Below the pieces are notes generated by a model that was not told the DNA's origin, made no database searches, and was given only the letters and a program-made list of their open reading frames with translations. From Olsenella uli (lineage in GTDB: Bacteria; Actinomycetota; Coriobacteriia; Coriobacteriales; Atopobiaceae), in assembly GCF_016899935.1 (NCBI RefSeq), contig NZ_JACJJK010000006.1, positions 1-64,000 on the forward strand: DNA of 64,000 bases, written 5' to 3'. Positions 1-64,000 of this stretch are shown piece after piece. The position numbers were made by a program, and so were the translations under genes. Position 1 is the stretch's first letter; every line of letters starts with the position of its first letter.

Positions 1-19
1 AGATGTGTATAAGAGACAG
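1..19 (+). other. Tn5/Nextera mosaic-end adapter (sequencing artefact)
   Basis: The first 19 bases, AGATGTGTATAAGAGACAG, are identical to the Tn5 transposase mosaic end used in Nextera libraries. The match is exact and sits at the very edge of the sequence, as expected for an untrimmed read end on an assembly contig. It should not be read as biology, and the neighbouring partial gene should be considered to start at base 20. Confidence 0.95.
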
Positions 20-127
20 GGCGTCCCCGTCCGACCCCACGTCCCCCGAGCCGACGACGAGCGCCGCGAGCGAGAGGGCCGCCGCGCAGACGAGCGCCAG
101 CGCGACGGCCGTCTCCCGTCGCCTCAC
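20..127 (-). CDS. Partial membrane-anchored protein of the tad operon, cut by the contig end
   Basis: A GTG at 125-127 overlaps the stop of the Flp pilin gene and opens a frame that runs off the contig edge. The visible residues start MRRRETAVALALVCAAALSL and form one N-terminal hydrophobic segment of about 20 residues after a basic start. In tad loci the gene after the Flp prepilin usually encodes another prepilin-like or TadE/TadG-type protein. The position fits that, but the TadE glutamate signature is not evident, so the identity is open. The sequence up to base 19 is adapter, not coding. Confidence 0.5.
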
Positions 128-318
128 AGCGAGTTGATGCCGTTCGAGATGGCCTCCCAGAGCTCGGAGACCCGGTCCCTGAACGCCAGGATCGCCATGA
201 TCGCTATGACCACGAGCACCCCGACGAGAATCGCGTACTCCGTGGTCCCCTGGCCCGACCTCCCGCCGAGCAGCTCCGCCACCCACGCCCGCGCCGTCGC
301 GCAACGAACTCGCTCCAT
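124..318 (-). CDS. flp: Flp/Tad type IVb prepilin
   Basis: Small protein of 64 residues and the probable major subunit of the Tad pilus. It has a short basic leader followed by GRSGQGTTEYAILVGVLVV. This fits a class III prepilin site, with cleavage after Gly, Glu at +5 and Tyr at +6 of the mature protein, and then a hydrophobic helix. I chose the ATG at 316-318 because GGGAGCGGGA lies directly upstream; a longer frame to 384 has no ribosome site. It follows tadC and precedes the truncated membrane protein. It would be processed by a TadV-type peptidase, which is not in the window. Confidence 0.9.
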   Translation of the reverse strand: MERVRCATARAWVAELLGGRSGQGTTEYAILVGVLVVIAIMAILAFRDRVSELWEAISNGINSL

Positions 319-340
319 TCCCGCTCCCTTCTTCGTCTTC

Positions 341-982
341 CTAACCGGCCGCCACCGAGCCCAAAAGGGGCCCGAGAATCGCAAGAAACATGGCGGGGAC
401 GATCAGCGTCCCCAGCGGTACCAGCATCTTCACCGGCACCCGCTCGATCTCCTCCTCCACCTGCGCGCGCTGCTCGTCCCGGATGACCTGGGCCTGTCGC
501 TCCAGCGCCTCCGCGAGCGGCGAGCCGAAGGTCAGCGCCTCGCCGACCACCGCCGCGAACCTCCTGAGCGCCGTGAGCCCCAGCTCGTCCGCCAGCGCCC
601 AGAGCGCCTCCTCGCGCCCCCGCACGCCGATCCGCCAGCCGAGCATCGCCTCCGAGAACGCGCGGGAGAGCGCGCCGTCGCTGCGCAAGCAGTAGAGGTC
701 GAGCGAAGCGTCGAAGGAGAGCCCCGCCGCGAGTCCCAGCGTCACGACGTCGAGCATCACGGGCAGCTCCGTCAGGCACGCCGAACGTCGTCGCGCGGCC
801 TCCTCCGCCCTTCTCGCCCGCCCGACGAGCGGGGCGTCGCGAACGGCGTGGCGAGCCCGTCCCGCCCGCTCGAGAAGGCGCCTCACGCCCGGCGGCACCC
901 TCCCGCCGGCGCCCGCCGCCAGGACGGAGCAGGCGGCGCACGCGGCGGAGCCTCCCAGAAGCAGCGCACCGGTCAGGTCCAT
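341..982 (-). CDS. tadC: Tad pilus inner-membrane platform protein TadC
   Basis: A protein of 213 residues with a type II secretion F (T2SF/GspF) domain. An N-terminal hydrophobic segment (residues 1-25) and a C-terminal one (about 187-210) flank a cytoplasmic helical part with the T2SF-like stretch LPVMLDVVTLGLAAGLSFDASL. TadC pairs with TadB to form the platform that couples the TadA ATPase to pilus assembly. The ATG at 980-982 overlaps the end of tadB by 10 bp, indicating translational coupling. It is shorter than many TadC proteins (about 300 aa), like compact actinobacterial versions. Confidence 0.85.
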   Translation of the reverse strand: MDLTGALLLGGSAACAACSVLAAGAGGRVPPGVRRLLERAGRARHAVRDAPLVGRARRAEEAARRRSACLTELPVMLDVVTLGLAAGLSFDASLDLYCLRSDGALSRAFSEAMLGWRIGVRGREEALWALADELGLTALRRFAAVVGEALTFGSPLAEALERQAQVIRDEQRAQVEEEIERVPVKMLVPLGTLIVPAMFLAILGPLLGSVAAG

Positions 983-1923
983 GTGGTCACCCCCGCCATG
1001 AGCCGCCTGATGATGAGCAGCGCCAGCGCGTCGAGGAGCGCAGCGACCGAGACGCACCCGATCCCCGCAGGGGTGAGCAGGCCGGCCTGGAAGTCCGGCG
1101 ACACGAGCGCCAGGATCGCGAGCATCGCCGCAGGCAGCAGGCACACGATTCTCACGGAGAGCCTCACCTGCGCCGTCTTGACCCCAAGCATCCTCTCGAA
1201 CTCGCCCTGGCGCTCAGCCAGCGAGGCGGAGCGCATGAGGAGGTCGCGCAGCGGGCTCCCCGTGCGATGCGAGATCACGAGGGCCGTCGCGAGGAGCTCC
1301 GCCCCCGGCGCATCGAGCTCGCGGGCCAGAAGCGCGACGGCCTCCTCCGTTGACGTCCCGCAGCGCAGACGCAGCGACATGCGCGCGAAGGCCTCGGAGA
1401 CCGGGCCGCGCTCGTGCGAGCCGACGTAGGACACCGCCTGCGCGAGCGTCTGGCCCGAGGCGAGGGCCACGGAGAGCGTCCGATAGACCCCCGGCATCGA
1501 GGCGGCCACCTCGCGCCGCGCGCGCTGCCGGCGCGACAGGTCGCGCACGGCGGTCGCCCCCGCCACGAGCGCCGCGGCGGCGGCGCCGGCGACCGGCGAC
1601 CCCATGAGGGCGCCCGCCACGAGCGCCAGGCCAACGAGACCACAGGCCAGGCCGACCGCCGCCGTGCGCTCGTCCAGCGCGAGCCCGCGCGCGGCGAGCA
1701 GCGCGACGAGCCTGCGCGAGCGAACGCGCCACAGCTCGATACCGAGAAGCACGTCGGCCAGCGGCGTGCGCGCGAGGCGCCGCAGCAGCCGCATCGCTCC
1801 CAGGGCCCAGCCCAGCAGGTGTCGCGAGACCGCGCTCTGCGACAGGTCATGCGCGCCTCCGAGCGTCAGGTCCGCGCAGAGCCCCGCGCTCAGGGCCGCT
1901 CCTGCAACAAGCAGGACCTCCAT
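973..1923 (-). CDS. tadB: Tad pilus inner-membrane platform protein TadB
   Basis: A protein of 316 residues with several hydrophobic segments (near the N-terminus, two around 100-135, and two at the C-terminus) and a central T2SF domain containing MPGVYRTLSVALASGQTLAQ and the DAPGAELLATALVISHRTGS region. It should be the partner of TadC in the inner-membrane platform of Flp pilus assembly. The ATG at 1921-1923 lies inside the end of the tadA frame, a 34-bp overlap typical of a translationally coupled operon. The order tadA-tadB-tadC-flp is the common actinobacterial arrangement. Confidence 0.87.
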   Translation of the reverse strand: MEVLLVAGAALSAGLCADLTLGGAHDLSQSAVSRHLLGWALGAMRLLRRLARTPLADVLLGIELWRVRSRRLVALLAARGLALDERTAAVGLACGLVGLALVAGALMGSPVAGAAAAALVAGATAVRDLSRRQRARREVAASMPGVYRTLSVALASGQTLAQAVSYVGSHERGPVSEAFARMSLRLRCGTSTEEAVALLARELDAPGAELLATALVISHRTGSPLRDLLMRSASLAERQGEFERMLGVKTAQVRLSVRIVCLLPAAMLAILALVSPDFQAGLLTPAGIGCVSVAALLDALALLIIRRLMAGVTTWT

Positions 1924-3227
1924 CGCTCCACCTCCCCCTCGTCCAGAAGGCCGTCCTCGACCGCCCGCGCCACGAAGGCCGGCTCCCTCCCGAGCGCCCA
2001 GGAGCGCTCGGCCAGGCTGAAGCCCACGCACTCGTCGAGCTGCGCGGAGCCGTCCGGCGCCCGAGAGACCTCCGTGAGCGACGTCACGAGCCGCTTGCCG
2101 TCGGCGAGGCGCCTCGTCACCACGATCAGGTCGATCGCGGTGGCGATCTGCTCCTCGATGAGGTCGGTCGGCAGGTCCATGCCAAAGCGGGCCATGAGGA
2201 CGAGGCGCATGACCGCCTCCTCGGCGCTTCCGGCATGAAGCGTCGTCAGAGACCCGGCGTGACCCGTGTTCAGCGCGTTGAGCATGTCGATGCACTCGCC
2301 CCCGCGCACCTCGCCGACCACGATTCGGTCGGGACGCATCCTGAGCGCGTTTTTCACCAGCTCCCTGATCGTCACCTCGCCGGTCCCCTCAATCGAGCTG
2401 TCCCGCGCCTCGAGGCGCACCAGGTTGGGATGCGAGTCAAAGCGCAGCTCCGCCGAGTCCTCGATCGTCACGATCCGCTCGCTCTGGGGGATCTCGCAGG
2501 ACAGCGCGTTGAGCAGCGTCGTCTTGCCCGACCCGGTGCCCCCGGCGACCGCGATCGAGCGGGAGCAGCGCACCGCCCAGGAGAGCAGCTGCGCGTACCA
2601 GGGCGGGACCGACCCCAGCTCGACGAGGCGGTCGAGGCTCCGGATGCGGTCCGAGAACTTGCGAATCGTCACGGCGGGGCCGTCTATGGCGATGGGGGCG
2701 GCGACCGCGTTCACGCGGTCCCCGTTGGGGAGACGGGCGCTCACGATGGGGCTCGCCCGGTCGAGGCGACGGCCGAGCGGGGCCAGGATGCGGTCGAGCA
2801 CGATCATGATCTGCTCGGGCGAGTCAAAGACGACGTCCGCCGGATGGAGCTCGCCGAGCCGCTCGTAGAAGAGGGCGCCGGCCCCGTTGATCATGACCTC
2901 GGATATCCCGTCGTCCTCGAGGAGGGGCTGGATGGGGCCGAGGCCGCAGATCTCGTCGGCGACCTGCCGGAGCAGCGTCTCCCGGTCCACGGTGACAACG
3001 AGGTCGTCACCGGTGTTGAGGATGGCCTCGAGCACCACGCGGAGCTCGGAACGCGCCCGGCCCGCGTCCTCGCCCGCCAGCATGGCGGCGATGGTGGCGA
3101 GTCCCAGGCGCTCGACCAGGTCCTTCTTGAGCCGCTCCCGCGCCCTTCTCAGGTCGTCGGAGGACCCCGCCGCAGGCTCGGCAGACCGGGACGCCTCGAC
3201 CTCGCGCACGCGCTCCAGAACGCTCAC
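1890..3227 (-). CDS. tadA: Pilus assembly ATPase TadA/CpaF
   Basis: A 445-residue secretion ATPase that should power Flp pilus extension and retraction at the inner membrane. The Walker A motif is GGTGSGKTTLLNAL. It is followed by an ASP-box-like stretch (IVTIEDSAELRF), a His-box (ALNTGHAGSLTTLHAGSAEEA) and MRPDRIVVGEVRGGE, all diagnostic of the CpaF/VirB11-type family. The start is a GTG at 3225-3227 that directly abuts the stop of the cpaE-like gene (3228-3230). The length matches the family. I am confident of the family; the pilus role is inferred from neighbours and family. Confidence 0.95.
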   Translation of the reverse strand: MSVLERVREVEASRSAEPAAGSSDDLRRARERLKKDLVERLGLATIAAMLAGEDAGRARSELRVVLEAILNTGDDLVVTVDRETLLRQVADEICGLGPIQPLLEDDGISEVMINGAGALFYERLGELHPADVVFDSPEQIMIVLDRILAPLGRRLDRASPIVSARLPNGDRVNAVAAPIAIDGPAVTIRKFSDRIRSLDRLVELGSVPPWYAQLLSWAVRCSRSIAVAGGTGSGKTTLLNALSCEIPQSERIVTIEDSAELRFDSHPNLVRLEARDSSIEGTGEVTIRELVKNALRMRPDRIVVGEVRGGECIDMLNALNTGHAGSLTTLHAGSAEEAVMRLVLMARFGMDLPTDLIEEQIATAIDLIVVTRRLADGKRLVTSLTEVSRAPDGSAQLDECVGFSLAERSWALGREPAFVARAVEDGLLDEGEVERWRSCLLQERP

Positions 3228-4505
3228 CTAGCTCGCCTCCCTTCTCGATCTGAACGGGTTCCACCCACTGCGCTTGCGCGGCGCCTCGTAGGCGCGGCGC
3301 GCCTCGTCCGTCTCCGGGAGGCACCCGAGCTCCGCCAGCAGCTGCGCGAGCGCGGCGGCCACGGAGTCGGCGAAGGGGTAGCCGGGCTCGCAGAGCTCCT
3401 TCACGCGCCCTGCGGCGACGAGCTCGTCCACTTCGCCCCCGCCGTCGACCAGCCGGTAGGCCCGGGCCGCCTCGAGGCCGACCTCCGGGCGCGCGGCGGG
3501 GCGCGGCCGCGCCCGGGGGTCGCCGCGATTCTCGATCCTGGCGATTCTCGTCCTGGCCACCCCGAGGCGCACGGCGAGGCCGCTCATGCGGGCGAGCGCC
3601 GAGGCCGACCCAGGACGGTCGTCGGAGACGAGCACCAGCCGATCGGCGCGCTGGACCGCCTGCGCGACGGCGTCCGTGAACGTCGTCGAGGTGTCCACGA
3701 CCACAAGGTCGAACTCGCGTCCCGTCCAGGAGAGGAGCGCGTCGAGGCAGGGGGCGACGAGCTCCGCCGTCTCGGGCCGCGCGCACGGCCCCACGAGGCT
3801 CACGCCGGGGGCCGCCGACACGAGCATGCGGGCGAGAAGATCGGGGGTCGGCCGCGCCTCGCCCAGGGACGCGAGGTCGCTCCCTCCCGACAACCCGAAC
3901 CCGGCATAGGCGTTACCGCAGGAGAGGTCGAGGTCAATCAGACAGGTCCGCATCCCCCAGCGGGCCGCGAGCGTCGCCATGCACGCCGCGATCGTCGTCT
4001 TGCCCACCCCGCCGCGTCCCGAGCAGAGGACGAGGGCGGGGGCAGCGTCTTCGTCGGGGCGCTCCCGCTCGGGAGGGGCCTGCTCGCGCACGGGCTCGCG
4101 CGACGGCGGTGCGGCCGGCGGGGCGGCAGGCGTTTCGACGGGCGGGGCGGCGGCACGGCGCCGCTCGTCCTCCTCGTGCACGAGGTCGGCGAGGTCGATG
4201 ACATGGTCGATGCCTGCGCGCGAGGCCCGCGAGCGCAGCGACCCCGTCGCGGACTCGCACGCAAGCACGACGCTGCGCACGTTGCCGCCGTTGGCGATCG
4301 CGGCGGCGAGGTTGACGTCCGAGACGCCCTCGCGCACGGGCCCCACCACGATCCCCAGCTCCCCGGGGTCGGACACCTCCGACATGCGTCGCAGCGCGTC
4401 GGCGCTGCGGGCCACCGTCAGCCGCCCGTCCGCGTCCAGCGTTCCCACGACGCGTCGCACGAGCTCACGGCCCTCGTCGGCACAGTAGGTCGCCCACTCG
4501 CTCAT
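3228..4505 (-). CDS. cpaE: CpaE/TadZ-like MinD-family ATPase for pilus localisation
   Basis: A 425-residue protein with an N-terminal receiver-like region (1-110), a Pro/Glu-rich linker (about 115-155) and a MinD/ParA-type ATPase domain with deviant Walker A GRGGVGKTTIAACMA, switch region LIDLDLSCGN and FDLVVVDTSTTF. CpaE/TadZ proteins place the Tad machine at the cell pole or another site. The start ATG overlaps the 3' end of the SAF gene by 4 bp. The C-terminus ends in a basic tail (RKRSGWNPFRSRREAS), which is not typical and may contact membrane or DNA. Confidence 0.85.
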   Translation of the reverse strand: MSEWATYCADEGRELVRRVVGTLDADGRLTVARSADALRRMSEVSDPGELGIVVGPVREGVSDVNLAAAIANGGNVRSVVLACESATGSLRSRASRAGIDHVIDLADLVHEEDERRRAAAPPVETPAAPPAAPPSREPVREQAPPERERPDEDAAPALVLCSGRGGVGKTTIAACMATLAARWGMRTCLIDLDLSCGNAYAGFGLSGGSDLASLGEARPTPDLLARMLVSAAPGVSLVGPCARPETAELVAPCLDALLSWTGREFDLVVVDTSTTFTDAVAQAVQRADRLVLVSDDRPGSASALARMSGLAVRLGVARTRIARIENRGDPRARPRPAARPEVGLEAARAYRLVDGGGEVDELVAAGRVKELCEPGYPFADSVAAALAQLLAELGCLPETDEARRAYEAPRKRSGWNPFRSRREAS

Positions 4506-5254
4506 GAAGCGTCAGCCTCCTCTCCGTCACCCTCCGTTGCCTCGTCGTCCTTCTCGGCGTCCTTCTCGTCCTCCTCCGCCGGGACGCTCTGCGGCGCGGA
4601 CTGCTCGCCCTCGGCGAGCTCGAGCGCGTCCTCGCCGGGGAGAGCCAGCCTGAGGGTCCCCGCGTCGCTCGCCGCGAGCAGCCGTGCCACGTCGTCAGGC
4701 GCCACCGCGACGGTGATCGTGCCCGCGTCCATGAGCCCGGTCCCCGACTGCGGCATCGCGAGCACGCGCACGTCCTCGGAGACGAGCTGGACGCCGCCCT
4801 CGTCCGTCTCGTACGCCGCGAGCGACTCGCCCACGGCGGTCCCCGGGGGCACGCCGAGGTCGTCGTCCATGGGGACGCTCAGCGCCACCCGGTCCGACGG
4901 GACCTCAACGGCCTCCGCGTTGTCCCTGAAGTTGAGGCCCGTGAGCGGCACGCCTGCGGCAACGGGCACGCTCACCTCGGAGCCCAGCACGTCGTCGAGC
5001 GAGACGACGGCGTCGGCGGGCGCGAGGTCGACAAGCCACTCGCGCTCCGTGGCGTTCACCCGGGAGACGCTCTCCCCCGCCTCGATGCCCTCCGTCGCCA
5101 CGACGAGCGTCACCACCTCGCCCCCGTAGCGCTCGAGCGCCTCCTCGCGCACGCGCTCCGCCTGCTCGCGCGCGTTCTCCCCGTACGCGAGGCAGAGCGC
5201 TGCGGAGAGCAGCGCGCACGCCCCGGACGCGACCAGCCTCAGACGACGCCTCAC
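4502..5254 (-). CDS. cpaB: CpaB/RcpC-like SAF-domain pilus protein
   Basis: A 250-residue protein with one N-terminal membrane helix (LRLVASGACALLSAALCLAYG). A SAF-like domain follows (about 45-120, with VVATEGIEAGESVSRVNATE and VPVAAGVPLTGLNF), then an acidic, low-complexity tail rich in Glu/Asp. CpaB proteins act outside the inner membrane in Tad pilus assembly. I chose the GTG at 5252-5254 because the strong site GGGGAGGGG precedes it; an upstream frame to 5362 has no such site. It is the first gene of the tad operon. Confidence 0.75.
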   Translation of the reverse strand: MRRRLRLVASGACALLSAALCLAYGENAREQAERVREEALERYGGEVVTLVVATEGIEAGESVSRVNATEREWLVDLAPADAVVSLDDVLGSEVSVPVAAGVPLTGLNFRDNAEAVEVPSDRVALSVPMDDDLGVPPGTAVGESLAAYETDEGGVQLVSEDVRVLAMPQSGTGLMDAGTITVAVAPDDVARLLAASDAGTLRLALPGEDALELAEGEQSAPQSVPAEEDEKDAEKDDEATEGDGEEADAS

Positions 5255-5403
5255 GACCCCTCCCCTCGACCCGTCCGTTGGGTAGGGGAATTCTCCCGCC
5301 CCCAGACGCGAAATCGGGGTCGTCCGAAGAAAGTCGTTCGCGAGTCTGACGCACGCTTGCACGAATCTGCCGGAGGCGGCGTCATCGCAGACAGACGCGT
5401 CGC

Positions 5404-5432
5404 AGGTATCAGCAGTTTTTATTTATTATCAA
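5404..5432 (-). promoter_or_regulatory. Possible promoter of the tad operon
   Basis: In the AT-rich patch upstream of the pilus genes the minus strand carries TTGATA (5427-5432) and ATACCT (5404-5409) separated by 17 bp. The -35 is good and the -10 is weak. This is the only AT-rich stretch in the gap 5255-5486, which otherwise shows nothing recognisable. Confidence 0.35.
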
Positions 5433-5486
5433 ATTGCATGCACACAGGTCCTCCACATCGCGGAGGGCGGTGATTCAAATGTGCAT

Positions 5487-6611
5487 CTAGAGAACGACGT
5501 CCGGGTCCAGCGTGCGGGCGCTCTTTCTCATCTCGTCAGCGAGCGCTAGGTAGCAGCTGAGCCGCTCGCGCGAAAAGGCCCCTTGTTCGAAGTTGTCTCG
5601 GACGGCGCAGCCTGGCTCGTGCGTGTGGGTGCAGTCGTTGAAGCGGCACTCGAGCGCCGCCTCCGCGATCTCCGGGAACGCCTTTGCGAGCCCGCGCTCG
5701 TGCCCCACGAGCGGCAGGCTCCTGAGGCCGGGCACGTCCACGATCACGCCCGCGTGCGGCAGGCGCACCATGACACGCGAGACCGTGGTGTGACGGCCCG
5801 CGTCGTCCTTCTCGCGCACCTCGCCCGTGGCGAGCGCCTCATGGCCGAGAAGGGCGTTGAGCAGCGTGGACTTGCCGGCGCCCGACTCCCCGAGAATCAT
5901 CGCGCAGCTCAGGCGGGGCACGCAGTCGCGCACGGCCTCGATGCCGGCGCCCGTCGCCGAGGAGGTCACAACCACGCGCACCTCGTCGCCCACGAGCCGG
6001 CGCACGCTTCCCAGGTCGCGCTCGAGGTCGCAACCGTCGGCACGGTCGGCCTTGGTGAGCACCACGACGGGCTCGAGCCCGCAGTCCCGCGCCAGCACGA
6101 GCGAGCGCGCCACGCGCCCGAGCAGCAGCTCGCCGGCGCCGAGCGGCTGGACCACGAGGATCGTGTCCACGTTGGCAGCCAGCACCTGACGCTCCCCGCG
6201 GCTGCGGCCGCGCCAGCGCTCGAAGGAGGTGCGCCTCGGCAGCACCCGCTCGATCACGCCCATGTCATGACCGGGCGCGCGCCGCACCGCGACGCAGTCG
6301 CCCACGGCGGGCAGCAGGCACTCGTCCTTGTCGGCGTCCTGCTTGGCAAACGTGACGGCGTGCTCGGCGCGGAAGGCGTCCGACTCCGTGACCACCAGCG
6401 GAAAGCCGCGGTCGAGGCGCACCACAAAGCCGAGCGCCATCTCGTCGGCGTTTTCCGCCTGGGCGAGAAACACCTCGAAGGCGGTGCGCTGCGCGTCATC
6501 GAGCCGCAGGTCGCGGAAGGTGGGGAGGTCCTGCAGGGCGTCAATCGCGGGGAGGGTGATCTGCTGCTGGCGGCTCGCCCGCCGCCTGTTGACCCGTTTT
6601 GCCACCCGCAC
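5487..6611 (-). CDS. rsgA: Ribosome small-subunit GTPase RsgA
   Basis: A 374-residue circularly permuted GTPase that matures the 30S subunit. An OB-fold part covers residues about 60-130. Then the permuted G motifs appear: TKAD (G4), TSSATG (G5), GESGAGKSTLLNALLG (G1) and DVPGLRS (G3). The C-terminal zinc-binding module reads CRFNDCTHTHEPGC, with three Cys and one His as ligands. It matches the family in length and order. It has its own transcription unit between the pilus operon and the adhesin gene. Confidence 0.95.
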   Translation of the reverse strand: MRVAKRVNRRRASRQQQITLPAIDALQDLPTFRDLRLDDAQRTAFEVFLAQAENADEMALGFVVRLDRGFPLVVTESDAFRAEHAVTFAKQDADKDECLLPAVGDCVAVRRAPGHDMGVIERVLPRRTSFERWRGRSRGERQVLAANVDTILVVQPLGAGELLLGRVARSLVLARDCGLEPVVVLTKADRADGCDLERDLGSVRRLVGDEVRVVVTSSATGAGIEAVRDCVPRLSCAMILGESGAGKSTLLNALLGHEALATGEVREKDDAGRHTTVSRVMVRLPHAGVIVDVPGLRSLPLVGHERGLAKAFPEIAEAALECRFNDCTHTHEPGCAVRDNFEQGAFSRERLSCYLALADEMRKSARTLDPDVVL

Positions 6612-6703
6612 CTCCCGGCTTGCACGTATCTATCGGCAATCTTACCGCAAGCTGCTCAGGTCCCTGCGTTGTTGGTGGGAGGGCGAGAAGAACGGCGCGA
6701 TGC

Positions 6704-6735
6704 AAAAAACGGGCCCCGGCCGGAGCCGGGACCCG
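6704..6735 (-). terminator. Rho-independent terminator of the adhesin gene
   Basis: On the minus strand, downstream of the adhesin stop, an 11-bp GC-rich stem (CGGGTCCCGGC with GCCGGGGCCCG, one G:U pair) with a 3-nt loop is followed by six T (6704-6709). It is a textbook intrinsic terminator. Confidence 0.88.
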
Positions 6736-6762
6736 CCCTTGATGCGAAGAGCTCAGGTGACG

Positions 6763-9700
6763 CTACGCGTCGCGCCTCATGCGGACGAAGCCCGCAGCAA
6801 CGAGCGCGGCGCCGGCGGCAGCCGCCACGGCGGCGCCGGCGAACGACGTGACGTCACCGGTCTGCGGAATGGACTCGTCGGAGTCTACCGGCTCGTCCGG
6901 AGTACTCGGGGTGTCCGGGCCAGACTCGCTGGTGCCCCAGACGAGCACGAAGGGAGAGAAGCCGTTCTCCGCAGTGAACCTGATTCCGTGCTCGGTGTTC
7001 TCGACCTCCACGTATTCCTTCGTGGCGTCCTGAATCTCGGACTCGATGGCGCCGTTCTCCATCTCGCGGTCCAGGCCCTGGAAGTGCACGAGGCGGAACT
7101 CGGTGTTCTCATCGGTGCCCTCGGGATACGGCCAGTAGACGTCAACGGGCTTGTCGGTGGTCAGCCACGCGTTGCCGTTGTTGGCGTCGACGAGGTCGAT
7201 GTAGCGCGCCTCGTGACCGTCAACCGCAAAGGATCCGTCCTCGGCGGCGATGGTGTCGAGCGCATGATCGAGAAGCAGCCCGTCAAAGGCGGACGCCTCC
7301 TCGCCCGTCTCATCGCTCACGATGTGGTCGAAGAGCAGCGACGGGTTGACGTTCTGGTTGTCGACCGTCACGTCAATGCCGCTCCCGTTCACGTAGTACG
7401 TGGTCCCCGGCTGGATGACGGCGATGCCGAGGCCGGGATTGTCCGCGCGCAGGTCGGCGAGCGCACCGTTGAGGTCCTCGTCCGTCATGCCGTCTTCCAT
7501 CTCGATGGCGTCGGTCACGACGTCCTGCGGATTGTCAGCGGTGACGTAGCGGACGGTAAGGTCGCCACCCGCACCCTCCTCGGGAGTGGCCAGCACGCAG
7601 AGCATGGGCTCGGCGACGCCTGGCACGTCGATCTGGATGATGATGTTCTCGCGGTCGAGCTCGCCGGTGTAAATGAGCATCTTGTACTGCTTGAAGAGGG
7701 CGTCCTCAGCTGCGGGGTCAAACTCGTCGGAGAGGTAGGTTTCGCCCGTCTCGGTATCGGTGAACTGCAGGCGGAGCGGCTTGGTGCCCTCGAACTGAGG
7801 ATCGGGATCGATGCGATAGAGGAACTTGTGGGAGCCGCCGTCCTCGATGGCGGAATTCTCCTCGCCATACCTGGTGATCTTCCAGGTGGACTGACCATCC
7901 ACCGTGTAAATCGTCAGATAGTCGCTCAGATCGGCACCAGAATCCGCGTTTGCGATTCCGGCGTCCTCGAGGGCGTCGTTCACCTCATCGGGGAGTGTGA
8001 AGTAGAAGCCCGGGTCGGGCAGGGAGTTCTCAGAGACGTAACTTCCGTCCGCGCCGTTGATGACACCCTCGTAGCCCTGATCGCCACCCATGTAGATGGT
8101 GATGTCCGCAGGCTGGATGCTGGCGACGCCTGCCTCGATCCAGCCGGCGTAGACGACGGTCCAGTTGTCGGTCAGAGACTGGCTGAAGTCAAAGCGCTCG
8201 GTGCACTCCTTGTCGGCAAACCAACCGGCAAAGACCCACTTCGTGTCAGGGTCAGTCGATCCGCGCTTCGGGTCGGCGGTGGGCTGCTCGGCGGTGCCTT
8301 CGTACTCGATCGCGGTCTGGTCGTCGGGCATGCCGGTGACCTGGTCCGCCTCGTCCTCAGGAACGTTCTTGTCGAACGTGACGCCCACGAGCGGCGCATA
8401 GACGTACGTGCGATCGCAATCGAAGCTGTTGGCGTGCTCGGCCGTGTGGCCGGCATAATCCGAGCAGACGTCCGTGCACTCGTATCGCTTCACGCCGTAG
8501 GTGTCGGACGTCGCCTGGTCGGTCACCTCGCCGTTCTCCCAGTCGTACTTGTGGTGGGAGAGCTGAGCGGTGGTAAGGCTGCCAATCTTGGCGGTCTCGC
8601 CACCGATGACGTAGTCACGGTCCGGCGTGAACGTCTCACCGGTCTCCTCGTCGGTCATCTCCTGACCGATGTGCTGATCGTCAAACAGGTCGCCGTCGTT
8701 GTCGCTCTTGTTCCCCTCAGCGTTGCCGCGCGCATAGCCCGACGTCATGAACGGGTTGAGGAGCAGCGTGTGGCTATCCTGCTCCTCGTCGTTCAGCGCG
8801 AGCGCAGCACCGGTGAGCACGGGTGCCGTTTCGCTCTTAAGGTTGTCGACGGCGTTCGAGTTCAGGTCGTAGGCAACGACCGTCGTGTCCCCGGTCGTCT
8901 CGACCGCACCCTTCCTGCCGACGCCGCCGAGCCACGGAGAGCCGGGCTGCGCCTCGGAGGTGCCGCCGGAGACGGTGAGCTTGTGGCCCACAAGCCACAG
9001 ATCGCCTGCAGTGTAGGAGAGCAGCTTCTCACCGTTGCAGCGAAGGTCGACCGTGCAGTCCGTCAGCGAGGAGTCCTTTGACTGGATGTAGATGCCGGCA
9101 TAGCCGTTGTGCAGCACCTCGAGCTTGGTGTCGGTCATCTCAAAGCCGATGCACGAAAGCGCGTGGCCACCCTTGTTGCCGTTCATCTGAATCGTCGAGT
9201 TGTCAACGATCCAGTAGCCCGAGTTGCACGCATTTCCCTTGTTGTTGTTTACCAGGATCTCGGAGTTATTGACGTAGATGTTGACGTTGTTGATGGCAAA
9301 GCCGCCGGCAGCGTTGTCCTGGAAGTCGACCTTGGAGTCCTCGATGAAGATGGCGTCGTATCCGGTCTTGTTGTCACCGGAGTAGAAGCAGTTGATGTTG
9401 CCGCCGTCCGTCGTCATACCCGTCGCGCTCATCGTGGAGCCGTTCACAAGCTTCAGCACGGAGCCCGCATACATGGCGTAGCTCCAGCCATTCTTGTTGT
9501 TCGTGGTCGAAATGTCGCACCCATCGAACGTCACGGCGCCGTCAGAACCGTACAGGCCGAGGAACTGGCCGTTGTAGCCGGTAGCACTGAGCGTGCAGTT
9601 CGTAAGGTTGATGTCACCGCCAAAGAAGTAGATCGCGGCGTCGTAACCAGCGCTCGTGGTCTTTGTGGCACCCTCAGCGGTGACGAACGTGCAGTTCTTA

Positions 9701-10131
9701 AACTGGACGTTGCCGCCGATCCATAGCTTGGTGACCACCTCTCCGTTGTTGTAAGAGACAGACTTGCCTTCCGCATCCTGCTGAGTGCCGGAGATCTTGA
9801 CCGTCCCACCCGCGAGGTTGAACGTGCAGTTCTCGAAGACGATGGGAGCACCCGCCGGCGCTTGCTGGCCGGAGATCATCACTGCCTCGCCATCGCCGAT
9901 CTCGAAGGTCTGATCGGTCGCCCCCTGGCTGATAACATCCACTGCATTCTCCGCCTGAGGAGCGGCGGTCCCCTCGTCCCCCGCTCCGACCACCTGGGCG
10001 GAGGCGGAGTCAGCTACCGAGGCCGACCCTCCCCCCGGCTCGTCTGCGGCGTACGCCGCAGGCGCGAGCGACAGGGCGAGCGCGCCCGTCACCACCAGGC
10101 AGCCGAGCATGCGCTTCGCAAACTTGTGCAT
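6763..10131 (-). CDS. Sortase-anchored beta-helix adhesin
   Basis: A large surface protein of 1122 residues. It has a signal peptide (MHKFAKRMLGCLVVTGALAL, cleavage after AYA near 28). Residues about 60-420 are repetitive, with recurring N-C-T-F/L and D-G-C turns (NCTFVTAEG, NCTLSATGYN, GCDISTTNN), typical of a right-handed parallel beta-helix. An InlB/Listeria-Bacteroides-type repeat (about 587-668, ending WFADKECTERFDF and VVYAGW) follows. The C-terminus is IPQTG at 1088-1092, then a hydrophobic helix and RMRRDA: a sortase signal with Ile in place of Leu. It is likely displayed on the cell wall for host or matrix binding. It is less GC-rich than its neighbours. GGGAGG precedes the ATG. Confidence 0.85.
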   Translation of the reverse strand: MHKFAKRMLGCLVVTGALALSLAPAAYAADEPGGGSASVADSASAQVVGAGDEGTAAPQAENAVDVISQGATDQTFEIGDGEAVMISGQQAPAGAPIVFENCTFNLAGGTVKISGTQQDAEGKSVSYNNGEVVTKLWIGGNVQFKNCTFVTAEGATKTTSAGYDAAIYFFGGDINLTNCTLSATGYNGQFLGLYGSDGAVTFDGCDISTTNNKNGWSYAMYAGSVLKLVNGSTMSATGMTTDGGNINCFYSGDNKTGYDAIFIEDSKVDFQDNAAGGFAINNVNIYVNNSEILVNNNKGNACNSGYWIVDNSTIQMNGNKGGHALSCIGFEMTDTKLEVLHNGYAGIYIQSKDSSLTDCTVDLRCNGEKLLSYTAGDLWLVGHKLTVSGGTSEAQPGSPWLGGVGRKGAVETTGDTTVVAYDLNSNAVDNLKSETAPVLTGAALALNDEEQDSHTLLLNPFMTSGYARGNAEGNKSDNDGDLFDDQHIGQEMTDEETGETFTPDRDYVIGGETAKIGSLTTAQLSHHKYDWENGEVTDQATSDTYGVKRYECTDVCSDYAGHTAEHANSFDCDRTYVYAPLVGVTFDKNVPEDEADQVTGMPDDQTAIEYEGTAEQPTADPKRGSTDPDTKWVFAGWFADKECTERFDFSQSLTDNWTVVYAGWIEAGVASIQPADITIYMGGDQGYEGVINGADGSYVSENSLPDPGFYFTLPDEVNDALEDAGIANADSGADLSDYLTIYTVDGQSTWKITRYGEENSAIEDGGSHKFLYRIDPDPQFEGTKPLRLQFTDTETGETYLSDEFDPAAEDALFKQYKMLIYTGELDRENIIIQIDVPGVAEPMLCVLATPEEGAGGDLTVRYVTADNPQDVVTDAIEMEDGMTDEDLNGALADLRADNPGLGIAVIQPGTTYYVNGSGIDVTVDNQNVNPSLLFDHIVSDETGEEASAFDGLLLDHALDTIAAEDGSFAVDGHEARYIDLVDANNGNAWLTTDKPVDVYWPYPEGTDENTEFRLVHFQGLDREMENGAIESEIQDATKEYVEVENTEHGIRFTAENGFSPFVLVWGTSESGPDTPSTPDEPVDSDESIPQTGDVTSFAGAAVAAAAGAALVAAGFVRMRRDA

Positions 10132-10277
10132 CCTCGTGCCTCCCGTTGCCGTGTCCGTTCAGACAGCTTACAGATTCGCAAAGTATAGCCGACGGCGGCG
10201 GCCCGCCCGGTTGCCAATCGGCGACCGCGTTCTTTTCGCCGCCTGCAGCGGCGCGACCGCGCCAACATCAAAAGTAT

Positions 10278-10308
10278 GTGTGAATCGGGGACTGTCCCCA
10301 ATTAACAG
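10278..10308. repeat. 31-bp palindrome, type A (degenerate left arm)
   Basis: Centre T at 10293. The right arm GTCCCCAATTAACAG is intact. The left arm differs from the perfect complement CTGTTAATTGGGGAC at a few positions. The same arms occur perfectly at 54341-54371. It lies between the adhesin start and the Ca2+ ATPase stop and runs directly into a second hairpin. Confidence 0.8.
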
Positions 10309-10343
10309 GACAGGCCCCCGCCGTGCGCGGCGGGGGCCTGTCC
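10308..10343. terminator. Strong GC hairpin downstream of the Ca2+ ATPase gene
   Basis: GGACAGGCCCCCGCC at 10308-10322 and its exact reverse complement at 10329-10343 give a 15-bp stem with a 6-nt loop. It lies just past the stop of the minus-strand ATPase gene, as a terminator should. There is no T-run on either side, so it may work as a transcript-end stabiliser or an insulating hairpin instead. Confidence 0.6.
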
Positions 10344-10375
10344 CAAAAACCCTGAGAGGAATAACCCGTCCCTAT

Positions 10376-13066
<2,691 letters not shown>

Positions 13067-13364
13067 CGTTTTTCTCCTCCTGGGTTGACGCGTTCCACCC
13101 GACAGGTTGACGCCCGATCGTAATTCCCCAGGAGGGGCAAGGGCTCGTCAAGGCTGCCATGTCGGGCAGCTGACAGAACAGCCACTCATTGTACCGTAAA
13201 GCGCACCGGCAAGTCGTGATTCTCGCCCCTCGTTACCGAGGCCGTCGCAAAATGCAACCCCTTTTCGGCGAGCGCAGGGCTTACATGCACCTTGCCTGCG
13301 CTAAACTTGTGACCGGTAGGTTTACAGGCGCGCCGAGCGCGCACGGGAAAGGAAGCTTAACGTC

Positions 13365-14366
13365 ATGAACATCCTCTTTTTTGGCACCGCCAGCTACGAC
13401 AAGGCGTCGTTCACCAAGGAGCTCGCCGACTACCCCGAGATCAAGATCGACTTCACCGAGACCAACCTCACGCCCATGACCGCCGCCCTCGCCCGCGGCT
13501 ACGACGCCGTGTGCGCCTTCGTGAACGCCGACTGCGGCGCCATGACGCTGGAGATTCTCGCCGGCTTTGGCGTTAAGCTCGTGCTCATGCGCTGCGCCGG
13601 CTTTGACGCCGTCAACGTCGAGGTCGCCAAGGACCTGGGCATCAAGGTCACGCGCGTCCCGGCCTACTCGCCGGAGGCCATCGCCGAGCACGCGATGGGC
13701 CTGGCGCTCGCCGCCAACCGCCGCATCTGCAAGGGCTACATCCGCGTCCGCGAGAACGACTTCTCGCTGAACGGCCTGGTGGGCGAGACGCTGCACGGCA
13801 AGACCGCCGGCATCATCGGCACCGGCCGCATCGGCGCCGCGCTCTGCCGCATCTGCAAGGGCTTTGGCATGAAGGTCCTGGGCTCCGACCTCTACCCCAA
13901 CCAGAAGCTCGTGGACGAGGGCGTCGTGGACGAGTACGTTGACTACGACGAGCTCTACCGCCGCTCCGACCTCATCTCGCTGCACGCGTTCCTGAACGAC
14001 GAGAGCCGCCACATGATCAACGACGAGTCCATCGCCAAGATGAAGGACGGCGTGATTTTCGTGAACACCGGCCGCGGCGGCCTCGTTGACACGCAGGCGC
14101 TCATCCGCGGCATCCTCTCCGGCAAGATCGGCGCCGCCGGCATCGACGTCTACGACGAGGAGGGCCCGAACGTCTATCAGAACCGCGCCGGCGAGGTCAT
14201 CGACTCCGTGACCGCGCGCCTGTGCTCCTTCCCCAACGTCGTCATGACGAGCCACCAGGCGTTCTTCACCCACGAGGCCCTCGGCGAGATCGCGCGCGTC
14301 ACGCTCGACAACGCCCGCGCCTTTGCCAACGGCACCGACTTCGTGGACCGCTCCGTGGTCTGCTAG
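13365..14366 (+). CDS. ldhA: D-lactate dehydrogenase (2-hydroxyacid dehydrogenase family)
   Basis: A 333-residue NAD-dependent dehydrogenase that reduces pyruvate to D-lactate, regenerating NAD in fermentation. The Rossmann fingerprint GIIGTGRIGAALCRI lies at about 148-162, the signature VFVNTGRGGLVDTQAL supplies the substrate-binding Arg, and SHQAFFTHEAL carries the catalytic His. The length fits D-LDH. GGAAAGGA precedes the ATG. It is followed 58 bp later by pyruvate kinase on the same strand, so the two last steps of homolactic fermentation are probably co-transcribed. Other D-2-hydroxyacid substrates cannot be excluded. Confidence 0.88.
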   Translation: MNILFFGTASYDKASFTKELADYPEIKIDFTETNLTPMTAALARGYDAVCAFVNADCGAMTLEILAGFGVKLVLMRCAGFDAVNVEVAKDLGIKVTRVPAYSPEAIAEHAMGLALAANRRICKGYIRVRENDFSLNGLVGETLHGKTAGIIGTGRIGAALCRICKGFGMKVLGSDLYPNQKLVDEGVVDEYVDYDELYRRSDLISLHAFLNDESRHMINDESIAKMKDGVIFVNTGRGGLVDTQALIRGILSGKIGAAGIDVYDEEGPNVYQNRAGEVIDSVTARLCSFPNVVMTSHQAFFTHEALGEIARVTLDNARAFANGTDFVDRSVVC

Positions 14367-14424
14367 TTGGCAGTACCCGCCCCGTCCCCCTGTTCCCCCT
14401 GTCCGAGCAAAGAGAGAGGCTCAG

Positions 14425-15876
14425 ATGGCTACTTTCAACAAGAAGAAGACCAAGATCGTCTGCACCATGGGGCCGGCGACCGAGGACGAGGAGGTGCTGC
14501 GCCAGCTCATCCTGCACGGCATGAACGTGGCGCGCTTCAACTTCTCCCACGGCAACCACGAGTACCACCGCAAGAACATCGAGCGCGTGCGCGCGCTCTC
14601 CCGCGAGCTCTCCATCCCGGTGGCGATCATGCTCGACACCAAGGGCCCCGAGGTCCGCACCGGCGTGCTCAAGGACGGCGAGAAGGTCCAGCTTGAGACC
14701 GGCAAGACCTGCGTCGTGACCACCGACGACGACGTGGTGGGCACCGCCGAGCGCTTCTCGCTCGACTACAAGCCGCTGCCCACCGAGGTCGAGCCGGGCA
14801 CGGTCATCCTGATCGACGACGGCCTGATCGGCCTCGAGGTCGACCACGTCGAGGGCTCCGACATCCACTGCCGAATCACCAACGGCGGCCTGCTCGGCGA
14901 GCACAAGGGCGTGAACTTCCCCAACCTCAACATCAACCTGCCGTCCGTGACCGCCCAGGACCGCGCGGACATCATGTTTGGCTGCGAGCTGGGCATCGAC
15001 GCCATCGCCGCGTCCTTCATCCGCGACGGTAAGGCCGTGGAGGAGATCCGCAAGATCTGCGTGGAGATGGGCGCGCCCGACGTCCTCATCTTCCCCAAGA
15101 TCGAGAGCGCCCTCGGCGTCAAGAACTTCGACGAGATCCTGCACGTGTCCGACGGCTGCATGGTGGCCCGCGGCGACCTCGGCGTGGAGGTGCCCGCCGC
15201 GCAGGTCCCGCACATCCAGAAGACCATCATCAAGAAGTGCAAGCAGCACTACAAGCCGGTCATCACGGCCACGCAGATGCTCGACTCCATGCAGCGCAAC
15301 CCGCGCCCCACGCGCGCCGAGGTCAACGACGTCGCCAACGCCGTCTACGACGGCACCGACTGCGTCATGCTCTCCGGCGAGACCGCGGCCGGCAAGTACC
15401 CGATCGAGGCCGTCAAGACGATGTCCGACATCTGCAAGGAGACCGAGAAGTACCTGCCCGAGCGCCGCGAGTACTTCGACCGCGGCGGCGTCCGCAACGT
15501 CAACGGCGCCACCGGCTTTGCCGCGCTCGAGATGGCCGACCACGTGGGCGCCAAGTGCATCCTGGCCCCCACCAACTCCGGCCGCTCCGCGCGCCTGATC
15601 TCCACGTTCCGCCCCCGGATGCCGCTCTTCGCGACGTCCCCCAACGAGAAGACCATCCGTCGCACCTGCTTCTACTGGGGCGTCTACGCCTACCGCACCA
15701 CCGAGCAGGGCTCGCTCTCCAGCACGCTCTACGACGCGCTGACCACGGCCAAGCGCAACGGCCTGGTGGACACCGGCGACATCGTGGTCATCACCGCCGG
15801 CGACCCGCAGACCTCGCCGCGCCTGGGCGACTACACCACCTCCACCAACATGGCGATGGTGGCGCAGGTCCAGTAG
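14425..15876 (+). CDS. pyk: Pyruvate kinase
   Basis: A 483-residue glycolytic enzyme making pyruvate and ATP from phosphoenolpyruvate. Visible motifs are TKIVCTMGPA at the start, MNVARFNFSHG, MLDTKGPEVRTG, the active-site stretch VLIFPKIESALG, MVARGDLGVEVP, and TQMLDSM, followed by an allosteric C-terminal domain with the ENxG-like SGETAAGKYPIEAV. The ATG at 14425 follows GAGAGAGG; a frame starting further upstream overlaps ldhA and lacks homology. It ends with a strong terminator. Confidence 0.97.
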   Translation: MATFNKKKTKIVCTMGPATEDEEVLRQLILHGMNVARFNFSHGNHEYHRKNIERVRALSRELSIPVAIMLDTKGPEVRTGVLKDGEKVQLETGKTCVVTTDDDVVGTAERFSLDYKPLPTEVEPGTVILIDDGLIGLEVDHVEGSDIHCRITNGGLLGEHKGVNFPNLNINLPSVTAQDRADIMFGCELGIDAIAASFIRDGKAVEEIRKICVEMGAPDVLIFPKIESALGVKNFDEILHVSDGCMVARGDLGVEVPAAQVPHIQKTIIKKCKQHYKPVITATQMLDSMQRNPRPTRAEVNDVANAVYDGTDCVMLSGETAAGKYPIEAVKTMSDICKETEKYLPERREYFDRGGVRNVNGATGFAALEMADHVGAKCILAPTNSGRSARLISTFRPRMPLFATSPNEKTIRRTCFYWGVYAYRTTEQGSLSSTLYDALTTAKRNGLVDTGDIVVITAGDPQTSPRLGDYTTSTNMAMVAQVQ

Positions 15877-15902
15877 CCGGACGAGAAGAACGTTTGCTTG
15901 CA

Positions 15903-15928
15903 GGGCCCCGGACGCGCGTCCGGGGCCC
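15903..15928 (+). terminator. Rho-independent terminator of ldhA-pyk
   Basis: A 12-bp perfect stem (GGGCCCCGGACG with CGTCCGGGGCCC) and a 2-nt loop are followed by TTTCTGTT on the plus strand, 26 bp after the pyk stop. Confidence 0.9.
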
Positions 15929-15964
15929 TTTCTGTTGGACGGTCCTTCTCGCCCCGCGCGCGCT

Positions 15965-16022
15965 GGCGATACGCGATTGCCAACGTTTTGAGCCGCAAAA
16001 CCGTCGACAATCGCGTATCGCC
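15965..16022. repeat. Long intergenic inverted repeat
   Basis: GGCGATACGCGATTG (15965-15979) is the exact reverse complement of 16008-16022. The loop holds a second nested stem (GTTTTG/CAAAAC), so the whole 58 nt can fold. It sits in the 387-bp gap between pyk and the GH13 gene (15877-16263). The rest of that gap holds the pyk terminator and an HNH relic. Confidence 0.8.
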
Positions 16023-16133
16023 GGATGCCACCCGACGTGGGCCGCGAGAAGGACCTTTGGCACCATCCGGGATGAGAAGGTTTAGCGGCATACGTCTGCG
16101 GCGGTAACAGTACTCAAACAGATTGCGCAGCGC

Positions 16134-16258
16134 TCAGGCTTTCGCGCCTGTTGCACCCTCCGTCGGCATGTCAGTGCCCTTCCCCAGGTTGCACGCCTCG
16201 CAGAGCGTCTGCAACATACAAATGCAAGGAACGGCAAGACAGAATCGGACATACTGAG
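16134..16258 (-). pseudogene. C-terminal relic of an HNH-type endonuclease
   Basis: The minus frame ending in TGA at 16134-16136 encodes LQTLCEACNLGKGTDMPTEG near its end. The LQTLCxxCNLGKG pattern is the C-terminal zinc/HNH signature of many restriction-type HNH nucleases. No start or upstream HNH core is present, since the frame runs back into the GH13 gene with unrelated sequence. It therefore looks like a decayed remnant of a lost nuclease gene. Confidence 0.45.
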
Positions 16259-16263
16259 AAACC

Positions 16264-17595
16264 CTACCGCTCGCAGCGCCAGTAGTAGGCGGAGTAGGGC
16301 TTGAGCTCGCTGCCGCCGCCGAAGTCGTGCTCCTCGCCGGTGATGAGGTCGACGCTACGACCGCACTGCGCGTCAAAGTGCACCGTCGCAGGCTCGCTCG
16401 ACGCGTTTATCGCCACGATCACGCGCTCGCCGTCGCTGCGCCGTTGGAACACCAGCTGCTGCGGCTGGCACTGGAGCTGCGTATAGTCTCCCCACACCAG
16501 CGCCTCGCTCCCCGCGCGCGCCGCCGCCAGCGCGCAGATCCAGTCCGTGAGCTCGTTCCACTCCGGGGCGTCCAGCGCCGGACGCAGCTCGTGGTCACCG
16601 GGGAGCTGCTCGCCCTCGATGCCCCACTCGCTGCCGTAGTAGACCGCCGGCACGCCGGACATCGCGAACAGCAGGCCGTAGAGCGGCACGAGCTGGTTCT
16701 TGTCGTCCAGCTTGGTGGCAATTCTCGGCACGTCGTGGTTGTCCACAAAGTCCAGCAGGTGCCGCCCCGTGTAGAGGTCCCACGGGTGGCTGCCGCTCTG
16801 GCGCTCCAGGGCGTAGCCGATCTCGTGCATGTTGGCGGAGTTCATCGACGACCACAGGCCCTTGTAGGCCTCGTAGTTGGTCACGGAGTCGCAGAGGTCC
16901 TCGCCCATCCACTGGTTGTAGTCGCCGAACATGGTCTCCCCCACCAGCGGGAACTTCTCGCCGCGCTCTTGGCCGATCTCGTTGGCCAGGGCGCGCAGGG
17001 AGCGCAGGTAGCCCTGGTCAAGGCAGTACGCCACGTCCAGGCGCAGGCCGTCGATGTCAAAGTCGCGCACCCAGCCGCGAATGACACCGGCCAGGTAGTC
17101 GTTGAGCTCCACGTTCCAGTGGTTGAGCTTCACCAGGCTCTGCGCGCCCTCCCAGCAGCTGTAGGAGAGGCCGTCGTTGAAGCAGTTGTTGCCGTTGAGG
17201 TCGATCTCAAACCAGCCGACGTACGGGCTCTCGCCCCGGCGCTCCAGCACGTCCCGGAACGCCCAGAAGCCGCGCCCCACGTGGTTGAACACGCCGTCGA
17301 GAAGAACCTTGATGCCGGCGGCGTGGCACGCGTCCACCACCGCGCGCAGGTCGTCGTTCGTGCCCAGGCGGCAGTCCACCTTGGTGTAGTCGCGCGTGTC
17401 GTAGCCGTGCGCGTCCGACTCGAAGACGGGGTTGAGCAGCAGGCACGTGACGCCGAGCTTGGCCATGTGGTCCACCCAGCCGTCGTCGATGAGCTTGAGC
17501 AGCCGGTGCTCGAGCACGCCGTCGTTCTCGTGCGGGGCCCCGCAGAGGCCCAGCGGGTAGATCTGATAGACGAAGGACGGCTCGAACCAACTCAT
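16264..17595 (-). CDS. GH13 alpha-amylase-family glycosidase, intracellular
   Basis: A 443-residue TIM-barrel glycosidase without a signal peptide. The four conserved regions are visible: DGVFNHVG, GLRLDVAY (nucleophile Asp), GETMFGDY (acid/base Glu) and FVDNHD (transition-state Asp). A short C-terminal beta domain follows. It probably cleaves alpha-1,4 glucans or maltodextrins in the cytoplasm; the exact specificity (maltogenic, neopullulanase-like or oligo-1,6) cannot be told by eye. I chose the ATG at 17593-17595 (MSWFEPSFVYQIYPLG) behind AGGAG. A start at 17613 is possible. Confidence 0.85.
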   Translation of the reverse strand: MSWFEPSFVYQIYPLGLCGAPHENDGVLEHRLLKLIDDGWVDHMAKLGVTCLLLNPVFESDAHGYDTRDYTKVDCRLGTNDDLRAVVDACHAAGIKVLLDGVFNHVGRGFWAFRDVLERRGESPYVGWFEIDLNGNNCFNDGLSYSCWEGAQSLVKLNHWNVELNDYLAGVIRGWVRDFDIDGLRLDVAYCLDQGYLRSLRALANEIGQERGEKFPLVGETMFGDYNQWMGEDLCDSVTNYEAYKGLWSSMNSANMHEIGYALERQSGSHPWDLYTGRHLLDFVDNHDVPRIATKLDDKNQLVPLYGLLFAMSGVPAVYYGSEWGIEGEQLPGDHELRPALDAPEWNELTDWICALAAARAGSEALVWGDYTQLQCQPQQLVFQRRSDGERVIVAINASSEPATVHFDAQCGRSVDLITGEEHDFGGGSELKPYSAYYWRCER

Positions 17596-17683
17596 GCGGG
17601 GGCTCCTCTCCACGGGGCACAGGACCCGTTCATTCTACCCGCGCCCCGTTCGCCTAATTTGCGCTCCGCGAGCGGTCGTCCTG

Positions 17684-18337
17684 TCAGACGCGGCTTGTCA
17701 GGCCCGCCACGATTGTGGCATGGGCCTCGTCGCGGGCCACGTCAAAGAACTCGGCGGTGAGCAGCTGGTAGTCCGGCGTCTCGCTGAGGTGCTCCGCGCG
17801 GTTCTTCTCGACGATCGCACGTGCCGCGGCAACGGCGCCGCGCACGTCGCGCTCGAGGATGGAGTACGGCGGGAACGCCGCGCATTGGGCGAGAAGTGCC
17901 TCGTCAACGTACGGCACCAGCGAGATGTCGCGCGTGAGGCCGTAGAGCGCGAAGTCCCCCTGCTTGCCGATGCGCGCCCGCTCGCCCGCCTCCATGCCGA
18001 TGCTCGCCAGGTAGGCGCGGGTGTGCGCGTTGTAGACGTGGTCGGCCACGAGGTGCGCCCACGCGCCCAGCGTCACGTCCGAGACGTCGTCGTGCCCGGC
18101 AACGTAGTAGTCCCAGAACTCGTCGTAGCGCGGCAGGGGGATGTGCTCGCGGATGGAGTGGTGGGTGAGCTTGTAGTCGATGCGGAACGTGGTGTCCGGC
18201 ACCATGTAGCCCACGTAGATGTCCGGTGCGAGGTTGCCGAGAAGAAACGCGTTCTCGTCGCGCACGCCAAGAGCGGCGGCTCCCTCCTCACGAAGGAGCC
18301 GCTCCACGTGCGCGGTATGTATGTTCCAACTTGGCAT
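17684..18337 (-). CDS. Zinc-dependent phospholipase C-like protein
   Basis: A 217-residue protein resembling the zinc-dependent phospholipase C/S1-P1 helical fold. Likely metal ligands are the early His in NIHTAHVERL, Asp in GNLAPDIY, the paired HH of KLTHHSI and the AHLVADHVYN motif. No signal peptide is evident, so the substrate may be cytoplasmic and the name may mislead. It is the last gene of a run that begins with the zinc-ribbon cluster (7 bp after the preceding gene). Confidence 0.65.
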   Translation of the reverse strand: MPSWNIHTAHVERLLREEGAAALGVRDENAFLLGNLAPDIYVGYMVPDTTFRIDYKLTHHSIREHIPLPRYDEFWDYYVAGHDDVSDVTLGAWAHLVADHVYNAHTRAYLASIGMEAGERARIGKQGDFALYGLTRDISLVPYVDEALLAQCAAFPPYSILERDVRGAVAAARAIVEKNRAEHLSETPDYQLLTAEFFDVARDEAHATIVAGLTSRV

Positions 18338-18344
18338 GGGCGCC

Positions 18345-19541
18345 CTAGATGTACGAGGAGCCGCGGCTCTGCTCGACCGACAGGATCGTCGAGGCGTTCT
18401 GCTGCTCCGTGCTGCTCAGAAGGCCCATGGAGTCGAACTCCTCGGGAGAGTAGAGCGGCGTGTACCAGGACTGGCTGTTGAAGTAGTCCTGCAGGTCCTG
18501 TTTCTGGAACATGCGGCCGTGACGCGCGTAGATCTCGTTGCGGGCCACGTAGAGCTCCCAGTCGGAGAGGCCGGAGAGCTCATCGGCGCTGTAGAGGCGC
18601 GTGGAGCTGTCGGGCAGGACGTACGTGCCGCCGGAGCTGGGCGTCGAGGTGGGCGCAGGGTCGGGGACGGGCTCGGAGACGGTGACGGCGAAGGTGGCCG
18701 ACAGGCCGCCGTAGGTGACCGTCACGTTGAGGCCACCCGCAGCGTCGAAGGTCGTGGGGTCGAAGGTGAAGTCGGAGGCGTTGTCCTCCGCGTACGCGAC
18801 GGTGTCCTCGCTGCCGTCGTCGTAGGTGAGCGCCAGCTTCAGACCGGTCGCGTCGAGCGACTCGCCGACGAGGTAGTCAACCTTGCTCGGCGCGGCCTGG
18901 ACGGTCATCGCCTGGAGCTTGGGCTCGGCCGCCGGCTCCTCCTCGGGCTCGGCGTCCTTCTCGGCCTCCTTCTCCGCGGGCTCGGTGACGGCGGGCTGCT
19001 CCTGCTGATCGCCCCCGCCCAGCAGGTGCAGGCCAAACGGGTCGACCACCACCACGACGAGCGCCACCACGGCCACGACGGCGAGCACACCCATGATGGC
19101 GGCGGCGATGACGAGGCCGTGCCCGCCGCCCTCCTCCTCGGGGGGCGTGCCGCCGGCCGCGTCCGTACCGTAGCCGTAACCGTCGGGCATGGCGGACATG
19201 CCGCCGTAGTCGGGCCCGGACGCGGCGGCGCCGGGCATGACCGTCGTCTGGTCGACGGCGCCCTGCTGCGGAGTGGCCCCCTCGCCCGTCATGACGCGCG
19301 TGGCGGCGTCGGTCGCGCCGGGCGCCTGCAGCGGCGCGCCGCAGTTGGTGCAGAACTTGAGCCCGCTGGGCACCTGGGCGCCGCAGGCGGGGCAGACCGT
19401 GGCGGCGTCGGTCGCGTCGGGAGCCGCAGACGTGGCGGGCGCCCCGGAGTCGGGGTCGGCGGACGCCTGCAGCGGCGCGCCGCAGTTGGTGCAGAACTTG
19501 AGCCCGTCGGGCAGCTGGGCGCCGCAGCTGGTGCAGAACAT
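18345..19541 (-). CDS. Double zinc-ribbon, single-TM protein with C-terminal YARHG domain
   Basis: A 398-residue membrane protein. Residues 1-25 form a zinc ribbon (MFCTSCGAQLPDGLKFCTNC) and a second CxxC pair ribbon follows at about 50-70. One transmembrane helix (LVIAAAIMGVLAVVAVVALVVVVV, about 150-172) leads to an acidic linker, a bacterial Ig-like region, and a C-terminal YARHG module (LYVARNEIYARHGRMFQ). Topology would put the ribbons inside and the YARHG module outside. It ends 7 bp before the phospholipase-like gene and starts 10 bp after the amidase gene. Function is unknown. Confidence 0.75.
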   Translation of the reverse strand: MFCTSCGAQLPDGLKFCTNCGAPLQASADPDSGAPATSAAPDATDAATVCPACGAQVPSGLKFCTNCGAPLQAPGATDAATRVMTGEGATPQQGAVDQTTVMPGAAASGPDYGGMSAMPDGYGYGTDAAGGTPPEEEGGGHGLVIAAAIMGVLAVVAVVALVVVVVDPFGLHLLGGGDQQEQPAVTEPAEKEAEKDAEPEEEPAAEPKLQAMTVQAAPSKVDYLVGESLDATGLKLALTYDDGSEDTVAYAEDNASDFTFDPTTFDAAGGLNVTVTYGGLSATFAVTVSEPVPDPAPTSTPSSGGTYVLPDSSTRLYSADELSGLSDWELYVARNEIYARHGRMFQKQDLQDYFNSQSWYTPLYSPEEFDSMGLLSSTEQQNASTILSVEQSRGSSYI

Positions 19542-19551
19542 GGCATCCCCC

Positions 19552-20289
19552 TCAGTCGTGCGTGCGGTGGTCCTGGTAGTTGGCCAGGTACTCGGCAAAC
19601 TCGGGCGAGGTGTCCGAGTTGCCGGACCGCCACGCCTTGTGGTCGGTGATCTCGCTCTCAAAACCATAATACGCGTCGATGTAGGCGATGAGGCCGTCGA
19701 GCGCCTCGAGCTGCTCGGGCGGGTAGTCGCCGGAGCCGCCCACGTGCACGAGCTCGATGCCCACCGACCACGCGTTCATCCCGTAGTCCGCGAAGCTCGG
19801 GCCGATCGGCGTGGAGCCGGCCATGTCGTCGCGCCCGTCCTCCGTGATGCCAAAGGCCTCGTTGTGGCCCGTGTCGCCGTAGCCCGCGTGGTGCGCGATG
19901 CGGTCCAGCGGCACGCACTGGACGATGTGCCCGTCCCTGCCCACCACGAAGTGCGCCGCCACCTGGTTGCCGCTGCTCGACCACCACGAGACCACGCCCT
20001 CCGGGCTCCCCTCGCCCTCGGTGTCGTGCAGGACGATGTAGCGCTGGTGCTCGGCGTCCTTGGGCCCGTGGTCAAACTCGTCGCGGTAGTCCTCCACGAG
20101 GTCCAGCCCGGCGAGCAGCTCCTCGGCGCTCGGGCCGGTCAGGGCCTCGGGGTCGACGATCTTCTCGGCGACCTTCTCCGGGTGCGCCGCCGGAGCGGTC
20201 TCCGCCTGCTCCTCGCGTGCCTCCCGTCCGGCGCCGCAGCCCGCGAGCGCCAAGGCGAGAAGCACCACAAGAACCGTCACACGCCTCAT
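19552..20289 (-). CDS. Lipoprotein N-acetylmuramoyl-L-alanine amidase (Amidase_2/PGRP)
   Basis: A 245-residue lipoprotein. The signal peptide ends in lipobox LALAGC (Cys 18). After a linker the amidase domain shows the zinc-ligand His in YIVLHDTEG, GHIVQCVPLDRIAHHAG, WSVGIELVHVG, and the late His in ITDHKAWRSGNSDTSP. This is typical of AmpD/PGRP enzymes that cut the amide between MurNAc and L-Ala. It sits between two zinc-ribbon membrane proteins (9 and 10 bp spacing) and is clearly in one operon with them, which points to a cell-wall context. Confidence 0.82.
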   Translation of the reverse strand: MRRVTVLVVLLALALAGCGAGREAREEQAETAPAAHPEKVAEKIVDPEALTGPSAEELLAGLDLVEDYRDEFDHGPKDAEHQRYIVLHDTEGEGSPEGVVSWWSSSGNQVAAHFVVGRDGHIVQCVPLDRIAHHAGYGDTGHNEAFGITEDGRDDMAGSTPIGPSFADYGMNAWSVGIELVHVGGSGDYPPEQLEALDGLIAYIDAYYGFESEITDHKAWRSGNSDTSPEFAEYLANYQDHRTHD

Positions 20290-20298
20290 GAAAGCCCC

Positions 20299-21804
20299 CT
20301 AGAACAGCAGGATCATCGAGTCGCCCGGCAGCGCGTTGGGCTCGGGGTTGGGGACGACGGCCGGCGTGGCCCACACGTTGACCAGCGAGGTACGCTGCGC
20401 CCCCACGAGCGGCACGTCCTCTATGCCAAAGGTGATGCCGGAATCCGGCTCGCGGCCGCCCTCGACCACGAAGAAGCGCGTGTAGGTTGCCGCGTACGTG
20501 GTCGTTCTGCCCCCGTCGACCTGCTCGATGACCTGCGAGAGGTTGCCGCGCTCGTCATAGGTCGCCGTCGCCGTGTAGGTGGTCCCGGAGAGTGTGGCCG
20601 TGGCCGACGTCAGCCGACCGGCGTCGTCATAGGCAAAGGTCACGGGCGCGGGGTCGCTGTAGATGTTGGTGGCGCTGACGCGCGTGAGGTTGCCCGCCGC
20701 GTCCCGCTCGTAGTTCGTGGTCTGATAGACCTCGCCGAGCGTCTGGTCCGTCTCCTCGGCCTGGACGAGGTTGCCCGCGTCGTCGTAGGTGAAGGTGATG
20801 AACATGCCCCGATCGCTCTTGTAGGTGTAGAGCCGGCTCGTCAGGCGTCCCGCGTCGTCGTAGGCGTAGGTCGTGCGGCTCGTGGGGTCGTCGACGCCGC
20901 CCATGCTCATCGCGGCGAGACGCCCCGCGTCGTCGTAGGTGTAGTAGTACGCGTACATCCCGTCGTAGCTCTCCTGCTCGGCAAGGCGGCCGTTGGCATC
21001 GTAGGCAAAGGTGGTCGTAATGGAGTAGTCATGCCCGTATGCGGACGTGCTCTCCTGCTCTTCCACGAGATGGCCCTGCTCGTCGTAGGTGTACTCCCAG
21101 CGCGTGCCGTTGTCGCCGTCCCCGGCGCTGCGCGCCGTCACCCGGCCCTGGGCGTCGCGCTCGGCGGCGTAGGTGACCGTGTAGCCCGTGTCGTAGCGCT
21201 CCTCCACGCTCGAGACGACCCAGCTCTCGTGGAGCTTCGTCGCGTCGAGGCCCGTCACCTGCGTCGTGTCGGGGACGCGCAGCGCGGCGAGCGCGGCGTT
21301 CCCCGAGACGTCGAGCGCGACCAGCGGCTCGGACGGGGCGTCGAGGCCCGTGAGGACGGGCAGGTCGGAGACGTCGAGGCTCGTCAGCGTGCCGCCCGTC
21401 AGCGTGAGCTGGGCGAGGTTGGGGAAGCAGCGGCCCAGCCCCTCGATCGAGGTCGCCCCCTCCACGGAAAGCGACGTCACGGCGCGACCCTCGTCGCGCG
21501 AGAGCTGGCCGTCGTGGTCGGCGTCCGCGGAGGCAGCCACCGCCGCGCGCAGGGCGGGGTCCGGGAAGCTCTTCTCGTCTATGGGCCAGGGCGAGAAGAA
21601 CGCCAGCCAGACGCCAAACGCGGCAGAGCCGACAACCAGCACGGCGGCGACGGCGGCCACGATCGCCGCCACGGGCGCGCGGCGGGCGGAAGCGGGCGCG
21701 GATGTTGGGCCCGGGCCCGCGGCGGGTCGCGCGAACGGGGCGCCGCACTTCGCGCAGAACTTGGCGCCGTCCGGGTTCTTCTCGCCACACCTGGGACAGA
21801 ACAT
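20299..21804 (-). CDS. Zinc-ribbon, single-TM protein with LRR-like and YD/RHS-type repeats
   Basis: A 501-residue membrane protein. Residues 1-23 are a zinc ribbon (MFCPRCGEKNPDGAKFCAKC). A transmembrane helix follows at about 47-70, then an EF-hand-like loop (DADHDGQLSRDE), a short leucine-rich region (LAQLTLTGGTLTSLDVSDL), and about ten YD-type repeats of the form YTYDDAGRLAxxx seen in RHS/wall-associated proteins. It lacks the RHS core and toxin end, so it is not a polymorphic toxin. It probably exposes a repeat rod outside the cell. It is the first gene of the tightly spaced sub-operon running to 17684. Confidence 0.75.
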   Translation of the reverse strand: MFCPRCGEKNPDGAKFCAKCGAPFARPAAGPGPTSAPASARRAPVAAIVAAVAAVLVVGSAAFGVWLAFFSPWPIDEKSFPDPALRAAVAASADADHDGQLSRDEGRAVTSLSVEGATSIEGLGRCFPNLAQLTLTGGTLTSLDVSDLPVLTGLDAPSEPLVALDVSGNAALAALRVPDTTQVTGLDATKLHESWVVSSVEERYDTGYTVTYAAERDAQGRVTARSAGDGDNGTRWEYTYDEQGHLVEEQESTSAYGHDYSITTTFAYDANGRLAEQESYDGMYAYYYTYDDAGRLAAMSMGGVDDPTSRTTYAYDDAGRLTSRLYTYKSDRGMFITFTYDDAGNLVQAEETDQTLGEVYQTTNYERDAAGNLTRVSATNIYSDPAPVTFAYDDAGRLTSATATLSGTTYTATATYDERGNLSQVIEQVDGGRTTTYAATYTRFFVVEGGREPDSGITFGIEDVPLVGAQRTSLVNVWATPAVVPNPEPNALPGDSMILLF

Positions 21805-21830
21805 GGCCGCCTCCTACTCGCTGCTCTACG

Positions 21831-21890
21831 TTCTTCTAAGTTCCTCTAAGTTCCTCTAAGTAGTTCTAAGCTCCTCTAAGTTCCTCAGGA
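21831..21890. repeat. 10-bp tandem repeat array (six units)
   Basis: Six consecutive decamers with consensus TTCCTCTAAG fill 21831-21890 with no spacers; units differ at one to three positions. On the minus strand each unit reads CTTAGAGGAA, so the leader upstream of the 21804 start carries repeated AGGAA words resembling ribosome-binding sites. Nothing else is seen in the 95-bp gap. Confidence 0.9.
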
Positions 21891-21899
21891 AACGCGCGG

Positions 21900-23006
21900 C
21901 TAGACGCAGAAGCACATGACGACGCCGAACTCGTTCTTGGGCGTGTGGGCGTACCACGGCGTGCCGTCCTCCCCCACGCACATGAAGTAGCGACCGTCCA
22001 TGGGGTCGGCCGTGCGCTCCCACCAGCGGTCCACGCCGGAGATCGCGAGGATGTCGTTGGGGGTGTCCCAGCTCACGCCTAGGTCGGCGTAGAGCTGGTA
22101 CTGGTCGCCCTCGGCGTTGTAGACGTCGTCGTGGGCGTCATCGGCGATGTCCATGTCGCCGCCGAGCTCCGCGTAGGCGGGCGCCCAGAGCGTGTCGGTC
22201 GTGGCAACCACGGCCGACGGGTCGGTGGTCTCCCCCGTCGCGTTGGCGAGCTTGGTCACGGGAACGATCGCGCCCGCCACGTCGTCCGGCAGTTGGGCGA
22301 GCAGGTCGCCGTTCATCCAGGAGCGCAGGCTCGAGTCGCGCCAGCCGCCCGACGTGGTGTCGCTCTCGTTCATGGCGTGCGTGCCCACGATCCCGCACGA
22401 ACCGAACGTGATGCCCGCACGCCCGGTGCCGTCGGCGCGCTCGTCGTGGTTGAAGCCGAGCACCTGCATCGTAACGGAGGTGCCGTCCGCAAGTACGATC
22501 TGCTTGGTCTGGGTTCCGTCGAGCGTGCCGTCGGCGTTGCAGAGGTGGTAGCGAATCGCGATCTCGGTGGCGTCGGCGTCGCTGCCGGTGGCGGAGATCA
22601 GCGCGGAGATCTGGGAAAGCTCGTCCCACGAGTATTCCTGCACGGAGGCGCGCACCTCGGGCTCAGCGGGCGCTGCGGGCTCCGTCTCCTCAGGTTTGGG
22701 TTCGTTCTGCGGCGTCTGCGTGGCCGGATCCTGCGGCGATGTGGCGACGGGCGCCTCCTTGGCCGGTTTTGCGAACCCAAACCCGTCGGTCATGAGCGCA
22801 GCGACGCCCACGACGGCCGCCAGCGCGACCACGACGAGCACGACCGCAGCGATGACGGGGCCCTTGCCGCCCGACTCCCGCGAGCGGGCGCCCTTCTCGA
22901 CGGGAAGCGCGCCCTCGACGGGCGGCGTCTGGGCGAGCGGCGCGCCGCAGACGGTGCAGAACTTGGCGCCGTCCTTCTGCTGCGATCCGCAGTTGGTGCA
23001 GAACAT
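21900..23006 (-). CDS. Zinc-ribbon, single-TM protein with DUF6273-like outer domain
   Basis: A 368-residue membrane protein. The zinc ribbon MFCTNCGSQQKDGAKFCTVC is at residues 1-20, a TM helix (VIAAVVLVVVALAAVVGVAAL) at about 50-72, and a Pro/Glu linker follows. The outer domain (about 130-368) has the W-R-x-S-x-L-R-x-W-M-N core typical of DUF6273, a fold related to sulfatase-modifying/C-type-lectin-like proteins, and ends in a Cys pair (MCFCV). It starts 73 bp after the next zinc-ribbon gene; one 31-bp palindrome lies between. Role unknown. Confidence 0.72.
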   Translation of the reverse strand: MFCTNCGSQQKDGAKFCTVCGAPLAQTPPVEGALPVEKGARSRESGGKGPVIAAVVLVVVALAAVVGVAALMTDGFGFAKPAKEAPVATSPQDPATQTPQNEPKPEETEPAAPAEPEVRASVQEYSWDELSQISALISATGSDADATEIAIRYHLCNADGTLDGTQTKQIVLADGTSVTMQVLGFNHDERADGTGRAGITFGSCGIVGTHAMNESDTTSGGWRDSSLRSWMNGDLLAQLPDDVAGAIVPVTKLANATGETTDPSAVVATTDTLWAPAYAELGGDMDIADDAHDDVYNAEGDQYQLYADLGVSWDTPNDILAISGVDRWWERTADPMDGRYFMCVGEDGTPWYAHTPKNEFGVVMCFCV

Positions 23007-23034
23007 GGACCCTCCTTGCTTATCCGAGCGGGTA

Positions 23035-23065
23035 TGCCTAAAAGGGGTCTGACACCTTTTAGGCA
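23035..23065. repeat. 31-bp palindrome, type C
   Basis: Arms TGCCTAAAAGGGGTC and GACACCTTTTAGGCA around a central T at 23050, with one mismatch between arms, followed by AGTTTT. It sits in the gap between two zinc-ribbon genes. The flanks are near-identical: ATCCGAGCGGGTATG on one side and ACCCGAGCGGGTACG on the other. Confidence 0.9.
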
Positions 23066-23079
23066 AGTTTTATGCGCCG

Positions 23080-24294
23080 TTACCCGAGCGGGTACGTCAC
23101 CTGGTTGGTACCGTCGTAGGAAATGCTCATGGCGCGCATGTTGACGCCGGAGATGTCGCCGCCGTTCTCGCAGATGACCAGGCGGTCGCCCATGTCACAG
23201 GCGGACGGGTTGTAGAAGTCGAGGTTCTGCGCCACGGTCTGCCCCTCGGAGCCGTCGAGCGGCACGCGAAGGATGCTCCAGGGACGCTCCCAGCCCGACC
23301 CGTAGAACGCCAGGAAGGCGGAGTCCCCCGAGACCGCCAGCAGCGAGGCGCCTGTGTCATCGGAGAGGCTTGTCCAGAGGACCTTGCGGTCCTGGCCCTC
23401 CGTGTCGACGCTGACCAGCCTTCTCCCGCCGCCGTCATTTGAGCCCTCGAGAAAAACGAGGCGGTCGCCGCCCACGCCCAGGGAGTATGCATAGGCCGAG
23501 GTGCCCACGTAGAGCGTGCGTGTCTGCTTGGTGTTCAGGTCATACCCACACAGCTCGTAGGAGTCGTCGGAGCTCTGCACGTAGTAGACGGCGTCCGAAA
23601 GGATGACCGGGTAGCTCGCAGGGAGGCTGCAGACCTGCTGCATGCCGGTGCCATCCTCTGACATGGTGCTGACTTTCGTCAGGGCCTGGTCCCCACCGTA
23701 GTCCATCACGGATACGTAGAGTTTCCGATCGTAGACGCACACCTGGTTGATGCTCTGCGATTCGGTCGCCGTCATGAGGACCTTCTCCTGCGACCCGTCG
23801 GTGCGAATCGAGTGGAGCTGGGTGGGGTTGTCCCCGGAGTAGTCACTGAGCACGAAGAAGAGCGTGTCTCCGTCCGCCGCAAGCGCCGAGACCCACTGGG
23901 AGCCCGAGTCGATGGCGCGGACGAGCTCCGTGCCGGAACCGTCATGCTTGACGCGGCAGAGACCGCCCACGGAGCTGCTGTAGAGGTAATCGCAGTCGCC
24001 GGAGGAGGCGACGACGCGCCCGTAGGCGAGCGACGCGTTGGAGGCCTGACGCTCCTGGGCCGCGCGGCCGCCGCCGAGAAGGCCCGGCAGCACGAGTACC
24101 GCCATCACGACCACGGCAACCACCGCCACGACGCCCGCCACCACGAGCGGCACGCGGGAGCGCCTGCGGGGTGGGAAGGGCGTCGGTCCGGGCACGGGTC
24201 CCGGCGCCGGCCCGGCCACCGCAATCGCGGAGCCGCACCGCGCGCAGAACTTGGCACCGTCCGGGTTCTTCTCGCCGCACTTGGGACAGAACAT
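23080..24294 (-). CDS. Zinc-ribbon, single-TM protein with DUF5050-like beta-propeller
   Basis: A 404-residue membrane protein. The zinc ribbon MFCPKCGEKNPDGAKFCARC is at 1-20, a Pro-rich linker and a TM helix follow (VPLVVAGVVAVVAVVVMAVLVL, about 48-70), then an outer domain of repeated blades with the pattern LYSSSVGGLCRVKHDGSG, LHSIRTDGSQ and VSTMSEDGTG, as in DUF5050/TolB-like propellers. It is the first and most upstream member of the cluster. The first 60 bases of its coding sequence are nearly identical to those of the 20299-21804 gene. Confidence 0.75.
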   Translation of the reverse strand: MFCPKCGEKNPDGAKFCARCGSAIAVAGPAPGPVPGPTPFPPRRRSRVPLVVAGVVAVVAVVVMAVLVLPGLLGGGRAAQERQASNASLAYGRVVASSGDCDYLYSSSVGGLCRVKHDGSGTELVRAIDSGSQWVSALAADGDTLFFVLSDYSGDNPTQLHSIRTDGSQEKVLMTATESQSINQVCVYDRKLYVSVMDYGGDQALTKVSTMSEDGTGMQQVCSLPASYPVILSDAVYYVQSSDDSYELCGYDLNTKQTRTLYVGTSAYAYSLGVGGDRLVFLEGSNDGGGRRLVSVDTEGQDRKVLWTSLSDDTGASLLAVSGDSAFLAFYGSGWERPWSILRVPLDGSEGQTVAQNLDFYNPSACDMGDRLVICENGGDISGVNMRAMSISYDGTNQVTYPLG

Positions 24295-24389
24295 GGCAAC
24301 CTCCTCGTCTTGGTGACACGAGCATAACCCGGCGCCCGGACAATAAAGCGTTAAATCGGAGAAACGGGGGCCGCGCGTCGGCTGGAACC

Positions 24390-24427
24390 AAAATCGGCGG
24401 GCGAGAGGAACGTCCCCTCGCCCGCCG
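24390..24427 (-). terminator. Terminator of pheST
   Basis: On the minus strand GGCGGGCGAG and CTCGCCCGCC form a 10-bp stem followed by GATTTTGG. It lies downstream of the pheT stop, just beyond a 31-bp palindrome. Confidence 0.75.
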
Positions 24428-24428
24428 T

Positions 24429-24459
24429 TGCCTAAAAGGGGTCTGACCCCTTTCTAGCA
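24429..24459. repeat. 31-bp palindrome, type C
   Basis: Left arm TGCCTAAAAGGGGTC, central T at 24444, right arm GACCCCTTTCTAGCA (the outer part of the right arm has decayed), then AGTTTA. It lies 3 bp after the end of pheT. Confidence 0.88.
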
Positions 24460-24462
24460 AGT

Positions 24463-26928
24463 TTAGCTGCGGACCTCGCCGCCGGTTGACTTGCAGACTT
24501 TGGTCACGAGCTTGGCGTGCGCCTTCTCGACCTCCTCGGAGGTGAGGGTGCGGTCCGCCGCGCGGTAGGTGAGCGAGAAGGCCATGGACTTCTTGCCCTT
24601 GCCCACGCGCTCGTCGTCGCGGTAGACGTCGAAGAGGCGCACGTCCGCGAGGAGCTTGCCGCCGGCAGACCCGATGCGCTGCATCAGCGTCTCGCAGGTC
24701 ACGGACTCGTCCACGACGATCGCCAGGTCAACGTCCACGCCCGGGAGCGTCGGCACGTCCTGGTAGGGCAGCTCGTCGGCCGCCAGGCGCAGCAGCGCCG
24801 CCTGGGAGAGCTCGAAGGCCACCACGGGCGCGTCCACGCCCATCGCCTTGAGGCCGCGCGGGTGGACGTTGCCCACCCAGCCGATGACCTCGCCGCGTGC
24901 CAGCACCTCGGCCGCGCGACCGGGCTGGAGCCACGGGTACTGCTCGGGCTCGGCCACCTTGAAGCGCACCTTGGTCACGCGCAGCGCGTCCAGCAGCTCC
25001 TCCACCACGCCCTTGGCGTCGAAGAAGTCGTACTCGGCAAAGCGCTGGTTCCAGGCGTCGTCCGCGCGCTTGCCGCACATAACGCCGCAGACGAAGCTCG
25101 GCTCGTCGGGCTGGCTCGCGTGCTCCTTGCCAAAGAAGACGCGACCGATCTCGTAGAGCGCCACGTTGGGCACGCCGTGGTCGAGGTTGTACGCCACGGA
25201 ACGGAGGAGCCCCGGCAGCATGTCGCGACGCATCTCGGACTGCTCGGCCACCAGCGGGCGGATGATCTTCACGGGCACGCCGCGGCCGGTCTCGGGGATG
25301 CCCAGGCGAGCCAGGTCATCCGGCGCGGCAAAGCAATACGTGGAGGTCTCGGAGAGGCCGCAGGAGCGCAGGACCTGGCCGATCTTGCGAACGCGGCGCT
25401 GCTCGGGCGTGAGGCCGCCGGCGTGGTTCCTCGCGGCGGGGATGGTCGGTGCGATGTCGCCCTCGCCCCACAGGCGCACGACCTCCTCGATGAGGTCGAT
25501 CTCGCGGGTGAGGTCGGGGCGGTTGGTGGGAGCGGTCACGGCCAGGGCGTCCTCGCCGGCCGGCTCCACGACGCAGCCCAGGCGGCGCAGGCGCGCGGCC
25601 ATGAAGTCAACGGGGATGTCCGCGCCGGCGATGAGGCGCGCGCGGCTCGGACGCAGCGTGATCGTGACGGCGGCATCGTCCTTCTCGCCCGGGTAGACGT
25701 CCACGATGCCCGGGCAGACCTCGGCCCCGCAGCACTCCTCGAAGAGCGCGGCCGCGATCTCGGCCACGGCGGCGCAGTTGGTGCCGTCAACCTGGCGCTC
25801 GTAGCGGATGGAGGCCTCGCTCATGAGGTCGAGGTTGCGCGAGGTGCGCGACGTGTGGCCGGCCGAGAAGTTCGCGCTCTCGAGAAGGACGTCGGTCGTG
25901 GCCTCCGTGATCTCCGAGTCCAGCCCGCCCATGACGCCCGCGAGCGCCACGGGGGTGTGGCCGTCGTCGGTGATGACGGCCATGTCCGAGGTGAGCGTGC
26001 GCTCCTGGCCGTCCAGCGTGACGAGCTTCTCGCCGTCGCCCGCAGCGCGCACCACGATGTGGCGGCGTCCGCCTCGCTCGGTGAGCTTGCCCAGGTCAAA
26101 GGCGTGGAGCGGCTGGCCCGTGAGGTACATCACGTAGTTGGTCACGTCCACGACGTTGTTGATCGAACGCCCGCCCGCGGCGGCCACGCGGCGCGCGAGC
26201 CACTCCGGCGACGGGCCGATCTTGACGTTTCGCACCACGCGCGCGGTGTAGCGCGGGCAGAGCTCAGGGTCGGCGATCGTCACGTCCACGAGATCGGCGG
26301 CGTTGGGGCCCTGCTCGGCGGCAACGCGCGGCAGCTCGATGTGGGTGTCCTCGTCCAGGATCGCGGCGACCTCGGTGGCAAAGCCGGTCATGGAGAGGCA
26401 GTCGGGGCGGTTGGGCGTGATCTCGCAGTCGATCACGGTGTCCGAGCTGCCGAGGTAGTCGGTGAAGTCCATGCCCACCGGCGCGTCCGGCGGCAGGATC
26501 ATGATGCCCTCGTGATCGCTGCCGAGCCCGAGCTCGCGCTCCGAGCAGTTCATGCCGCAGGACTCCACGCCGCGCAGCTTGCTCTTCTTGATCTTGAAGT
26601 CGCCGGGCAGGACCGCGCCGATCATGGCGCAGACAATGTGGTCGCCCTCGTTGAAGTTCTGGGCGCCGCAGACGATCTGCAGGGGCACGGGGTTGCCGTC
26701 GGCATCCACGTTCTTGTCGCCCACGGAGACCTGGCAGAGCCACATGTGGTCGGAGTCGGGGTGGGGCTTCTTGCTCACGACCTGCGCCGTGACCACGTGC
26801 TCCAGGTTGGCGCCGACCTTCTCCACGGCCTCGACCTCGGTGCCGGTGCGGGTGAGCTCGGCCACGAGCTCGGCGGGGTCCGCCGGCACGTCGACCATGC
26901 TCTTGAGCCACTCATATGAGACGCGCAT
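24463..26928 (-). CDS. pheT: Phenylalanine-tRNA ligase beta subunit
   Basis: An 821-residue subunit. The N-terminal EMAP/tRNA-binding domain covers about 40-150 (VVSKKPHPDSDHMWLCQVSVG). The B3/B4 editing domain is at about 210-390, B5 at about 410-480, the core domain includes the NLDHGVPNVALYEIGRVF stretch, and the C-terminal ferredoxin-fold anticodon-binding domain ends in SFSLTYRA-like AFSLTYRAADRTL. With PheS it charges tRNA-Phe. It starts 45 bp after pheS and shares its T-box-controlled transcript. Confidence 0.97.
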   Translation of the reverse strand: MRVSYEWLKSMVDVPADPAELVAELTRTGTEVEAVEKVGANLEHVVTAQVVSKKPHPDSDHMWLCQVSVGDKNVDADGNPVPLQIVCGAQNFNEGDHIVCAMIGAVLPGDFKIKKSKLRGVESCGMNCSERELGLGSDHEGIMILPPDAPVGMDFTDYLGSSDTVIDCEITPNRPDCLSMTGFATEVAAILDEDTHIELPRVAAEQGPNAADLVDVTIADPELCPRYTARVVRNVKIGPSPEWLARRVAAAGGRSINNVVDVTNYVMYLTGQPLHAFDLGKLTERGGRRHIVVRAAGDGEKLVTLDGQERTLTSDMAVITDDGHTPVALAGVMGGLDSEITEATTDVLLESANFSAGHTSRTSRNLDLMSEASIRYERQVDGTNCAAVAEIAAALFEECCGAEVCPGIVDVYPGEKDDAAVTITLRPSRARLIAGADIPVDFMAARLRRLGCVVEPAGEDALAVTAPTNRPDLTREIDLIEEVVRLWGEGDIAPTIPAARNHAGGLTPEQRRVRKIGQVLRSCGLSETSTYCFAAPDDLARLGIPETGRGVPVKIIRPLVAEQSEMRRDMLPGLLRSVAYNLDHGVPNVALYEIGRVFFGKEHASQPDEPSFVCGVMCGKRADDAWNQRFAEYDFFDAKGVVEELLDALRVTKVRFKVAEPEQYPWLQPGRAAEVLARGEVIGWVGNVHPRGLKAMGVDAPVVAFELSQAALLRLAADELPYQDVPTLPGVDVDLAIVVDESVTCETLMQRIGSAGGKLLADVRLFDVYRDDERVGKGKKSMAFSLTYRAADRTLTSEEVEKAHAKLVTKVCKSTGGEVRS

Positions 26929-26973
26929 GTTCTTCTCCTTTTCGCGCGATCAAAATCGGAACTTGGGGCGGGT

Positions 26974-28041
26974 CTAGAACTGGGACAAGAACCGCATGTC
27001 GCCCGTCATCAGCATCCGCAGGTCGGGCAGGTCGTAGCGCAGGCACGCGATGCGCTCCACGCCCATGCCAAAGGCGAAGCCGGTGTACTTCTCGGGGTCG
27101 ATGCCGCAGTACTCGAAGACGTTGGGGTCCACCATGCCGGCGCCCAGGATCTCCAGCCAGCCGGTGCCCTTGCAGAAGCGGCAGCCCTTGCCGCCGCAGA
27201 CGCCGCAGGAGACGTCCACCTCGCAGCTGGGCTCGGTGAAGGGGAAGAAGTGCGGGCGGTAGCGCGTGGCGCGGTCCTTGCCAAAGACCTGGCGCAGGAA
27301 GTAGTCCATCGTGCCCTTGAAGTCGCCGAAGGTGATGCCCTCGTCAACGACCAGGCCCTCGATCTGCGTGAACTGCGGCAGGTGGTTGGCGTCGGCCGTG
27401 TCCGGGCGGAAGACCGTGCCCGGGGCGATCATGTAGATGGGCGGCTTCTTGTTCTCCATCACGTGCACCTGCACACCGGAGGTCTGGGTGCGCAGCAGCA
27501 CGTCGGACTCGCCCTGGACGTGGGACTCCTTGCCCTCCGGGGCGTTGTCCACCACGTAGAAGGTGTCCTTGGCCGAGCGGCTGGGGTGGTCCTCCGGGGC
27601 GTTGAGCGCGGTGAAGTTGTACCAGGTGGTCTCGACGTAGGGGCCGTCCTCCACGGTGTAGCCGAGGCCGCAGAAGATGTCCTCGACCTCCTCGCGGATC
27701 TGGCTGATCAGGTGCTGGGTGCCCTCGCTCAGGCGGCGGCCCGGAAGCGTGACGTCGCAGGCGTCGGCGGCCATGCGGCGCTCCAGCAGCGCGGCGGAGA
27801 GCTCCTCCTTGCGGGCCTTGAGCGCGGCGTCCACGGTGGCGCGCACGGTGTTGGCGAGCTGGCCCATCGCCGGGCGCTCCTCGGGCGGAACCTGGCCCAT
27901 CGAGCGCATGATGGCCGTGAGCTGGCCCTTCTTGCCCAGGAAGCCCACGCGCAGGGCCTCGAGGGCCTCCATGGTCTCGGCGGCGGCCAGGCCCTCCTGG
28001 AACTGGGCCTCGATCGCCTTGAGGTCGTCGGACATCGACAT
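26974..28041 (-). CDS. pheS: Phenylalanine-tRNA ligase alpha subunit
   Basis: A 355-residue catalytic subunit with an N-terminal coiled coil (about 1-90) and class II motifs: motif 1 region near GYTVEDGPYVETTWYNF, motif 2 TQTSGVQVHVM...VFRPDTADANH, and motif 3 FAFGMGVERIACLRY. A Cys-rich loop CGVCGGKGCRFC replaces the usual short connection; this is common in high-GC Gram-positives. I chose the first ATG of MSMSDD because AGAAGGG lies at a good distance. The second ATG, 6 bp later, is also possible. Confidence 0.96.
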   Translation of the reverse strand: MSMSDDLKAIEAQFQEGLAAAETMEALEALRVGFLGKKGQLTAIMRSMGQVPPEERPAMGQLANTVRATVDAALKARKEELSAALLERRMAADACDVTLPGRRLSEGTQHLISQIREEVEDIFCGLGYTVEDGPYVETTWYNFTALNAPEDHPSRSAKDTFYVVDNAPEGKESHVQGESDVLLRTQTSGVQVHVMENKKPPIYMIAPGTVFRPDTADANHLPQFTQIEGLVVDEGITFGDFKGTMDYFLRQVFGKDRATRYRPHFFPFTEPSCEVDVSCGVCGGKGCRFCKGTGWLEILGAGMVDPNVFEYCGIDPEKYTGFAFGMGVERIACLRYDLPDLRMLMTGDMRFLSQF

Positions 28042-28062
28042 CGTGTCATCCCTTCTCTTACG

Positions 28063-28350
28063 AAAAAACCGCCCCCCGGCAGCCGTGCTGCTGCCCAAGG
28101 ACGGAAATGCTCCGCGGTACCACCTCGGTTGGCGTCACGGGTTGTCTCCCCCGCGCGCCCGCTCTTCTCGCCCCGTGCCGTGGGGCCGACGGCTTCCCTA
28201 CCGATGTGGAAAAGGGACAGTCCCTTTTCCACATGTTCAGGTCGCGGCTGGTGGAGTGAACTCCGGGCCTCTGCCTTGGAGGGGGCTCTCAGCCGGTGAC
28301 CCCCATCTCTTGTCCGCTGGCAACGCGACGCCCAGACCTCTCCGTCATCG
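28063..28350 (-). promoter_or_regulatory. T-box leader controlling pheST
   Basis: The minus strand shows the T-box core AGGTGGTACCGCGG (28112-28125). A Stem I-like region begins around AGGCGATGACGGAGAG, with the likely specifier TTC (Phe) at 28258-28260 in the context GGAGTTCACTCC. The leader ends in a hairpin followed by a run of T (GGGGGGCGGTTTTTTCG near 28065-28080). Uncharged tRNA-Phe should stabilise the antiterminator and allow pheST transcription. A 31-bp palindrome sits inside the leader, between Stem I and the antiterminator. Confidence 0.9.
28204..28234. repeat. 31-bp palindrome, type B, inside the Phe T-box
   Basis: Perfect arms ATGTGGAAAAGGGAC and GTCCCTTTTCCACAT around a central A at 28219. 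Its place in the leader RNA is where T-boxes carry variable stems II/III, so it would add one very stable hairpin to the riboswitch. Confidence 0.95.
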
Positions 28351-28663
28351 CCTGCGGGACATGGTATCACAGGCGACGGGCGCCGTTCGCCGAGGAATCG
28401 TGCCGTCCACCAATTGACGCGAGGGTGCGCGGGCGGACGTTCTTCTCGGCAATCTCTCTCGGGTCCGCCACGGGGCGGGCGCGTGACGCGCACGAAGCTC
28501 TCTCGGAGCCGCCGCCCGCTGGGCAAACTGAGCCTGGAGTTCCAAGCGGTGGCACAACCTGGCGCATTTTTGGCACCTCAGGCCCACCCAGCGAGCGGTC
28601 ACGCGCCGAGCGCGCCCGCAGAGGACGTGCCACAATGCGCGGACCGCCGCGAAGGGAGCCTCG

Positions 28664-29722
28664 ATGCACGCACGGACGAGCGCCACCATAGACCAGCTGC
28701 TCGATGAAGCCGAGCGTCGCGGCGCATGTCTCGTCACCACCGAGAAGAGCCTCCACAAGGCGCTCGACCGCCGCGTGCGCTCCGGCACGCTCGTCTCCCC
28801 CTTGCCGAAGCTTTATGCGCGGGCAGGACGCTGGCTCCATGGCCTCAGGCCCACCCAGAGGGCGCTGCACATCCTTCGGTCCCTGCATGAGCTGCACCCC
28901 AACTGGCGCTTCTGCGGGCCCTCGGCCGCCGTGCTGCTGGGGCTCTCCGTGTCGGAGCATCTCCTGGGAACGATTCACCTCGCCGTGGAACCCGGATCCG
29001 GCGTCAGGTCGGAGGCGCCCTTTCGCCGGCACGCCATTCCTGGCGACGACTGCGCGGAAGCGGGCGGCATCCCGGTGACTCCCCTGCTCAGGACCACGTT
29101 CGACTGTGCGCGATGGCTTTCCTTCCGCGAGGGGCTCGCCGTGGCGGACTCCGCGCTGCGCACGGGAGGCATCCCACGCGAGGCGCTCGAGAACTACATT
29201 GCCGGGATGACCGGTGGCTATCGGGGCGTCGCCCAGGCGCGCATGACCGCGGCGCATGCGGACGCGCGCAGCGAGAACGGCGGCGAGTCCATCGCGCGGG
29301 CCGCCATGTGGGAGCTCGGCTTTGCCCTGCCGGACCTCCAGGTCGAGGTCCCCAACCCGTTCTCCGGCAGCGGCATCTACCGCGTGGACTTTCGCTGGCG
29401 CCTGCCGGACGGCACGGAGATCTACGGCGAGCACGACGGGAACGAGAAGTACCTGAACCCCCAGATGAACGGGGGGAACCCACTGAGCGCGATGAAGGGC
29501 GAGCGGCGGCGCGAGTCGAGCCTCACCGTGGCGCACGCGAGCGTGATGCGCTTCTCGCCCGCCGACGTGGCGGACACCGGGTACTTTGACTGGCTGCTGC
29601 GCTTCTACGGAGTTCCCAAGGATCACGAGCCGCTGATAGAGATTCCCGCTCCGGGCGGCATCGTGGTGCCACAGCCGCCCGTCATCGAGCGCGTGCCCGT
29701 GGAGGCATACGGATTGGCATAG
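28664..29722 (+). CDS. AbiEi-like protein with DUF559/PD-(D/E)XK-like C-terminus
   Basis: A 352-residue protein of no assigned role. The N-terminal half (LVTTEKSLHKALDRRVRSG, LVSPLPKLYARAGRW, LRTTFDCARWLSFREGLAVADSAL) resembles AbiEi-type transcriptional antitoxins: a winged helix followed by the AbiEi domain. The C-terminal part has the nuclease-like pattern ENGGES...YRVDFRW...GEHDGNEKY, matching the E...D...ExDG(x)nK layout of Vsr/DUF559 folds. No AbiEii toxin gene is adjacent, so it stands alone. GAAGGGAG precedes the ATG. The 293-bp gap before it (28371-28663) shows nothing recognisable. Confidence 0.6.
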   Translation: MHARTSATIDQLLDEAERRGACLVTTEKSLHKALDRRVRSGTLVSPLPKLYARAGRWLHGLRPTQRALHILRSLHELHPNWRFCGPSAAVLLGLSVSEHLLGTIHLAVEPGSGVRSEAPFRRHAIPGDDCAEAGGIPVTPLLRTTFDCARWLSFREGLAVADSALRTGGIPREALENYIAGMTGGYRGVAQARMTAAHADARSENGGESIARAAMWELGFALPDLQVEVPNPFSGSGIYRVDFRWRLPDGTEIYGEHDGNEKYLNPQMNGGNPLSAMKGERRRESSLTVAHASVMRFSPADVADTGYFDWLLRFYGVPKDHEPLIEIPAPGGIVVPQPPVIERVPVEAYGLA

Positions 29723-29771
29723 CGGGCACGTGCCGACACGGACTCGCTGGGCCCGAGGTTCCAAAACCGGG

Positions 29772-29823
29772 CCCGTTCTCGGCTGAATCTGGAACCCCAG
29801 GACCAACGAGCCGAGAAGAACGG
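29772..29823. repeat. Inverted pair of the GAGAAG word in a convergent gap
   Basis: GTTCTCGGCT near 29772 and AGCCGAGAAGAAC near 29810 can pair over nine or more bases. It lies between two convergent genes (120-bp gap), where it could end both transcripts, but no T-run is present. Confidence 0.5.
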
Positions 29824-29842
29824 CGGCGCGCGGGCGCGGCGG

Positions 29843-31141
29843 CTACGAGAACGTGAGGTCGGCGGCCGTGGTGGCGTCGAGCCAGGCGATGTAGGTGTTG
29901 GGATAGTGACTCGCCAGGAGCCGGCCCACGTCGACGCCGAGGCACGCCTGCGCAAGCGCGGCCACGCCGCCGGGCGAGACGAGCTCGTCGAAGCTCGAGA
30001 CCGAGCGCGTGACGTCCGCGACCAGGCCCTCCGCCGTCGCGCGGTCCTCGGCCGTCACGGGGCACTCCGCCCCCATCGACACGCGATACGACGTGCGCAT
30101 GGCCTCCGTCAGCGCATCCGCGCCGGTCGCAGGCAGCCACACGTCGTGCCCGTAGCGCCGGTAGCCCCAGCTCGCGGGCGGGAGCATCGTCACCACGTCG
30201 GACGGGTTCAGGACGTTGAAGATGTTGTCGTAGCGCGCGGAGCGGGCGTCGGCCGCCGAGGTGCAGTTGGGCGTCGCAAAGCCGTACGCCCGCACGGACT
30301 CCGCCGACGCGATCGCCTCCGCGCCGCCCATGCCGCCGTCCGCGTAGCTCGCAAGCAAGTTGGCCACCGCCGCGCCCCGGCTGTGCCCACAGAAGAGGTA
30401 GGTCCGCTCGACGCCGGGGTCCTCGGACGCCGCACGTTCCTCGAGGTCGGCCACGATCTCCTCGGCGGCGAGCGAGAAGCCCAGGTGGTCGCCCGAGACG
30501 TCGTCGGAAGCGCCCTCGATCCGGGCGTTGGAGAGCCACTCGGACCCGTACGACCCCCGCACCATCACCAGGGTGAGCAGCTTCTCCTCGCCGGTCTCCG
30601 ACGAGCGCACGTGCCTGGTCGCCACCGTGTAGGCCACCACGTCGGTGCCGTCGAGCAGGCCCAGAACCTCGTCAAGCACCTCGCTGCGATACCGGTACGA
30701 GGCGGTGGAGACCTCCTCGAAGCCCAGCTCGGCGAGGGCGTGCTCGGCGTAGGCGGGCGCGGTCGAGCCCTGCTGGTAGTAGGCGCTCTCGGCGTTGGCC
30801 ACGGCGGAGAGGACCGCGCAGGTGTGCGCGAGCTCGTGGTTGTAAACGGTGGGGTCCGAGAAGAACCAGTCGTCGTCCCAGGCGACCTCGGAGGAGACCT
30901 GGTGTCCCTCGCCCGAGAAGAGCGCGGCGTAGTCGATCGTCGCCGTGAAGGGGCCCTCCCGGCGCTCGGCGACGAGCTCCGGCGCCGTGACGGCGTTCGT
31001 GCCGCTCACGCGCTCGAGCCGGCGCGCGTGGAGCACGGCGGCGCCGGCGAGCGTGGCGCTGTCGGCCAGCGCGACGGTCACGAGCAGGGCGAGAAGCACG
31101 CGCCGCTTCCTCCCCCGCCGTCCTTCTCGCCATCTTGACAT
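29843..31141 (-). CDS. Secreted lipase-like alpha/beta hydrolase
   Basis: A 432-residue protein with an Arg-rich start and an N-terminal hydrophobic helix (RVLLALLVTVALADSATLAGAA) that acts as signal or anchor. The nucleophile elbow is FCGHSRGAAVANLLA (class 3 lipase/DUF2974-like). The likely catalytic Asp is in NPSDVVTMLPP, and His candidates lie in RYGHDVWLP. It probably hydrolyses lipids or esters outside the cell. It is monocistronic and convergent with the AbiEi-like gene. The substrate cannot be predicted. Confidence 0.7.
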   Translation of the reverse strand: MSRWREGRRGRKRRVLLALLVTVALADSATLAGAAVLHARRLERVSGTNAVTAPELVAERREGPFTATIDYAALFSGEGHQVSSEVAWDDDWFFSDPTVYNHELAHTCAVLSAVANAESAYYQQGSTAPAYAEHALAELGFEEVSTASYRYRSEVLDEVLGLLDGTDVVAYTVATRHVRSSETGEEKLLTLVMVRGSYGSEWLSNARIEGASDDVSGDHLGFSLAAEEIVADLEERAASEDPGVERTYLFCGHSRGAAVANLLASYADGGMGGAEAIASAESVRAYGFATPNCTSAADARSARYDNIFNVLNPSDVVTMLPPASWGYRRYGHDVWLPATGADALTEAMRTSYRVSMGAECPVTAEDRATAEGLVADVTRSVSSFDELVSPGGVAALAQACLGVDVGRLLASHYPNTYIAWLDATTAADLTFS

Positions 31142-31237
31142 GAGAGCCCCTCCCGGTCGATGAGCCCATCATACCGGGAGGGGCGGGCGTTCGGGAGCTC
31201 GTCGCCGAACGTGACGAAACCCTAAGGCGCGTCGGCG

Positions 31238-32404
31238 CTACGCGATACGGACGCCGTTCACGTAGGTGGCGGCGAGCGTCATGTCCGCGTTGAAGACCGT
31301 GAGGTCGGCGGTGCGGCCGGGCTTGATGAAGCCAAAGCGCTCGTCGATGTGCGCGGAGCGCGCGGCGACCTCGGAGGCCATGCGGATGGCCTGCTCGGCG
31401 GTCACGATCTGCCAGTCCACCATGTTCTTGACGCCCTCGGCGAGCGTGAGCACGGAGCCGGCGATCGAGCCCGTGGTGCCGTCCTCGTTGAGGAGGTAGC
31501 ACAGGCCGCCCTTCATCACGACGGGCAGGCCGCCGGACATGTACTCGCCCTCGGGCATGCCGCCGCAGCCCAGGCAGTCCGTGATCAGGACCGTGTGGTC
31601 CCAGCCCTTGGCCTCAACGAGCGCCTTGACGGCGCCGGGGACGACGTGGCGGCCGTCGCAGATGATCTCCGCGTAGGTGCCGTTGGTGGTCATGGCCGCG
31701 CCCACGACGCCCGGGTCGCGGTGGTGCAGGCCGCGCTGGCCGTTGTAGGTGTGGACGAAGCAGCTCGCGCCGGCGTTGACGGCGGCGAGGACCTCGTCGT
31801 AGTGGGCGTCGGAGTGGCCGATGCAGGTGACCACGTCGCGCTGGTCGAGCGCCGCGCAGTATGCGCACGCGCCGTCCTTCTCAGCGGCCAGCGCGCTCTT
31901 GACGATGCGGCCGCCGGCGCGCTCCTGCCAGAGGTCGAAGGTCTCGACGCTCGGGTCGATCAGGTAGACCGGGTTCTGCGCGCCCACGTGGGCCTCGGTG
32001 AAGAACGGGCCCTCGAGGTAGATGCCGCCGATGTGCGCGCCCGTGAAGGTCTCGTCGCGGCCCTCGTCGGCGGCGGCGATGGCGGCGCAGGAGTCGGCGA
32101 CCTGCTCCACGGACTCCGTGAACGTGCTGGGCAGCCAGCAGGTGGTGCCCCGGCGCGCGAGCTCCAGGCTCGAGGCGTCGATGCCGGCGGGGTCGCGGTC
32201 GGTGGTGGCGTGGTTGTAGAAGCCGTGGATGTGCGTGTCCACGAGGCCCGGGCCCACGATGCAGCCGGAGAGGTCGTGGATCTCGCAGCTCGGGGCCTCC
32301 TCGGACCAGCCGACGAAGACGCCGTCCTCGACGGTGAGATAGCCGCCGCGCATGGTGGCGCCGGGCATCACGAACCGGTCGGCCTTGATGGCGAACGTGC
32401 TCAT
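31238..32404 (-). CDS. nagA: N-acetylglucosamine-/galactosamine-6-phosphate deacetylase
   Basis: A 388-residue amidohydrolase. Visible are the metal motif GLVDTHIHGFYNH, the metal-ligand Glu in YLEGPFF, CIGHSDAHYDE, HTYNGQRGLHHRDPG (HLFNAM-like) and the catalytic Asp in LITDCLGCGG. It removes acetate from GlcNAc-6-P or GalNAc-6-P; with AgaS next door the N-acetylgalactosamine version (AgaA role) is plausible. I chose the ATG at 32402-32404 behind GGAGG. It is the last gene of the amino-sugar operon and is separated from agaS by a palindrome. Confidence 0.92.
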   Translation of the reverse strand: MSTFAIKADRFVMPGATMRGGYLTVEDGVFVGWSEEAPSCEIHDLSGCIVGPGLVDTHIHGFYNHATTDRDPAGIDASSLELARRGTTCWLPSTFTESVEQVADSCAAIAAADEGRDETFTGAHIGGIYLEGPFFTEAHVGAQNPVYLIDPSVETFDLWQERAGGRIVKSALAAEKDGACAYCAALDQRDVVTCIGHSDAHYDEVLAAVNAGASCFVHTYNGQRGLHHRDPGVVGAAMTTNGTYAEIICDGRHVVPGAVKALVEAKGWDHTVLITDCLGCGGMPEGEYMSGGLPVVMKGGLCYLLNEDGTTGSIAGSVLTLAEGVKNMVDWQIVTAEQAIRMASEVAARSAHIDERFGFIKPGRTADLTVFNADMTLAATYVNGVRIA

Positions 32405-32416
32405 ATCAACCTCCAA

Positions 32417-32447
32417 AGGTGGAAAAGGGACTGTCCCTTTTCCACAT
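32417..32447. repeat. 31-bp palindrome, type B, between agaS and nagA
   Basis: Arms AGGTGGAAAAGGGAC and GTCCCTTTTCCACAT around a central T at 32432, with one mismatch at the outer left end. The last base overlaps the agaS stop codon and the first lies 13 bp before the nagA start, so it fills nearly the whole intercistronic gap. Confidence 0.93.
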
Positions 32448-33613
32448 TACGCCTCGAACGGGTGGATGGTGACGCCCTTGACCACGCGGTTGACGGTGCC
32501 CGTCGGCGACGGCGTGTCGGGCGTGTTGCCCACGCGCACGGAGTTGAGCAGGGAGACCGTCTGCGCGACCATGATGAACGGCAGCGCGAGGTAGCCCTCG
32601 GGCAGCGCATCGTAGCCGGCGAAGGTGAACGACTCGCCCTCAAAGACCGGGCCGCAGTCCTGCTGGATGGCGATGGTCTTCTGCGCGATCTTGTCGCCGC
32701 CGATCTCGTTCAGGATGTCGAGGTCGTACTGGCGGGTGTAGGCGTCGTTGTTCATGTAAACAAAGACCAGGGTCTTGTCGTCCACGAAGGACTTGGGCCC
32801 ATGGCGGTAGCCCATCGAGCTGTCCCAGGAGGTGGCCACGAGGCCGTGGGCGAGCTCGAGGATCTTGAGCTGGCTCTCCTGGGAGAGGCCCACGAAGGAG
32901 CCGGAGCCCAGGTAGGTCACGCGGTTGAAGTCGCCGGCCAGGAAGGCGGCGATCTCCTCCTCGCGGGAGACGACCTCCTCGCCCATCTTGGCGATCTGCT
33001 CGACCCAGGCAGCCTTCTCGTCAAGAGAGGCGGTGTCGAAGATGAGCGTGGAGAGCAGCGTCATGCAGCTGTAGGAGCCGGTCATGGCGAAGCCCTTGTC
33101 GTTGGCGCGCGGGATGAGCAGCGTGAGGGCGCGCGGGTCGTCGGCGGACTCGACGGCGAGCTTGCCCTCGGGCGCGCAGGTGATGTTGAGGAAGCGGACG
33201 TTCTTCACGAACTTCCCGGCGATCTCCACGGCGGCCAGGGACTCGGGGCTGTTGCCGGAGCGCGCGAACGAGACGAGCACGGTGGGCTCGTCGGGGTTCA
33301 GGAAGTCGCGCGGTGCGGAGACAATGTCGGTCGTGGCGATCGGCTTGAAGTCGTAGAGGGAGACGTCGCCGGCGTGACGCAGGTAGGGAGCCACGGTGTC
33401 GCCCACGTAGTCGGAGGTGCCGGCGCCGGTGAACACAACGGAGAGGCGACCCTCGCTCATGGCGCGCGCCTCGGCGAGAAACGCGGTGATGGCGTCGAGG
33501 TTGGCCTTGTAGATTTCGAGGGTGTCACGCCAGAGCTCCGGCTGCTGCTTGATCTCTGCGGTGGTGATCTGGGCACCGAGGGCCGTGAGGTCGGCCTCGC
33601 TCTTCTCGAACAT
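32447..33613 (-). CDS. agaS: Galactosamine-6-phosphate deaminase/isomerase AgaS (SIS domains)
   Basis: A 388-residue protein with two SIS (sugar isomerase) domains. The first contains VVFTGAGTSDYVGD and VSFARSGNSPESLAA; the second contains YLGSGSFVGLSQES and MGYRHGPKSFVD. AgaS enzymes convert galactosamine-6-P to tagatose-6-P with release of ammonia. In Streptococcus pneumoniae a GH35/PTS/AgaS operon has the same gene set. Here it follows the GntR gene by 42 bp and precedes nagA. Confidence 0.9.
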   Translation of the reverse strand: MFEKSEADLTALGAQITTAEIKQQPELWRDTLEIYKANLDAITAFLAEARAMSEGRLSVVFTGAGTSDYVGDTVAPYLRHAGDVSLYDFKPIATTDIVSAPRDFLNPDEPTVLVSFARSGNSPESLAAVEIAGKFVKNVRFLNITCAPEGKLAVESADDPRALTLLIPRANDKGFAMTGSYSCMTLLSTLIFDTASLDEKAAWVEQIAKMGEEVVSREEEIAAFLAGDFNRVTYLGSGSFVGLSQESQLKILELAHGLVATSWDSSMGYRHGPKSFVDDKTLVFVYMNNDAYTRQYDLDILNEIGGDKIAQKTIAIQQDCGPVFEGESFTFAGYDALPEGYLALPFIMVAQTVSLLNSVRVGNTPDTPSPTGTVNRVVKGVTIHPFEA

Positions 33614-33655
33614 GTGCGATCCTTTCTCCGGGAGCTGGGCCCGGGCTCACAGCGC

Positions 33656-34384
33656 CTACTGGCGCTGGTGGATGACCTTGTACTTGAACTGGTCCGCGCG
33701 GGCCACCGAGAGGGTGTACTCGATGACCTCGTTGTCGGTGTTGAGGGTGGTCCGGCTGAGCTCCAGGACCGGGGCGCCCTCGGCGATGCCGAGCAGGTGC
33801 GCGTCGGACGAACGCGCCACGCTCGCGAAGAACTCCTCCTCGGCCACGCGGATCTTCTCGTTGTAGACGTTCTCGACGATCTCGTAGAGCGGCATGCTGT
33901 CGAGCAGCGGCCGCTTGAGCGTGAGGAACTTGCGCACGGGGAGATAGGTGCGCTCGACCATCATGGGGATACCGTCCGCCGTGCGCAGCCGCTTGAGCTT
34001 GAACAGGCGCTCGCCGACCTTGACGCCCATGTGGCCCGCCACGTTCTTCTCGGCGTCCACCTCGGAGAACTCGATGATCGTGGTGTGGGGCACCCGTCCC
34101 ATCGAGCGCATCTGGTCGGTGAAGCTGTAGGACTGCATGAGGTCGGTCATCTGCGCGGAGCGGTCGGCGACGAAGGTGCCGCGCCCGTGCTTGCGAACGA
34201 CCAGCCCGAGCTTCTCCAGCTCCTGCAGGGCCAGGCGCACCGTGGTGCGCGAGAGGCCGTAGCGCTCGGAGAGCTCGCGCTCGGAGGGCAGCAGGTCACC
34301 CGGCTGGTACTCCTGCTCGATCCTCTCGGTCAGGATGTCGACCAGCTGGTCGTAGAGCGGTTGCTTGCGTGCCCGGAACTGCAT
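33656..34384 (-). CDS. GntR/HutC-family repressor of the amino-sugar operon
   Basis: A 242-residue regulator. The N-terminal winged helix (PLYDQLVDILTERIEQEYQP...LPSERELSERYGLSRTTVR) is followed by a UTRA effector domain (about 90-235) that in this family binds a phosphosugar. It is embedded in the operon between PTS IIA and agaS, which predicts autoregulation together with the transport genes. A candidate operator lies upstream of the beta-galactosidase gene. Confidence 0.9.
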   Translation of the reverse strand: MQFRARKQPLYDQLVDILTERIEQEYQPGDLLPSERELSERYGLSRTTVRLALQELEKLGLVVRKHGRGTFVADRSAQMTDLMQSYSFTDQMRSMGRVPHTTIIEFSEVDAEKNVAGHMGVKVGERLFKLKRLRTADGIPMMVERTYLPVRKFLTLKRPLLDSMPLYEIVENVYNEKIRVAEEEFFASVARSSDAHLLGIAEGAPVLELSRTTLNTDNEVIEYTLSVARADQFKYKVIHQRQ

Positions 34385-34417
34385 CTCGTACTCCCCAGGG
34401 ACCCGTGAGGGCCAGTG

Positions 34418-34852
34418 CTACATCTCGTCGTCCTCGTCCTCGTCGTCGGAGCCGCCGGCGGGAAGCGCCATCGTGCAGACGCCCTCCTTGCCCACCTCGA
34501 CGGCCTCGCTCACGAGGTCGTCGGTCGTGGAGGCGTCGGTGCGGGCCATCATGAGGTCGATGAGCATCGGCAGGTTGGTGCCGGCGACGATCTTGACGTT
34601 GTCCACGCTGCTGGAGACGAGCATGGCCTGGTTGAACGGGGTGCCGCCGACGAGGTCGACAAAGACCACGACGCCGTCGGTCGCGGCACGCATGTCGGTG
34701 ATGGCCGCGCGGATGGTGTCGGCGTACGCGCCGGCCTCCTCCTCGAGGAAGGGCACCGCCTCGAAGGCCTCCTGCGGACCGGCGATCATGTCCACGGCGC
34801 TCTTGAGCCCGGTCGAGAAGTTGCCGTGCCCGGTCAGGATGTAGCCAATCAT
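34418..34852 (-). CDS. PTS mannose-family EIIA component
   Basis: A 144-residue cytoplasmic phosphocarrier. The phosphorylated His lies in MIGYILTGHGNFSTGLKSA, and DLVGGTPFNQA is the family signature loop. The C-terminus is a highly acidic tail (SDDEDEDDEM). It accepts phosphate from HPr and passes it to the IIB at 37534-37998. It is separated from the other PTS subunits by the TM-TPR gene. Confidence 0.93.
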   Translation of the reverse strand: MIGYILTGHGNFSTGLKSAVDMIAGPQEAFEAVPFLEEEAGAYADTIRAAITDMRAATDGVVVFVDLVGGTPFNQAMLVSSSVDNVKIVAGTNLPMLIDLMMARTDASTTDDLVSEAVEVGKEGVCTMALPAGGSDDEDEDDEM

Positions 34853-34945
34853 GTTGTTCCCCTTTCGCTTCCTCGCGGTCGCCCGCGACGTTCCCCTGAT
34901 GACATGCGGTCTATGGCCTGGCGACAAGAACGCCCGCTCGCGCCG

Positions 34946-35563
34946 TCACGCCCCCTGGCCGGGGGTGACGGTCTTTGTCAGCTCCTCGAACCGACGGCGG
35001 TAGAGCTTTGCGTGCGTCTTGTCGCCCTTGTTCTCATATTGCTTGTAGAGCAGGAAGCAGAGCTTGCCCTGCAGCTGCGCGGGCGCCTTCTTGAGCATCT
35101 TCTCCATCTGGTCGATGTAGGCGTGGCTCTTGGAGAAGACGATGTCATAGGTGAGCTGGCAGTCCTGCACGACGTTCTGGTCAACGCCCTTGACGGACTT
35201 GAGCTGGGCGAGAAGCTCCTTGGCGCGGTCCTTCTTCCCGATCTGGGTGAAGTAGTTGAAGGCCACCGCGAGCGTCTGCGCCTGGCGCTTGGCGGAGTTG
35301 CGCATCCGGACGAGCAGCTCGATCATGCGCGTGGCCATCTCCTCGTTGTCCAGCGCCTCGTAGCACAGGAATCGGAGGTAGTGCTGGCGGTAGGTGGTCA
35401 TCACCACGCGCGCCGGGATTTTGTTGAGCGCCTCGAGCGCCTGGTCGTAGTGACCGGTGTTGAAGAAGCCCTCGAACTTGGCCTCATAGTAGCGGCGGAA
35501 GCCCTCGGTGGCGAGGAAGTACGCGACGATGAGGACGAGAAACGCGACGACGCCTGGTTCCAC
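34946..35563 (-). CDS. Single-TM protein with TPR-like helices, inside the PTS operon
   Basis: A 205-residue protein of unknown role. A hydrophobic N-terminus (VVAFLVLIVAYFLATEGFRRY) is followed by helical repeats of TPR type (GHYDQALEALNKIP, YLRFLCYEALDNEEMATRMI, KDRAKELLAQLKSV). I chose the GTG at 35561-35563 with AAAGG upstream. It lies between EIID and EIIA on the same strand, with strong hairpins before it. It may scaffold the membrane PTS complex or be an unrelated passenger. Confidence 0.6.
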   Translation of the reverse strand: MEPGVVAFLVLIVAYFLATEGFRRYYEAKFEGFFNTGHYDQALEALNKIPARVVMTTYRQHYLRFLCYEALDNEEMATRMIELLVRMRNSAKRQAQTLAVAFNYFTQIGKKDRAKELLAQLKSVKGVDQNVVQDCQLTYDIVFSKSHAYIDQMEKMLKKAPAQLQGKLCFLLYKQYENKGDKTHAKLYRRRFEELTKTVTPGQGA

Positions 35564-35587
35564 GGAAACGTGCCTTTCTAGAGAGAA

Positions 35588-35701
35588 CGGGCGCGCATCT
35601 CGGGAGATAGGGCGGGAACCTCCTGGTCCCGAGCCGTGAGATGCGCGCCCGCTCGAACGAAGCAAGCAATGCCTGCGGCGCCCGGATCCCGGGCGCCGCA
35701 G
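35588..35701 (-). terminator. Two strong hairpins after EIID
   Basis: CGGGCGCGCATCTC (35588-35601) pairs exactly with 35638-35651. CTGCGGCGCCCGG (35673-35685) pairs exactly with 35689-35701 around a 3-nt loop. Both lie just downstream of the EIID stop on the minus strand. There is no clean T-run, so they may cause partial termination or protect the upstream mRNA, lowering the output of the TPR, EIIA, GntR, AgaS and NagA genes. Confidence 0.65.
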
Positions 35702-35716
35702 GACAAAACGCGAGCC

Positions 35717-36538
35717 CTAGCCCTTCGCGACGATGTTCAGGGCGCCGAGGACGATGCCGATGACGAGGACGATGAAGATCGCCTTGGTCGAGGTCATGCC
35801 CTTGCGGCCGAGCAGCCAGTACACGAAGCCGACGAGCGCGGCGGGAACCAGCTTGGGGCAGATCTGGTTCAGGATGTCCTGAATGTTCATCGTGACGCCA
35901 CCGATGTTCGGCTCGACGGTGAACACGATGCCCACGTTCGTGGAGATCAGCGCGCCGACCATGAAGACGCCCATGACCGTGGCGGCGTCCGTGATGGCGT
36001 TGAGCTTGTCGGACATGGTGGTGACGAGCTTCATGCCCTGCTCATAGGCGATGTAGGTCTGCTTGCAGCGGAACCAGTCGACCACGATGTTGACGGCGAT
36101 CCAGATGAAGATGCCGAGCGGGTTGCCCTGCATGGCCATGTTGGCCGCGAGGGCGCCGAAGATCGTCGGGAGCAGCGAGCCGAAAATCGAGTCGCCGATG
36201 GAGGCGAGCGGGCCCATGAGGCCGGTCTTCAGGGAGGCGACGGTCTCGAGACCCTCGAGACCCTCGTTCTCCTCGATCGCGAGGTCGATGCCCGTGATGA
36301 TCGTGTTGAGGAAGTTGGAGGTGTTGAAGAACGGCGAGCACTGGGTGCGGCAGGCTTCCTTCAGCGCCTCGGTGTTGTCCCCGTAGATCTTACGGAGCTG
36401 CGGCAGGATGATCCAGAGGTAACCGGAGTGCTGCATGCGCTCGTAGTTCCAGCCAGCCTGGAAGCCAACGAGGTTGCGGCGGTTGATCTGCTGGAAGTCC
36501 GCCTTGGTGAGCTTGTAGCCAGTGGTCTTAGAGCTCAT
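35717..36538 (-). CDS. PTS mannose-family EIID component
   Basis: A 273-residue membrane subunit. Family marks are NRRNLVGFQAGWNYERMQHSGY at the start, LKTGLMGPLASIGDSIFGSLLPTIFGALAA in the middle, and C-terminal membrane helices ending VLVIGIVLGALNIVAKG. It forms the sugar channel with EIIC. I chose the ATG at 36536-36538, which overlaps the EIIC gene by 11 bp and has GGAGGGAG at suitable distance. Confidence 0.93.
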   Translation of the reverse strand: MSSKTTGYKLTKADFQQINRRNLVGFQAGWNYERMQHSGYLWIILPQLRKIYGDNTEALKEACRTQCSPFFNTSNFLNTIITGIDLAIEENEGLEGLETVASLKTGLMGPLASIGDSIFGSLLPTIFGALAANMAMQGNPLGIFIWIAVNIVVDWFRCKQTYIAYEQGMKLVTTMSDKLNAITDAATVMGVFMVGALISTNVGIVFTVEPNIGGVTMNIQDILNQICPKLVPAALVGFVYWLLGRKGMTSTKAIFIVLVIGIVLGALNIVAKG

Positions 36539-37427
36539 CGTCGTCATCTCCCTCCGCGCCAGCAGAGATGGCGGCAGCAGGAGCGGCCTGGTGCTGCTGG
36601 TAGTAGATGTAGGCAAGGGCGAAGCCGATGAGGGCGATCGTCAGCATGGACAGGCCCTTGAAGGAGCCGCCGGCGAGGGTGACACCCTCGGGGAGCGTGA
36701 CAACGCCACCGATGGTCGCAACGTCGCCAGCAACGGTGACGATGCTCGTGAAGGCGGTGCCGAGCAGGGCGGCGATCACGAAGCCGAGGAACAGGTACGC
36801 GATGTGCTTCTTCACCGGCAGGTAGCGGAGCAGGATGGCGAAGCCCACGGCGGGCAGCATGCCACCGGCGACGGTGAGGCCGGTGCCGAGCCAGGCGAGG
36901 TCGCCGTTGAGGGCGGTGGTGATGGCGTCAACCAGACCCTGGCCGAAGGCGAGGGCGAGGAAGACCGGGATCATGCGGGACAGGCACCAAGAGACGTCGC
37001 CCATCCAGTAGTGGATGTTGTACGCCTTCCAGTCCATCTTCTCGATATCCGCGTCGCAGGCGTGACCCCAGAAGGTGTTGGCCATACGACCGAGGATGTC
37101 GGTGTAGACCAGGATGGCGGCCACGGGCACGCCGAGGGCGGCGAGGGCCTGCTCCGGGTCCATGCCCGCGCTCACGGCGAAGGCCGTGGCGATCAGGGTG
37201 CCGGAGTTGGCGTCGATACGAGAGGCGCCGCCGAAGGTGCCGACGCCGAGGATGGTGAGCTGCATGCTACCACCGATGAAGAGACCAGTTGCCATGTCGC
37301 CCATGATGAGGCCCGTGATGAAGCCGGAGAACACGGCGGAGCCGGCGCTGGAGTACCATTCCAGCTCATCATGAATCTGGAAGCCAGCGTAGAGCGTGAG
37401 CAGAAGAATCTGCCACCACTGAATCAT
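36528..37427 (-). CDS. PTS mannose-family EIIC component
   Basis: A 299-residue membrane permease subunit with about eight hydrophobic segments. The start MIQWWQILLLTLYAGFQIHD and the stretch GGSMQLTILGVGTFGGASRIDANSGT are typical of the N-acetylgalactosamine/galactosamine/sorbose branch. The C-terminus is acidic (GAEGDDDDEL). With IID it moves the sugar across the membrane while IIB phosphorylates it. It is followed by EIID with overlap. Confidence 0.93.
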   Translation of the reverse strand: MIQWWQILLLTLYAGFQIHDELEWYSSAGSAVFSGFITGLIMGDMATGLFIGGSMQLTILGVGTFGGASRIDANSGTLIATAFAVSAGMDPEQALAALGVPVAAILVYTDILGRMANTFWGHACDADIEKMDWKAYNIHYWMGDVSWCLSRMIPVFLALAFGQGLVDAITTALNGDLAWLGTGLTVAGGMLPAVGFAILLRYLPVKKHIAYLFLGFVIAALLGTAFTSIVTVAGDVATIGGVVTLPEGVTLAGGSFKGLSMLTIALIGFALAYIYYQQHQAAPAAAISAGAEGDDDDEL

Positions 37428-37533
37428 GGTCTTTTCCTCCTTCTAACAGACTCGAACTTCTCGTACGTACTTACGCTATGTGCTGCGGTGCATCTCCCCT
37501 CACCGCGTAGCGCCTATCTGGCGAGCCCCGGCC

Positions 37534-37998
37534 TTACGGCTGGAAGGGCTCCGGGGTGTTCTGCGGGGTGAGCTGGATGACCATGGGAACGCCCATGGCG
37601 TCGAGCTCCTTGAGCGCCTCGACGTCGTCGTCGCCGCAGTTGATGTTGCGGTTGTAGGTCTTGGTGATGTTCATCGAGGTGATGTTGCCGAGGATGATCT
37701 GGTCGAACTTCACGCCGGCCTTGGCGAGCTTGACGTAGACCTCGGGCTTCTTGACGACGATGAACAGGCGCTGGGCGTCGTACTTGCCGGCGAGGATGTT
37801 GGCCGCGGCCTTCTCGACGGGCAGGACGGAGAGCTTGCAGGTGGCCGGGGTGGCCATGCGCAGGACTTGCTTCTGGGTGGCGTCCTCGGCGACCTGGTCG
37901 TCGACGACCATGAAGCGGCTCACCTGACGGGCGTTGGCCCAGAGGTTGCCGACCTGGCCGTGAATGAGACGGAAGTCAACACGTGCTCCAACGATCAT
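37534..37998 (-). CDS. PTS mannose-family EIIB component
   Basis: A 154-residue phosphotransfer protein. The active His is in VDFRLIHGQVGNLWA; NITSMNITKTYNRNI and VVDDQVAED are family-like. The ATG at 37996-37998 lies directly before (2 bp from) the end of the beta-galactosidase gene, so translation is probably coupled. I prefer it over a TTG 9 bp upstream because GGAG precedes it. Confidence 0.93.
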   Translation of the reverse strand: MIVGARVDFRLIHGQVGNLWANARQVSRFMVVDDQVAEDATQKQVLRMATPATCKLSVLPVEKAAANILAGKYDAQRLFIVVKKPEVYVKLAKAGVKFDQIILGNITSMNITKTYNRNINCGDDDVEALKELDAMGVPMVIQLTPQNTPEPFQP

Positions 37999-37999
37999 G

Positions 38000-39805
38000 C
38001 TACTCAACTCCTTCTTTCTCCAGTTGCCTAATGAGGGGTGTGGAGCGCAGGGAGATGGTGTCGCTCACGGTTCCCTCGGTCTCAAACAGAACGAGCTCGT
38101 TGGCGCCGGCGCGCAGCATGCCGTGCGGGACGTAGAGCGTGGAGATCGGGCCGATCTCCCAGTACCTGCCCACGTTGATCCCGTTGACGAACGCGACGCC
38201 CTTGCCAAAGCCCGTAGTGTCTATGAACGTGTCCGCCGGCTCGTCGAGCGTGAACTCGAAGCGCGAGAAGGACGGCGTGCCCGCAGCCCACCCGGCGGCG
38301 TAGTCGATTCCGGAGACGTCCTCGAGGGGAAGGCGGTACTGCTCCCAGTTGAGGACGAAGTGCAGGTCCACGCAGACGCCCGTGCGGATGCCCTTGCGCT
38401 GCGTGTCCGCGAGGAACTTGTGGCCGTAGTTGACGCGGCCCATGTTCTCCACGAGGACGTCCAGCTGGTTGTTCTTCTCGCCCAGCGTGTGGCGGATGTC
38501 CTCGCCGATGTGCTCCTGGTACTGCGTGGCCACGTGCTCGCCGTTGACGTAGACCTGCGCGCGGTCGCGGCCGTCCACCACGCGGATACGCTCCGGCTCC
38601 GTGGTGTCGCGCTCGACCTGCGTGCGGTAGAGGACGTAGCCGTAGGACTGGCCGAGGTCCTCCATCGTCTGCGGGTAGAGCGAGGTCACCGGGCCGGCGT
38701 CGAGGTTGGCCAGGTTCTCGAAGAGGCCGGCGCGGCCCGTGAGGGCGATCTTCTCGGCCGGGACGTCCACGGCGGTCTTGACCAGCGGCTCGGCCGTGGG
38801 GACCTCCGGGAAGAGGTCGCGCACCACGTCCCGCAGGAGGTACCACTTCTGCGTGGGGTTGCCCTCCTCGTCGAGCACGGCGTCGTAGTCGTAGGAGGTG
38901 ACCTGGTGCAGGTCGTGCGTGTGACGGGCGGAGCAACCGTTCATGAAGCCAAAGTTGGTGCCGCCGTGGAACATGTAGAGGTTGATGGAGCCGCCGAGCT
39001 CCAGCAGCTCGCGCACGCAGTCGGCGAGGTCCTGGGCGTCGCGGCGGATGACGTTCTCGCCCCAGCGGTTGAACCAGCCGTCCCAGAACTCCATGCACAT
39101 GAGGGGCCAGTCCTTGCCGTGCTCCTCGTGGAAGGCCTTGAGGTTGGCGAAGTTCTCCCCGGCGCGCGAGCCAAAGTTGCCGGTGACAAAGACGTCGTCG
39201 TCGATGAGGGTACCGGCGCGCAGGCAGCCGCGCCACGGGCCGTCGGAGGTGCAGAGGGGCACGTCCACGCCGCGGTCCAGCATGAGGTCGCGGATGGCGC
39301 GCAGGTACTGCTTGTCCTCGCCGTAGGAGCCGTACTCGTTCTCAACCTGCATCATGATGACGTTGCCGCCGCGCGTGACCTGGCGCTCGGTAAGGATGGG
39401 CATCAGGGCGTCATAGTAGGAGGCCACGCGCTCGAGGAAGCGCGGGTCGCGCGAGCGCGGGCGCATGGAGCGGTCGGCGAGCAGCCACGCCGGGAAGCCG
39501 CCCCACTCCCACTCCGCGCAGATGAACGGGCTCGGGCGGACGATGATCCAGAGGCCGAGCTCGGCCGCCTCGTCGAGGAAGCGCGCGAGGTCGAGGCCGC
39601 CCGTGAAGTCGAACTCGCCGGGGCGCGGCTCGTGGAGGTTCCACGGGACGTACGTCTCGACGGTGTTGAAGCCCATCGCCTTGAGGTTGTAGAGCGAGTG
39701 GTGCCAGTCGTCGGGATGCACGCGGAAGTAGTGAATCGAGCCGGAGAGAATCCTGAACGCCTTGCCATCGAGCATGAACTGGTCGCGAATCTCGAAGGTG
39801 TGCAC
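38000..39805 (-). CDS. GH35 beta-galactosidase (BgaC-like), no signal peptide
   Basis: A 601-residue glycosidase. The GH35 TIM barrel begins FMLDGKAFRILSGSIHYFRVH. The acid/base Glu is in MMQVENEYGSYG and the nucleophile Glu in CMEFWDGWFNRWGE; GGTNFGFMNG is the family signature. Two beta-sandwich regions follow. GH35 enzymes of this operon type favour Gal-beta-1,3-linked GlcNAc/GalNAc, and the linked PTS, AgaS and NagA genes fit that. Start GTG at 39803-39805 behind AGGAGAGGGG. Lack of an export signal suggests it acts on imported disaccharide, although a similar pneumococcal enzyme is reported at the surface. Confidence 0.92.
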   Translation of the reverse strand: MHTFEIRDQFMLDGKAFRILSGSIHYFRVHPDDWHHSLYNLKAMGFNTVETYVPWNLHEPRPGEFDFTGGLDLARFLDEAAELGLWIIVRPSPFICAEWEWGGFPAWLLADRSMRPRSRDPRFLERVASYYDALMPILTERQVTRGGNVIMMQVENEYGSYGEDKQYLRAIRDLMLDRGVDVPLCTSDGPWRGCLRAGTLIDDDVFVTGNFGSRAGENFANLKAFHEEHGKDWPLMCMEFWDGWFNRWGENVIRRDAQDLADCVRELLELGGSINLYMFHGGTNFGFMNGCSARHTHDLHQVTSYDYDAVLDEEGNPTQKWYLLRDVVRDLFPEVPTAEPLVKTAVDVPAEKIALTGRAGLFENLANLDAGPVTSLYPQTMEDLGQSYGYVLYRTQVERDTTEPERIRVVDGRDRAQVYVNGEHVATQYQEHIGEDIRHTLGEKNNQLDVLVENMGRVNYGHKFLADTQRKGIRTGVCVDLHFVLNWEQYRLPLEDVSGIDYAAGWAAGTPSFSRFEFTLDEPADTFIDTTGFGKGVAFVNGINVGRYWEIGPISTLYVPHGMLRAGANELVLFETEGTVSDTISLRSTPLIRQLEKEGVE

Positions 39806-39877
39806 GTTTCCCCTCTCCTGTGGGCGCTGGTCGCTTGCCGGCGTGCGGTCGTCGGCACATGGTTCGCATGGTGAGCA

Positions 39878-39909
39878 ACTATACACGATTTCTTCGAAAA
39901 TGTTGGCAA
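39878..39909 (-). promoter_or_regulatory. Possible promoter of the GH35-PTS operon
   Basis: On the minus strand TATAGT (39878-39883) lies 73 bp before the GTG. TTGCCA (39904-39909) is a weak -35 at a long spacing of 20 bp. The surrounding 130 bp are unusually AT-rich for this genome, consistent with a promoter region. Confidence 0.4.
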
Positions 39910-40028
39910 TTTGTGGAGACTCAGGTAAACGGTAACTTTTTGCCGCTGAACGGCAACACGCTCTTATCGCAGTTGAAAGGCCCTGTTTACGAGCTCGAAA
40001 TCAAATAAACACCAGCTTACGGGCCCTT

Positions 40029-40067
40029 TAACTGGTAGTAACAACCCTAACAGTTAGACCACTGGTA
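40029..40067. promoter_or_regulatory. Candidate GntR/HutC operator pair
   Basis: TAACTGGTAGTAAC (40029-40042) and GTTAGACCACTGGTA (40053-40067) form an imperfect inverted pair. Both contain the ACTGGT/GACCA half-sites usual for HutC-type GntR regulators of amino-sugar genes. It lies in the 405-bp gap (39806-40210) between the divergent GH35 and PfkB genes, where it could control both. Confidence 0.4.
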
Positions 40068-40210
40068 TCGTTCCCATCCGGCCGCAGGCGGCGCCGGGGC
40101 GCGTCCGCCGGCAGGACCCCGCGCGGACCCGGTCCCCGCCCGAACCTGAATGGCTATAAGATGCACTCAGCGCCCGCGACGCCGGGCATCGCCTACCCTA
40201 AGGAGTCCCC

Positions 40211-41146
40211 ATGATCTCCACCGTCACGCTCAACGCCTCCATCGACAAGGCCTACCAGCTGGCCTGCCCGCTCGTCGACGGGACCGTCATGCGCGTAGAG
40301 ACCTGCATCGACGTCGCCGGCGGCAAGGGGCTCAACGCGGCGCGGGCGGTCGCGACCTGCGGGGAGCGCGTCGTGGCGACGGGCTTTGTGGGCGGCAACA
40401 ACGGCCGGCTCCTGTGCGAGCTGCTCGACGCCGACGGCATCGAGCACGACTTCGTGCACGTCAAGGCCGAGACGCGCTGCTGCGTGAACGTGCTCGAGCC
40501 CGACGGCCGCTCGACCGAGTTCCTGGAGCCGGGCCGCCCCGTGGGCAGCGAGGAGGTGGCCGCCGTCCGCGCCAAGATCGCCGAGATCGCCGAGGCTGCG
40601 GACGTGGTGACCTTCAACGGCAGTGTGCCGGCCGGTACCGGCGCGGAGATTTACCGCGAGCTCGTGGGCGTGGTGCGCGCGGCGGGCAAGCCCGCGATCC
40701 TGGACACCTCGGGGACGCTGCTCGTGAACAGCCTGGAGGCGCGCCCCACGATGATCAAGCCCAACACCGACGAGATTCAGGCCATCCTGGGCCGCAAGCC
40801 GGAGTCCATCGACGAGATCGTAGCCGCCGCGCGCGAGGTGCACGAGAAGTGCGGCATCGAGAAGGTCGTGGTCTCGCTCGGCGGCGACGGCTCCGTCATG
40901 GCCTGCGACGAGGGCGTCTTCCGCGGGCACGCGCCCAGGATCGACGTGGTGAACCCCGTGGGCTCCGGTGACACGATGGTCGGCGCCTTCGCTGTGGCGA
41001 TCGCGCGCGGCATGAGCGTGGAGGAGCAGCTCGCCTACGCGATGAGCTGCGCGAGCGCCAACTGCCTCTCGGCGAGCACCGGCCACTTCGACATGGCCGT
41101 CGCCGACGAGCTCCGCTCCCAGACCAGCGTCGAGCGCGTGGCGTAA
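40211..41146 (+). CDS. PfkB-family kinase: tagatose-6-phosphate or fructose-1-phosphate kinase
   Basis: A 311-residue kinase of the LacC/FruK group. MISTVTLNASIDKAYQL at the start, the substrate loop DVAGGKGLNAARAV, and the catalytic NPVGSGDTMVGAFAVAIARG near residue 250 are intact. Divergent position next to a GH35/PTS/AgaS operon favours tagatose-6-P kinase, completing AgaS to aldolase flux, and a separate fruK is present at 48692. GGAG precedes the ATG by 5 bp. Confidence 0.85.
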   Translation: MISTVTLNASIDKAYQLACPLVDGTVMRVETCIDVAGGKGLNAARAVATCGERVVATGFVGGNNGRLLCELLDADGIEHDFVHVKAETRCCVNVLEPDGRSTEFLEPGRPVGSEEVAAVRAKIAEIAEAADVVTFNGSVPAGTGAEIYRELVGVVRAAGKPAILDTSGTLLVNSLEARPTMIKPNTDEIQAILGRKPESIDEIVAAAREVHEKCGIEKVVVSLGGDGSVMACDEGVFRGHAPRIDVVNPVGSGDTMVGAFAVAIARGMSVEEQLAYAMSCASANCLSASTGHFDMAVADELRSQTSVERVA

Positions 41147-41153
41147 CCCGGAA

Positions 41154-42017
41154 TCACGACACGCCCTCAAGAACAAGGCGCGCCGAGAAGGTCGGGCGCT
41201 CGCCGGTGGTGACGCCCACGTCGAGCGCGCCGCCCATCGCCTCCGCGAGGGAGCGGGCGACGGCGAGGCCGAGGCCGGTCCCGCCGGTTCTGCGCGCGGG
41301 GTCGCCCTGGTAGAAGCGCTCGGTGAGCCGCTCCGGGTCCAGGCGCGCCGCGAGGTCCGGGGCCACGGGGTTATCGACCGTGAGAGCCGCGCCCGCCACG
41401 CGGACGGTCGGCGCGCCGCTGCCGTGCGCGAGCGCGTTCTCGAGCAGGTTGGCGACCACGCGGGCAAGTGCGTCGGGCGCAGCGAGCACGGGCGCGGCCC
41501 CGCCGACGCTCACGTCCGGTTCCCAGCCGCGCGCGGCGAAGTCTCCATACCGGGCCGCGAGCGCATCCGTCACGACGGCGGCAAGATCGTAGGGCACGAG
41601 CTCCGGCTGCCAGGACGGGTCGGCGGCGCGGGCGTACGTGAAGAGATCGTCCACGAGGACGCGCATGGCGGCCAGCCGCTCGGCGGCGCGAGCGAGGTAG
41701 CGGGCGGCGTCCGCCGGGTCAGCGGCGCGCTCGGCGAGCTGCAGGTAGCCCTGGGCGCCGGCGAGCGGCGTGCGGATGTCGTGGCTGAGCGCGGCGAGCT
41801 GCTCGCGGAAGCGCCCGTCGGTCGCGCGTCGGACCGCCTCGCGCGCGAGGTCCGCGTCAAGGTGGCGGTCGATCGCGCGGGCGAGCGCGGAGACGGCCGG
41901 ATCGGCGGACTCCAGGCGGGCGCGCGCCGCCGGCGCCTCCGCCGCCCGGTCGAGCAGCTCCGCGAGCCGCGCAAGGTCGCGGTCGCGTGCGCGGCGGCCA
42001 GGTGCGGGCGTGCCCAT
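41154..42017 (-). CDS. Cytoplasmic sensor histidine kinase
   Basis: A 287-residue kinase without a membrane helix. The H-box LSHDIRTPLAGAQGYLQLAE carries the phospho-His (about residue 80). The N-box is NLLENALAHG and the G-box GGTGLGLAVARSLAE. The N-terminal 70 residues are Ala/Arg-rich and helical. Its ATG shares a base with the stop of the permease gene (TGATG). It should partner the response regulator at 44027-44737 and be controlled through the ABC exporter, as in lantibiotic or bacitracin resistance modules. Lack of a sensor domain is notable. Confidence 0.88.
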   Translation of the reverse strand: MGTPAPGRRARDRDLARLAELLDRAAEAPAARARLESADPAVSALARAIDRHLDADLAREAVRRATDGRFREQLAALSHDIRTPLAGAQGYLQLAERAADPADAARYLARAAERLAAMRVLVDDLFTYARAADPSWQPELVPYDLAAVVTDALAARYGDFAARGWEPDVSVGGAAPVLAAPDALARVVANLLENALAHGSGAPTVRVAGAALTVDNPVAPDLAARLDPERLTERFYQGDPARRTGGTGLGLAVARSLAEAMGGALDVGVTTGERPTFSARLVLEGVS

Positions 42018-42778
42018 CACAGGCTCTCGCGCCTGACGCGGCGGCCGAGGAGCAGCGCCGCGAGCACGAGGTACGCGACCGGCAGGAGCAGCGCGTGGAC
42101 AAGGCCCAGCGGGGGCTCGCGCAGGAGGAGCACCAGCTTGAACGGGCTCAGCAGGAGCTGAATGCCCTGGGAGGTCACGTCAAGCCCGAGCAGCACGAAG
42201 CCCAGTGCCAGAAGAATCTCGAGCACGTACCCGAGGACCCCGCTCGTGACGAGGTAGGACGCCACGAGGACGGCCCCCATCCCGTGCGGCTTTTTCACCA
42301 GGGCGAGGGCGATGACCGCAAACGTCCAGCCCACGAGCGCGTGCACCACGACCGCCAGGGCGAGCGCGGCCGGCTCGGTCCCCCGTGCGACCGTCACCCC
42401 CGGGAGCGGCAGGCAGACGAAGCCGACCAGGGACGACCAGACCGCGAGCAGCACGGCCAGGATGCCCGCGAGAAGGACGCGCGAGGTCACGTAGCCCGCT
42501 CGCCCGCCCTCGGCGGTCACGCTCGCGCGCAGGCCGCGCGCGGCGAGGTCGTGCGAGGAGAGGCCCAGGGTGGCGAAGCACGTGCCAAGGACCGCCCCGG
42601 AACTCACGACGCCCAGGTACACGGTCTGGAAGTCGGCGCGGGAGTACCCGCCCGACATGAGCATGACCCACGCGAACCATCCCGCGTACAGCATGGGGAG
42701 CACCAGGGCCCCCTTCACGTAGGCGTCACGAGAGGCCAGGTAGAGCGCGGCGCGCAGCTGGTTTCTGAGGTTGCTCAT
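42017..42778 (-). CDS. ABC transporter permease (ABC-2/LanE-G type)
   Basis: A 253-residue membrane protein with six hydrophobic segments (for example VLPMLYAGWFAWVMLM, VLLAGILAVLLAVWSSLVGFV, LALAVVVHALVGWTFAVIAL). The size and six-helix layout match permeases of lantibiotic immunity or antimicrobial export ABC systems. It follows the ATPase gene by 5 bp and overlaps the kinase gene. Only one permease is present, so it may act as a homodimer. Confidence 0.8.
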   Translation of the reverse strand: MSNLRNQLRAALYLASRDAYVKGALVLPMLYAGWFAWVMLMSGGYSRADFQTVYLGVVSSGAVLGTCFATLGLSSHDLAARGLRASVTAEGGRAGYVTSRVLLAGILAVLLAVWSSLVGFVCLPLPGVTVARGTEPAALALAVVVHALVGWTFAVIALALVKKPHGMGAVLVASYLVTSGVLGYVLEILLALGFVLLGLDVTSQGIQLLLSPFKLVLLLREPPLGLVHALLLPVAYLVLAALLLGRRVRRESL

Positions 42779-42783
42779 GGCGA

Positions 42784-43764
42784 TCACCGGTCCTTCTCGG
42801 CAGAAGGCTCTTCCATCAGGCGCACGAGCTCCGCCCCCACGTCCGGCTCGCTCACGGCAAGCTCCGTCACCGCGATGCCCGCCGCGAGAAGGGTCCGCGC
42901 CAGCACCGTCCGGTCCGGCACGCCGCCGTCCGGGGCGCTCACGCGCAGCGCGCCGTCCGGCAGCACGCGCACCGTGAGGCCCGGCAGCTCCTCGGCGAGC
43001 ACGGCCACCGCACGCTCCGGAGCGTCCGTGCGCAGGTTGAGGTAGGTGGCGCAGGCGTCGGCGAGCTCCTCGGCCGTGAGGGTCCGCGCGAGCTCGCCGT
43101 CGCTCATGACGCCGTAGTGCGTGCACATGCGCTCGAGGTCGGAGAGGACGTGCGAACTCAGCACCACAGTAACGCCGCGCTCGCGGTTGATGCGGACGAG
43201 CAGGTCGCGCAGGTCGGAAACACCCGTGGGGTCGATGCCGGAGAGCGGCTCGTCCAACAGCAGCACCTCCGGGCTCCCGACGAGCGCGAGGGCCACGCCG
43301 AGGCGCTGACGCTGGCCGAGGGAGAGGTCGTCCACGTAGGAGCCGCGCGGCCAGAGGGCGCGGGGGCGCCCGTCGCCGGCCGCGTGCGCGGGGAGGCCCA
43401 CGGCGGCGAGCGCTTCTCGGCACGCCCTGTGCGGGTCGGGCAGGCCGAGGAGCAGCGCGCGGTTCATGAGGTTCTCAAAGGCGTCGAGCCGGCCGTAGAC
43501 TGCGGGCGCCTCCGCGAGCGCGCTCGCGCGCGGGTGCGACCGGCCGGGCGCGAGGCGACGTCCGAGCACGCTCACGGTGCCCGCGTCCGGCAGCATGAGG
43601 CCGGCGATGAGCTTGAGCAGCGTGGACTTGCCCGCGCCGTTCTTGCCCACGAGGCCAAAGACGGACCCGGCGGGCACGGCGAGGCTCACGTCACGCACGG
43701 CGCGGACCCTCCCGCGCAAGAAGGACTTGGAGAGGTCGCTCGTCTCGATGGCGTTGGCGTTCAT
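42784..43764 (-). CDS. ABC transporter ATP-binding protein (CcmA/LanF-like)
   Basis: A 326-residue ATPase. Walker A is GLVGKNGAGKSTLLKLIAGL. The signature is unusual, DLSLGQRQRLGVALAL; Walker B is VLLLDEPLSGIDP and the switch His is in VVLSSHVLSDLERM. The C-terminal 90 residues form the extension common in multidrug/lantibiotic exporters. It lies between the response regulator and the permease. Confidence 0.9.
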   Translation of the reverse strand: MNANAIETSDLSKSFLRGRVRAVRDVSLAVPAGSVFGLVGKNGAGKSTLLKLIAGLMLPDAGTVSVLGRRLAPGRSHPRASALAEAPAVYGRLDAFENLMNRALLLGLPDPHRACREALAAVGLPAHAAGDGRPRALWPRGSYVDDLSLGQRQRLGVALALVGSPEVLLLDEPLSGIDPTGVSDLRDLLVRINRERGVTVVLSSHVLSDLERMCTHYGVMSDGELARTLTAEELADACATYLNLRTDAPERAVAVLAEELPGLTVRVLPDGALRVSAPDGGVPDRTVLARTLLAAGIAVTELAVSEPDVGAELVRLMEEPSAEKDR

Positions 43765-43891
43765 GGCGCCCCCTTCCCTTGCCCTCAGCCTACCCGGAAG
43801 GCGCGCACAAACGCTTCAGATATCTACAAGACTTTGACAAGAACCGTCGAGCGCGGACTATCTTGAGCGAGTTCCGCAACCGGGATGAGAA

Positions 43892-43920
43892 GGGCCGCTA
43901 GCCTAGCGAGCTAGCGGCCC
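43892..43920. terminator. Hairpin between response regulator and ABC gene
   Basis: GGGCCGCTAGC (43892-43902) and GCTAGCGGCCC (43910-43920) form an 11-bp perfect stem with a 7-nt loop, without a T-run. It lies in the 262-bp gap after the response regulator gene. A second small palindrome (CCACAGCGGGCTGTG) lies closer to that gene. Confidence 0.55.
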
Positions 43921-44026
43921 ATCCCCATCTCTAACGGGCGCGGCCCTGCCTACCACAGCGGGCTGTGCCGTCGGCTACCGTATACCCAATATGTGATTGT
44001 CGTAGTGACGAAAACGTGTAGACGAC

Positions 44027-44737
44027 CTATTCTCGCAGCTTGAAGCCGATGCCCCAGACGGTCTGGATGTAGGCGTCGGTGCCGGAGGCGCGCAGCTTGG
44101 CGCGCAGGTTGCTCACGTGCGTGGCGATGGTGCGCTCCTCGGTGAGCGCCTCCTCGCTGCGAACCAGCTCGAAGAGGGCCTGCTTGGTGAAGACGCGGCT
44201 CGGCTCGCGCATCAGGGCAGCCAGGATGTCGAACTCCGTGCGCGTGAGGCGCAGCTCCGCGCCGTCCACGGCAAACGTGCGCGCGGCGGGGTCGAGCTTC
44301 CAGCGGCCAAAGCGGAGCGGCCCCGGAGCAGACGCCTCCCGCTCACAGCCACGAAGCTGCACCTCCACGCGCGCGAGCAGCTCCTCGAGGTCGAAGGGCT
44401 TGACGAGGTAGTCGCTCGCGCCCAGGCGCAGGAGCCCCACGCGGTCCGTCACGGCGGACTTGGCCGAAGTCACGATCACGGGCGCGTCCACGCCGGCCGC
44501 GCGCAGGCGCCCGACGAGCTCCTCGCCCGGGACGCCCGGCAGCATGAGGTCCAAGATCACGAGGTCGAGGCGCTGGTTCTTCTCGGCCGCGCGCTCCGCG
44601 AGCAGCAGCGCCTCGGTGCCGGAGAACGCCGGCACGCAGGCGTAGCCCTCGTCGTCGAGGAAGGTGCAGACCACCTCGGAGAGCGCGGCATCGTCCTCCA
44701 CCACGAGGACGCGGGGACTGTAAGCCCTAGTTCTCAA
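44027..44737 (-). CDS. OmpR/PhoB-family response regulator
   Basis: A 236-residue regulator: receiver domain (RVLVVEDDAALSEVV, phospho-Asp in LDLVILDLMLPG, Lys in YLVKPFD) and a C-terminal winged helix (LTRTEFDILAALMREPSRVFTKQALFE...VSNLRAKL...VWGIGFKL). I place the start at TTG 44735-44737, which overlaps the upstream HAD gene by 11 bp and has GGGGAG 7 bp before it; an ATG start would lose part of the receiver or need an upstream unrelated stretch. It likely pairs with the kinase at 41154-42017. Confidence 0.88.
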   Translation of the reverse strand: MRTRAYSPRVLVVEDDAALSEVVCTFLDDEGYACVPAFSGTEALLLAERAAEKNQRLDLVILDLMLPGVPGEELVGRLRAAGVDAPVIVTSAKSAVTDRVGLLRLGASDYLVKPFDLEELLARVEVQLRGCEREASAPGPLRFGRWKLDPAARTFAVDGAELRLTRTEFDILAALMREPSRVFTKQALFELVRSEEALTEERTIATHVSNLRAKLRASGTDAYIQTVWGIGFKLRE

Positions 44738-45542
44738 ACGGCCACTCCCCGCGCGCGAGGGCCTCGATCGCCGCAGCCACGGCATCGTCCTCGCAGGCGC
44801 CGATGTGCCAGCGCGCCACAGCGGCCGCCTCGGGCGAGGCGCCTGCCACGGCGACCGAGTTCGGGACGGCGGTGAACATGGGCAGGTCGTTGTCCGCGTC
44901 GCCAAAGACCACGACCTCGTCCAGCCCCACGCCCAGGCGCTCGGCGAGCCATCTCACGGCGGCGCCCTTGTTCCAGCCGCGCGGCATGATGTTGGAGTAG
45001 GTGGGCATGGCGCGGTCCACGTCGAGCGCGTCGACCTCGGCGTTCAGGCGCGCGACGAGCTCGGCCATGCCAGCCGCGTCCCCGCCGTAGAAGACGTTGG
45101 CCTTCACCACCGCAAAGTCCGGGAGGCGGCCCAGCTCGACGCACCGCTCGCCGTAGGTCGGGAAGGCACGGGTGAGGTCCTCGCGCGTGCCCGACGCCAC
45201 GAGCGGCACCATATCGTCAAAGCACACGAGGCCGGCACCGGGGGTCTCGGCCGTGATCTGACGCAGGCGCTCCAGCGCATCCGGGGCGAGCGTCTGCTCC
45301 ATGACCTTCTCGCCGCCCACGTAGACCTGCATGCCGTTGGTCGCGAGCGCCGTTGCGCAGCAGGTGGCGTCGCCGCCGAAGAAGGCCGGGATCCACGCGT
45401 AGCCGCGCCCGCTCGCCGGGCCCACGACGAGCCCCGCGTCCTGCGCCGCGCGGATGGCCGCGACCGTCCGCGGCGAGACGGTCTTCTCGCCGCGCGGAAG
45501 AACGGTGCCGTCTATGTCCGTGAGGATGAGCCGTGCCGTCAT
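44727..45542 (-). CDS. HAD-superfamily Cof-type phosphatase
   Basis: A 271-residue hydrolase of the Cof/IIB class. Motif I is ILTDIDGTVLP, motif II is in GPASGRGY, the motif III Lys is in MPRGWNKGAAVRWL, and motif IV is VVFGDADNDLPMF. Such enzymes dephosphorylate sugar phosphates or FMN. It overlaps the response regulator start by 11 bp, so the two are translationally coupled even though the functional link is unclear. Confidence 0.88.
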   Translation of the reverse strand: MTARLILTDIDGTVLPRGEKTVSPRTVAAIRAAQDAGLVVGPASGRGYAWIPAFFGGDATCCATALATNGMQVYVGGEKVMEQTLAPDALERLRQITAETPGAGLVCFDDMVPLVASGTREDLTRAFPTYGERCVELGRLPDFAVVKANVFYGGDAAGMAELVARLNAEVDALDVDRAMPTYSNIMPRGWNKGAAVRWLAERLGVGLDEVVVFGDADNDLPMFTAVPNSVAVAGASPEAAAVARWHIGACEDDAVAAAIEALARGEWPFEN

Positions 45543-45561
45543 GGTTGTTTCTCCCCTCTTG

Positions 45562-45631
45562 ACTCAAGTGGAGCAAACAGACGTTTTCGGCTCGATTTGG
45601 CGAGAAAAACGTCCGTTTCGTCCACCTGAGT
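45562..45631. repeat. Long imperfect inverted repeat upstream of the HAD gene
   Basis: ACTCAAGTGGAGCAAACAGA... (45562-45587) and 45606-45631 are reverse complements at 22 of 26 positions. The 18-nt loop includes GGCGAG. It occupies most of the 130-bp gap between the HAD and DeoR genes and could regulate or terminate. No T-run. Confidence 0.8.
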
Positions 45632-45672
45632 TTACACGCGTCGGAAGCGGAGGCGTCGGGCGCGCGCCACGC

Positions 45673-46443
45673 CTAGTATATGATGCGGCAGCCCAGCTCT
45701 TCGCCGTCGGCGCGGACGGCCTCGCCGGGGTCGGCGTCCGTGATGAGGGCCTCCACGTCGGCGAGCGTGCCAAACCAGAGCAGGCCCGGCGCACCCACCT
45801 TGGAGGAGTCAAGCAGCACGTAGGTCCGCTCGGCGCAGGCGAGAAACGCGCGCTTGAGCTCGGCCATGTCCTGGTTGTTGGTCATGAGGCCTCGCCCGGG
45901 CACGTAGGAGGTCGGCGAGACGAAGGCCTTGTCCGGGTGGATCACCTCGAGGGTGCGCAGCGCGAGCGGGCCGGCCGTGTAGCGGTGGCTCTTGCGGAGG
46001 CTGCCACCGAGCATGATGACGTCAAGCGAGGGGGCGGAGCGGTCCACGTAGTCGGTGATCGTGAGGTCGTCGGTGACGACGGTGACGCCCGAGCGGCCGG
46101 AGATGGCGCGCACGAACTCGAGCGCGGTGGTGCCGGAGTCCACGAGCACGGAGTCGCCGTCGGCCACGAGCGGCGCCGCGAGCCGGGCGATCGCACGCTT
46201 GGCCTCCACGTTAACGTTGATGCGGCGCTCCTGCACGGAGACGGTGAGCGTCTTGGAGAGCGAGACCGCGCCGCCGTGGGTGCGGCGCAGCTTGCCGTCG
46301 CGCGCGAGGGCGTCGAGGTCGGCGCGGGCGGTCACGCGGCTGACGCCGAAGGCCTCGGCGAGCTGCGCCACCTGCACGGACGTGGCGCGGTCGAGCATGG
46401 AGAGGATCGCGGCGCGGCGCTCCTCCGAGGACATGTCGGGCAT
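45673..46443 (-). CDS. DeoR-family regulator divergent from the aldolase
   Basis: A 256-residue repressor. The N-terminal DeoR helix-turn-helix (RRAAILSMLDRATSVQVAQLAEAFGVSRVTARADLDAL, then GKLRRTHGGAV) is followed by the sugar-phosphate-binding sensor domain with LVDSGTTALEFVRAI and VLLDSSKVGAPGL. DeoR regulators of the AgaR/LacR/FruR group respond to tagatose- or fructose-phosphates. It is divergent from the class II aldolase, with operator-like repeats near its own start. Confidence 0.88.
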   Translation of the reverse strand: MPDMSSEERRAAILSMLDRATSVQVAQLAEAFGVSRVTARADLDALARDGKLRRTHGGAVSLSKTLTVSVQERRINVNVEAKRAIARLAAPLVADGDSVLVDSGTTALEFVRAISGRSGVTVVTDDLTITDYVDRSAPSLDVIMLGGSLRKSHRYTAGPLALRTLEVIHPDKAFVSPTSYVPGRGLMTNNQDMAELKRAFLACAERTYVLLDSSKVGAPGLLWFGTLADVEALITDADPGEAVRADGEELGCRIIY

Positions 46444-46477
46444 GGCGCCCCCTCTCGGCAGTTGTGTGCGAAATGTG

Positions 46478-46526
46478 TTTCCTTTGCTTTCCCTATAGGC
46501 AATCTAACACATTTCTTTTGCTTTTC
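46478..46526. promoter_or_regulatory. Candidate DeoR operator: two 15-bp direct repeats
   Basis: TTTCCTTTGCTTTCC (46478-46492) and TTTCTTTTGCTTTTC (46512-46526) are direct repeats with 34-bp spacing, about three helical turns. They lie just upstream of the DeoR gene on its divergent promoter side. They resemble the CGAAAGAAAACG words around the fru operon. Confidence 0.5.
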
Positions 46527-46550
46527 TTTTGGCAAGCAGCGAGGACCTCA

Positions 46551-46678
46551 CAAAGGTTGGGTACTTTTTCGGGGTCCCCCGAAGTATCCCCTTGGCACCG
46601 CAAGCCTCCAACCAGCGATTTCTCAGACGCGCGGCAGCCAGATACTCGGAGGGCGGGCAAAAAAGTACCCAACCTTTG
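46551..46678. repeat. 128-bp foldback element with 19-bp perfect ends
   Basis: CAAAGGTTGGGTACTTTTT (46551-46569) is an exact reverse complement of 46660-46678. The similarity continues inward imperfectly (for example CCGAAGTATC against GATACTCGG), so nearly the whole element can fold back. It lies in the 387-bp gap between the DeoR gene and the aldolase (46444-46830). The remainder of the gap holds the operator and a -10-like TACAAT at 46787-46792. Confidence 0.9.
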
Positions 46679-46830
46679 CGAAACGCGCCGTCGCTCCCCC
46701 GGGGCGCCCTTCGTTTGCTTTCCCTTCCGCGGCTCGCGCACCGCCGCCCACGGCGGGCGACGGCGCCGACCACCTGCGCCAGCACGTACAATGAGGGCGT
46801 CATTCGGGTTCGTACGGAAGGGAGCCTCAG

Positions 46831-47682
46831 ATGCTCGTCACCACCAAGGAGATGCTGCTCGACGCCCAGGCTAACCACTACGCGGTCGGCGCCTTCAACA
46901 TCGAGAGCCTCGAGTTCGTCATGGCTGTGCTCGCGGCCGCCGAGGAGACCAAGTCCCCGGTCATCATGCAGACCACGCCCGGCACCGTGAAGTTCGCCGG
47001 CCTGGACTACTTCTACGGCATGGTCAAGGCTGCGGCCGCGCGCGCCACGGTGCCGGTGGCCCTCCACCTCGACCACGGCGACGGCTATGACCGCTGCATG
47101 CAGGCCCTGCGCACCGGCTACACCTCCGTCATGATCGACGGCTCCCACGAGTCCTTCGAGGACAACATCGCCCTCACCAAGTCCGTTGCCGACGCCGGCC
47201 GCGCGATGGGCGTGCCCGTTGAGGCCGAGCTCGGCAAGGTCGGCGGCAAGGAGGACGACGGCCCGGCCGTCGAGGGCGAGAACCCCTACACCGACCCGGA
47301 CGAGGCCCGCGAGTTCGTCGAGCGCACCGGCTGCACCTCGCTCGCCATCGGCGTGGGCACCGCGCACGGCGTCTACACCGAGACCCCGCACATCGAGCAG
47401 GAGGTCGTGAAGGCCATCCGCGCCGCCGTCGACGTGCCGCTCGTGCTCCACGGCACCTCCGGCGTGCCCGACGAGCAGGTCGCCGAGGCCGTCAAGAACG
47501 GCATTTGCAAGGTCAACTACGCCACCGAGCTGCGTCAGGCCTACATGCGCGGCTTCATGGGCTACATGGCCGAGAACCCCGGCGCCTTCGATCCCAAGAA
47601 GCCGGCCAAGCCGGGCATGGAGGAGATCACCAAGCTGGTCAAGGTCCGCATGACCAACCTCGGTTCCGTGGGTCGCGCGTAG
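46831..47682 (+). CDS. Class II tagatose-/fructose-bisphosphate aldolase
   Basis: A 283-residue zinc aldolase. Zinc ligands and catalysis show in VALHLDHGDGYDRC, GTAHGVYTE and VPLVLHGTSGVP, with the nearby Glu/Asp-rich loop VEAELGKVGGKEDD. It cleaves tagatose-1,6-bisphosphate or fructose-1,6-bisphosphate to DHAP and glyceraldehyde-3-P. The short GatY/KbaY-type length and the divergent DeoR gene favour a sugar-specific (tagatose) role, completing the AgaS/PfkB route; a house-keeping Fba role cannot be excluded. GGAAGGGAG precedes the ATG. Confidence 0.87.
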   Translation: MLVTTKEMLLDAQANHYAVGAFNIESLEFVMAVLAAAEETKSPVIMQTTPGTVKFAGLDYFYGMVKAAAARATVPVALHLDHGDGYDRCMQALRTGYTSVMIDGSHESFEDNIALTKSVADAGRAMGVPVEAELGKVGGKEDDGPAVEGENPYTDPDEAREFVERTGCTSLAIGVGTAHGVYTETPHIEQEVVKAIRAAVDVPLVLHGTSGVPDEQVAEAVKNGICKVNYATELRQAYMRGFMGYMAENPGAFDPKKPAKPGMEEITKLVKVRMTNLGSVGRA

Positions 47683-47698
47683 GCCTCAGGCAAGGGGC

Positions 47699-47722
47699 GG
47701 CGAGAAGAACGCTCTTCTCGCC
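47699..47722. other. Hairpin made of two inverted copies of the GGCGAGAAG word
   Basis: GGCGAGAAGA and TCTTCTCGCC flank a 4-nt loop (ACGC), giving a perfect 10-bp stem. It sits in the 77-bp gap between the convergent aldolase and fruR genes, where it can serve as a terminator for both, though there is no T-run. Confidence 0.75.
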
Positions 47723-47759
47723 AGATGGGGCGGCGCGTCCTCGGGCGCGTCGCCTATTT

Positions 47760-48569
47760 CTATGCGTCGCCGTCGAGCGCCTGGACGACCTCGACCTCGC
47801 GCTCGCCCCGATTGCAGGCGGCGACGACCATCCCGTCCGGGTCGCGCTCCATGATCACGACGTCCACGTCCTCCGGCTTGGCAAAGCGCAGGAACGACCG
47901 GCCGGCCCCGACCTTGCTCGAGTCCATCAGCACGACCTTGGTGCGCGCGTGCCGGAGGAACTCGACCTTGGCGTAGGCCGTCTGCTCGTACTCGGCCAGG
48001 AAGCCAAAGCTCGGCTCAAAGCCGTCCGCGCCGAGAAACACCTGGTCAAGATAGACGTCCGTGAGGCTCGCCGCCACGAGCGGCCCATAGTAGTGGCGAT
48101 ACTTGCGCGCGAGCACCCCGCCTGTGGACATGATCGTCATGTCCGGGAGGTGCTGCTCCGCGTACTCGATGATGTGACACGAGTTGGTCACGACGGTGAC
48201 GTCGCGCTTGCCGTGCAGCGCCTTGACGAACTCCAGCGTCGTGGAGCCGCTGCCTACGAGGATCATCTCGCCGTCGCTCACGCGCTCGGCCGCGCGCCGG
48301 GCGATCGCCTGCTTGGCCCGGGCGTTCTTGCGCACGCGCTCCGAGACGCGCGGGATCACGTACTCGGAGACGGGCACCGCGCCGCCGTGCGTGCGCTTGA
48401 GTCGCCCCTCCCCCTCCAGGTAGTCCAGGTCCGCGCGCGCCGTGACGGCGGACACCCCGCACTCGCGGCAGATGTCGGCGATGAGCACCGACGAGCGGTT
48501 CCCGAGCATGTCCAGTATGCGCTGGCGCCGCTCGACGGCGAGCATGCGCCCGTGACCAACGTTCGGCAT
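47760..48569 (-). CDS. fruR: DeoR-family repressor of the fru operon
   Basis: A 269-residue regulator. The helix-turn-helix RRQRILDMLGNRSSVLIADICRECGVSAVTARADLDYL with GRLKRTHGGAV is followed by the sensor domain (LVGSGSTTLEFVKAL, VVLMDSSKVGAG). Its position as third gene of fruA-fruK-fruR predicts control by fructose-1-P. It starts 122 bp after fruK; that gap contains one operator-like word. Confidence 0.87.
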   Translation of the reverse strand: MPNVGHGRMLAVERRQRILDMLGNRSSVLIADICRECGVSAVTARADLDYLEGEGRLKRTHGGAVPVSEYVIPRVSERVRKNARAKQAIARRAAERVSDGEMILVGSGSTTLEFVKALHGKRDVTVVTNSCHIIEYAEQHLPDMTIMSTGGVLARKYRHYYGPLVAASLTDVYLDQVFLGADGFEPSFGFLAEYEQTAYAKVEFLRHARTKVVLMDSSKVGAGRSFLRFAKPEDVDVVIMERDPDGMVVAACNRGEREVEVVQALDGDA

Positions 48570-48644
48570 GAGAAGACCTCCCTTCCCAGAAGCGTAGCTC
48601 GCCGAGGGGATGGGAGGTCTTTCGATTTCCTTCTTTTCTTGCAA

Positions 48645-48657
48645 ACGAAAGAAAACG
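48645..48657. promoter_or_regulatory. Operator-like word ACGAAAGAAAACG between fruK and fruR
   Basis: The word matches the doubled copy upstream of fruA at 51287-51308. It may give fruR its own regulated promoter. Confidence 0.5.
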
Positions 48658-48691
48658 TCGGCCGGCGGCACAGGCGGCACCGGCAGGAGCG

Positions 48692-49609
48692 CTACGAGAG
48701 GCGCGTCACCTCGATCTCGCGCGCGATCTGGTCCACCAGCGCGAAGTCGCCGAGGCCCGCGCACATGGCGACGTTGCCGCCCGTGGCCATCGCGCGCACC
48801 AGTGCGGGCTCCACCGCGTCGCGCGTGCCCAGCCACGCGGAGAGAAAGCTCGCCAGCGTGGCGTCGCCGGCGCAGGCCGTGGAGAGCACCTTCACCTTGG
48901 CCGCGCTCGCCCGCCACACGTGCTCGCCGTTTGAGAAGTACGCGCCCTCGCCGCCCAGCGTGAGCAGCACGTTCTTCGCCCCGCGCTCGTGGAGGTGCGC
49001 CAGCGCCGCCAGGATGTCGCCCTCGTCGGCCACGTCCACGCCGAAGATCTCCGCGACCTCCTCGTCGTTGGGCTTGATCAGCAGCGGGTGGCGCTCCACG
49101 AGCTCGGCCAGGTGCGGGTGCGAGATGTCGAGCACGAACTCCGCGCCCTTCTCCTGGCACACGTCGATGAGCTCGTCGTAGTAGGAGGCGTCCATCTCGG
49201 GCGAGAGGCTGCCGGAGACCACGAGGCATTCCAGGTCGTCCAGGCCGCGCAGCAGCTCCAGCATCTCGAGCTGCTTCTCGCGGCTCACGGGCGCGCCGGC
49301 GTTGGGGAACTTGTACTCCCCCTCCGGCGTGGTCACAAAGACGTTGACGCGCGTGATGCCGTCGATCCGGACCGGCCGCACCGGGCAGCGCTTGGCGGCC
49401 TCGGTCACGATGTAATCGCCGGAGAAGCCGCCGAAGAAGCCCAGGATCACCGAGTCCACCCCGTAGTGCCCCAGCGTGAAGGAGACGTTCAGCCCCTTGC
49501 CGTTGGGGGTGTACACGGCGTCGGTCGTGCGGTTGACCTTCTTGGTGGTGAGCGTGCCCGCGTTGACGTTCATGTCGACGGCGGGGTTGGTGGTGAGCGT
49601 GTAGATCAC
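48692..49609 (-). CDS. fruK: 1-phosphofructokinase
   Basis: A 305-residue PfkB-family kinase that phosphorylates fructose-1-P to fructose-1,6-bisphosphate. The start MIYTLTTNPAVDMNVN and the loop TPNGKGLNVSFTLGHYG match FruK; Asn replaces the usual first Gly of GGKG. The catalytic motif reads STACAGDATLASF instead of GAGD/GSGD: the catalytic Asp is kept but Cys replaces Gly. It lies between fruA and fruR in one operon. Confidence 0.9.
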   Translation of the reverse strand: MIYTLTTNPAVDMNVNAGTLTTKKVNRTTDAVYTPNGKGLNVSFTLGHYGVDSVILGFFGGFSGDYIVTEAAKRCPVRPVRIDGITRVNVFVTTPEGEYKFPNAGAPVSREKQLEMLELLRGLDDLECLVVSGSLSPEMDASYYDELIDVCQEKGAEFVLDISHPHLAELVERHPLLIKPNDEEVAEIFGVDVADEGDILAALAHLHERGAKNVLLTLGGEGAYFSNGEHVWRASAAKVKVLSTACAGDATLASFLSAWLGTRDAVEPALVRAMATGGNVAMCAGLGDFALVDQIAREIEVTRLS

Positions 49610-49648
49610 GGCTGCTCCTCTCGGTCCTTCTCGGCGCTTCTCGAAGCC

Positions 49649-49679
49649 AAAAGGGGGCCCGGCGTCGGGCCGGGCCCCC
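49649..49679 (-). terminator. Intercistronic terminator between fruA and fruK
   Basis: On the minus strand GGGGGCCCGGC and GCCGGGCCCCC form an 11-bp stem with a short loop followed by TTTT (49649-49652). It lies 21 bp past the fruA stop, so part of the transcripts should stop before fruK. Confidence 0.8.
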
Positions 49680-49700
49680 AGAACGTGCGCGGAACCTGAA

Positions 49701-51200
49701 CTACTCGACGACCTTGCCGCCGTTCTTGTCGTAGTCGTGCTTCTTGAAGAGCACGAACAGGATGCCGCCGATGACCGCGCCGATGAGGATCGCGATCACC
49801 CACTGCAGGCCGCCGTCGACGACGGGCAGCACGAGGAAGCCGCCGTGCGGCGCGGGGTCGTGGACGCCCAGGAAGATCGTCAGGATGGCCGCGATGGAGG
49901 AGCCGAGCATCATGATCGGCATGACGGGCCAGATGTTCTTGGTCATGAAGGGGATGGCGCCCTCGGTGATGTGAGTGCAGCCCAGGATGAAGTTGACGAT
50001 GCCGGCGTCGTGGTCCTCCTGCGAGAAGTACTTCTTGCCCACGATGACCGCGAAGGTGGTGATCAGCGGCGGCACGATGCACGCGGCGGAGACGGCGGCC
50101 ATGAAGTTGGTGCCGAAGTTGTAGGCCTCGGTGCCCACGCCAGCCTCGATGGCGGTGGTGAGCAGCAGGGTGCCGGTGGTGTAGGCAGCCTTGTTGACGG
50201 GGCCACCCATGTCAAACGCGCACATGCAGCCGATGGCCAGGCCCAGGGGCACCGGGCCGGCGTTGTAGAGGCCCTGCAGGAAGTCCATCATGCCCTGGTT
50301 GATGGCGGCCATGGGGCCGGAGATGCCGAGCATGACGAGGCCCACGATGAAGGTGGAGCAGAGCGGGTAGAGGAACATGGCCTTGAGGCCGTTGAGGCTC
50401 TGCGGCAGGCCCTTGAACGCCTTCTCGAGAAGGACGATCACGTAGCCGGCGAGGAAGCCGCCGACGATGCCGCCGAGGAAGCCGAAGCCGATGCCGGTGC
50501 CGCCGGCGTCGATGAGGCCGGTCTCGGCGTTGACGGGCAGGCCCTGGATGGAGATCATGCCGGCGACGAAGCCGGGGACCAGCGCCGGGCGCTTGCCGAT
50601 GGACTCGGCGATGTAGGCCGCGAGGACGGGCACCATGAGGTTCATGGCGATGCCGCCGATGATCTTGAGCATCGCGGCGAAGGAGTTGTAGTCGGAGGCC
50701 GTGGAGTCGTAGGACGTGATGCCCCAGAGGAACGACAGCGCGGTGAGGACGCCGCCAGCGACGACGAAGACCAGCATGTGGCTGACGCCGTTCATCAGGT
50801 GGCGGTAAATCTGGTGGCCGACGGACTCCTTCTCGACGACCTCCTCGGCGGAGGCGTTGGCGACCTCGGCGGCGAGCTCGCCCTCGGCCTTGGCGGCGAG
50901 CGCCTTGTCAATCAGGCCCTCCGGGTCCTTGATGGCGGCGGTCACGCCGACGCTGATGAGGGGCTTGCCCTCAAAGCGCTCCGGCTGGACATCCTTGTCG
51001 GCGGCGATGATGACGGCCTTGCACGCCTTGATCTCGGCGGGCGTCACCTCGTTCTCCGCGCCGACCTGACCCTGGGTCTCAACCTTGATGGTGAGGCCCT
51101 TGGCAGCGGCGGCCTTCTCGAGGGCCTCCTTGGCCATGTAGGTGTGGGCGATGCCCGTCGGGCAGCCCGTCACGGCCAGAAGATCGTACTTCTCTGCCAT
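49701..51200 (-). CDS. fruA: PTS fructose-specific EIIBC component
   Basis: A 499-residue PTS permease. The N-terminal IIB domain has the phosphorylated Cys in VTGCPTGIAHTYMAKEAL. The IIC domain (about 130-495) has around eight membrane helices and the ITEGAIPF motif (CTHITEGAIPFMTKN) typical of the fructose family. There is no IIA domain fused and no IIA gene beside it, so EIIA must be supplied elsewhere. It is the first gene of the operon, with doubled DeoR operator words upstream. Confidence 0.95.
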   Translation of the reverse strand: MAEKYDLLAVTGCPTGIAHTYMAKEALEKAAAAKGLTIKVETQGQVGAENEVTPAEIKACKAVIIAADKDVQPERFEGKPLISVGVTAAIKDPEGLIDKALAAKAEGELAAEVANASAEEVVEKESVGHQIYRHLMNGVSHMLVFVVAGGVLTALSFLWGITSYDSTASDYNSFAAMLKIIGGIAMNLMVPVLAAYIAESIGKRPALVPGFVAGMISIQGLPVNAETGLIDAGGTGIGFGFLGGIVGGFLAGYVIVLLEKAFKGLPQSLNGLKAMFLYPLCSTFIVGLVMLGISGPMAAINQGMMDFLQGLYNAGPVPLGLAIGCMCAFDMGGPVNKAAYTTGTLLLTTAIEAGVGTEAYNFGTNFMAAVSAACIVPPLITTFAVIVGKKYFSQEDHDAGIVNFILGCTHITEGAIPFMTKNIWPVMPIMMLGSSIAAILTIFLGVHDPAPHGGFLVLPVVDGGLQWVIAILIGAVIGGILFVLFKKHDYDKNGGKVVE

Positions 51201-51286
51201 TCTCGCTCCTTTCTCCTTCTCGTTGACACGTGTTCTTCACGCGAACGCCACATATGGCCATTATGCCGCAACGGAACGGAGAAAAG

Positions 51287-51308
51287 CGAAAGAAAACGAA
51301 AGAAAGCG
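51287..51308. promoter_or_regulatory. Tandem FruR operator words upstream of fruA
   Basis: CGAAAGAAAACG (51287-51298) and CGAAAGAAAGCG (51297-51308) are tandem copies at 10-bp spacing. A further CGAAAG word lies at 51388. This pattern is usual for DeoR repressors, which bind direct repeats. Confidence 0.6.
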
Positions 51309-51393
51309 CTCTGGGCCTGTGAACGATACCACTTGCCGGGCGTTCGCCGCCGCCCGAGGTTTCCCTTCTCCCATACCAGTGCAAAACGAAAGA

Positions 51394-51424
51394 TGCCTAA
51401 AAGGGGTCTGACCCCTTTTAGGCA
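51394..51424. repeat. 31-bp palindrome, type C (perfect)
   Basis: Arms TGCCTAAAAGGGGTC and GACCCCTTTTAGGCA around a central T at 51409, followed by AGTTTT. It ends 6 bp from the glucokinase stop codon. Confidence 0.96.
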
Positions 51425-51430
51425 AGTTTT

Positions 51431-52372
51431 CTAGCCGCAGAGACGGAGGGCCTCGTAGGCGCAGCCGTACATGGCGGCCTGGTTGCCGAGGCCGGCGGCC
51501 TCGATGCGCACGTTCTTGCAGGTGGGCAGCGCGATGGCCTGGAAGCGCTCGCGCAGGCGCGGCGCGAAGGTCGCAAACGCCCCCGCCACGCCGCCGCCGA
51601 TGAGGTAGAGCTCCGGGTCCATCACGCAAGAGATCTGCGACATGGCGAGCGCCAGGTAGTCGCACATCTTGTCCACCGCGATGCCGGCGCACTCGTCGCC
51701 GTTCGCGAGGGCCTTGAAGACGGAGAGGGTGTCCGTGGCGTGTTCCACGTGCACCGGCGTCACGCCGCGCCGCTCGCACTCCTCCAGGTAGAGGCGCACC
51801 ACGCCCTTGGCGGAGGCGTACTGCTCCAGGCAGCCGTGGCGCCCGCAGCCGCAGGTGAGCGGCTCGTCGCGCTCGACGGTGATGTGGCCGATCTCGCCGC
51901 CCGCGCCAAAGGCGCCCGCGACCAGCCGGCCGCCCGTGACCACGCCGCCGCCCACGCCCGTTCCGAGGGCGATCAGCACGAAGCTCTGGACGCCGCGCGC
52001 CGCGCCGCCCCACACCTCGCCGAGCGCGGCCGCGTTGGCGTCGTTGACAAAGGCCGTGGTCGCGCGAGGGAAGGTCGCGGTCATGGCACCGACGAGGCCC
52101 TCCGGGTCGAGCTGGATGTTGGGGAGGAAGCCCACCGTGCCGTCGTCGGCGACGGGCCCGGGGATGTCCAGGCCGCAGGCGATGACGTCGGCCGGCGCGC
52201 TGTCGTGCGCGGCGAGAACGCGCGTTATGCCCGAGGTCACGACCGCGTATGCGTCCTCGTCCACGAGCGCCGGCGTGGGGATCTTGCGCTCCTCGAGCAG
52301 CTCGCCCTCCGGCGTGAAGAGGCCGACCTTGATGCTCGTGCCGCCAACGTCGATGCCAAGAACCCTGTCCAT
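51431..52372 (-). CDS. ROK-family glucokinase
   Basis: A 313-residue sugar kinase. The ATP site is LGIDVGGTSIKVGLF, the catalytic Asp is in VNDANAAALGE, the phosphate loop is ALGTGVGGGVV, and the ROK zinc motif is CGCGRHGCLEQYAS. It probably phosphorylates glucose taken up without a PTS or released from maltodextrins by the GH13 enzyme; other hexoses (N-acetylmannosamine, fructose) are possible. GGGAGC-type site before the ATG at 52370-52372. Confidence 0.9.
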   Translation of the reverse strand: MDRVLGIDVGGTSIKVGLFTPEGELLEERKIPTPALVDEDAYAVVTSGITRVLAAHDSAPADVIACGLDIPGPVADDGTVGFLPNIQLDPEGLVGAMTATFPRATTAFVNDANAAALGEVWGGAARGVQSFVLIALGTGVGGGVVTGGRLVAGAFGAGGEIGHITVERDEPLTCGCGRHGCLEQYASAKGVVRLYLEECERRGVTPVHVEHATDTLSVFKALANGDECAGIAVDKMCDYLALAMSQISCVMDPELYLIGGGVAGAFATFAPRLRERFQAIALPTCKNVRIEAAGLGNQAAMYGCAYEALRLCG

Positions 52373-52549
52373 GGGAGCCTCCTTCGTCGGGCGCGCCGCG
52401 CCGTCGTCTCTGTCCTGACCCTTGATGATACGAGGCGGGGCGGCGGGCGGCGAGCACTTTGGCGCGAAGGGCGGCGGCGGCTTCGCAGCCGGTCGCAAGC
52501 GGGCGAGAAGGACGGCGGGCGCGGGCCGGGCGGGCGGGCGCGCGGCGCA

Positions 52550-52690
52550 GGTTATGCGCACTCCCGTAGGTTATGCGCAGCGTCACGGGCCATGGTTCTT
52601 CTCGCCGGGCCTTCTAGCTGCGGACATACAAAACGGTCCCGTGCGCACAACCTTGAGGATTGCGCATAACCCGCGGGATTGCGCATACCC
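52550..52690. repeat. Array of 11-bp words at 19-bp period in inverted halves
   Basis: GGTTATGCGCA occurs at 52550-52560 and 52569-52579. Its reverse complement TGCGCATAACC occurs at 52661-52671, with one-mismatch copies at 52642-52652 and 52680-52690. Within each half the period is exactly 19 bp. The element lies in the 377-bp divergent gap (52373-52749) between glucokinase and carboxypeptidase. A -10-like TACACT (52715-52720) follows it. Confidence 0.92.
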
Positions 52691-52749
52691 GTCTCGGGCG
52701 GCGCGCGGCCGGACTACACTGGGACGAGCACCCAACCGAAGGGGGAACC

Positions 52750-54279
52750 ATGGCCGAGGTCAACGCCGCGCTCTCCAACCCGAGGGCCGACATCGCCGCG
52801 CTCGACGCGCTCGAGCGCACGCTCTTCTCGCTGCGCTACGCCCTTGACGAGATCGGCTCGCTGGGGCCGGTGATCGACCCGCCCAAGGCCACGGCCGAGC
52901 GCGGGGAGGCCCTGGCCGAGCTGGAGCGCGCCCGCGTGGAGGCGCTCTGCGACCCGGACGTGGGCGACGTGCTCGCGCGGCTCGCCGCCACCCCCGAGCT
53001 GCTGAGCGAGACCCAGCGCGCCCAGGTCCGCGTGCTCACGCGCGACCGCAACGCCCTCGTGCGCATCCCCGCCGACGAGCAGGCCGCCTTCAGCCGCCTC
53101 ACCTGCGAGGCCGAGGACGTCTGGCGGCGCGCCAAGGCCGCGAACGACTGGGAGGCCTTCGCGCCCTACCTGGACCGCATCGTGGAGGCGCGCCTGCGCA
53201 TGGCCGCCGCCCGCGACGCCGCGCGCGACCCCTACGACGTCTGGCTCGACGAGTACGAGCCCGGCTGCGACGCCGCCTTCTACGACCGGTTCTTCTCGCA
53301 GGTGAAGGACTGCGTGGTGCCGCTTCTGGCCGACTGCATGGCCAGCCGCTCCAAGCCCTCGCGCGCCTGCGTGCGCGGCCGCTTTGACGAGGGCCGCCAG
53401 TGGGAGCTGGCGCGCGACCTCGTGGCCCTGGAGGGCGTGGACGAGGGCGCCCTCTGGCTGGGTCGCACCGAGCACCCGTTCACGGGCGGCCCCTCCACGG
53501 GCTTTGTCCTCATCGCGAGCCACGCCCACGAGGACGACGTACTCTCCAACGTCTTCTCCATGCTGCACGAGGGCGGCCACGCCCTCTATGAGCAGGGCGT
53601 AGACCCCGCCTACCGCCTCACCTCGCTCAAGGGCGGCACGTCGATGGGCATGCACGAGGCGCAGTCGCGCTTCTTCGAGAACCTGGTGGGGCGCTCGGAG
53701 GCCTTTACGCCCGTGCTGCTGGAAACCCTCGCGCGCCACTTCCCCGGGCGCTTTGCCCGCGTGACGCCGCGCCAGCTCTACCTGGCCGAGAACTGCGCCG
53801 AGCCCGGGCTCATCCGCACCGAGGCCGACGAGCTCACCTATCCCCTGCACATCCTCGTGCGCTACGAGATCGAGCGCGCGCTCTTCTCCGGCGAGACGCA
53901 CGCGGCCGACGTCCCGCGCCTCTGGGCCGAGAAGTACCGTGCGTACCTCGGCGTTGAGGTGCCCGACCACGCGCGCGGCGCGCTGCAGGACACCCACTGG
54001 TCGGGAGGCGACTTTGGCTACTTCCCCACCTACGCGCTGGGCTCGGCCTACGGCGCGCAGCTCAAGGTGGCCATGGTGGCCGACGGCGTGGACTTTGACG
54101 GCGCCTGCGCGGCGGGCGATCTGGCCCCGGTGCGCGCGTGGCTGGGCGAGAAGATCTGGCGCTGGGGACGTTCCAAGGACTCCGGCGAGCTCATCGAGGC
54201 GGCGTGCGGCGAGCCCTTCTCGCCGGTCTACTACACCGACTACCTCACCGAGAAGTTCTCCGCGATCTACCGCCTGTAA
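52750..54279 (+). CDS. M32-family metallocarboxypeptidase
   Basis: A 509-residue cytoplasmic zinc carboxypeptidase of the thermostable carboxypeptidase 1/Taq type. The zinc motif HEGGH is in FSMLHEGGHALYEQGVDP. The following GTSMGMHEAQSRFFENLVGRS carries the third ligand Glu, and the family C-terminal half (LHILVRYEIERALFSGE, DTHWSGGDFGYFPTYALG) is clear. It trims C-terminal residues from peptides. The ATG at 52750 has GGGGGAA upstream. Confidence 0.93.
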   Translation: MAEVNAALSNPRADIAALDALERTLFSLRYALDEIGSLGPVIDPPKATAERGEALAELERARVEALCDPDVGDVLARLAATPELLSETQRAQVRVLTRDRNALVRIPADEQAAFSRLTCEAEDVWRRAKAANDWEAFAPYLDRIVEARLRMAAARDAARDPYDVWLDEYEPGCDAAFYDRFFSQVKDCVVPLLADCMASRSKPSRACVRGRFDEGRQWELARDLVALEGVDEGALWLGRTEHPFTGGPSTGFVLIASHAHEDDVLSNVFSMLHEGGHALYEQGVDPAYRLTSLKGGTSMGMHEAQSRFFENLVGRSEAFTPVLLETLARHFPGRFARVTPRQLYLAENCAEPGLIRTEADELTYPLHILVRYEIERALFSGETHAADVPRLWAEKYRAYLGVEVPDHARGALQDTHWSGGDFGYFPTYALGSAYGAQLKVAMVADGVDFDGACAAGDLAPVRAWLGEKIWRWGRSKDSGELIEAACGEPFSPVYYTDYLTEKFSAIYRL

Positions 54280-54287
54280 ATTGGGAC

Positions 54288-54318
54288 CTGTTAATTGGGG
54301 ACAGTCCCCAATTTGCAG
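54288..54318. repeat. 31-bp palindrome, type A (right end slightly decayed)
   Basis: Left arm CTGTTAATTGGGGAC, central A at 54303, right arm GTCCCCAATTTGCAG with two mismatches. It starts 8 bp after the carboxypeptidase stop. Confidence 0.92.
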
Positions 54319-54340
54319 ACTTTTTTGATATCAAGAACTT

Positions 54341-54371
54341 CTGTTAATTGGGGACTGTCCCCAATTAACAG
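54341..54371. repeat. 31-bp palindrome, type A (perfect)
   Basis: Perfect arms CTGTTAATTGGGGAC and GTCCCCAATTAACAG around a central T at 54356, 22 bp after the first copy. It ends 15 bp before the dtd start, leaving only a short leader. Confidence 0.97.
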
Positions 54372-54386
54372 ACGGGGGAGGTTGGG

Positions 54387-54860
54387 ATGCGGGCGCTGAT
54401 ACAGCGCGTGGAGCGGGCGCAGGTTGAGGTCGACGGGGCCGTCGTGGGGAGCTGCGGGGCGGGCTACCTGGTGCTCCTGGGCGTGGCGCCGGGGGACGAC
54501 GAGGCGCTGACCGAACGGCTCTGGCGCAAGGTGGCGAGCCTACGCATCTGCGCGGACGACGCGGGCAAGACCAACCGCTCGCTCACGGACACGGGCGGGT
54601 CGCTCCTGGTGGTGAGCCAGTTCACGCTCTACGCCGACGCGCGCCGGGGCAACCGGCCGTCGTTCACCGGGGCCGCCGAGCCCGCGCTCGCCGAGCGGCT
54701 CTACGAGCGCTTCTGCGAGCTGGCCGAGAAGGACCTCGGCCCCGAGCGCGTGGGGCGCGGCGTCTTTGGCGCGGACATGCGCGTGAGCCTGGTGAACGAC
54801 GGGCCCTTCACCGTCCTTCTTGACACCGACGAGCTCGGCTGGGCCTCATCCCAGGGTTGA
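54387..54860 (+). CDS. dtd: D-aminoacyl-tRNA deacylase
   Basis: A 157-residue enzyme that hydrolyses D-aminoacyl-tRNAs (and Gly-tRNA-Ala) for proofreading. Both active-site motifs are present: [21 protein letters not shown] and [11 protein letters not shown] (a variant of the usual NxGPVT). The start [17 protein letters not shown] is family-typical. GGGGGAGG precedes the ATG. It follows the carboxypeptidase gene after a double palindrome. Confidence 0.96.
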
Positions 54861-54929
54861 GATGGCGCCACACGGCTCGTGAGTTGCTAATCTTATGCGG
54901 TTGTGCATCTGCGTCAGAAAGGCTCTCGC

Positions 54930-55409
54930 ATGAAGATCGTCGATGAGTTCAAGGAGTTCATCGCCCGCGGCAACGTGATGGACATGGCCGTTGGTATCAT
55001 CGTCGGCGGCGCGTTCACCGCCATCGTCAACTCGCTCGTGAGCAACCTCATCAACCCGCTGATCACGCTCGTGACCACCTCCACGAGCACCATCACTGGT
55101 GGCGCCTCCGACGGCGCCGAGGAGGTCATCAACGGCCTGCGCTGGGCCGTCCCCGGCACCGACCAGTTCATCGACCTCGGCGCCTTCATCTCCGCCGTGA
55201 TCAACTTCCTGATCATCGCCTTCGTGGTCTTCTGCCTGGTCAAGGGTCTCAACACCATGCGCGAGCGCATGGACGCCCTGGCCAAGAAGGAAGCGGATGA
55301 GGAGGCTGCCGAGGAGGCCGCCGCCCCGCACTGCCCCTACTGCCTCGAGGAGGTCAAGGAGGGCGCCACGCGCTGCCCGCACTGCGGCGCGGAGATCAAG
55401 GCCGCGTAG
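54930..55409 (+). CDS. mscL: MscL large-conductance mechanosensitive channel with C-terminal zinc ribbon
   Basis: A 159-residue channel. Helix M1 follows EFKEFIARGNVMDMAVGIIVGGAFTAIV, a periplasmic loop with ITGGASDGAEE, then helix M2 (FISAVINFLIIAFVVFCLVKGLN). After an acidic coiled segment the tail is a rubredoxin-like zinc ribbon: CPYCLEEVKEGATRCPHCGAE. It opens under osmotic downshock. The ribbon replaces the plain cytoplasmic helix bundle end of classic MscL and mirrors the ribbons of the membrane proteins at 18345-24294. ATG chosen behind AGAAAGG. Confidence 0.93.
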   Translation: MKIVDEFKEFIARGNVMDMAVGIIVGGAFTAIVNSLVSNLINPLITLVTTSTSTITGGASDGAEEVINGLRWAVPGTDQFIDLGAFISAVINFLIIAFVVFCLVKGLNTMRERMDALAKKEADEEAAEEAAAPHCPYCLEEVKEGATRCPHCGAEIKAA

Positions 55410-55436
55410 CCGCGCGGGTCCTACCGTACGCAACAC

Positions 55437-55473
55437 GGCGCCGTCGGGTTTCTCGCCCGGCGGCGCCTATTTT
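55437..55473 (+). terminator. Terminator of mscL
   Basis: GGCGCCGTCGGG and CCCGGCGGCGCC (12-bp arms, one mismatched pair) with a loop of about 7 nt, followed by TATTTT on the plus strand, 28 bp after the mscL stop. Confidence 0.82.
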
Positions 55474-55501
55474 GTGGCTCATGTAGACGCGGGACGACCC
55501 G

Positions 55502-56479
55502 CTATGCGTCCTCCGTCGGCACGCGCGACGTCACGAGCGTCATCTCGCCCGAGAAGAGCAGCTCGCCGCAGCCGGACGGCGCCAGGAAGTGCGTGCCGCG
55601 CGCGATCTTGTGCTCAACGTCGGCCGCAGCTGCGCGCACGGTGCCCGCGCCCTCGATCACGCTCACGCACAGGAAGGGCCACTCCTCCCCCACGCTCTTC
55701 TCGCCCGCCACGCGCACGCGGTCCACCACGAAGTTGGGGCACGCCATGAGCTCGGTCACGCCGTCCACCTCGGGCGCCGTAACCTCGCCGGACGTCGGCG
55801 CCTCGGCCGCGTAGTCCACCACGTCCAGGCTCTGCTCGATGTGCAGCGGGCGCGGCTTGCCGTCGTCGCCCACGCGGTCGTAGTCATAGACGCGGTAGGT
55901 GACGTCGGAGGACTGCTGGGTCTCCAGGATCAGCGTGCCGCCCTGGATGGCGTGGACGGTGCCCGGCTCGATGGGGAAGAAGTCGCCCACACGGCAGGGA
56001 ACCTCGTTCAGCATGTCGTCCCAGCGGCCCTCCTCGATCATGGTCGCGAGCTCGGCGCGGTCGTGCGCGCGCTGGCCGATCACGATCTTGGTGTCCGGGT
56101 CGGCGCCCAGCACGTACCAGCACTCGCGCTTGCCGAGGCTGCCGTTCTCGTGCTCGGCGGCATAGGCGTCGTCGGGGTGCACCTGCACGGAGAGGTTGTC
56201 CTTGGCGTCGATGATCTTCACCAGCAGCGGGAAGCGGTCGCCCTCGAGGCCGCCGAAGAGCTCGCGGTGCTCGTCCCACAGCTCGGAGAGGTGCTTGCCG
56301 GCCCACGCGCCCTCGGCCACCACGCAGTCGCCGTTGGGATGGGCGCTGATGGCCCAGCACTCGCCGATCGGGCCGTCCGGGATCTGGTAGCCAAAGTCGT
56401 CGGCGAGCTTGCGGCCGCCCCAGATCTTCTCGTGGAAGATGGGCTCGGAGAAGATGAGATCGAGTGTGCTGTCTGCCAT
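55502..56479 (-). CDS. manA: Class I mannose-6-phosphate isomerase
   Basis: A 325-residue zinc cupin. The start region EPIFHEKIWGGRKLADDFGY, LSVQVHPDDAYA (zinc ligands Gln/His), EPGTVHAIQGG (His ligand) and IEQSLDVVDY match the short Gram-positive ManA. It interconverts mannose-6-P and fructose-6-P. It is probably monocistronic, convergent with mscL. Confidence 0.93.
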   Translation of the reverse strand: MADSTLDLIFSEPIFHEKIWGGRKLADDFGYQIPDGPIGECWAISAHPNGDCVVAEGAWAGKHLSELWDEHRELFGGLEGDRFPLLVKIIDAKDNLSVQVHPDDAYAAEHENGSLGKRECWYVLGADPDTKIVIGQRAHDRAELATMIEEGRWDDMLNEVPCRVGDFFPIEPGTVHAIQGGTLILETQQSSDVTYRVYDYDRVGDDGKPRPLHIEQSLDVVDYAAEAPTSGEVTAPEVDGVTELMACPNFVVDRVRVAGEKSVGEEWPFLCVSVIEGAGTVRAAAADVEHKIARGTHFLAPSGCGELLFSGEMTLVTSRVPTEDA

Positions 56480-56580
56480 GGTTCCTCCGGACTCGGCACC
56501 AACAGGGGCGAGGCGCCGCAGCGCCCCGCCCCCATCATACCCGTTTGCCGGCACGCAGCCGATCGCAGCCGGTGCGCGCC

Positions 56581-57528
56581 CTAGATCTCGCCCTCGCACG
56601 CGCCGACGATGTTGCCGTCGATGTCCATGAAGCCGAGCATGACGTAGCACGACGAGTCCTCCGTGACCGAGCAGACGTCGCTGTCAAAGAAGAGGAACGC
56701 GTCGGCGGTGTCCCCGGCCCGGACCACGCGCGCGACGGTGGCGTACTCGTAGACGTCCGTGCCGTCGAGCACGGTCATGACGTTCTCGACGTAGAAGTCC
56801 TGGTCGGTGCGGTTCTCGATCGAGAGCATATAGCCGGTGTCGCCCTCGTAGTCCACGCCGATGCCGGTGACGGCCACGCGCGCGACGTCGTCCTCGCTCA
56901 GGGTGACGTCCAGGTCGGCGGTCTTCTCGACGCCCATGGCATAGAGGTCCTGGCCGAGAATCGCCTCGTCGGTGAACCGCTCGGCGAGCTCGTCCAGGGT
57001 GCCGTCATCGATGCCCGGGTCGTCCGGGCCGTCCGGGTCCTTCTCGTCCTTGTCGTCCTTGTCGTCAGCGACGTCGCCCACGTTGTCCTCGGGCTGACGG
57101 TCCATGTCGGGGACGTCCGAGGTCTTCTCGAAGACCATGGAGCTCCCGCCGCTCTCGACGGTCAGTTGCTCGTTCTCGAAGGGGGCCTCCACGGTGGCGT
57201 CCCCAATCTTGAGGGTAAGGGCGCCCTCGTCCTTGACCGACCAGGAACCCTCCTGCTGGTTGCCCGTCTCGTTGTAGATCAGGTTGCCGTCCTCGTCGAG
57301 GTCGAGCGTCACGAGCGTCCCCTTCTCGGCCAGCTCGTCGACGTCCTCCTCGCTGAGGGTCGTGCTCTCGGACTCCATGGAGACGAGCTCCCACGTGCCC
57401 ACGAACTCGTCGCGCAGTTCGCCGAGGTCCGGGGTCGCCGACCCGCCGCCACCGCTCCCGCACGCCACAAGCGAGACGCTCAGCGCACACGCGCCCAGCA
57501 GCGCGCCCAAAGATCTTCTCATGCTCAT
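56581..57528 (-). CDS. Lipoprotein of unknown function
   Basis: A 315-residue lipoprotein. The signal ends in the lipobox SLVAC (Cys 23), followed by Gly-rich and acidic stretches (DDKDDKDEKDPDGPDDP around 150-167). The first half (GTWELVSMESES, LDLDEDGNLIYNETGNQQEGSWS) resembles lipocalin-like/DUF4595-type folds. The second half (VTGIGVDYEGDTGYMLSIENRTDQDFYV) resembles a DUF4352-like immunoglobulin module. Two late Cys could form a disulfide. No enzyme motif is seen. Confidence 0.7.
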   Translation of the reverse strand: MSMRRSLGALLGACALSVSLVACGSGGGGSATPDLGELRDEFVGTWELVSMESESTTLSEEDVDELAEKGTLVTLDLDEDGNLIYNETGNQQEGSWSVKDEGALTLKIGDATVEAPFENEQLTVESGGSSMVFEKTSDVPDMDRQPEDNVGDVADDKDDKDEKDPDGPDDPGIDDGTLDELAERFTDEAILGQDLYAMGVEKTADLDVTLSEDDVARVAVTGIGVDYEGDTGYMLSIENRTDQDFYVENVMTVLDGTDVYEYATVARVVRAGDTADAFLFFDSDVCSVTEDSSCYVMLGFMDIDGNIVGACEGEI

Positions 57529-57627
57529 GATCGGACACCTCCCGTACCGCGAATCATGCTCCGAGCAGCGTAGCTGAAAGAAAGCTGCGGGCGGGGGTAC
57601 GCGGCGCGGGATTCGGCGGGCGGTCGG

Positions 57628-57918
57628 CTATTTGCCGGACTCGCGGCCGCGACGCCAGCCCCGGCGGTGCGGGACGCCATGGGCGTCGCGCGGGAGGAGG
57701 AAGCGCTCGCAGACGTTGGAGGTGCGCAGGTACTCCGCCCCAAAGGGGTCGATCGTGGGGACCAGCCCCTCCGGGCGCTCGGCGAAGTGGTCCTCCGGGC
57801 TCGTGCGCACGTGGGGGTTGGTGAGCGTGTACCCCCGGCTGCAGGCGCCCTGGTACAGGCCGGACTCCGGGTGGAACGTGAACGTTGCGTAGGCGCAGTC
57901 TGAGCAGTGAAGACCCAT
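57628..57918 (-). CDS. Small four-cysteine protein of unknown function
   Basis: A 96-residue protein, [13 protein letters not shown] at the start. The four Cys (HCSDC, GACSRG, NVCERF) look like a zinc or Fe-S knuckle. The tail is very basic ([13 protein letters not shown]). GGAGGTCCC-type site before the ATG at 57916-57918. It is divergent from glpK. I recognise no family. Confidence 0.6.
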
Positions 57919-58067
57919 GGGACCTCCTCGCGTGCGGGACACCCCTGATGGTACTACTCCCGCGCGGACGGCTCGTTCTGACCGGCGGGCGGCGCGGGCG
58001 GGCGCGCGGGCGCCCGGAGGTGGATACTGCAAGGCACCGGCCGCCGCCAAACGACAGGAGGACGCGC

Positions 58068-59558
58068 ATGGGCGAGAAGTGCGTGATCGCGCTCGACCAG
58101 GGGACCACGAGCTCGCGCGCCGTCCTCGTGGACCGCCGGGGCCGGATGGTGGACGTGGCGCAGCGGCCATTCCAGCAGATCTTCCCACGGCCCGGCTGGG
58201 TCGAGCACAACCCGCAGGAGATTCTCTTCTCGCAGCTGGGCACGCTCATGGAGCTCGTGGCGCGCCACGACCTCACGGCGGCTGACGTGGCCGCCATCGG
58301 CATCGACAACCAGCGCGAGACCACGATCGTCTGGGACCCGACGACGGGCGTCCCGGTGGCCAACGCCATCGTCTGGCAGTGCCGGCGCACGGCCGAGATG
58401 GTCGAGCGCATCTGCGGCGCGCCCGGGGTCCGCGAGCTGGTGCGCGCCAAGACGGGGCTGCTGCCGGACGCGTACTTCTCGGCCAGCAAGATCGCCTGGA
58501 TCCTGGAGAACGTGCCGGGCGCCCGCGCGCGGGCCGAGTCCGGCGAGCTGCTCTTTGGCACCGTGGACACGTGGCTCGTATGGACGCTCACGGGCGGCCT
58601 GGTGCACGCCACCGACCCCACCAACGCCAGCCGCACCATGCTCTACAACATCCACGAGGGCCGCTGGGACCAGGAGCTGCTGGACCTCTTTGGCATCCCG
58701 GCGGCCATGCTGCCCGAGGTGCGCCCCAGCTCCGGCTTCTTTGGCGAGACGAGCTACCCGGGGCTGCCGGCGGGCATCCCCCTGTGCGGCGTGGCGGGCG
58801 ACCAGCAGGCGGCGCTCTTCGGACAGTGCTGCTTTGCGCCGGGACAGGCCAAGAACACCTACGGCACGGGCTGCTTCATGCTGCTGCACACCGGAGGCGA
58901 GGCGCGCACGAGCGAGCACGGCCTGGTGACCACGATCGTGGCCGCGCCGCCGGGCACCGCCGAGACGCAGTACGCGCTCGAGGGCTCGGTCTTCGTGGCC
59001 GGCGCGCTCGTGCAGTGGCTGCGCGACGAGCTGGGCGTCATCCGAGACGCCGCCGAGACCGAGGCGCTCGCGCGGAGCGTGCCGGACACGGGCGGCGTCT
59101 ACGTCGTGCCGGCGTTCACGGGGCTCGGCGCGCCCTGGTGGCAGCCGGACGCGCGCGGGGCGATCCTCGGCCTCACGCGCGGCACGGGGCGGGCGCACCT
59201 GGCGCGTGCGGCGCTCGAGGCCCTCGCCTACCAGATCCGCGACCTGGCGGACGCGATGGAGGCGGACGCCGGCGCTCCCCTCGACGTGCTCAACGTGGAC
59301 GGCGGCGCCTCCGCCAATGACTTCCTGATGCAGTTCCAGGCGGACGTGCTGGGGCGCGAGCTGCGCCGGCCCGCCAACACCGAGACCACCGCGCTCGGCG
59401 CCGCGTTTCTCGCCGGGCTGGCCTCCGGCTTCTGGAGCGGCACCGACGAGCTGCGCGGCCTGCGGGCGGACGACGACGTGTTCCGTCGGCAGATGGACCC
59501 GGCGCGGGTCGAGGTCCTTCTCGCCGGGTGGCACGACGCCGTGCGCCGCGTGCTGTGA
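58068..59558 (+). CDS. glpK: Glycerol kinase
   Basis: A 496-residue FGGY kinase. [18 protein letters not shown], the glycerol-binding [14 protein letters not shown] and [27 protein letters not shown], and [13 protein letters not shown] and [10 protein letters not shown] in the ATPase domain are all typical. It makes glycerol-3-P. No GlpF or GlpD gene is next to it. GGAGG before the ATG at 58068. The 149-bp gap before it shows no clear operator. Confidence 0.96.
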
Positions 59559-59576
59559 CGTGACGCGCCGCCGGGC

Positions 59577-60782
59577 CTAGGGCTCCCAGACGAGCCGGCA
59601 GGACGCCGCGTCAAAGGCGTCCCCCAGGCGCTCGGCGCAGAAGTCGACGCACCACTGGAAGGAGAAATCGCCGCAGCCGGACATGCCGCGGATCTGGTTG
59701 GCCGCGGCCAACTCCTCCGTGTAGTCGGCGAGGCGGTAGGTGGTGAAGGCGGTGCCCGCCGCGCGGTGCGTGACGAGCGGCGTGAGCGCGCACGAGGTCA
59801 CCTCGCAGGCGCCGTCGCCGTCGAAGCGCAGCGAGACCTGCGCCATGGCGCCCACCATGGTGTCCTTGCGCGGCTGGGTCGAGGTGAAGTTGCCCACGGA
59901 CCAGAAGACGGGCACGGCGCGGCCCTCGGCGCTCTCGATCACCTCGAAGGGCTGCACCACGTGCGGGTGCCCGCCGATGATCACGTCGGCGCCGGCGTCC
60001 GCGAGCACCTGGGCCCACCGGCGCTGGTCGTCGCTCGGGACGGCAGCGTACTCGACGCCCCAGTGCGGGCAGGCGACGATGGCCTCCGCGCCCGCCTCGC
60101 GCACCGCGGCGGCGTCTGCGGCGATCTGCGCCTCGTCGAGCTGGCGGACCGCCCAGGGCTGCGGCAGCGGGATGCCGTTGGTGCCGTAGGTGTAGTTGAG
60201 CACGGCGATGCGATGTCCCTCTCGCTCGACGATGGGGAGGGCGTCAAAGGCCGCCTGGCTGTCGGCGATGCCGGTGACCAGAATCTCGGGGTGGGCCGAG
60301 CGCCAGTAGCCGAGCGCGGCCTCGATGCCCGCCATGCCCTTGTCGAGCGCGTGGTTGCTCCCGCAGAGGGCCACGTCAAAGCCCGCCGCGACCTCGGCGT
60401 CGCCGATCTCCTGCGGGCTGTTGAACGTGGGGTAGCCCGAGATGCCCAGCGCGTCGCCGCCGAGGATGGTCTCCTGCCCCACGAGCGCGAGGTCCGCGGC
60501 GGCCACGTCGTCGGCGACCTGCGCGAAGAGGTGGTCGTAGCTGCGCGTGCCGTCCGCGCGCTCGCCGCTCTGCCACACGCCCGTGTGCACGAGGACGTCG
60601 CCGACCATGAGGAGAGAGAGCTCGTCGGGGGCGGCCTCGTCGTAGACGGTCGCCCGCTCCGAGGCGCCTGTGTCCGGCGCGGCGGGCTCCGGCGCCGAGC
60701 AGCCTGCTAGCGCCCCCAGCCCCGCAAGGCTGGCCAGCGAGAGGAACTCCCGACGCGTGAGCTGCGGGTTCTGAGCGGCCAT
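59577..60782 (-). CDS. CapA-family metallophosphatase-like Tat lipoprotein
   Basis: A 401-residue exported protein. The twin-arginine signal LTRREFLSLASLAGLGALAGC combines Tat export with a lipobox (Cys 28). The CapA/PgsA domain has LLMVGDVLVHTGVW, ALCGSNHALDKG, ACPHWGVEYAAVPS and IIGGHPHVVQPFEV, the usual metal-ligand motifs. In capsule operons this family handles poly-gamma-glutamate, but here no cap genes are adjacent, so the role is open. It is convergent with glpK. Confidence 0.85.
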   Translation of the reverse strand: MAAQNPQLTRREFLSLASLAGLGALAGCSAPEPAAPDTGASERATVYDEAAPDELSLLMVGDVLVHTGVWQSGERADGTRSYDHLFAQVADDVAAADLALVGQETILGGDALGISGYPTFNSPQEIGDAEVAAGFDVALCGSNHALDKGMAGIEAALGYWRSAHPEILVTGIADSQAAFDALPIVEREGHRIAVLNYTYGTNGIPLPQPWAVRQLDEAQIAADAAAVREAGAEAIVACPHWGVEYAAVPSDDQRRWAQVLADAGADVIIGGHPHVVQPFEVIESAEGRAVPVFWSVGNFTSTQPRKDTMVGAMAQVSLRFDGDGACEVTSCALTPLVTHRAAGTAFTTYRLADYTEELAAANQIRGMSGCGDFSFQWCVDFCAERLGDAFDAASCRLVWEP

Positions 60783-60840
60783 GGTGCCCCCTTCGACGCC
60801 GACAGCCCAACTCTACGTCATGGCGGACGGCCCCGACGTC

Positions 60841-60929
60841 AAAACCTCACAGGTGGTCTCTCTAAAATCGCTTTCTGACGAAGTTCTTATCGCCTTGCTT
60901 TGTAAGAGAGACAGGACCTGTGAGGTTTT
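60841..60929. repeat. Long intergenic inverted repeat
   Basis: AAAACCTCACAGGT (60841-60854) is the exact reverse complement of 60916-60929. The stem continues after a small bulge with GTCTCTCT against AGAGAGAC. The roughly 41-nt loop is AT-rich. It lies in the 183-bp gap between the CapA and asnS genes; nothing else is seen there. Confidence 0.9.
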
Positions 60930-60965
60930 AGAAGCGCGGGCGAGAAGAACGCGCGGCCCGGGCGC

Positions 60966-62369
<1,404 letters not shown>

Positions 62370-62445
62370 GGGCGTTCCTCCGAGGTTCTTCTCGCCTGTT
62401 TTCCAGCCACTTACTCTAGCGCATCGCATGCGGCGACGCTGGCGC

Positions 62446-62997
62446 TCACGTGAACTCGACGCGCAGCTCCCGCCCCAGGGCGCGCGCCAGGCGCTCCAAC
62501 GTGCGCATCGTCGGGTTGCCGCCGCCGCGCTCGAGCACGCTGATCGCCTCCTGGGAGATGCCGCTTCGACGCGCGAGCTCCTCCTGAGACAGCCCCGCTG
62601 CGGCACGCGCCGCAAGAAGCCGCCTCCCCAGCGATCGCCCGCCCAGGTACGGCTCGCCGACCTCCCTGAGATAGAACCCGTCCTGCGTGCTCCTCCCCCG
62701 TCCGCTGGCGAGAAGCGCGGCGGCGTCGTAGGCCTCCAGCCCATGCGAGCGCAGCACCTCGCCGACGTTCTGGCGCGAGGGCGGGGCTATGCGCTCGGCC
62801 ACCCAGGCCTCGACCCAGCGGGCAGGGACCGTTCGCTGGCCGCGCGCGACAAAGGGGGCGAACATGGCCGGAACGTCACGCGACGTCGCGTCCGACGTCG
62901 CCACAAACGAGAAGGACCGCGTTGCGGGGTCATAGGTCAGCTCGCCGCAGGGACGCCTGGTCCGGCCCTCCCCGTTGATGACCTCAAAGCGACGCAT
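62446..62997 (-). CDS. Antitoxin candidate: HipA-N/HipS-like domain fused to an XRE helix-turn-helix
   Basis: A 183-residue protein in two parts. Residues 1-115 resemble the N-terminal subdomain of HipA/Hip[33 protein letters not shown], then [20 protein letters not shown]. Residues about 125-183 are a Cro/C1 helix-turn-helix ([31 protein letters not shown]). It overlaps the kinase gene by 14 bp on the same strand, so the two are co-translated. The likely role is to bind both the kinase and the promoter. The HTH part is firm; the HipS-like assignment is by pattern only. Confidence 0.65.
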
Positions 62998-63790
62998 ACC
63001 AGCACCACCTCTCCCAGACGATCTGCCAGATCTTGTCGAGAAGAACCGGCGAGGCCGCGCCCTCGAGCCCCGCGAGCAGGAACTCCCGGTCCCGTGCCGC
63101 GAGGGGCCGCGCCACCTCGACGGGAGCCACGGACCTGACGTTCTCCTCGAGGGAGCGCGACCCGAGGAAGTTGGTGGTCGCAACCGGCATCAGCGGGTCA
63201 AACGCCGCGATACGCTCCACGTCGTCGCCATAGGGCGCCACGAGCGAGAGCCCGTTGTCGAAGATGGGCGCGAGGCGCGGCTGCCCGGCGCGGTCTATGA
63301 GGACCTCGATGTTGGAGCCGTGGCGGTCTCGGTTCGCGATGAGGTAGTCGACCAGCATCATCTGCGCGACACCGGCCGCCCAGCCCATGCGCTCGCAGAA
63401 GGACAGCGGGCTCTCGTCCTTCTCGCGGTAGAGCTCGTAATAGTTGCCAAGACCCATCTTCTGCTCCCCGGGCCGGCGGAAGTTCCGCGACGAGTTGAGC
63501 CAGGTCTCGTGCTCGGCACCATCGATCGTCACGCGCGCGTGCACGAGCCGATAGGGAACATGGTCGATGCCGAGGAGCTCCATGAGACGGCTCGCGACGA
63601 GCTCGTTTATGCACTCGGTCCCGTCTATGCGCGCCCCGTTATAGCGCGAGAGCTTGAGGTAGCGCGCCCGCGCGCCGCTCCCCACGCGCGCCTTGAGATA
63701 GGTCCCCGCCGTCCCGGAGCTGTTGACCCGCTCGCTCCAGAGGATGTCACGGTAATCCTGCAGGCTGGAAACAACGTCATAGCGCCTCAT
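62984..63790 (-). CDS. HipA/HipT-like serine-threonine kinase, putative toxin
   Basis: A 268-residue kinase-like protein. Visible are the ATP-binding Lys in ARYLKLSRYN, ECINELVASRLMELLGIDHVPYRLV (helical segment of HipA-type folds), the catalytic loop LIANRDRHGSNIEVLID and the metal-binding PIFDNGLSL. It lacks the N-terminal subdomain of full HipA, as HipT does. HipA-type toxins phosphorylate aminoacyl-tRNA synthetases; the asnS gene just downstream is probably coincidental. It is the first gene of the pair. PI3/4-kinase-like CtkA proteins are an alternative assignment. Confidence 0.7.
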   Translation of the reverse strand: MRRYDVVSSLQDYRDILWSERVNSSGTAGTYLKARVGSGARARYLKLSRYNGARIDGTECINELVASRLMELLGIDHVPYRLVHARVTIDGAEHETWLNSSRNFRRPGEQKMGLGNYYELYREKDESPLSFCERMGWAAGVAQMMLVDYLIANRDRHGSNIEVLIDRAGQPRLAPIFDNGLSLVAPYGDDVERIAAFDPLMPVATTNFLGSRSLEENVRSVAPVEVARPLAARDREFLLAGLEGAASPVLLDKIWQIVWERWCWYASL

Positions 63791-63860
63791 ATCTCCACCT
63801 CATCACCATAGTGAGTCTTCACATAATATAATATATACATATGCACCATGTTGGACGGCG
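63791..63860 (-). promoter_or_regulatory. AT-rich promoter/operator of the kinase-antitoxin pair
   Basis: The segment holds ATAATATAATATATACATATG, by far the most AT-rich run in the last 15 kb, with -10-like TATATT/TATTAT on the minus strand. The half-sites CATGGTGCATATG and TATGGTGATGAGG flank it and could be autoregulatory operator sites. The motif run given spans 63821-63842. Confidence 0.45.
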
Positions 63861-63911
63861 GGCAAGGGGATAGAATTACACTGACCCCGCCACGCCCCCG
63901 GAAGGAGCAGC

Positions 63912-64000
63912 ATGGAAGCCTACAAGCGCGAGTTCATCGACTTCATGGTCGAGTCCCAGGTCCTCAAGTTCGGCGAGTTCACGCTCAAGAGCGGCCGTAA
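63912..64000 (+). CDS. pyrE: Orotate phosphoribosyltransferase, N-terminal part
   Basis: The frame opens with ATG at 63912 behind GGAAGGAG and continues past the end of the window. The 29 visible residues ([20 protein letters not shown] followed by GEFTLKSGR) are typical of the long-form PyrE N-terminus, in which the FTLKSGR motif starts the fold. It converts orotate and PRPP to OMP in pyrimidine synthesis. The truncation is due to the window edge only. Confidence 0.88.

Follow-up and report, generated by a model that had tools for sequence, protein, structure and literature searches.

The array at the window locus

The window, i.e., the whole stretch of 64,000 nucleotides that was analysed, belongs to an Olsenella genome (G000; 2.1 Mb, 131 contigs) and carries a 141-bp element (52550..52690) between two divergently oriented genes. 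A ROK-family kinase gene (glucokinase-like; PF00480) lies on the reverse strand at 51431..52372, its start separated from the element by 177 bp, and an M32 carboxypeptidase gene (PF02074) starts 59 bp beyond the element on the forward strand (52750..54279). The divergent position between a glucokinase and a carboxypeptidase gene, given in an earlier sequence-only reading of this DNA, is borne out by these gene families and starts (52372 and 52750). The element as a whole has no strand and comprises two direct units, a 62-bp centre and three inverted units. Units L1 (52550..52560) and L2 (52569..52579, 19 bp past L1) are exact copies of GGTTATGCGCA on the forward strand. On the reverse strand, R2 (52661..52671) is a further exact GGTTATGCGCA, and R1 (GGTTGTGCGCA; 52642..52652) and R3 (GGGTATGCGCA; 52680..52690) have one mismatch each. 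The same reading had described five identical 11-bp words, two direct and three inverted, at a 19-bp step with 62 bp between the halves; the arrangement, the step and the 62 bp between the inner units were confirmed, whereas only three of the five words are identical. The centre (52580..52641, forward strand) is related across 16 copies of 141 bp (see below). It contains the 12-mer GTTCTTCTCGCC (52595..52606, forward strand), which is abundant elsewhere in the genus, and to the right of this a core stretch TCTAGCTGCGGACATA (52613..52628, forward strand) that falls within the consensus catcTAcCTGCggaTaTa. In the window, unit matches with up to two mismatches numbered 25 against 11.4 expected, and those with no or one mismatch were the five array units and no others.

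A dispersed repeat family in the genome

A search of G000 for two 9-mer units with 8–12 bp between them returned 25 exact pairs, all with a 19-bp step, and none for the reversed pattern. With up to three mismatches in the full unit pair, 50 pairs at the 19-bp step were found genome-wide, compared with 0 for the reversed pattern; the random scatter that would have told against the earlier reading was therefore not seen. Copies of the element were located at 17 places, 16 of which span exactly 141 bp with the layout of two units, 62 bp and three inverted units; these 16 include a degenerate copy (C71:170706) and a copy without one unit (C49:157194). Two extra units bring the seventeenth copy (C71:237853) to 179 bp. 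Both orientations of the element occur in this genome. The copies are intergenic by our own gene calls, in which some over-extended called starts overlap a copy. By the same automatic calls, 12 copies lie in co-directional, four in convergent and one in divergent gaps, and no clear bias was seen relative to 50 element-free gaps of at least 60 bp (34 co-directional, six convergent and ten divergent).

The window copy is the sole copy in a divergent gap among the 17. It had been suggested that the array might be an operator. Its location between two divergent starts, close to that of the carboxypeptidase gene, would suit local control of the ROK kinase and M32 carboxypeptidase genes, as would the presence of the element at this locus in three genomes (G000, G014 and G028). 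However, the 16 other copies adjoin unrelated genes, and 27 of the 30 genomes examined are without the element at the window locus, which makes regulation of the flanking genes unlikely. Moreover, a candidate −10-like hexamer of the carboxypeptidase gene, TACACT (52715..52720, forward strand; by eye), is kept in five close relatives without the element (G003, G004, G016, G025 and G029; by eye). An operator function at this locus is thus very unlikely. The window array looks less like a switch for two adjacent genes than like a single member of an undescribed repeat family dispersed over the chromosome. The family seems new, although dispersed palindromic repeats as a kind are already known; no published description of a 19-bp array family was found, as judged from titles and abstract openings of the papers listed, with subscription journals mostly uncovered.

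Conserved and variable parts of the element

Across the 16 copies of 141 bp, the information per column was 1.38–1.82 bits in the units, 0.52–0.85 bits in the spacers and on average 1.04 bits in centre columns 45–80; the unit values are partly circular, as the units were used to find the copies, whereas the centre values are independent of recruitment. The core sequence across the G000 copies reads ggTtcTtcTcgcCAgg.catcTAcCTGCGgaTaTa. Pairwise identity of the 16 centres had a median of 0.50 in the common orientation compared with 0.26 in the reverse orientation. The R1 slot begins with GGGT in seven of 14 scorable copies, compared with four of 59 in the other slots (p = 0.0005). A start peculiar to one slot is a sign of shared descent, expected for copies of one ancestor rather than for operators arising singly. 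Outside the outermost units, nothing was clearly conserved beyond about one base (A or C before the unit), and no target duplication was readable, the empty sites being too diverged. The number of units per arm varies between arrays, and the ends are therefore not defined as they are in a transposon.

The inverted arms could also matter through hairpin pairing, as a foldback RNA or a bidirectional terminator. The folding z-score was −5.1 for the window copy and −3.8, −5.0 and −9.1 for three others, and opposite-arm spacers in the 16 G000 copies paired at 4.4 of 8 positions, compared with 3.8 after shuffling (p = 0.027). However, a low folding energy is given by the inverted units alone, and in 15 Actinomyces-type arrays (described below) the variable arm parts matched no better than chance (p = 0.70). 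Some copies have a separate terminator-looking hairpin beside them (by eye). The region 51800-53400 of the window gave no Rfam match at E values up to 1, and 14 other loci searched at the Rfam gathering threshold yielded just an aspS leader, which does not lie over an array. Taken together, an RNA-level function appears quite unlikely, and duplex binding by a protein is a simpler reading than a hairpin. The foldback element with periodic arms was nonetheless the nearest of the three options offered by the sequence-only reading; its inverted array stood, and what it described is one copy of a dispersed family.

Distribution across genomes

Among 31 congeneric genomes, eight matched the strict pattern and a relaxed pattern added G014 (25 pair matches), giving nine carriers; two of the strict-pattern carriers, G012 and G016, had only 2 and 3 matches. 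The 19-bp spacing was mostly kept in relatives wherever arrays occur, with a few steps of 17 and 20–21 bp (G012, G016 and G027). Carriers and non-carriers, the latter being genomes without a match to the search patterns used, intermingle on a tree of 30 genomes built from one gene. Of 297 genomes drawn evenly from the order, seven matched: five in the genus and two outside it, G231 and G261. The last two are assemblies of 89% and 87% completeness with matches confined to one contig each, and the units of G261 repeat those of G014; these matches possibly come from mis-binned contigs.

When named genome contigs were scanned, 59 stretches matched: 47 in Olsenella or Atopobiaceae records, one in a 3.6-kb Collinsella contig and 11 in Actinomyces, Schaalia and two records that bear the names Xylanimonas and Sanguibacter. 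The latter two, Xylanimonas cellulosilytica 352_XCEL and Sanguibacter keddieii 250_SKED (L090, L093, L095 and L102), carry Schaalia-type arrays, and the neighbouring genes at L093 resemble those at L092 (Schaalia); the names of these records may be wrong. The six Actinomyces/Schaalia-type genomes concerned had 22, 33, 46, 53, 68 and 69 pairs of GGATAGG units at the 19-bp step, compared with 0–1 in the control; they were picked for matching, and the counts are no measure of prevalence. Fifteen distinct Actinomyces-type arrays have 3 + 3 units in 97 bp, the form for which the pattern was designed, and others have different unit numbers per arm. The core GGATAGG-TTATTAA-GCTATCC or its reverse complement is present in five of these 15 arrays, three of which look like the same locus in different species, and the arm of TTRTGCGCA type lies on the same side of the core in all five (by eye).

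Four exact-pattern scans of viral contigs gave 0 matches, a comparison of the window element with phage records gave one 26-base match only (E = 0.6), and one Actinomyces-type array had no match in plasmid DNA. On these results, a phage, plasmid or viral origin of the arrays was rejected. The searches also bear on the possibility that the units are iterons or DnaA-box-like sites in replication control. Steps of 19 bp are known from iterons, and TTATGCGCA is one base from the DnaA-box-like TTATGCACA. The scarcity of matches in such replicons argues against this reading, which was not upheld, as does the drift of the dominant unit between congeners to GGTTATGCGRCAT in one relative and to CGTTGTGCGCACT in another (see below). 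A role in replication control is extremely improbable.

Species-specific units

The dominant unit of the family differs by species. It is A-GGTTRTGCGCA in G000 (55 units; C precedes in 18%), C-GGTTRTGCGCA in G020, G024 and G027, A-GGTTATGCGRCAT in G014 (30 units), CGTTGTGCGCACT in G017 (19 units) and GGATAGGTTRTGMRCATCC in the Actinomyces-type arrays (57 units); as units were recruited by GTTRTGCG (GGATAGGTT in Actinomyces-type loci), only the columns outside these words are informative. This pattern suggests a trans-acting DNA-binding protein, a role read from the sequence. A protein selecting its own sites, or copying from one locus to another, would best account for the concerted change of the unit at many loci.

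Presence, loss and inversion at shared loci

Several array positions are common to different species, and movement of the element is therefore slow or lies in the past. In 15 of 31 genomes, we inspected the gap in which an amylase-like gene and an M20-type peptidase gene (gene names by eye) converge. This gap holds an array in G000, G016, G020 and G024, a collapsed remnant in G027 and other sequence, often another palindrome, in the remaining ten. Differing palindromic elements were seen in it by species (L230, L232, L234, L240, L236, L239 and L237; by eye), as if the gap were a slot for interchangeable repeats. The centre of the G020 array is the reverse complement of that in G000 over 84 bp (90.5% identity, compared with 56% in direct orientation), and the left flank of the inverted centre is 93.5% identical between the two genomes over 200 bp. 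Template switching between inverted repeats could produce such an inversion without a recombinase. The occurrence of an array in this gap in G016 but not in its sister G004 points to import by recombination.

Accessory genes were found between arrays at several loci. In G000, G014 and G027, two arrays enclose an accessory gene that lies downstream (3′) of a gene named aroB-like by eye. These flanking arrays are 87% identical and in opposite orientation in G000, where an EPSP-synthase gene then follows, and they are direct in G014 (96% over 159 bp) and G027 (93% over 142 bp). In G020, there is a single array and no accessory gene between the aroB-like and aroA-like genes. Pfam gave no match to the accessory protein (L048:4352-5305, L103:483-1424 and L156) in G000 and NCBIfam none in G000 and G027, and there was no convincing match among solved structures (best E = 0.048). 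By eye, it resembles small nuclease-like proteins, and a distant homologue (25% identity) occurs in a Collinsella aerofaciens record. Direct arrays also enclose a toxin-antitoxin-like pair that lies between genes named by eye as addA-like and murC-like; these arrays are 93% identical in G020, 85% in G024 and 98.5% in G027. For the G024 pair, a match to the Phd family was obtained with the first protein and a match to RelE below the cut-off with the second. In a Collinsella contig, too, direct arrays (94.7% identical over 190 bp) enclose two genes.

The centres of the gene-flanking array pairs were 0.85–1.00 identical in all six pairs, compared with a median of 0.68 and a maximum of 0.81 at unrelated loci (329 comparisons). 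Across species, the centres at the aro locus (median 0.67, range 0.60–0.77) were not above this background, and those at the addA locus (median 0.76, range 0.66–0.98) were somewhat above it. The alike flanking pairs may reflect gene capture between sites or just conversion between neighbours, and gene conversion could have produced this likeness without a dedicated protein.

Possible mode of action

The explanation we prefer, to which we give about an even chance (roughly 0.5), is that a dedicated protein binds the arrays with one monomer per 19-bp unit and joins both arms over the core, the copies serving now or in the past as recombination substrates. One trans-acting protein would bind each asymmetric unit as a monomer, line up along the arm and bring the two arms together across the core. 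The copies would descend from a common element and persist between genes, and they would serve as a substrate for recombination (duplication, conversion, centre inversion and loss) rather than as operators of adjacent genes. We infer that a recombinase- or transposase-type DNA-binding protein exists and moves, or once moved, the element. The array neighbours inspected included no recombinase or transposase gene, except for one RAYT-type gene at a distance of 3 kb from an array, and a long autonomous form was not noticed among the arrays listed. No DNA-binding gene was shared among the array neighbours by comparison of first residues by eye and a family search of 10 plus 7 proteins. The 7 bp between the inner sites of the Actinomyces-type form is too tight for an ordinary miniature transposon. 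A core-pattern search of the congeneric genomes, with a spacing that fits few copies, gave about as many matches as the reversed control and is uninformative.

A nucleoid-type or roadblock protein might instead coat the units, with sites at the 3′ ends of genes tying down the chromosome or stopping transcriptional read-through. This alternative is possible but doubtful. The unit-pair matches in the six Actinomyces-type genomes (22–69 per genome), together with their lack in viral contigs, would suit such a chromosomal role, and ten of the 17 copies in G000 lie 15–33 bp from a called stop codon. The spacers vary more than the units, and the species-specific dominant unit is also in keeping with a coating protein. 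However, arrays were not found in close sister species, which is odd for a core chromosome function, the gap types of the copies are not clearly unlike those of element-free gaps, and the near-identical flanking pairs and the inverted centre fit recombination better.

The fixed geometry, the species-specific units and the many copies imply a DNA-binding protein that would co-evolve with its sites in common gut and mouth bacteria. Recombination of the arrays by such a protein would amount to a new route for the capture of genes, and a protein that organises the chromosome or blocks transcription would define a new class of array-binding factors in bacteria. Under either reading, the array sites are ready-made bait.

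Comparison with known repeat and recombination systems

The ends of Tn402-, Tn7- and Mu-type elements carry transposase sites that are direct within an arm, inverted between arms and unequal in number per arm. The arrays share this geometry, with units direct within an arm and inverted between arms, and the likeness is one of geometry only. Unlike these elements, they have no terminal dinucleotide, target duplication or long form that was seen, their unit number varies, and the inner sites nearly touch in the Actinomyces-type arrays. At the attP sites of tyrosine integrases, arm-type sites are arrayed to either side of a core and one integrase binds both arm-type and core-type sites; the Actinomyces-type core, two inverted 7-bp sites around 7 bp, is reminiscent of this; in contrast to attP, the arrays occur in many copies per chromosome, gave no matches in the viral-contig scans and have no integrase among the neighbours inspected.

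Integron attC sites run from RYYYAAC (5′) to GTTRRRY (3′). Like attC, the arrays often lie just downstream of a gene, and accessory genes are found between near-identical copies. Unlike attC sites, the array copies are scattered, and no integrase was found among the neighbours inspected. A recombination system common to Coriobacteriia and Actinomycetaceae, in which a protein coats the 19-bp arms and pairs them across the core and genes are captured between two arrays with a site just 3′ of the captured gene, would resemble an integron built on double-stranded arm-and-core sites; this reading is unlikely. Membership of the attC class itself was rejected, as the arrays end in GGTT...AACC (17 copies, with a single-base change in one of these end words in five), the reverse of the AAC...GTT polarity of attC. 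A relation to the XerC/XerD dif site was likewise rejected, TTATGCGCA differing from either dif arm at at least three positions (by eye). The likely dif site of the genus is ACCGTGATAATATATCTTATGTAAAGT (L172, L173-L176), the core of which occurs once in each of seven genomes, with the full form in all five that were read.

REP, REPIN and BIME sequences, which RAYT transposases mobilise, are short, palindromic, mostly intergenic, dispersed and mosaic, with local near-identical clusters (PMC3116915; PMC3733652), and the REP/REPIN definition given there includes a GTAG or CGTC tetranucleotide at one end of a 20–40 bp palindrome (PMC3733652). The 19-bp arrays are similarly dispersed intergenic repeats with many copies (17 in G000). 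They differ in that the consensus of unit and flank is without a GTAG or CGTC tag, and in that their units are not hairpins but asymmetric sites repeated at a fixed step of 19 bp. Membership of the RAYT/REPIN system was rejected on two further grounds: G014 has arrays and 0 Y1_Tnp matches in a 98% complete assembly, and an array pair was found at 0 of 30 RAYT loci examined. The LuxR regulators of Coriobacteriia were also considered as a lead and set aside, the available part of the article on them naming no matching site (PMC9734109).

Other repeats and features nearby

The 12-mer GTTCTTCTCGSC occurs 363 times in G000 and 32–563 times in each of the 31 congeneric genomes, compared with 0–4 times for the reversed control, and is about ten times denser between called genes than within them (16 sequences, element centres included). 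In the window, it lies in the element centre (52595-52606), and an inverted pair of it (47699-47722, one copy mismatched) forms a hairpin after an aldolase-like gene ending at 47682. The 12-mer may be a separate repeat of the uptake-signal-like or terminator type. At RAYT loci, TTGGGGAC was not enriched (8 of 30, compared with 15 of 30 control loci). The aspS leader RNA (RF02930) found in the Rfam search lies near one array (L058:3836-3916). The RAYT-type (Y1_Tnp) gene 3 kb from one array (L049:7063-7893, i.e., G000:C49:160256-161086) is flanked by ATTGGGGAC-type palindromes, not by arrays.
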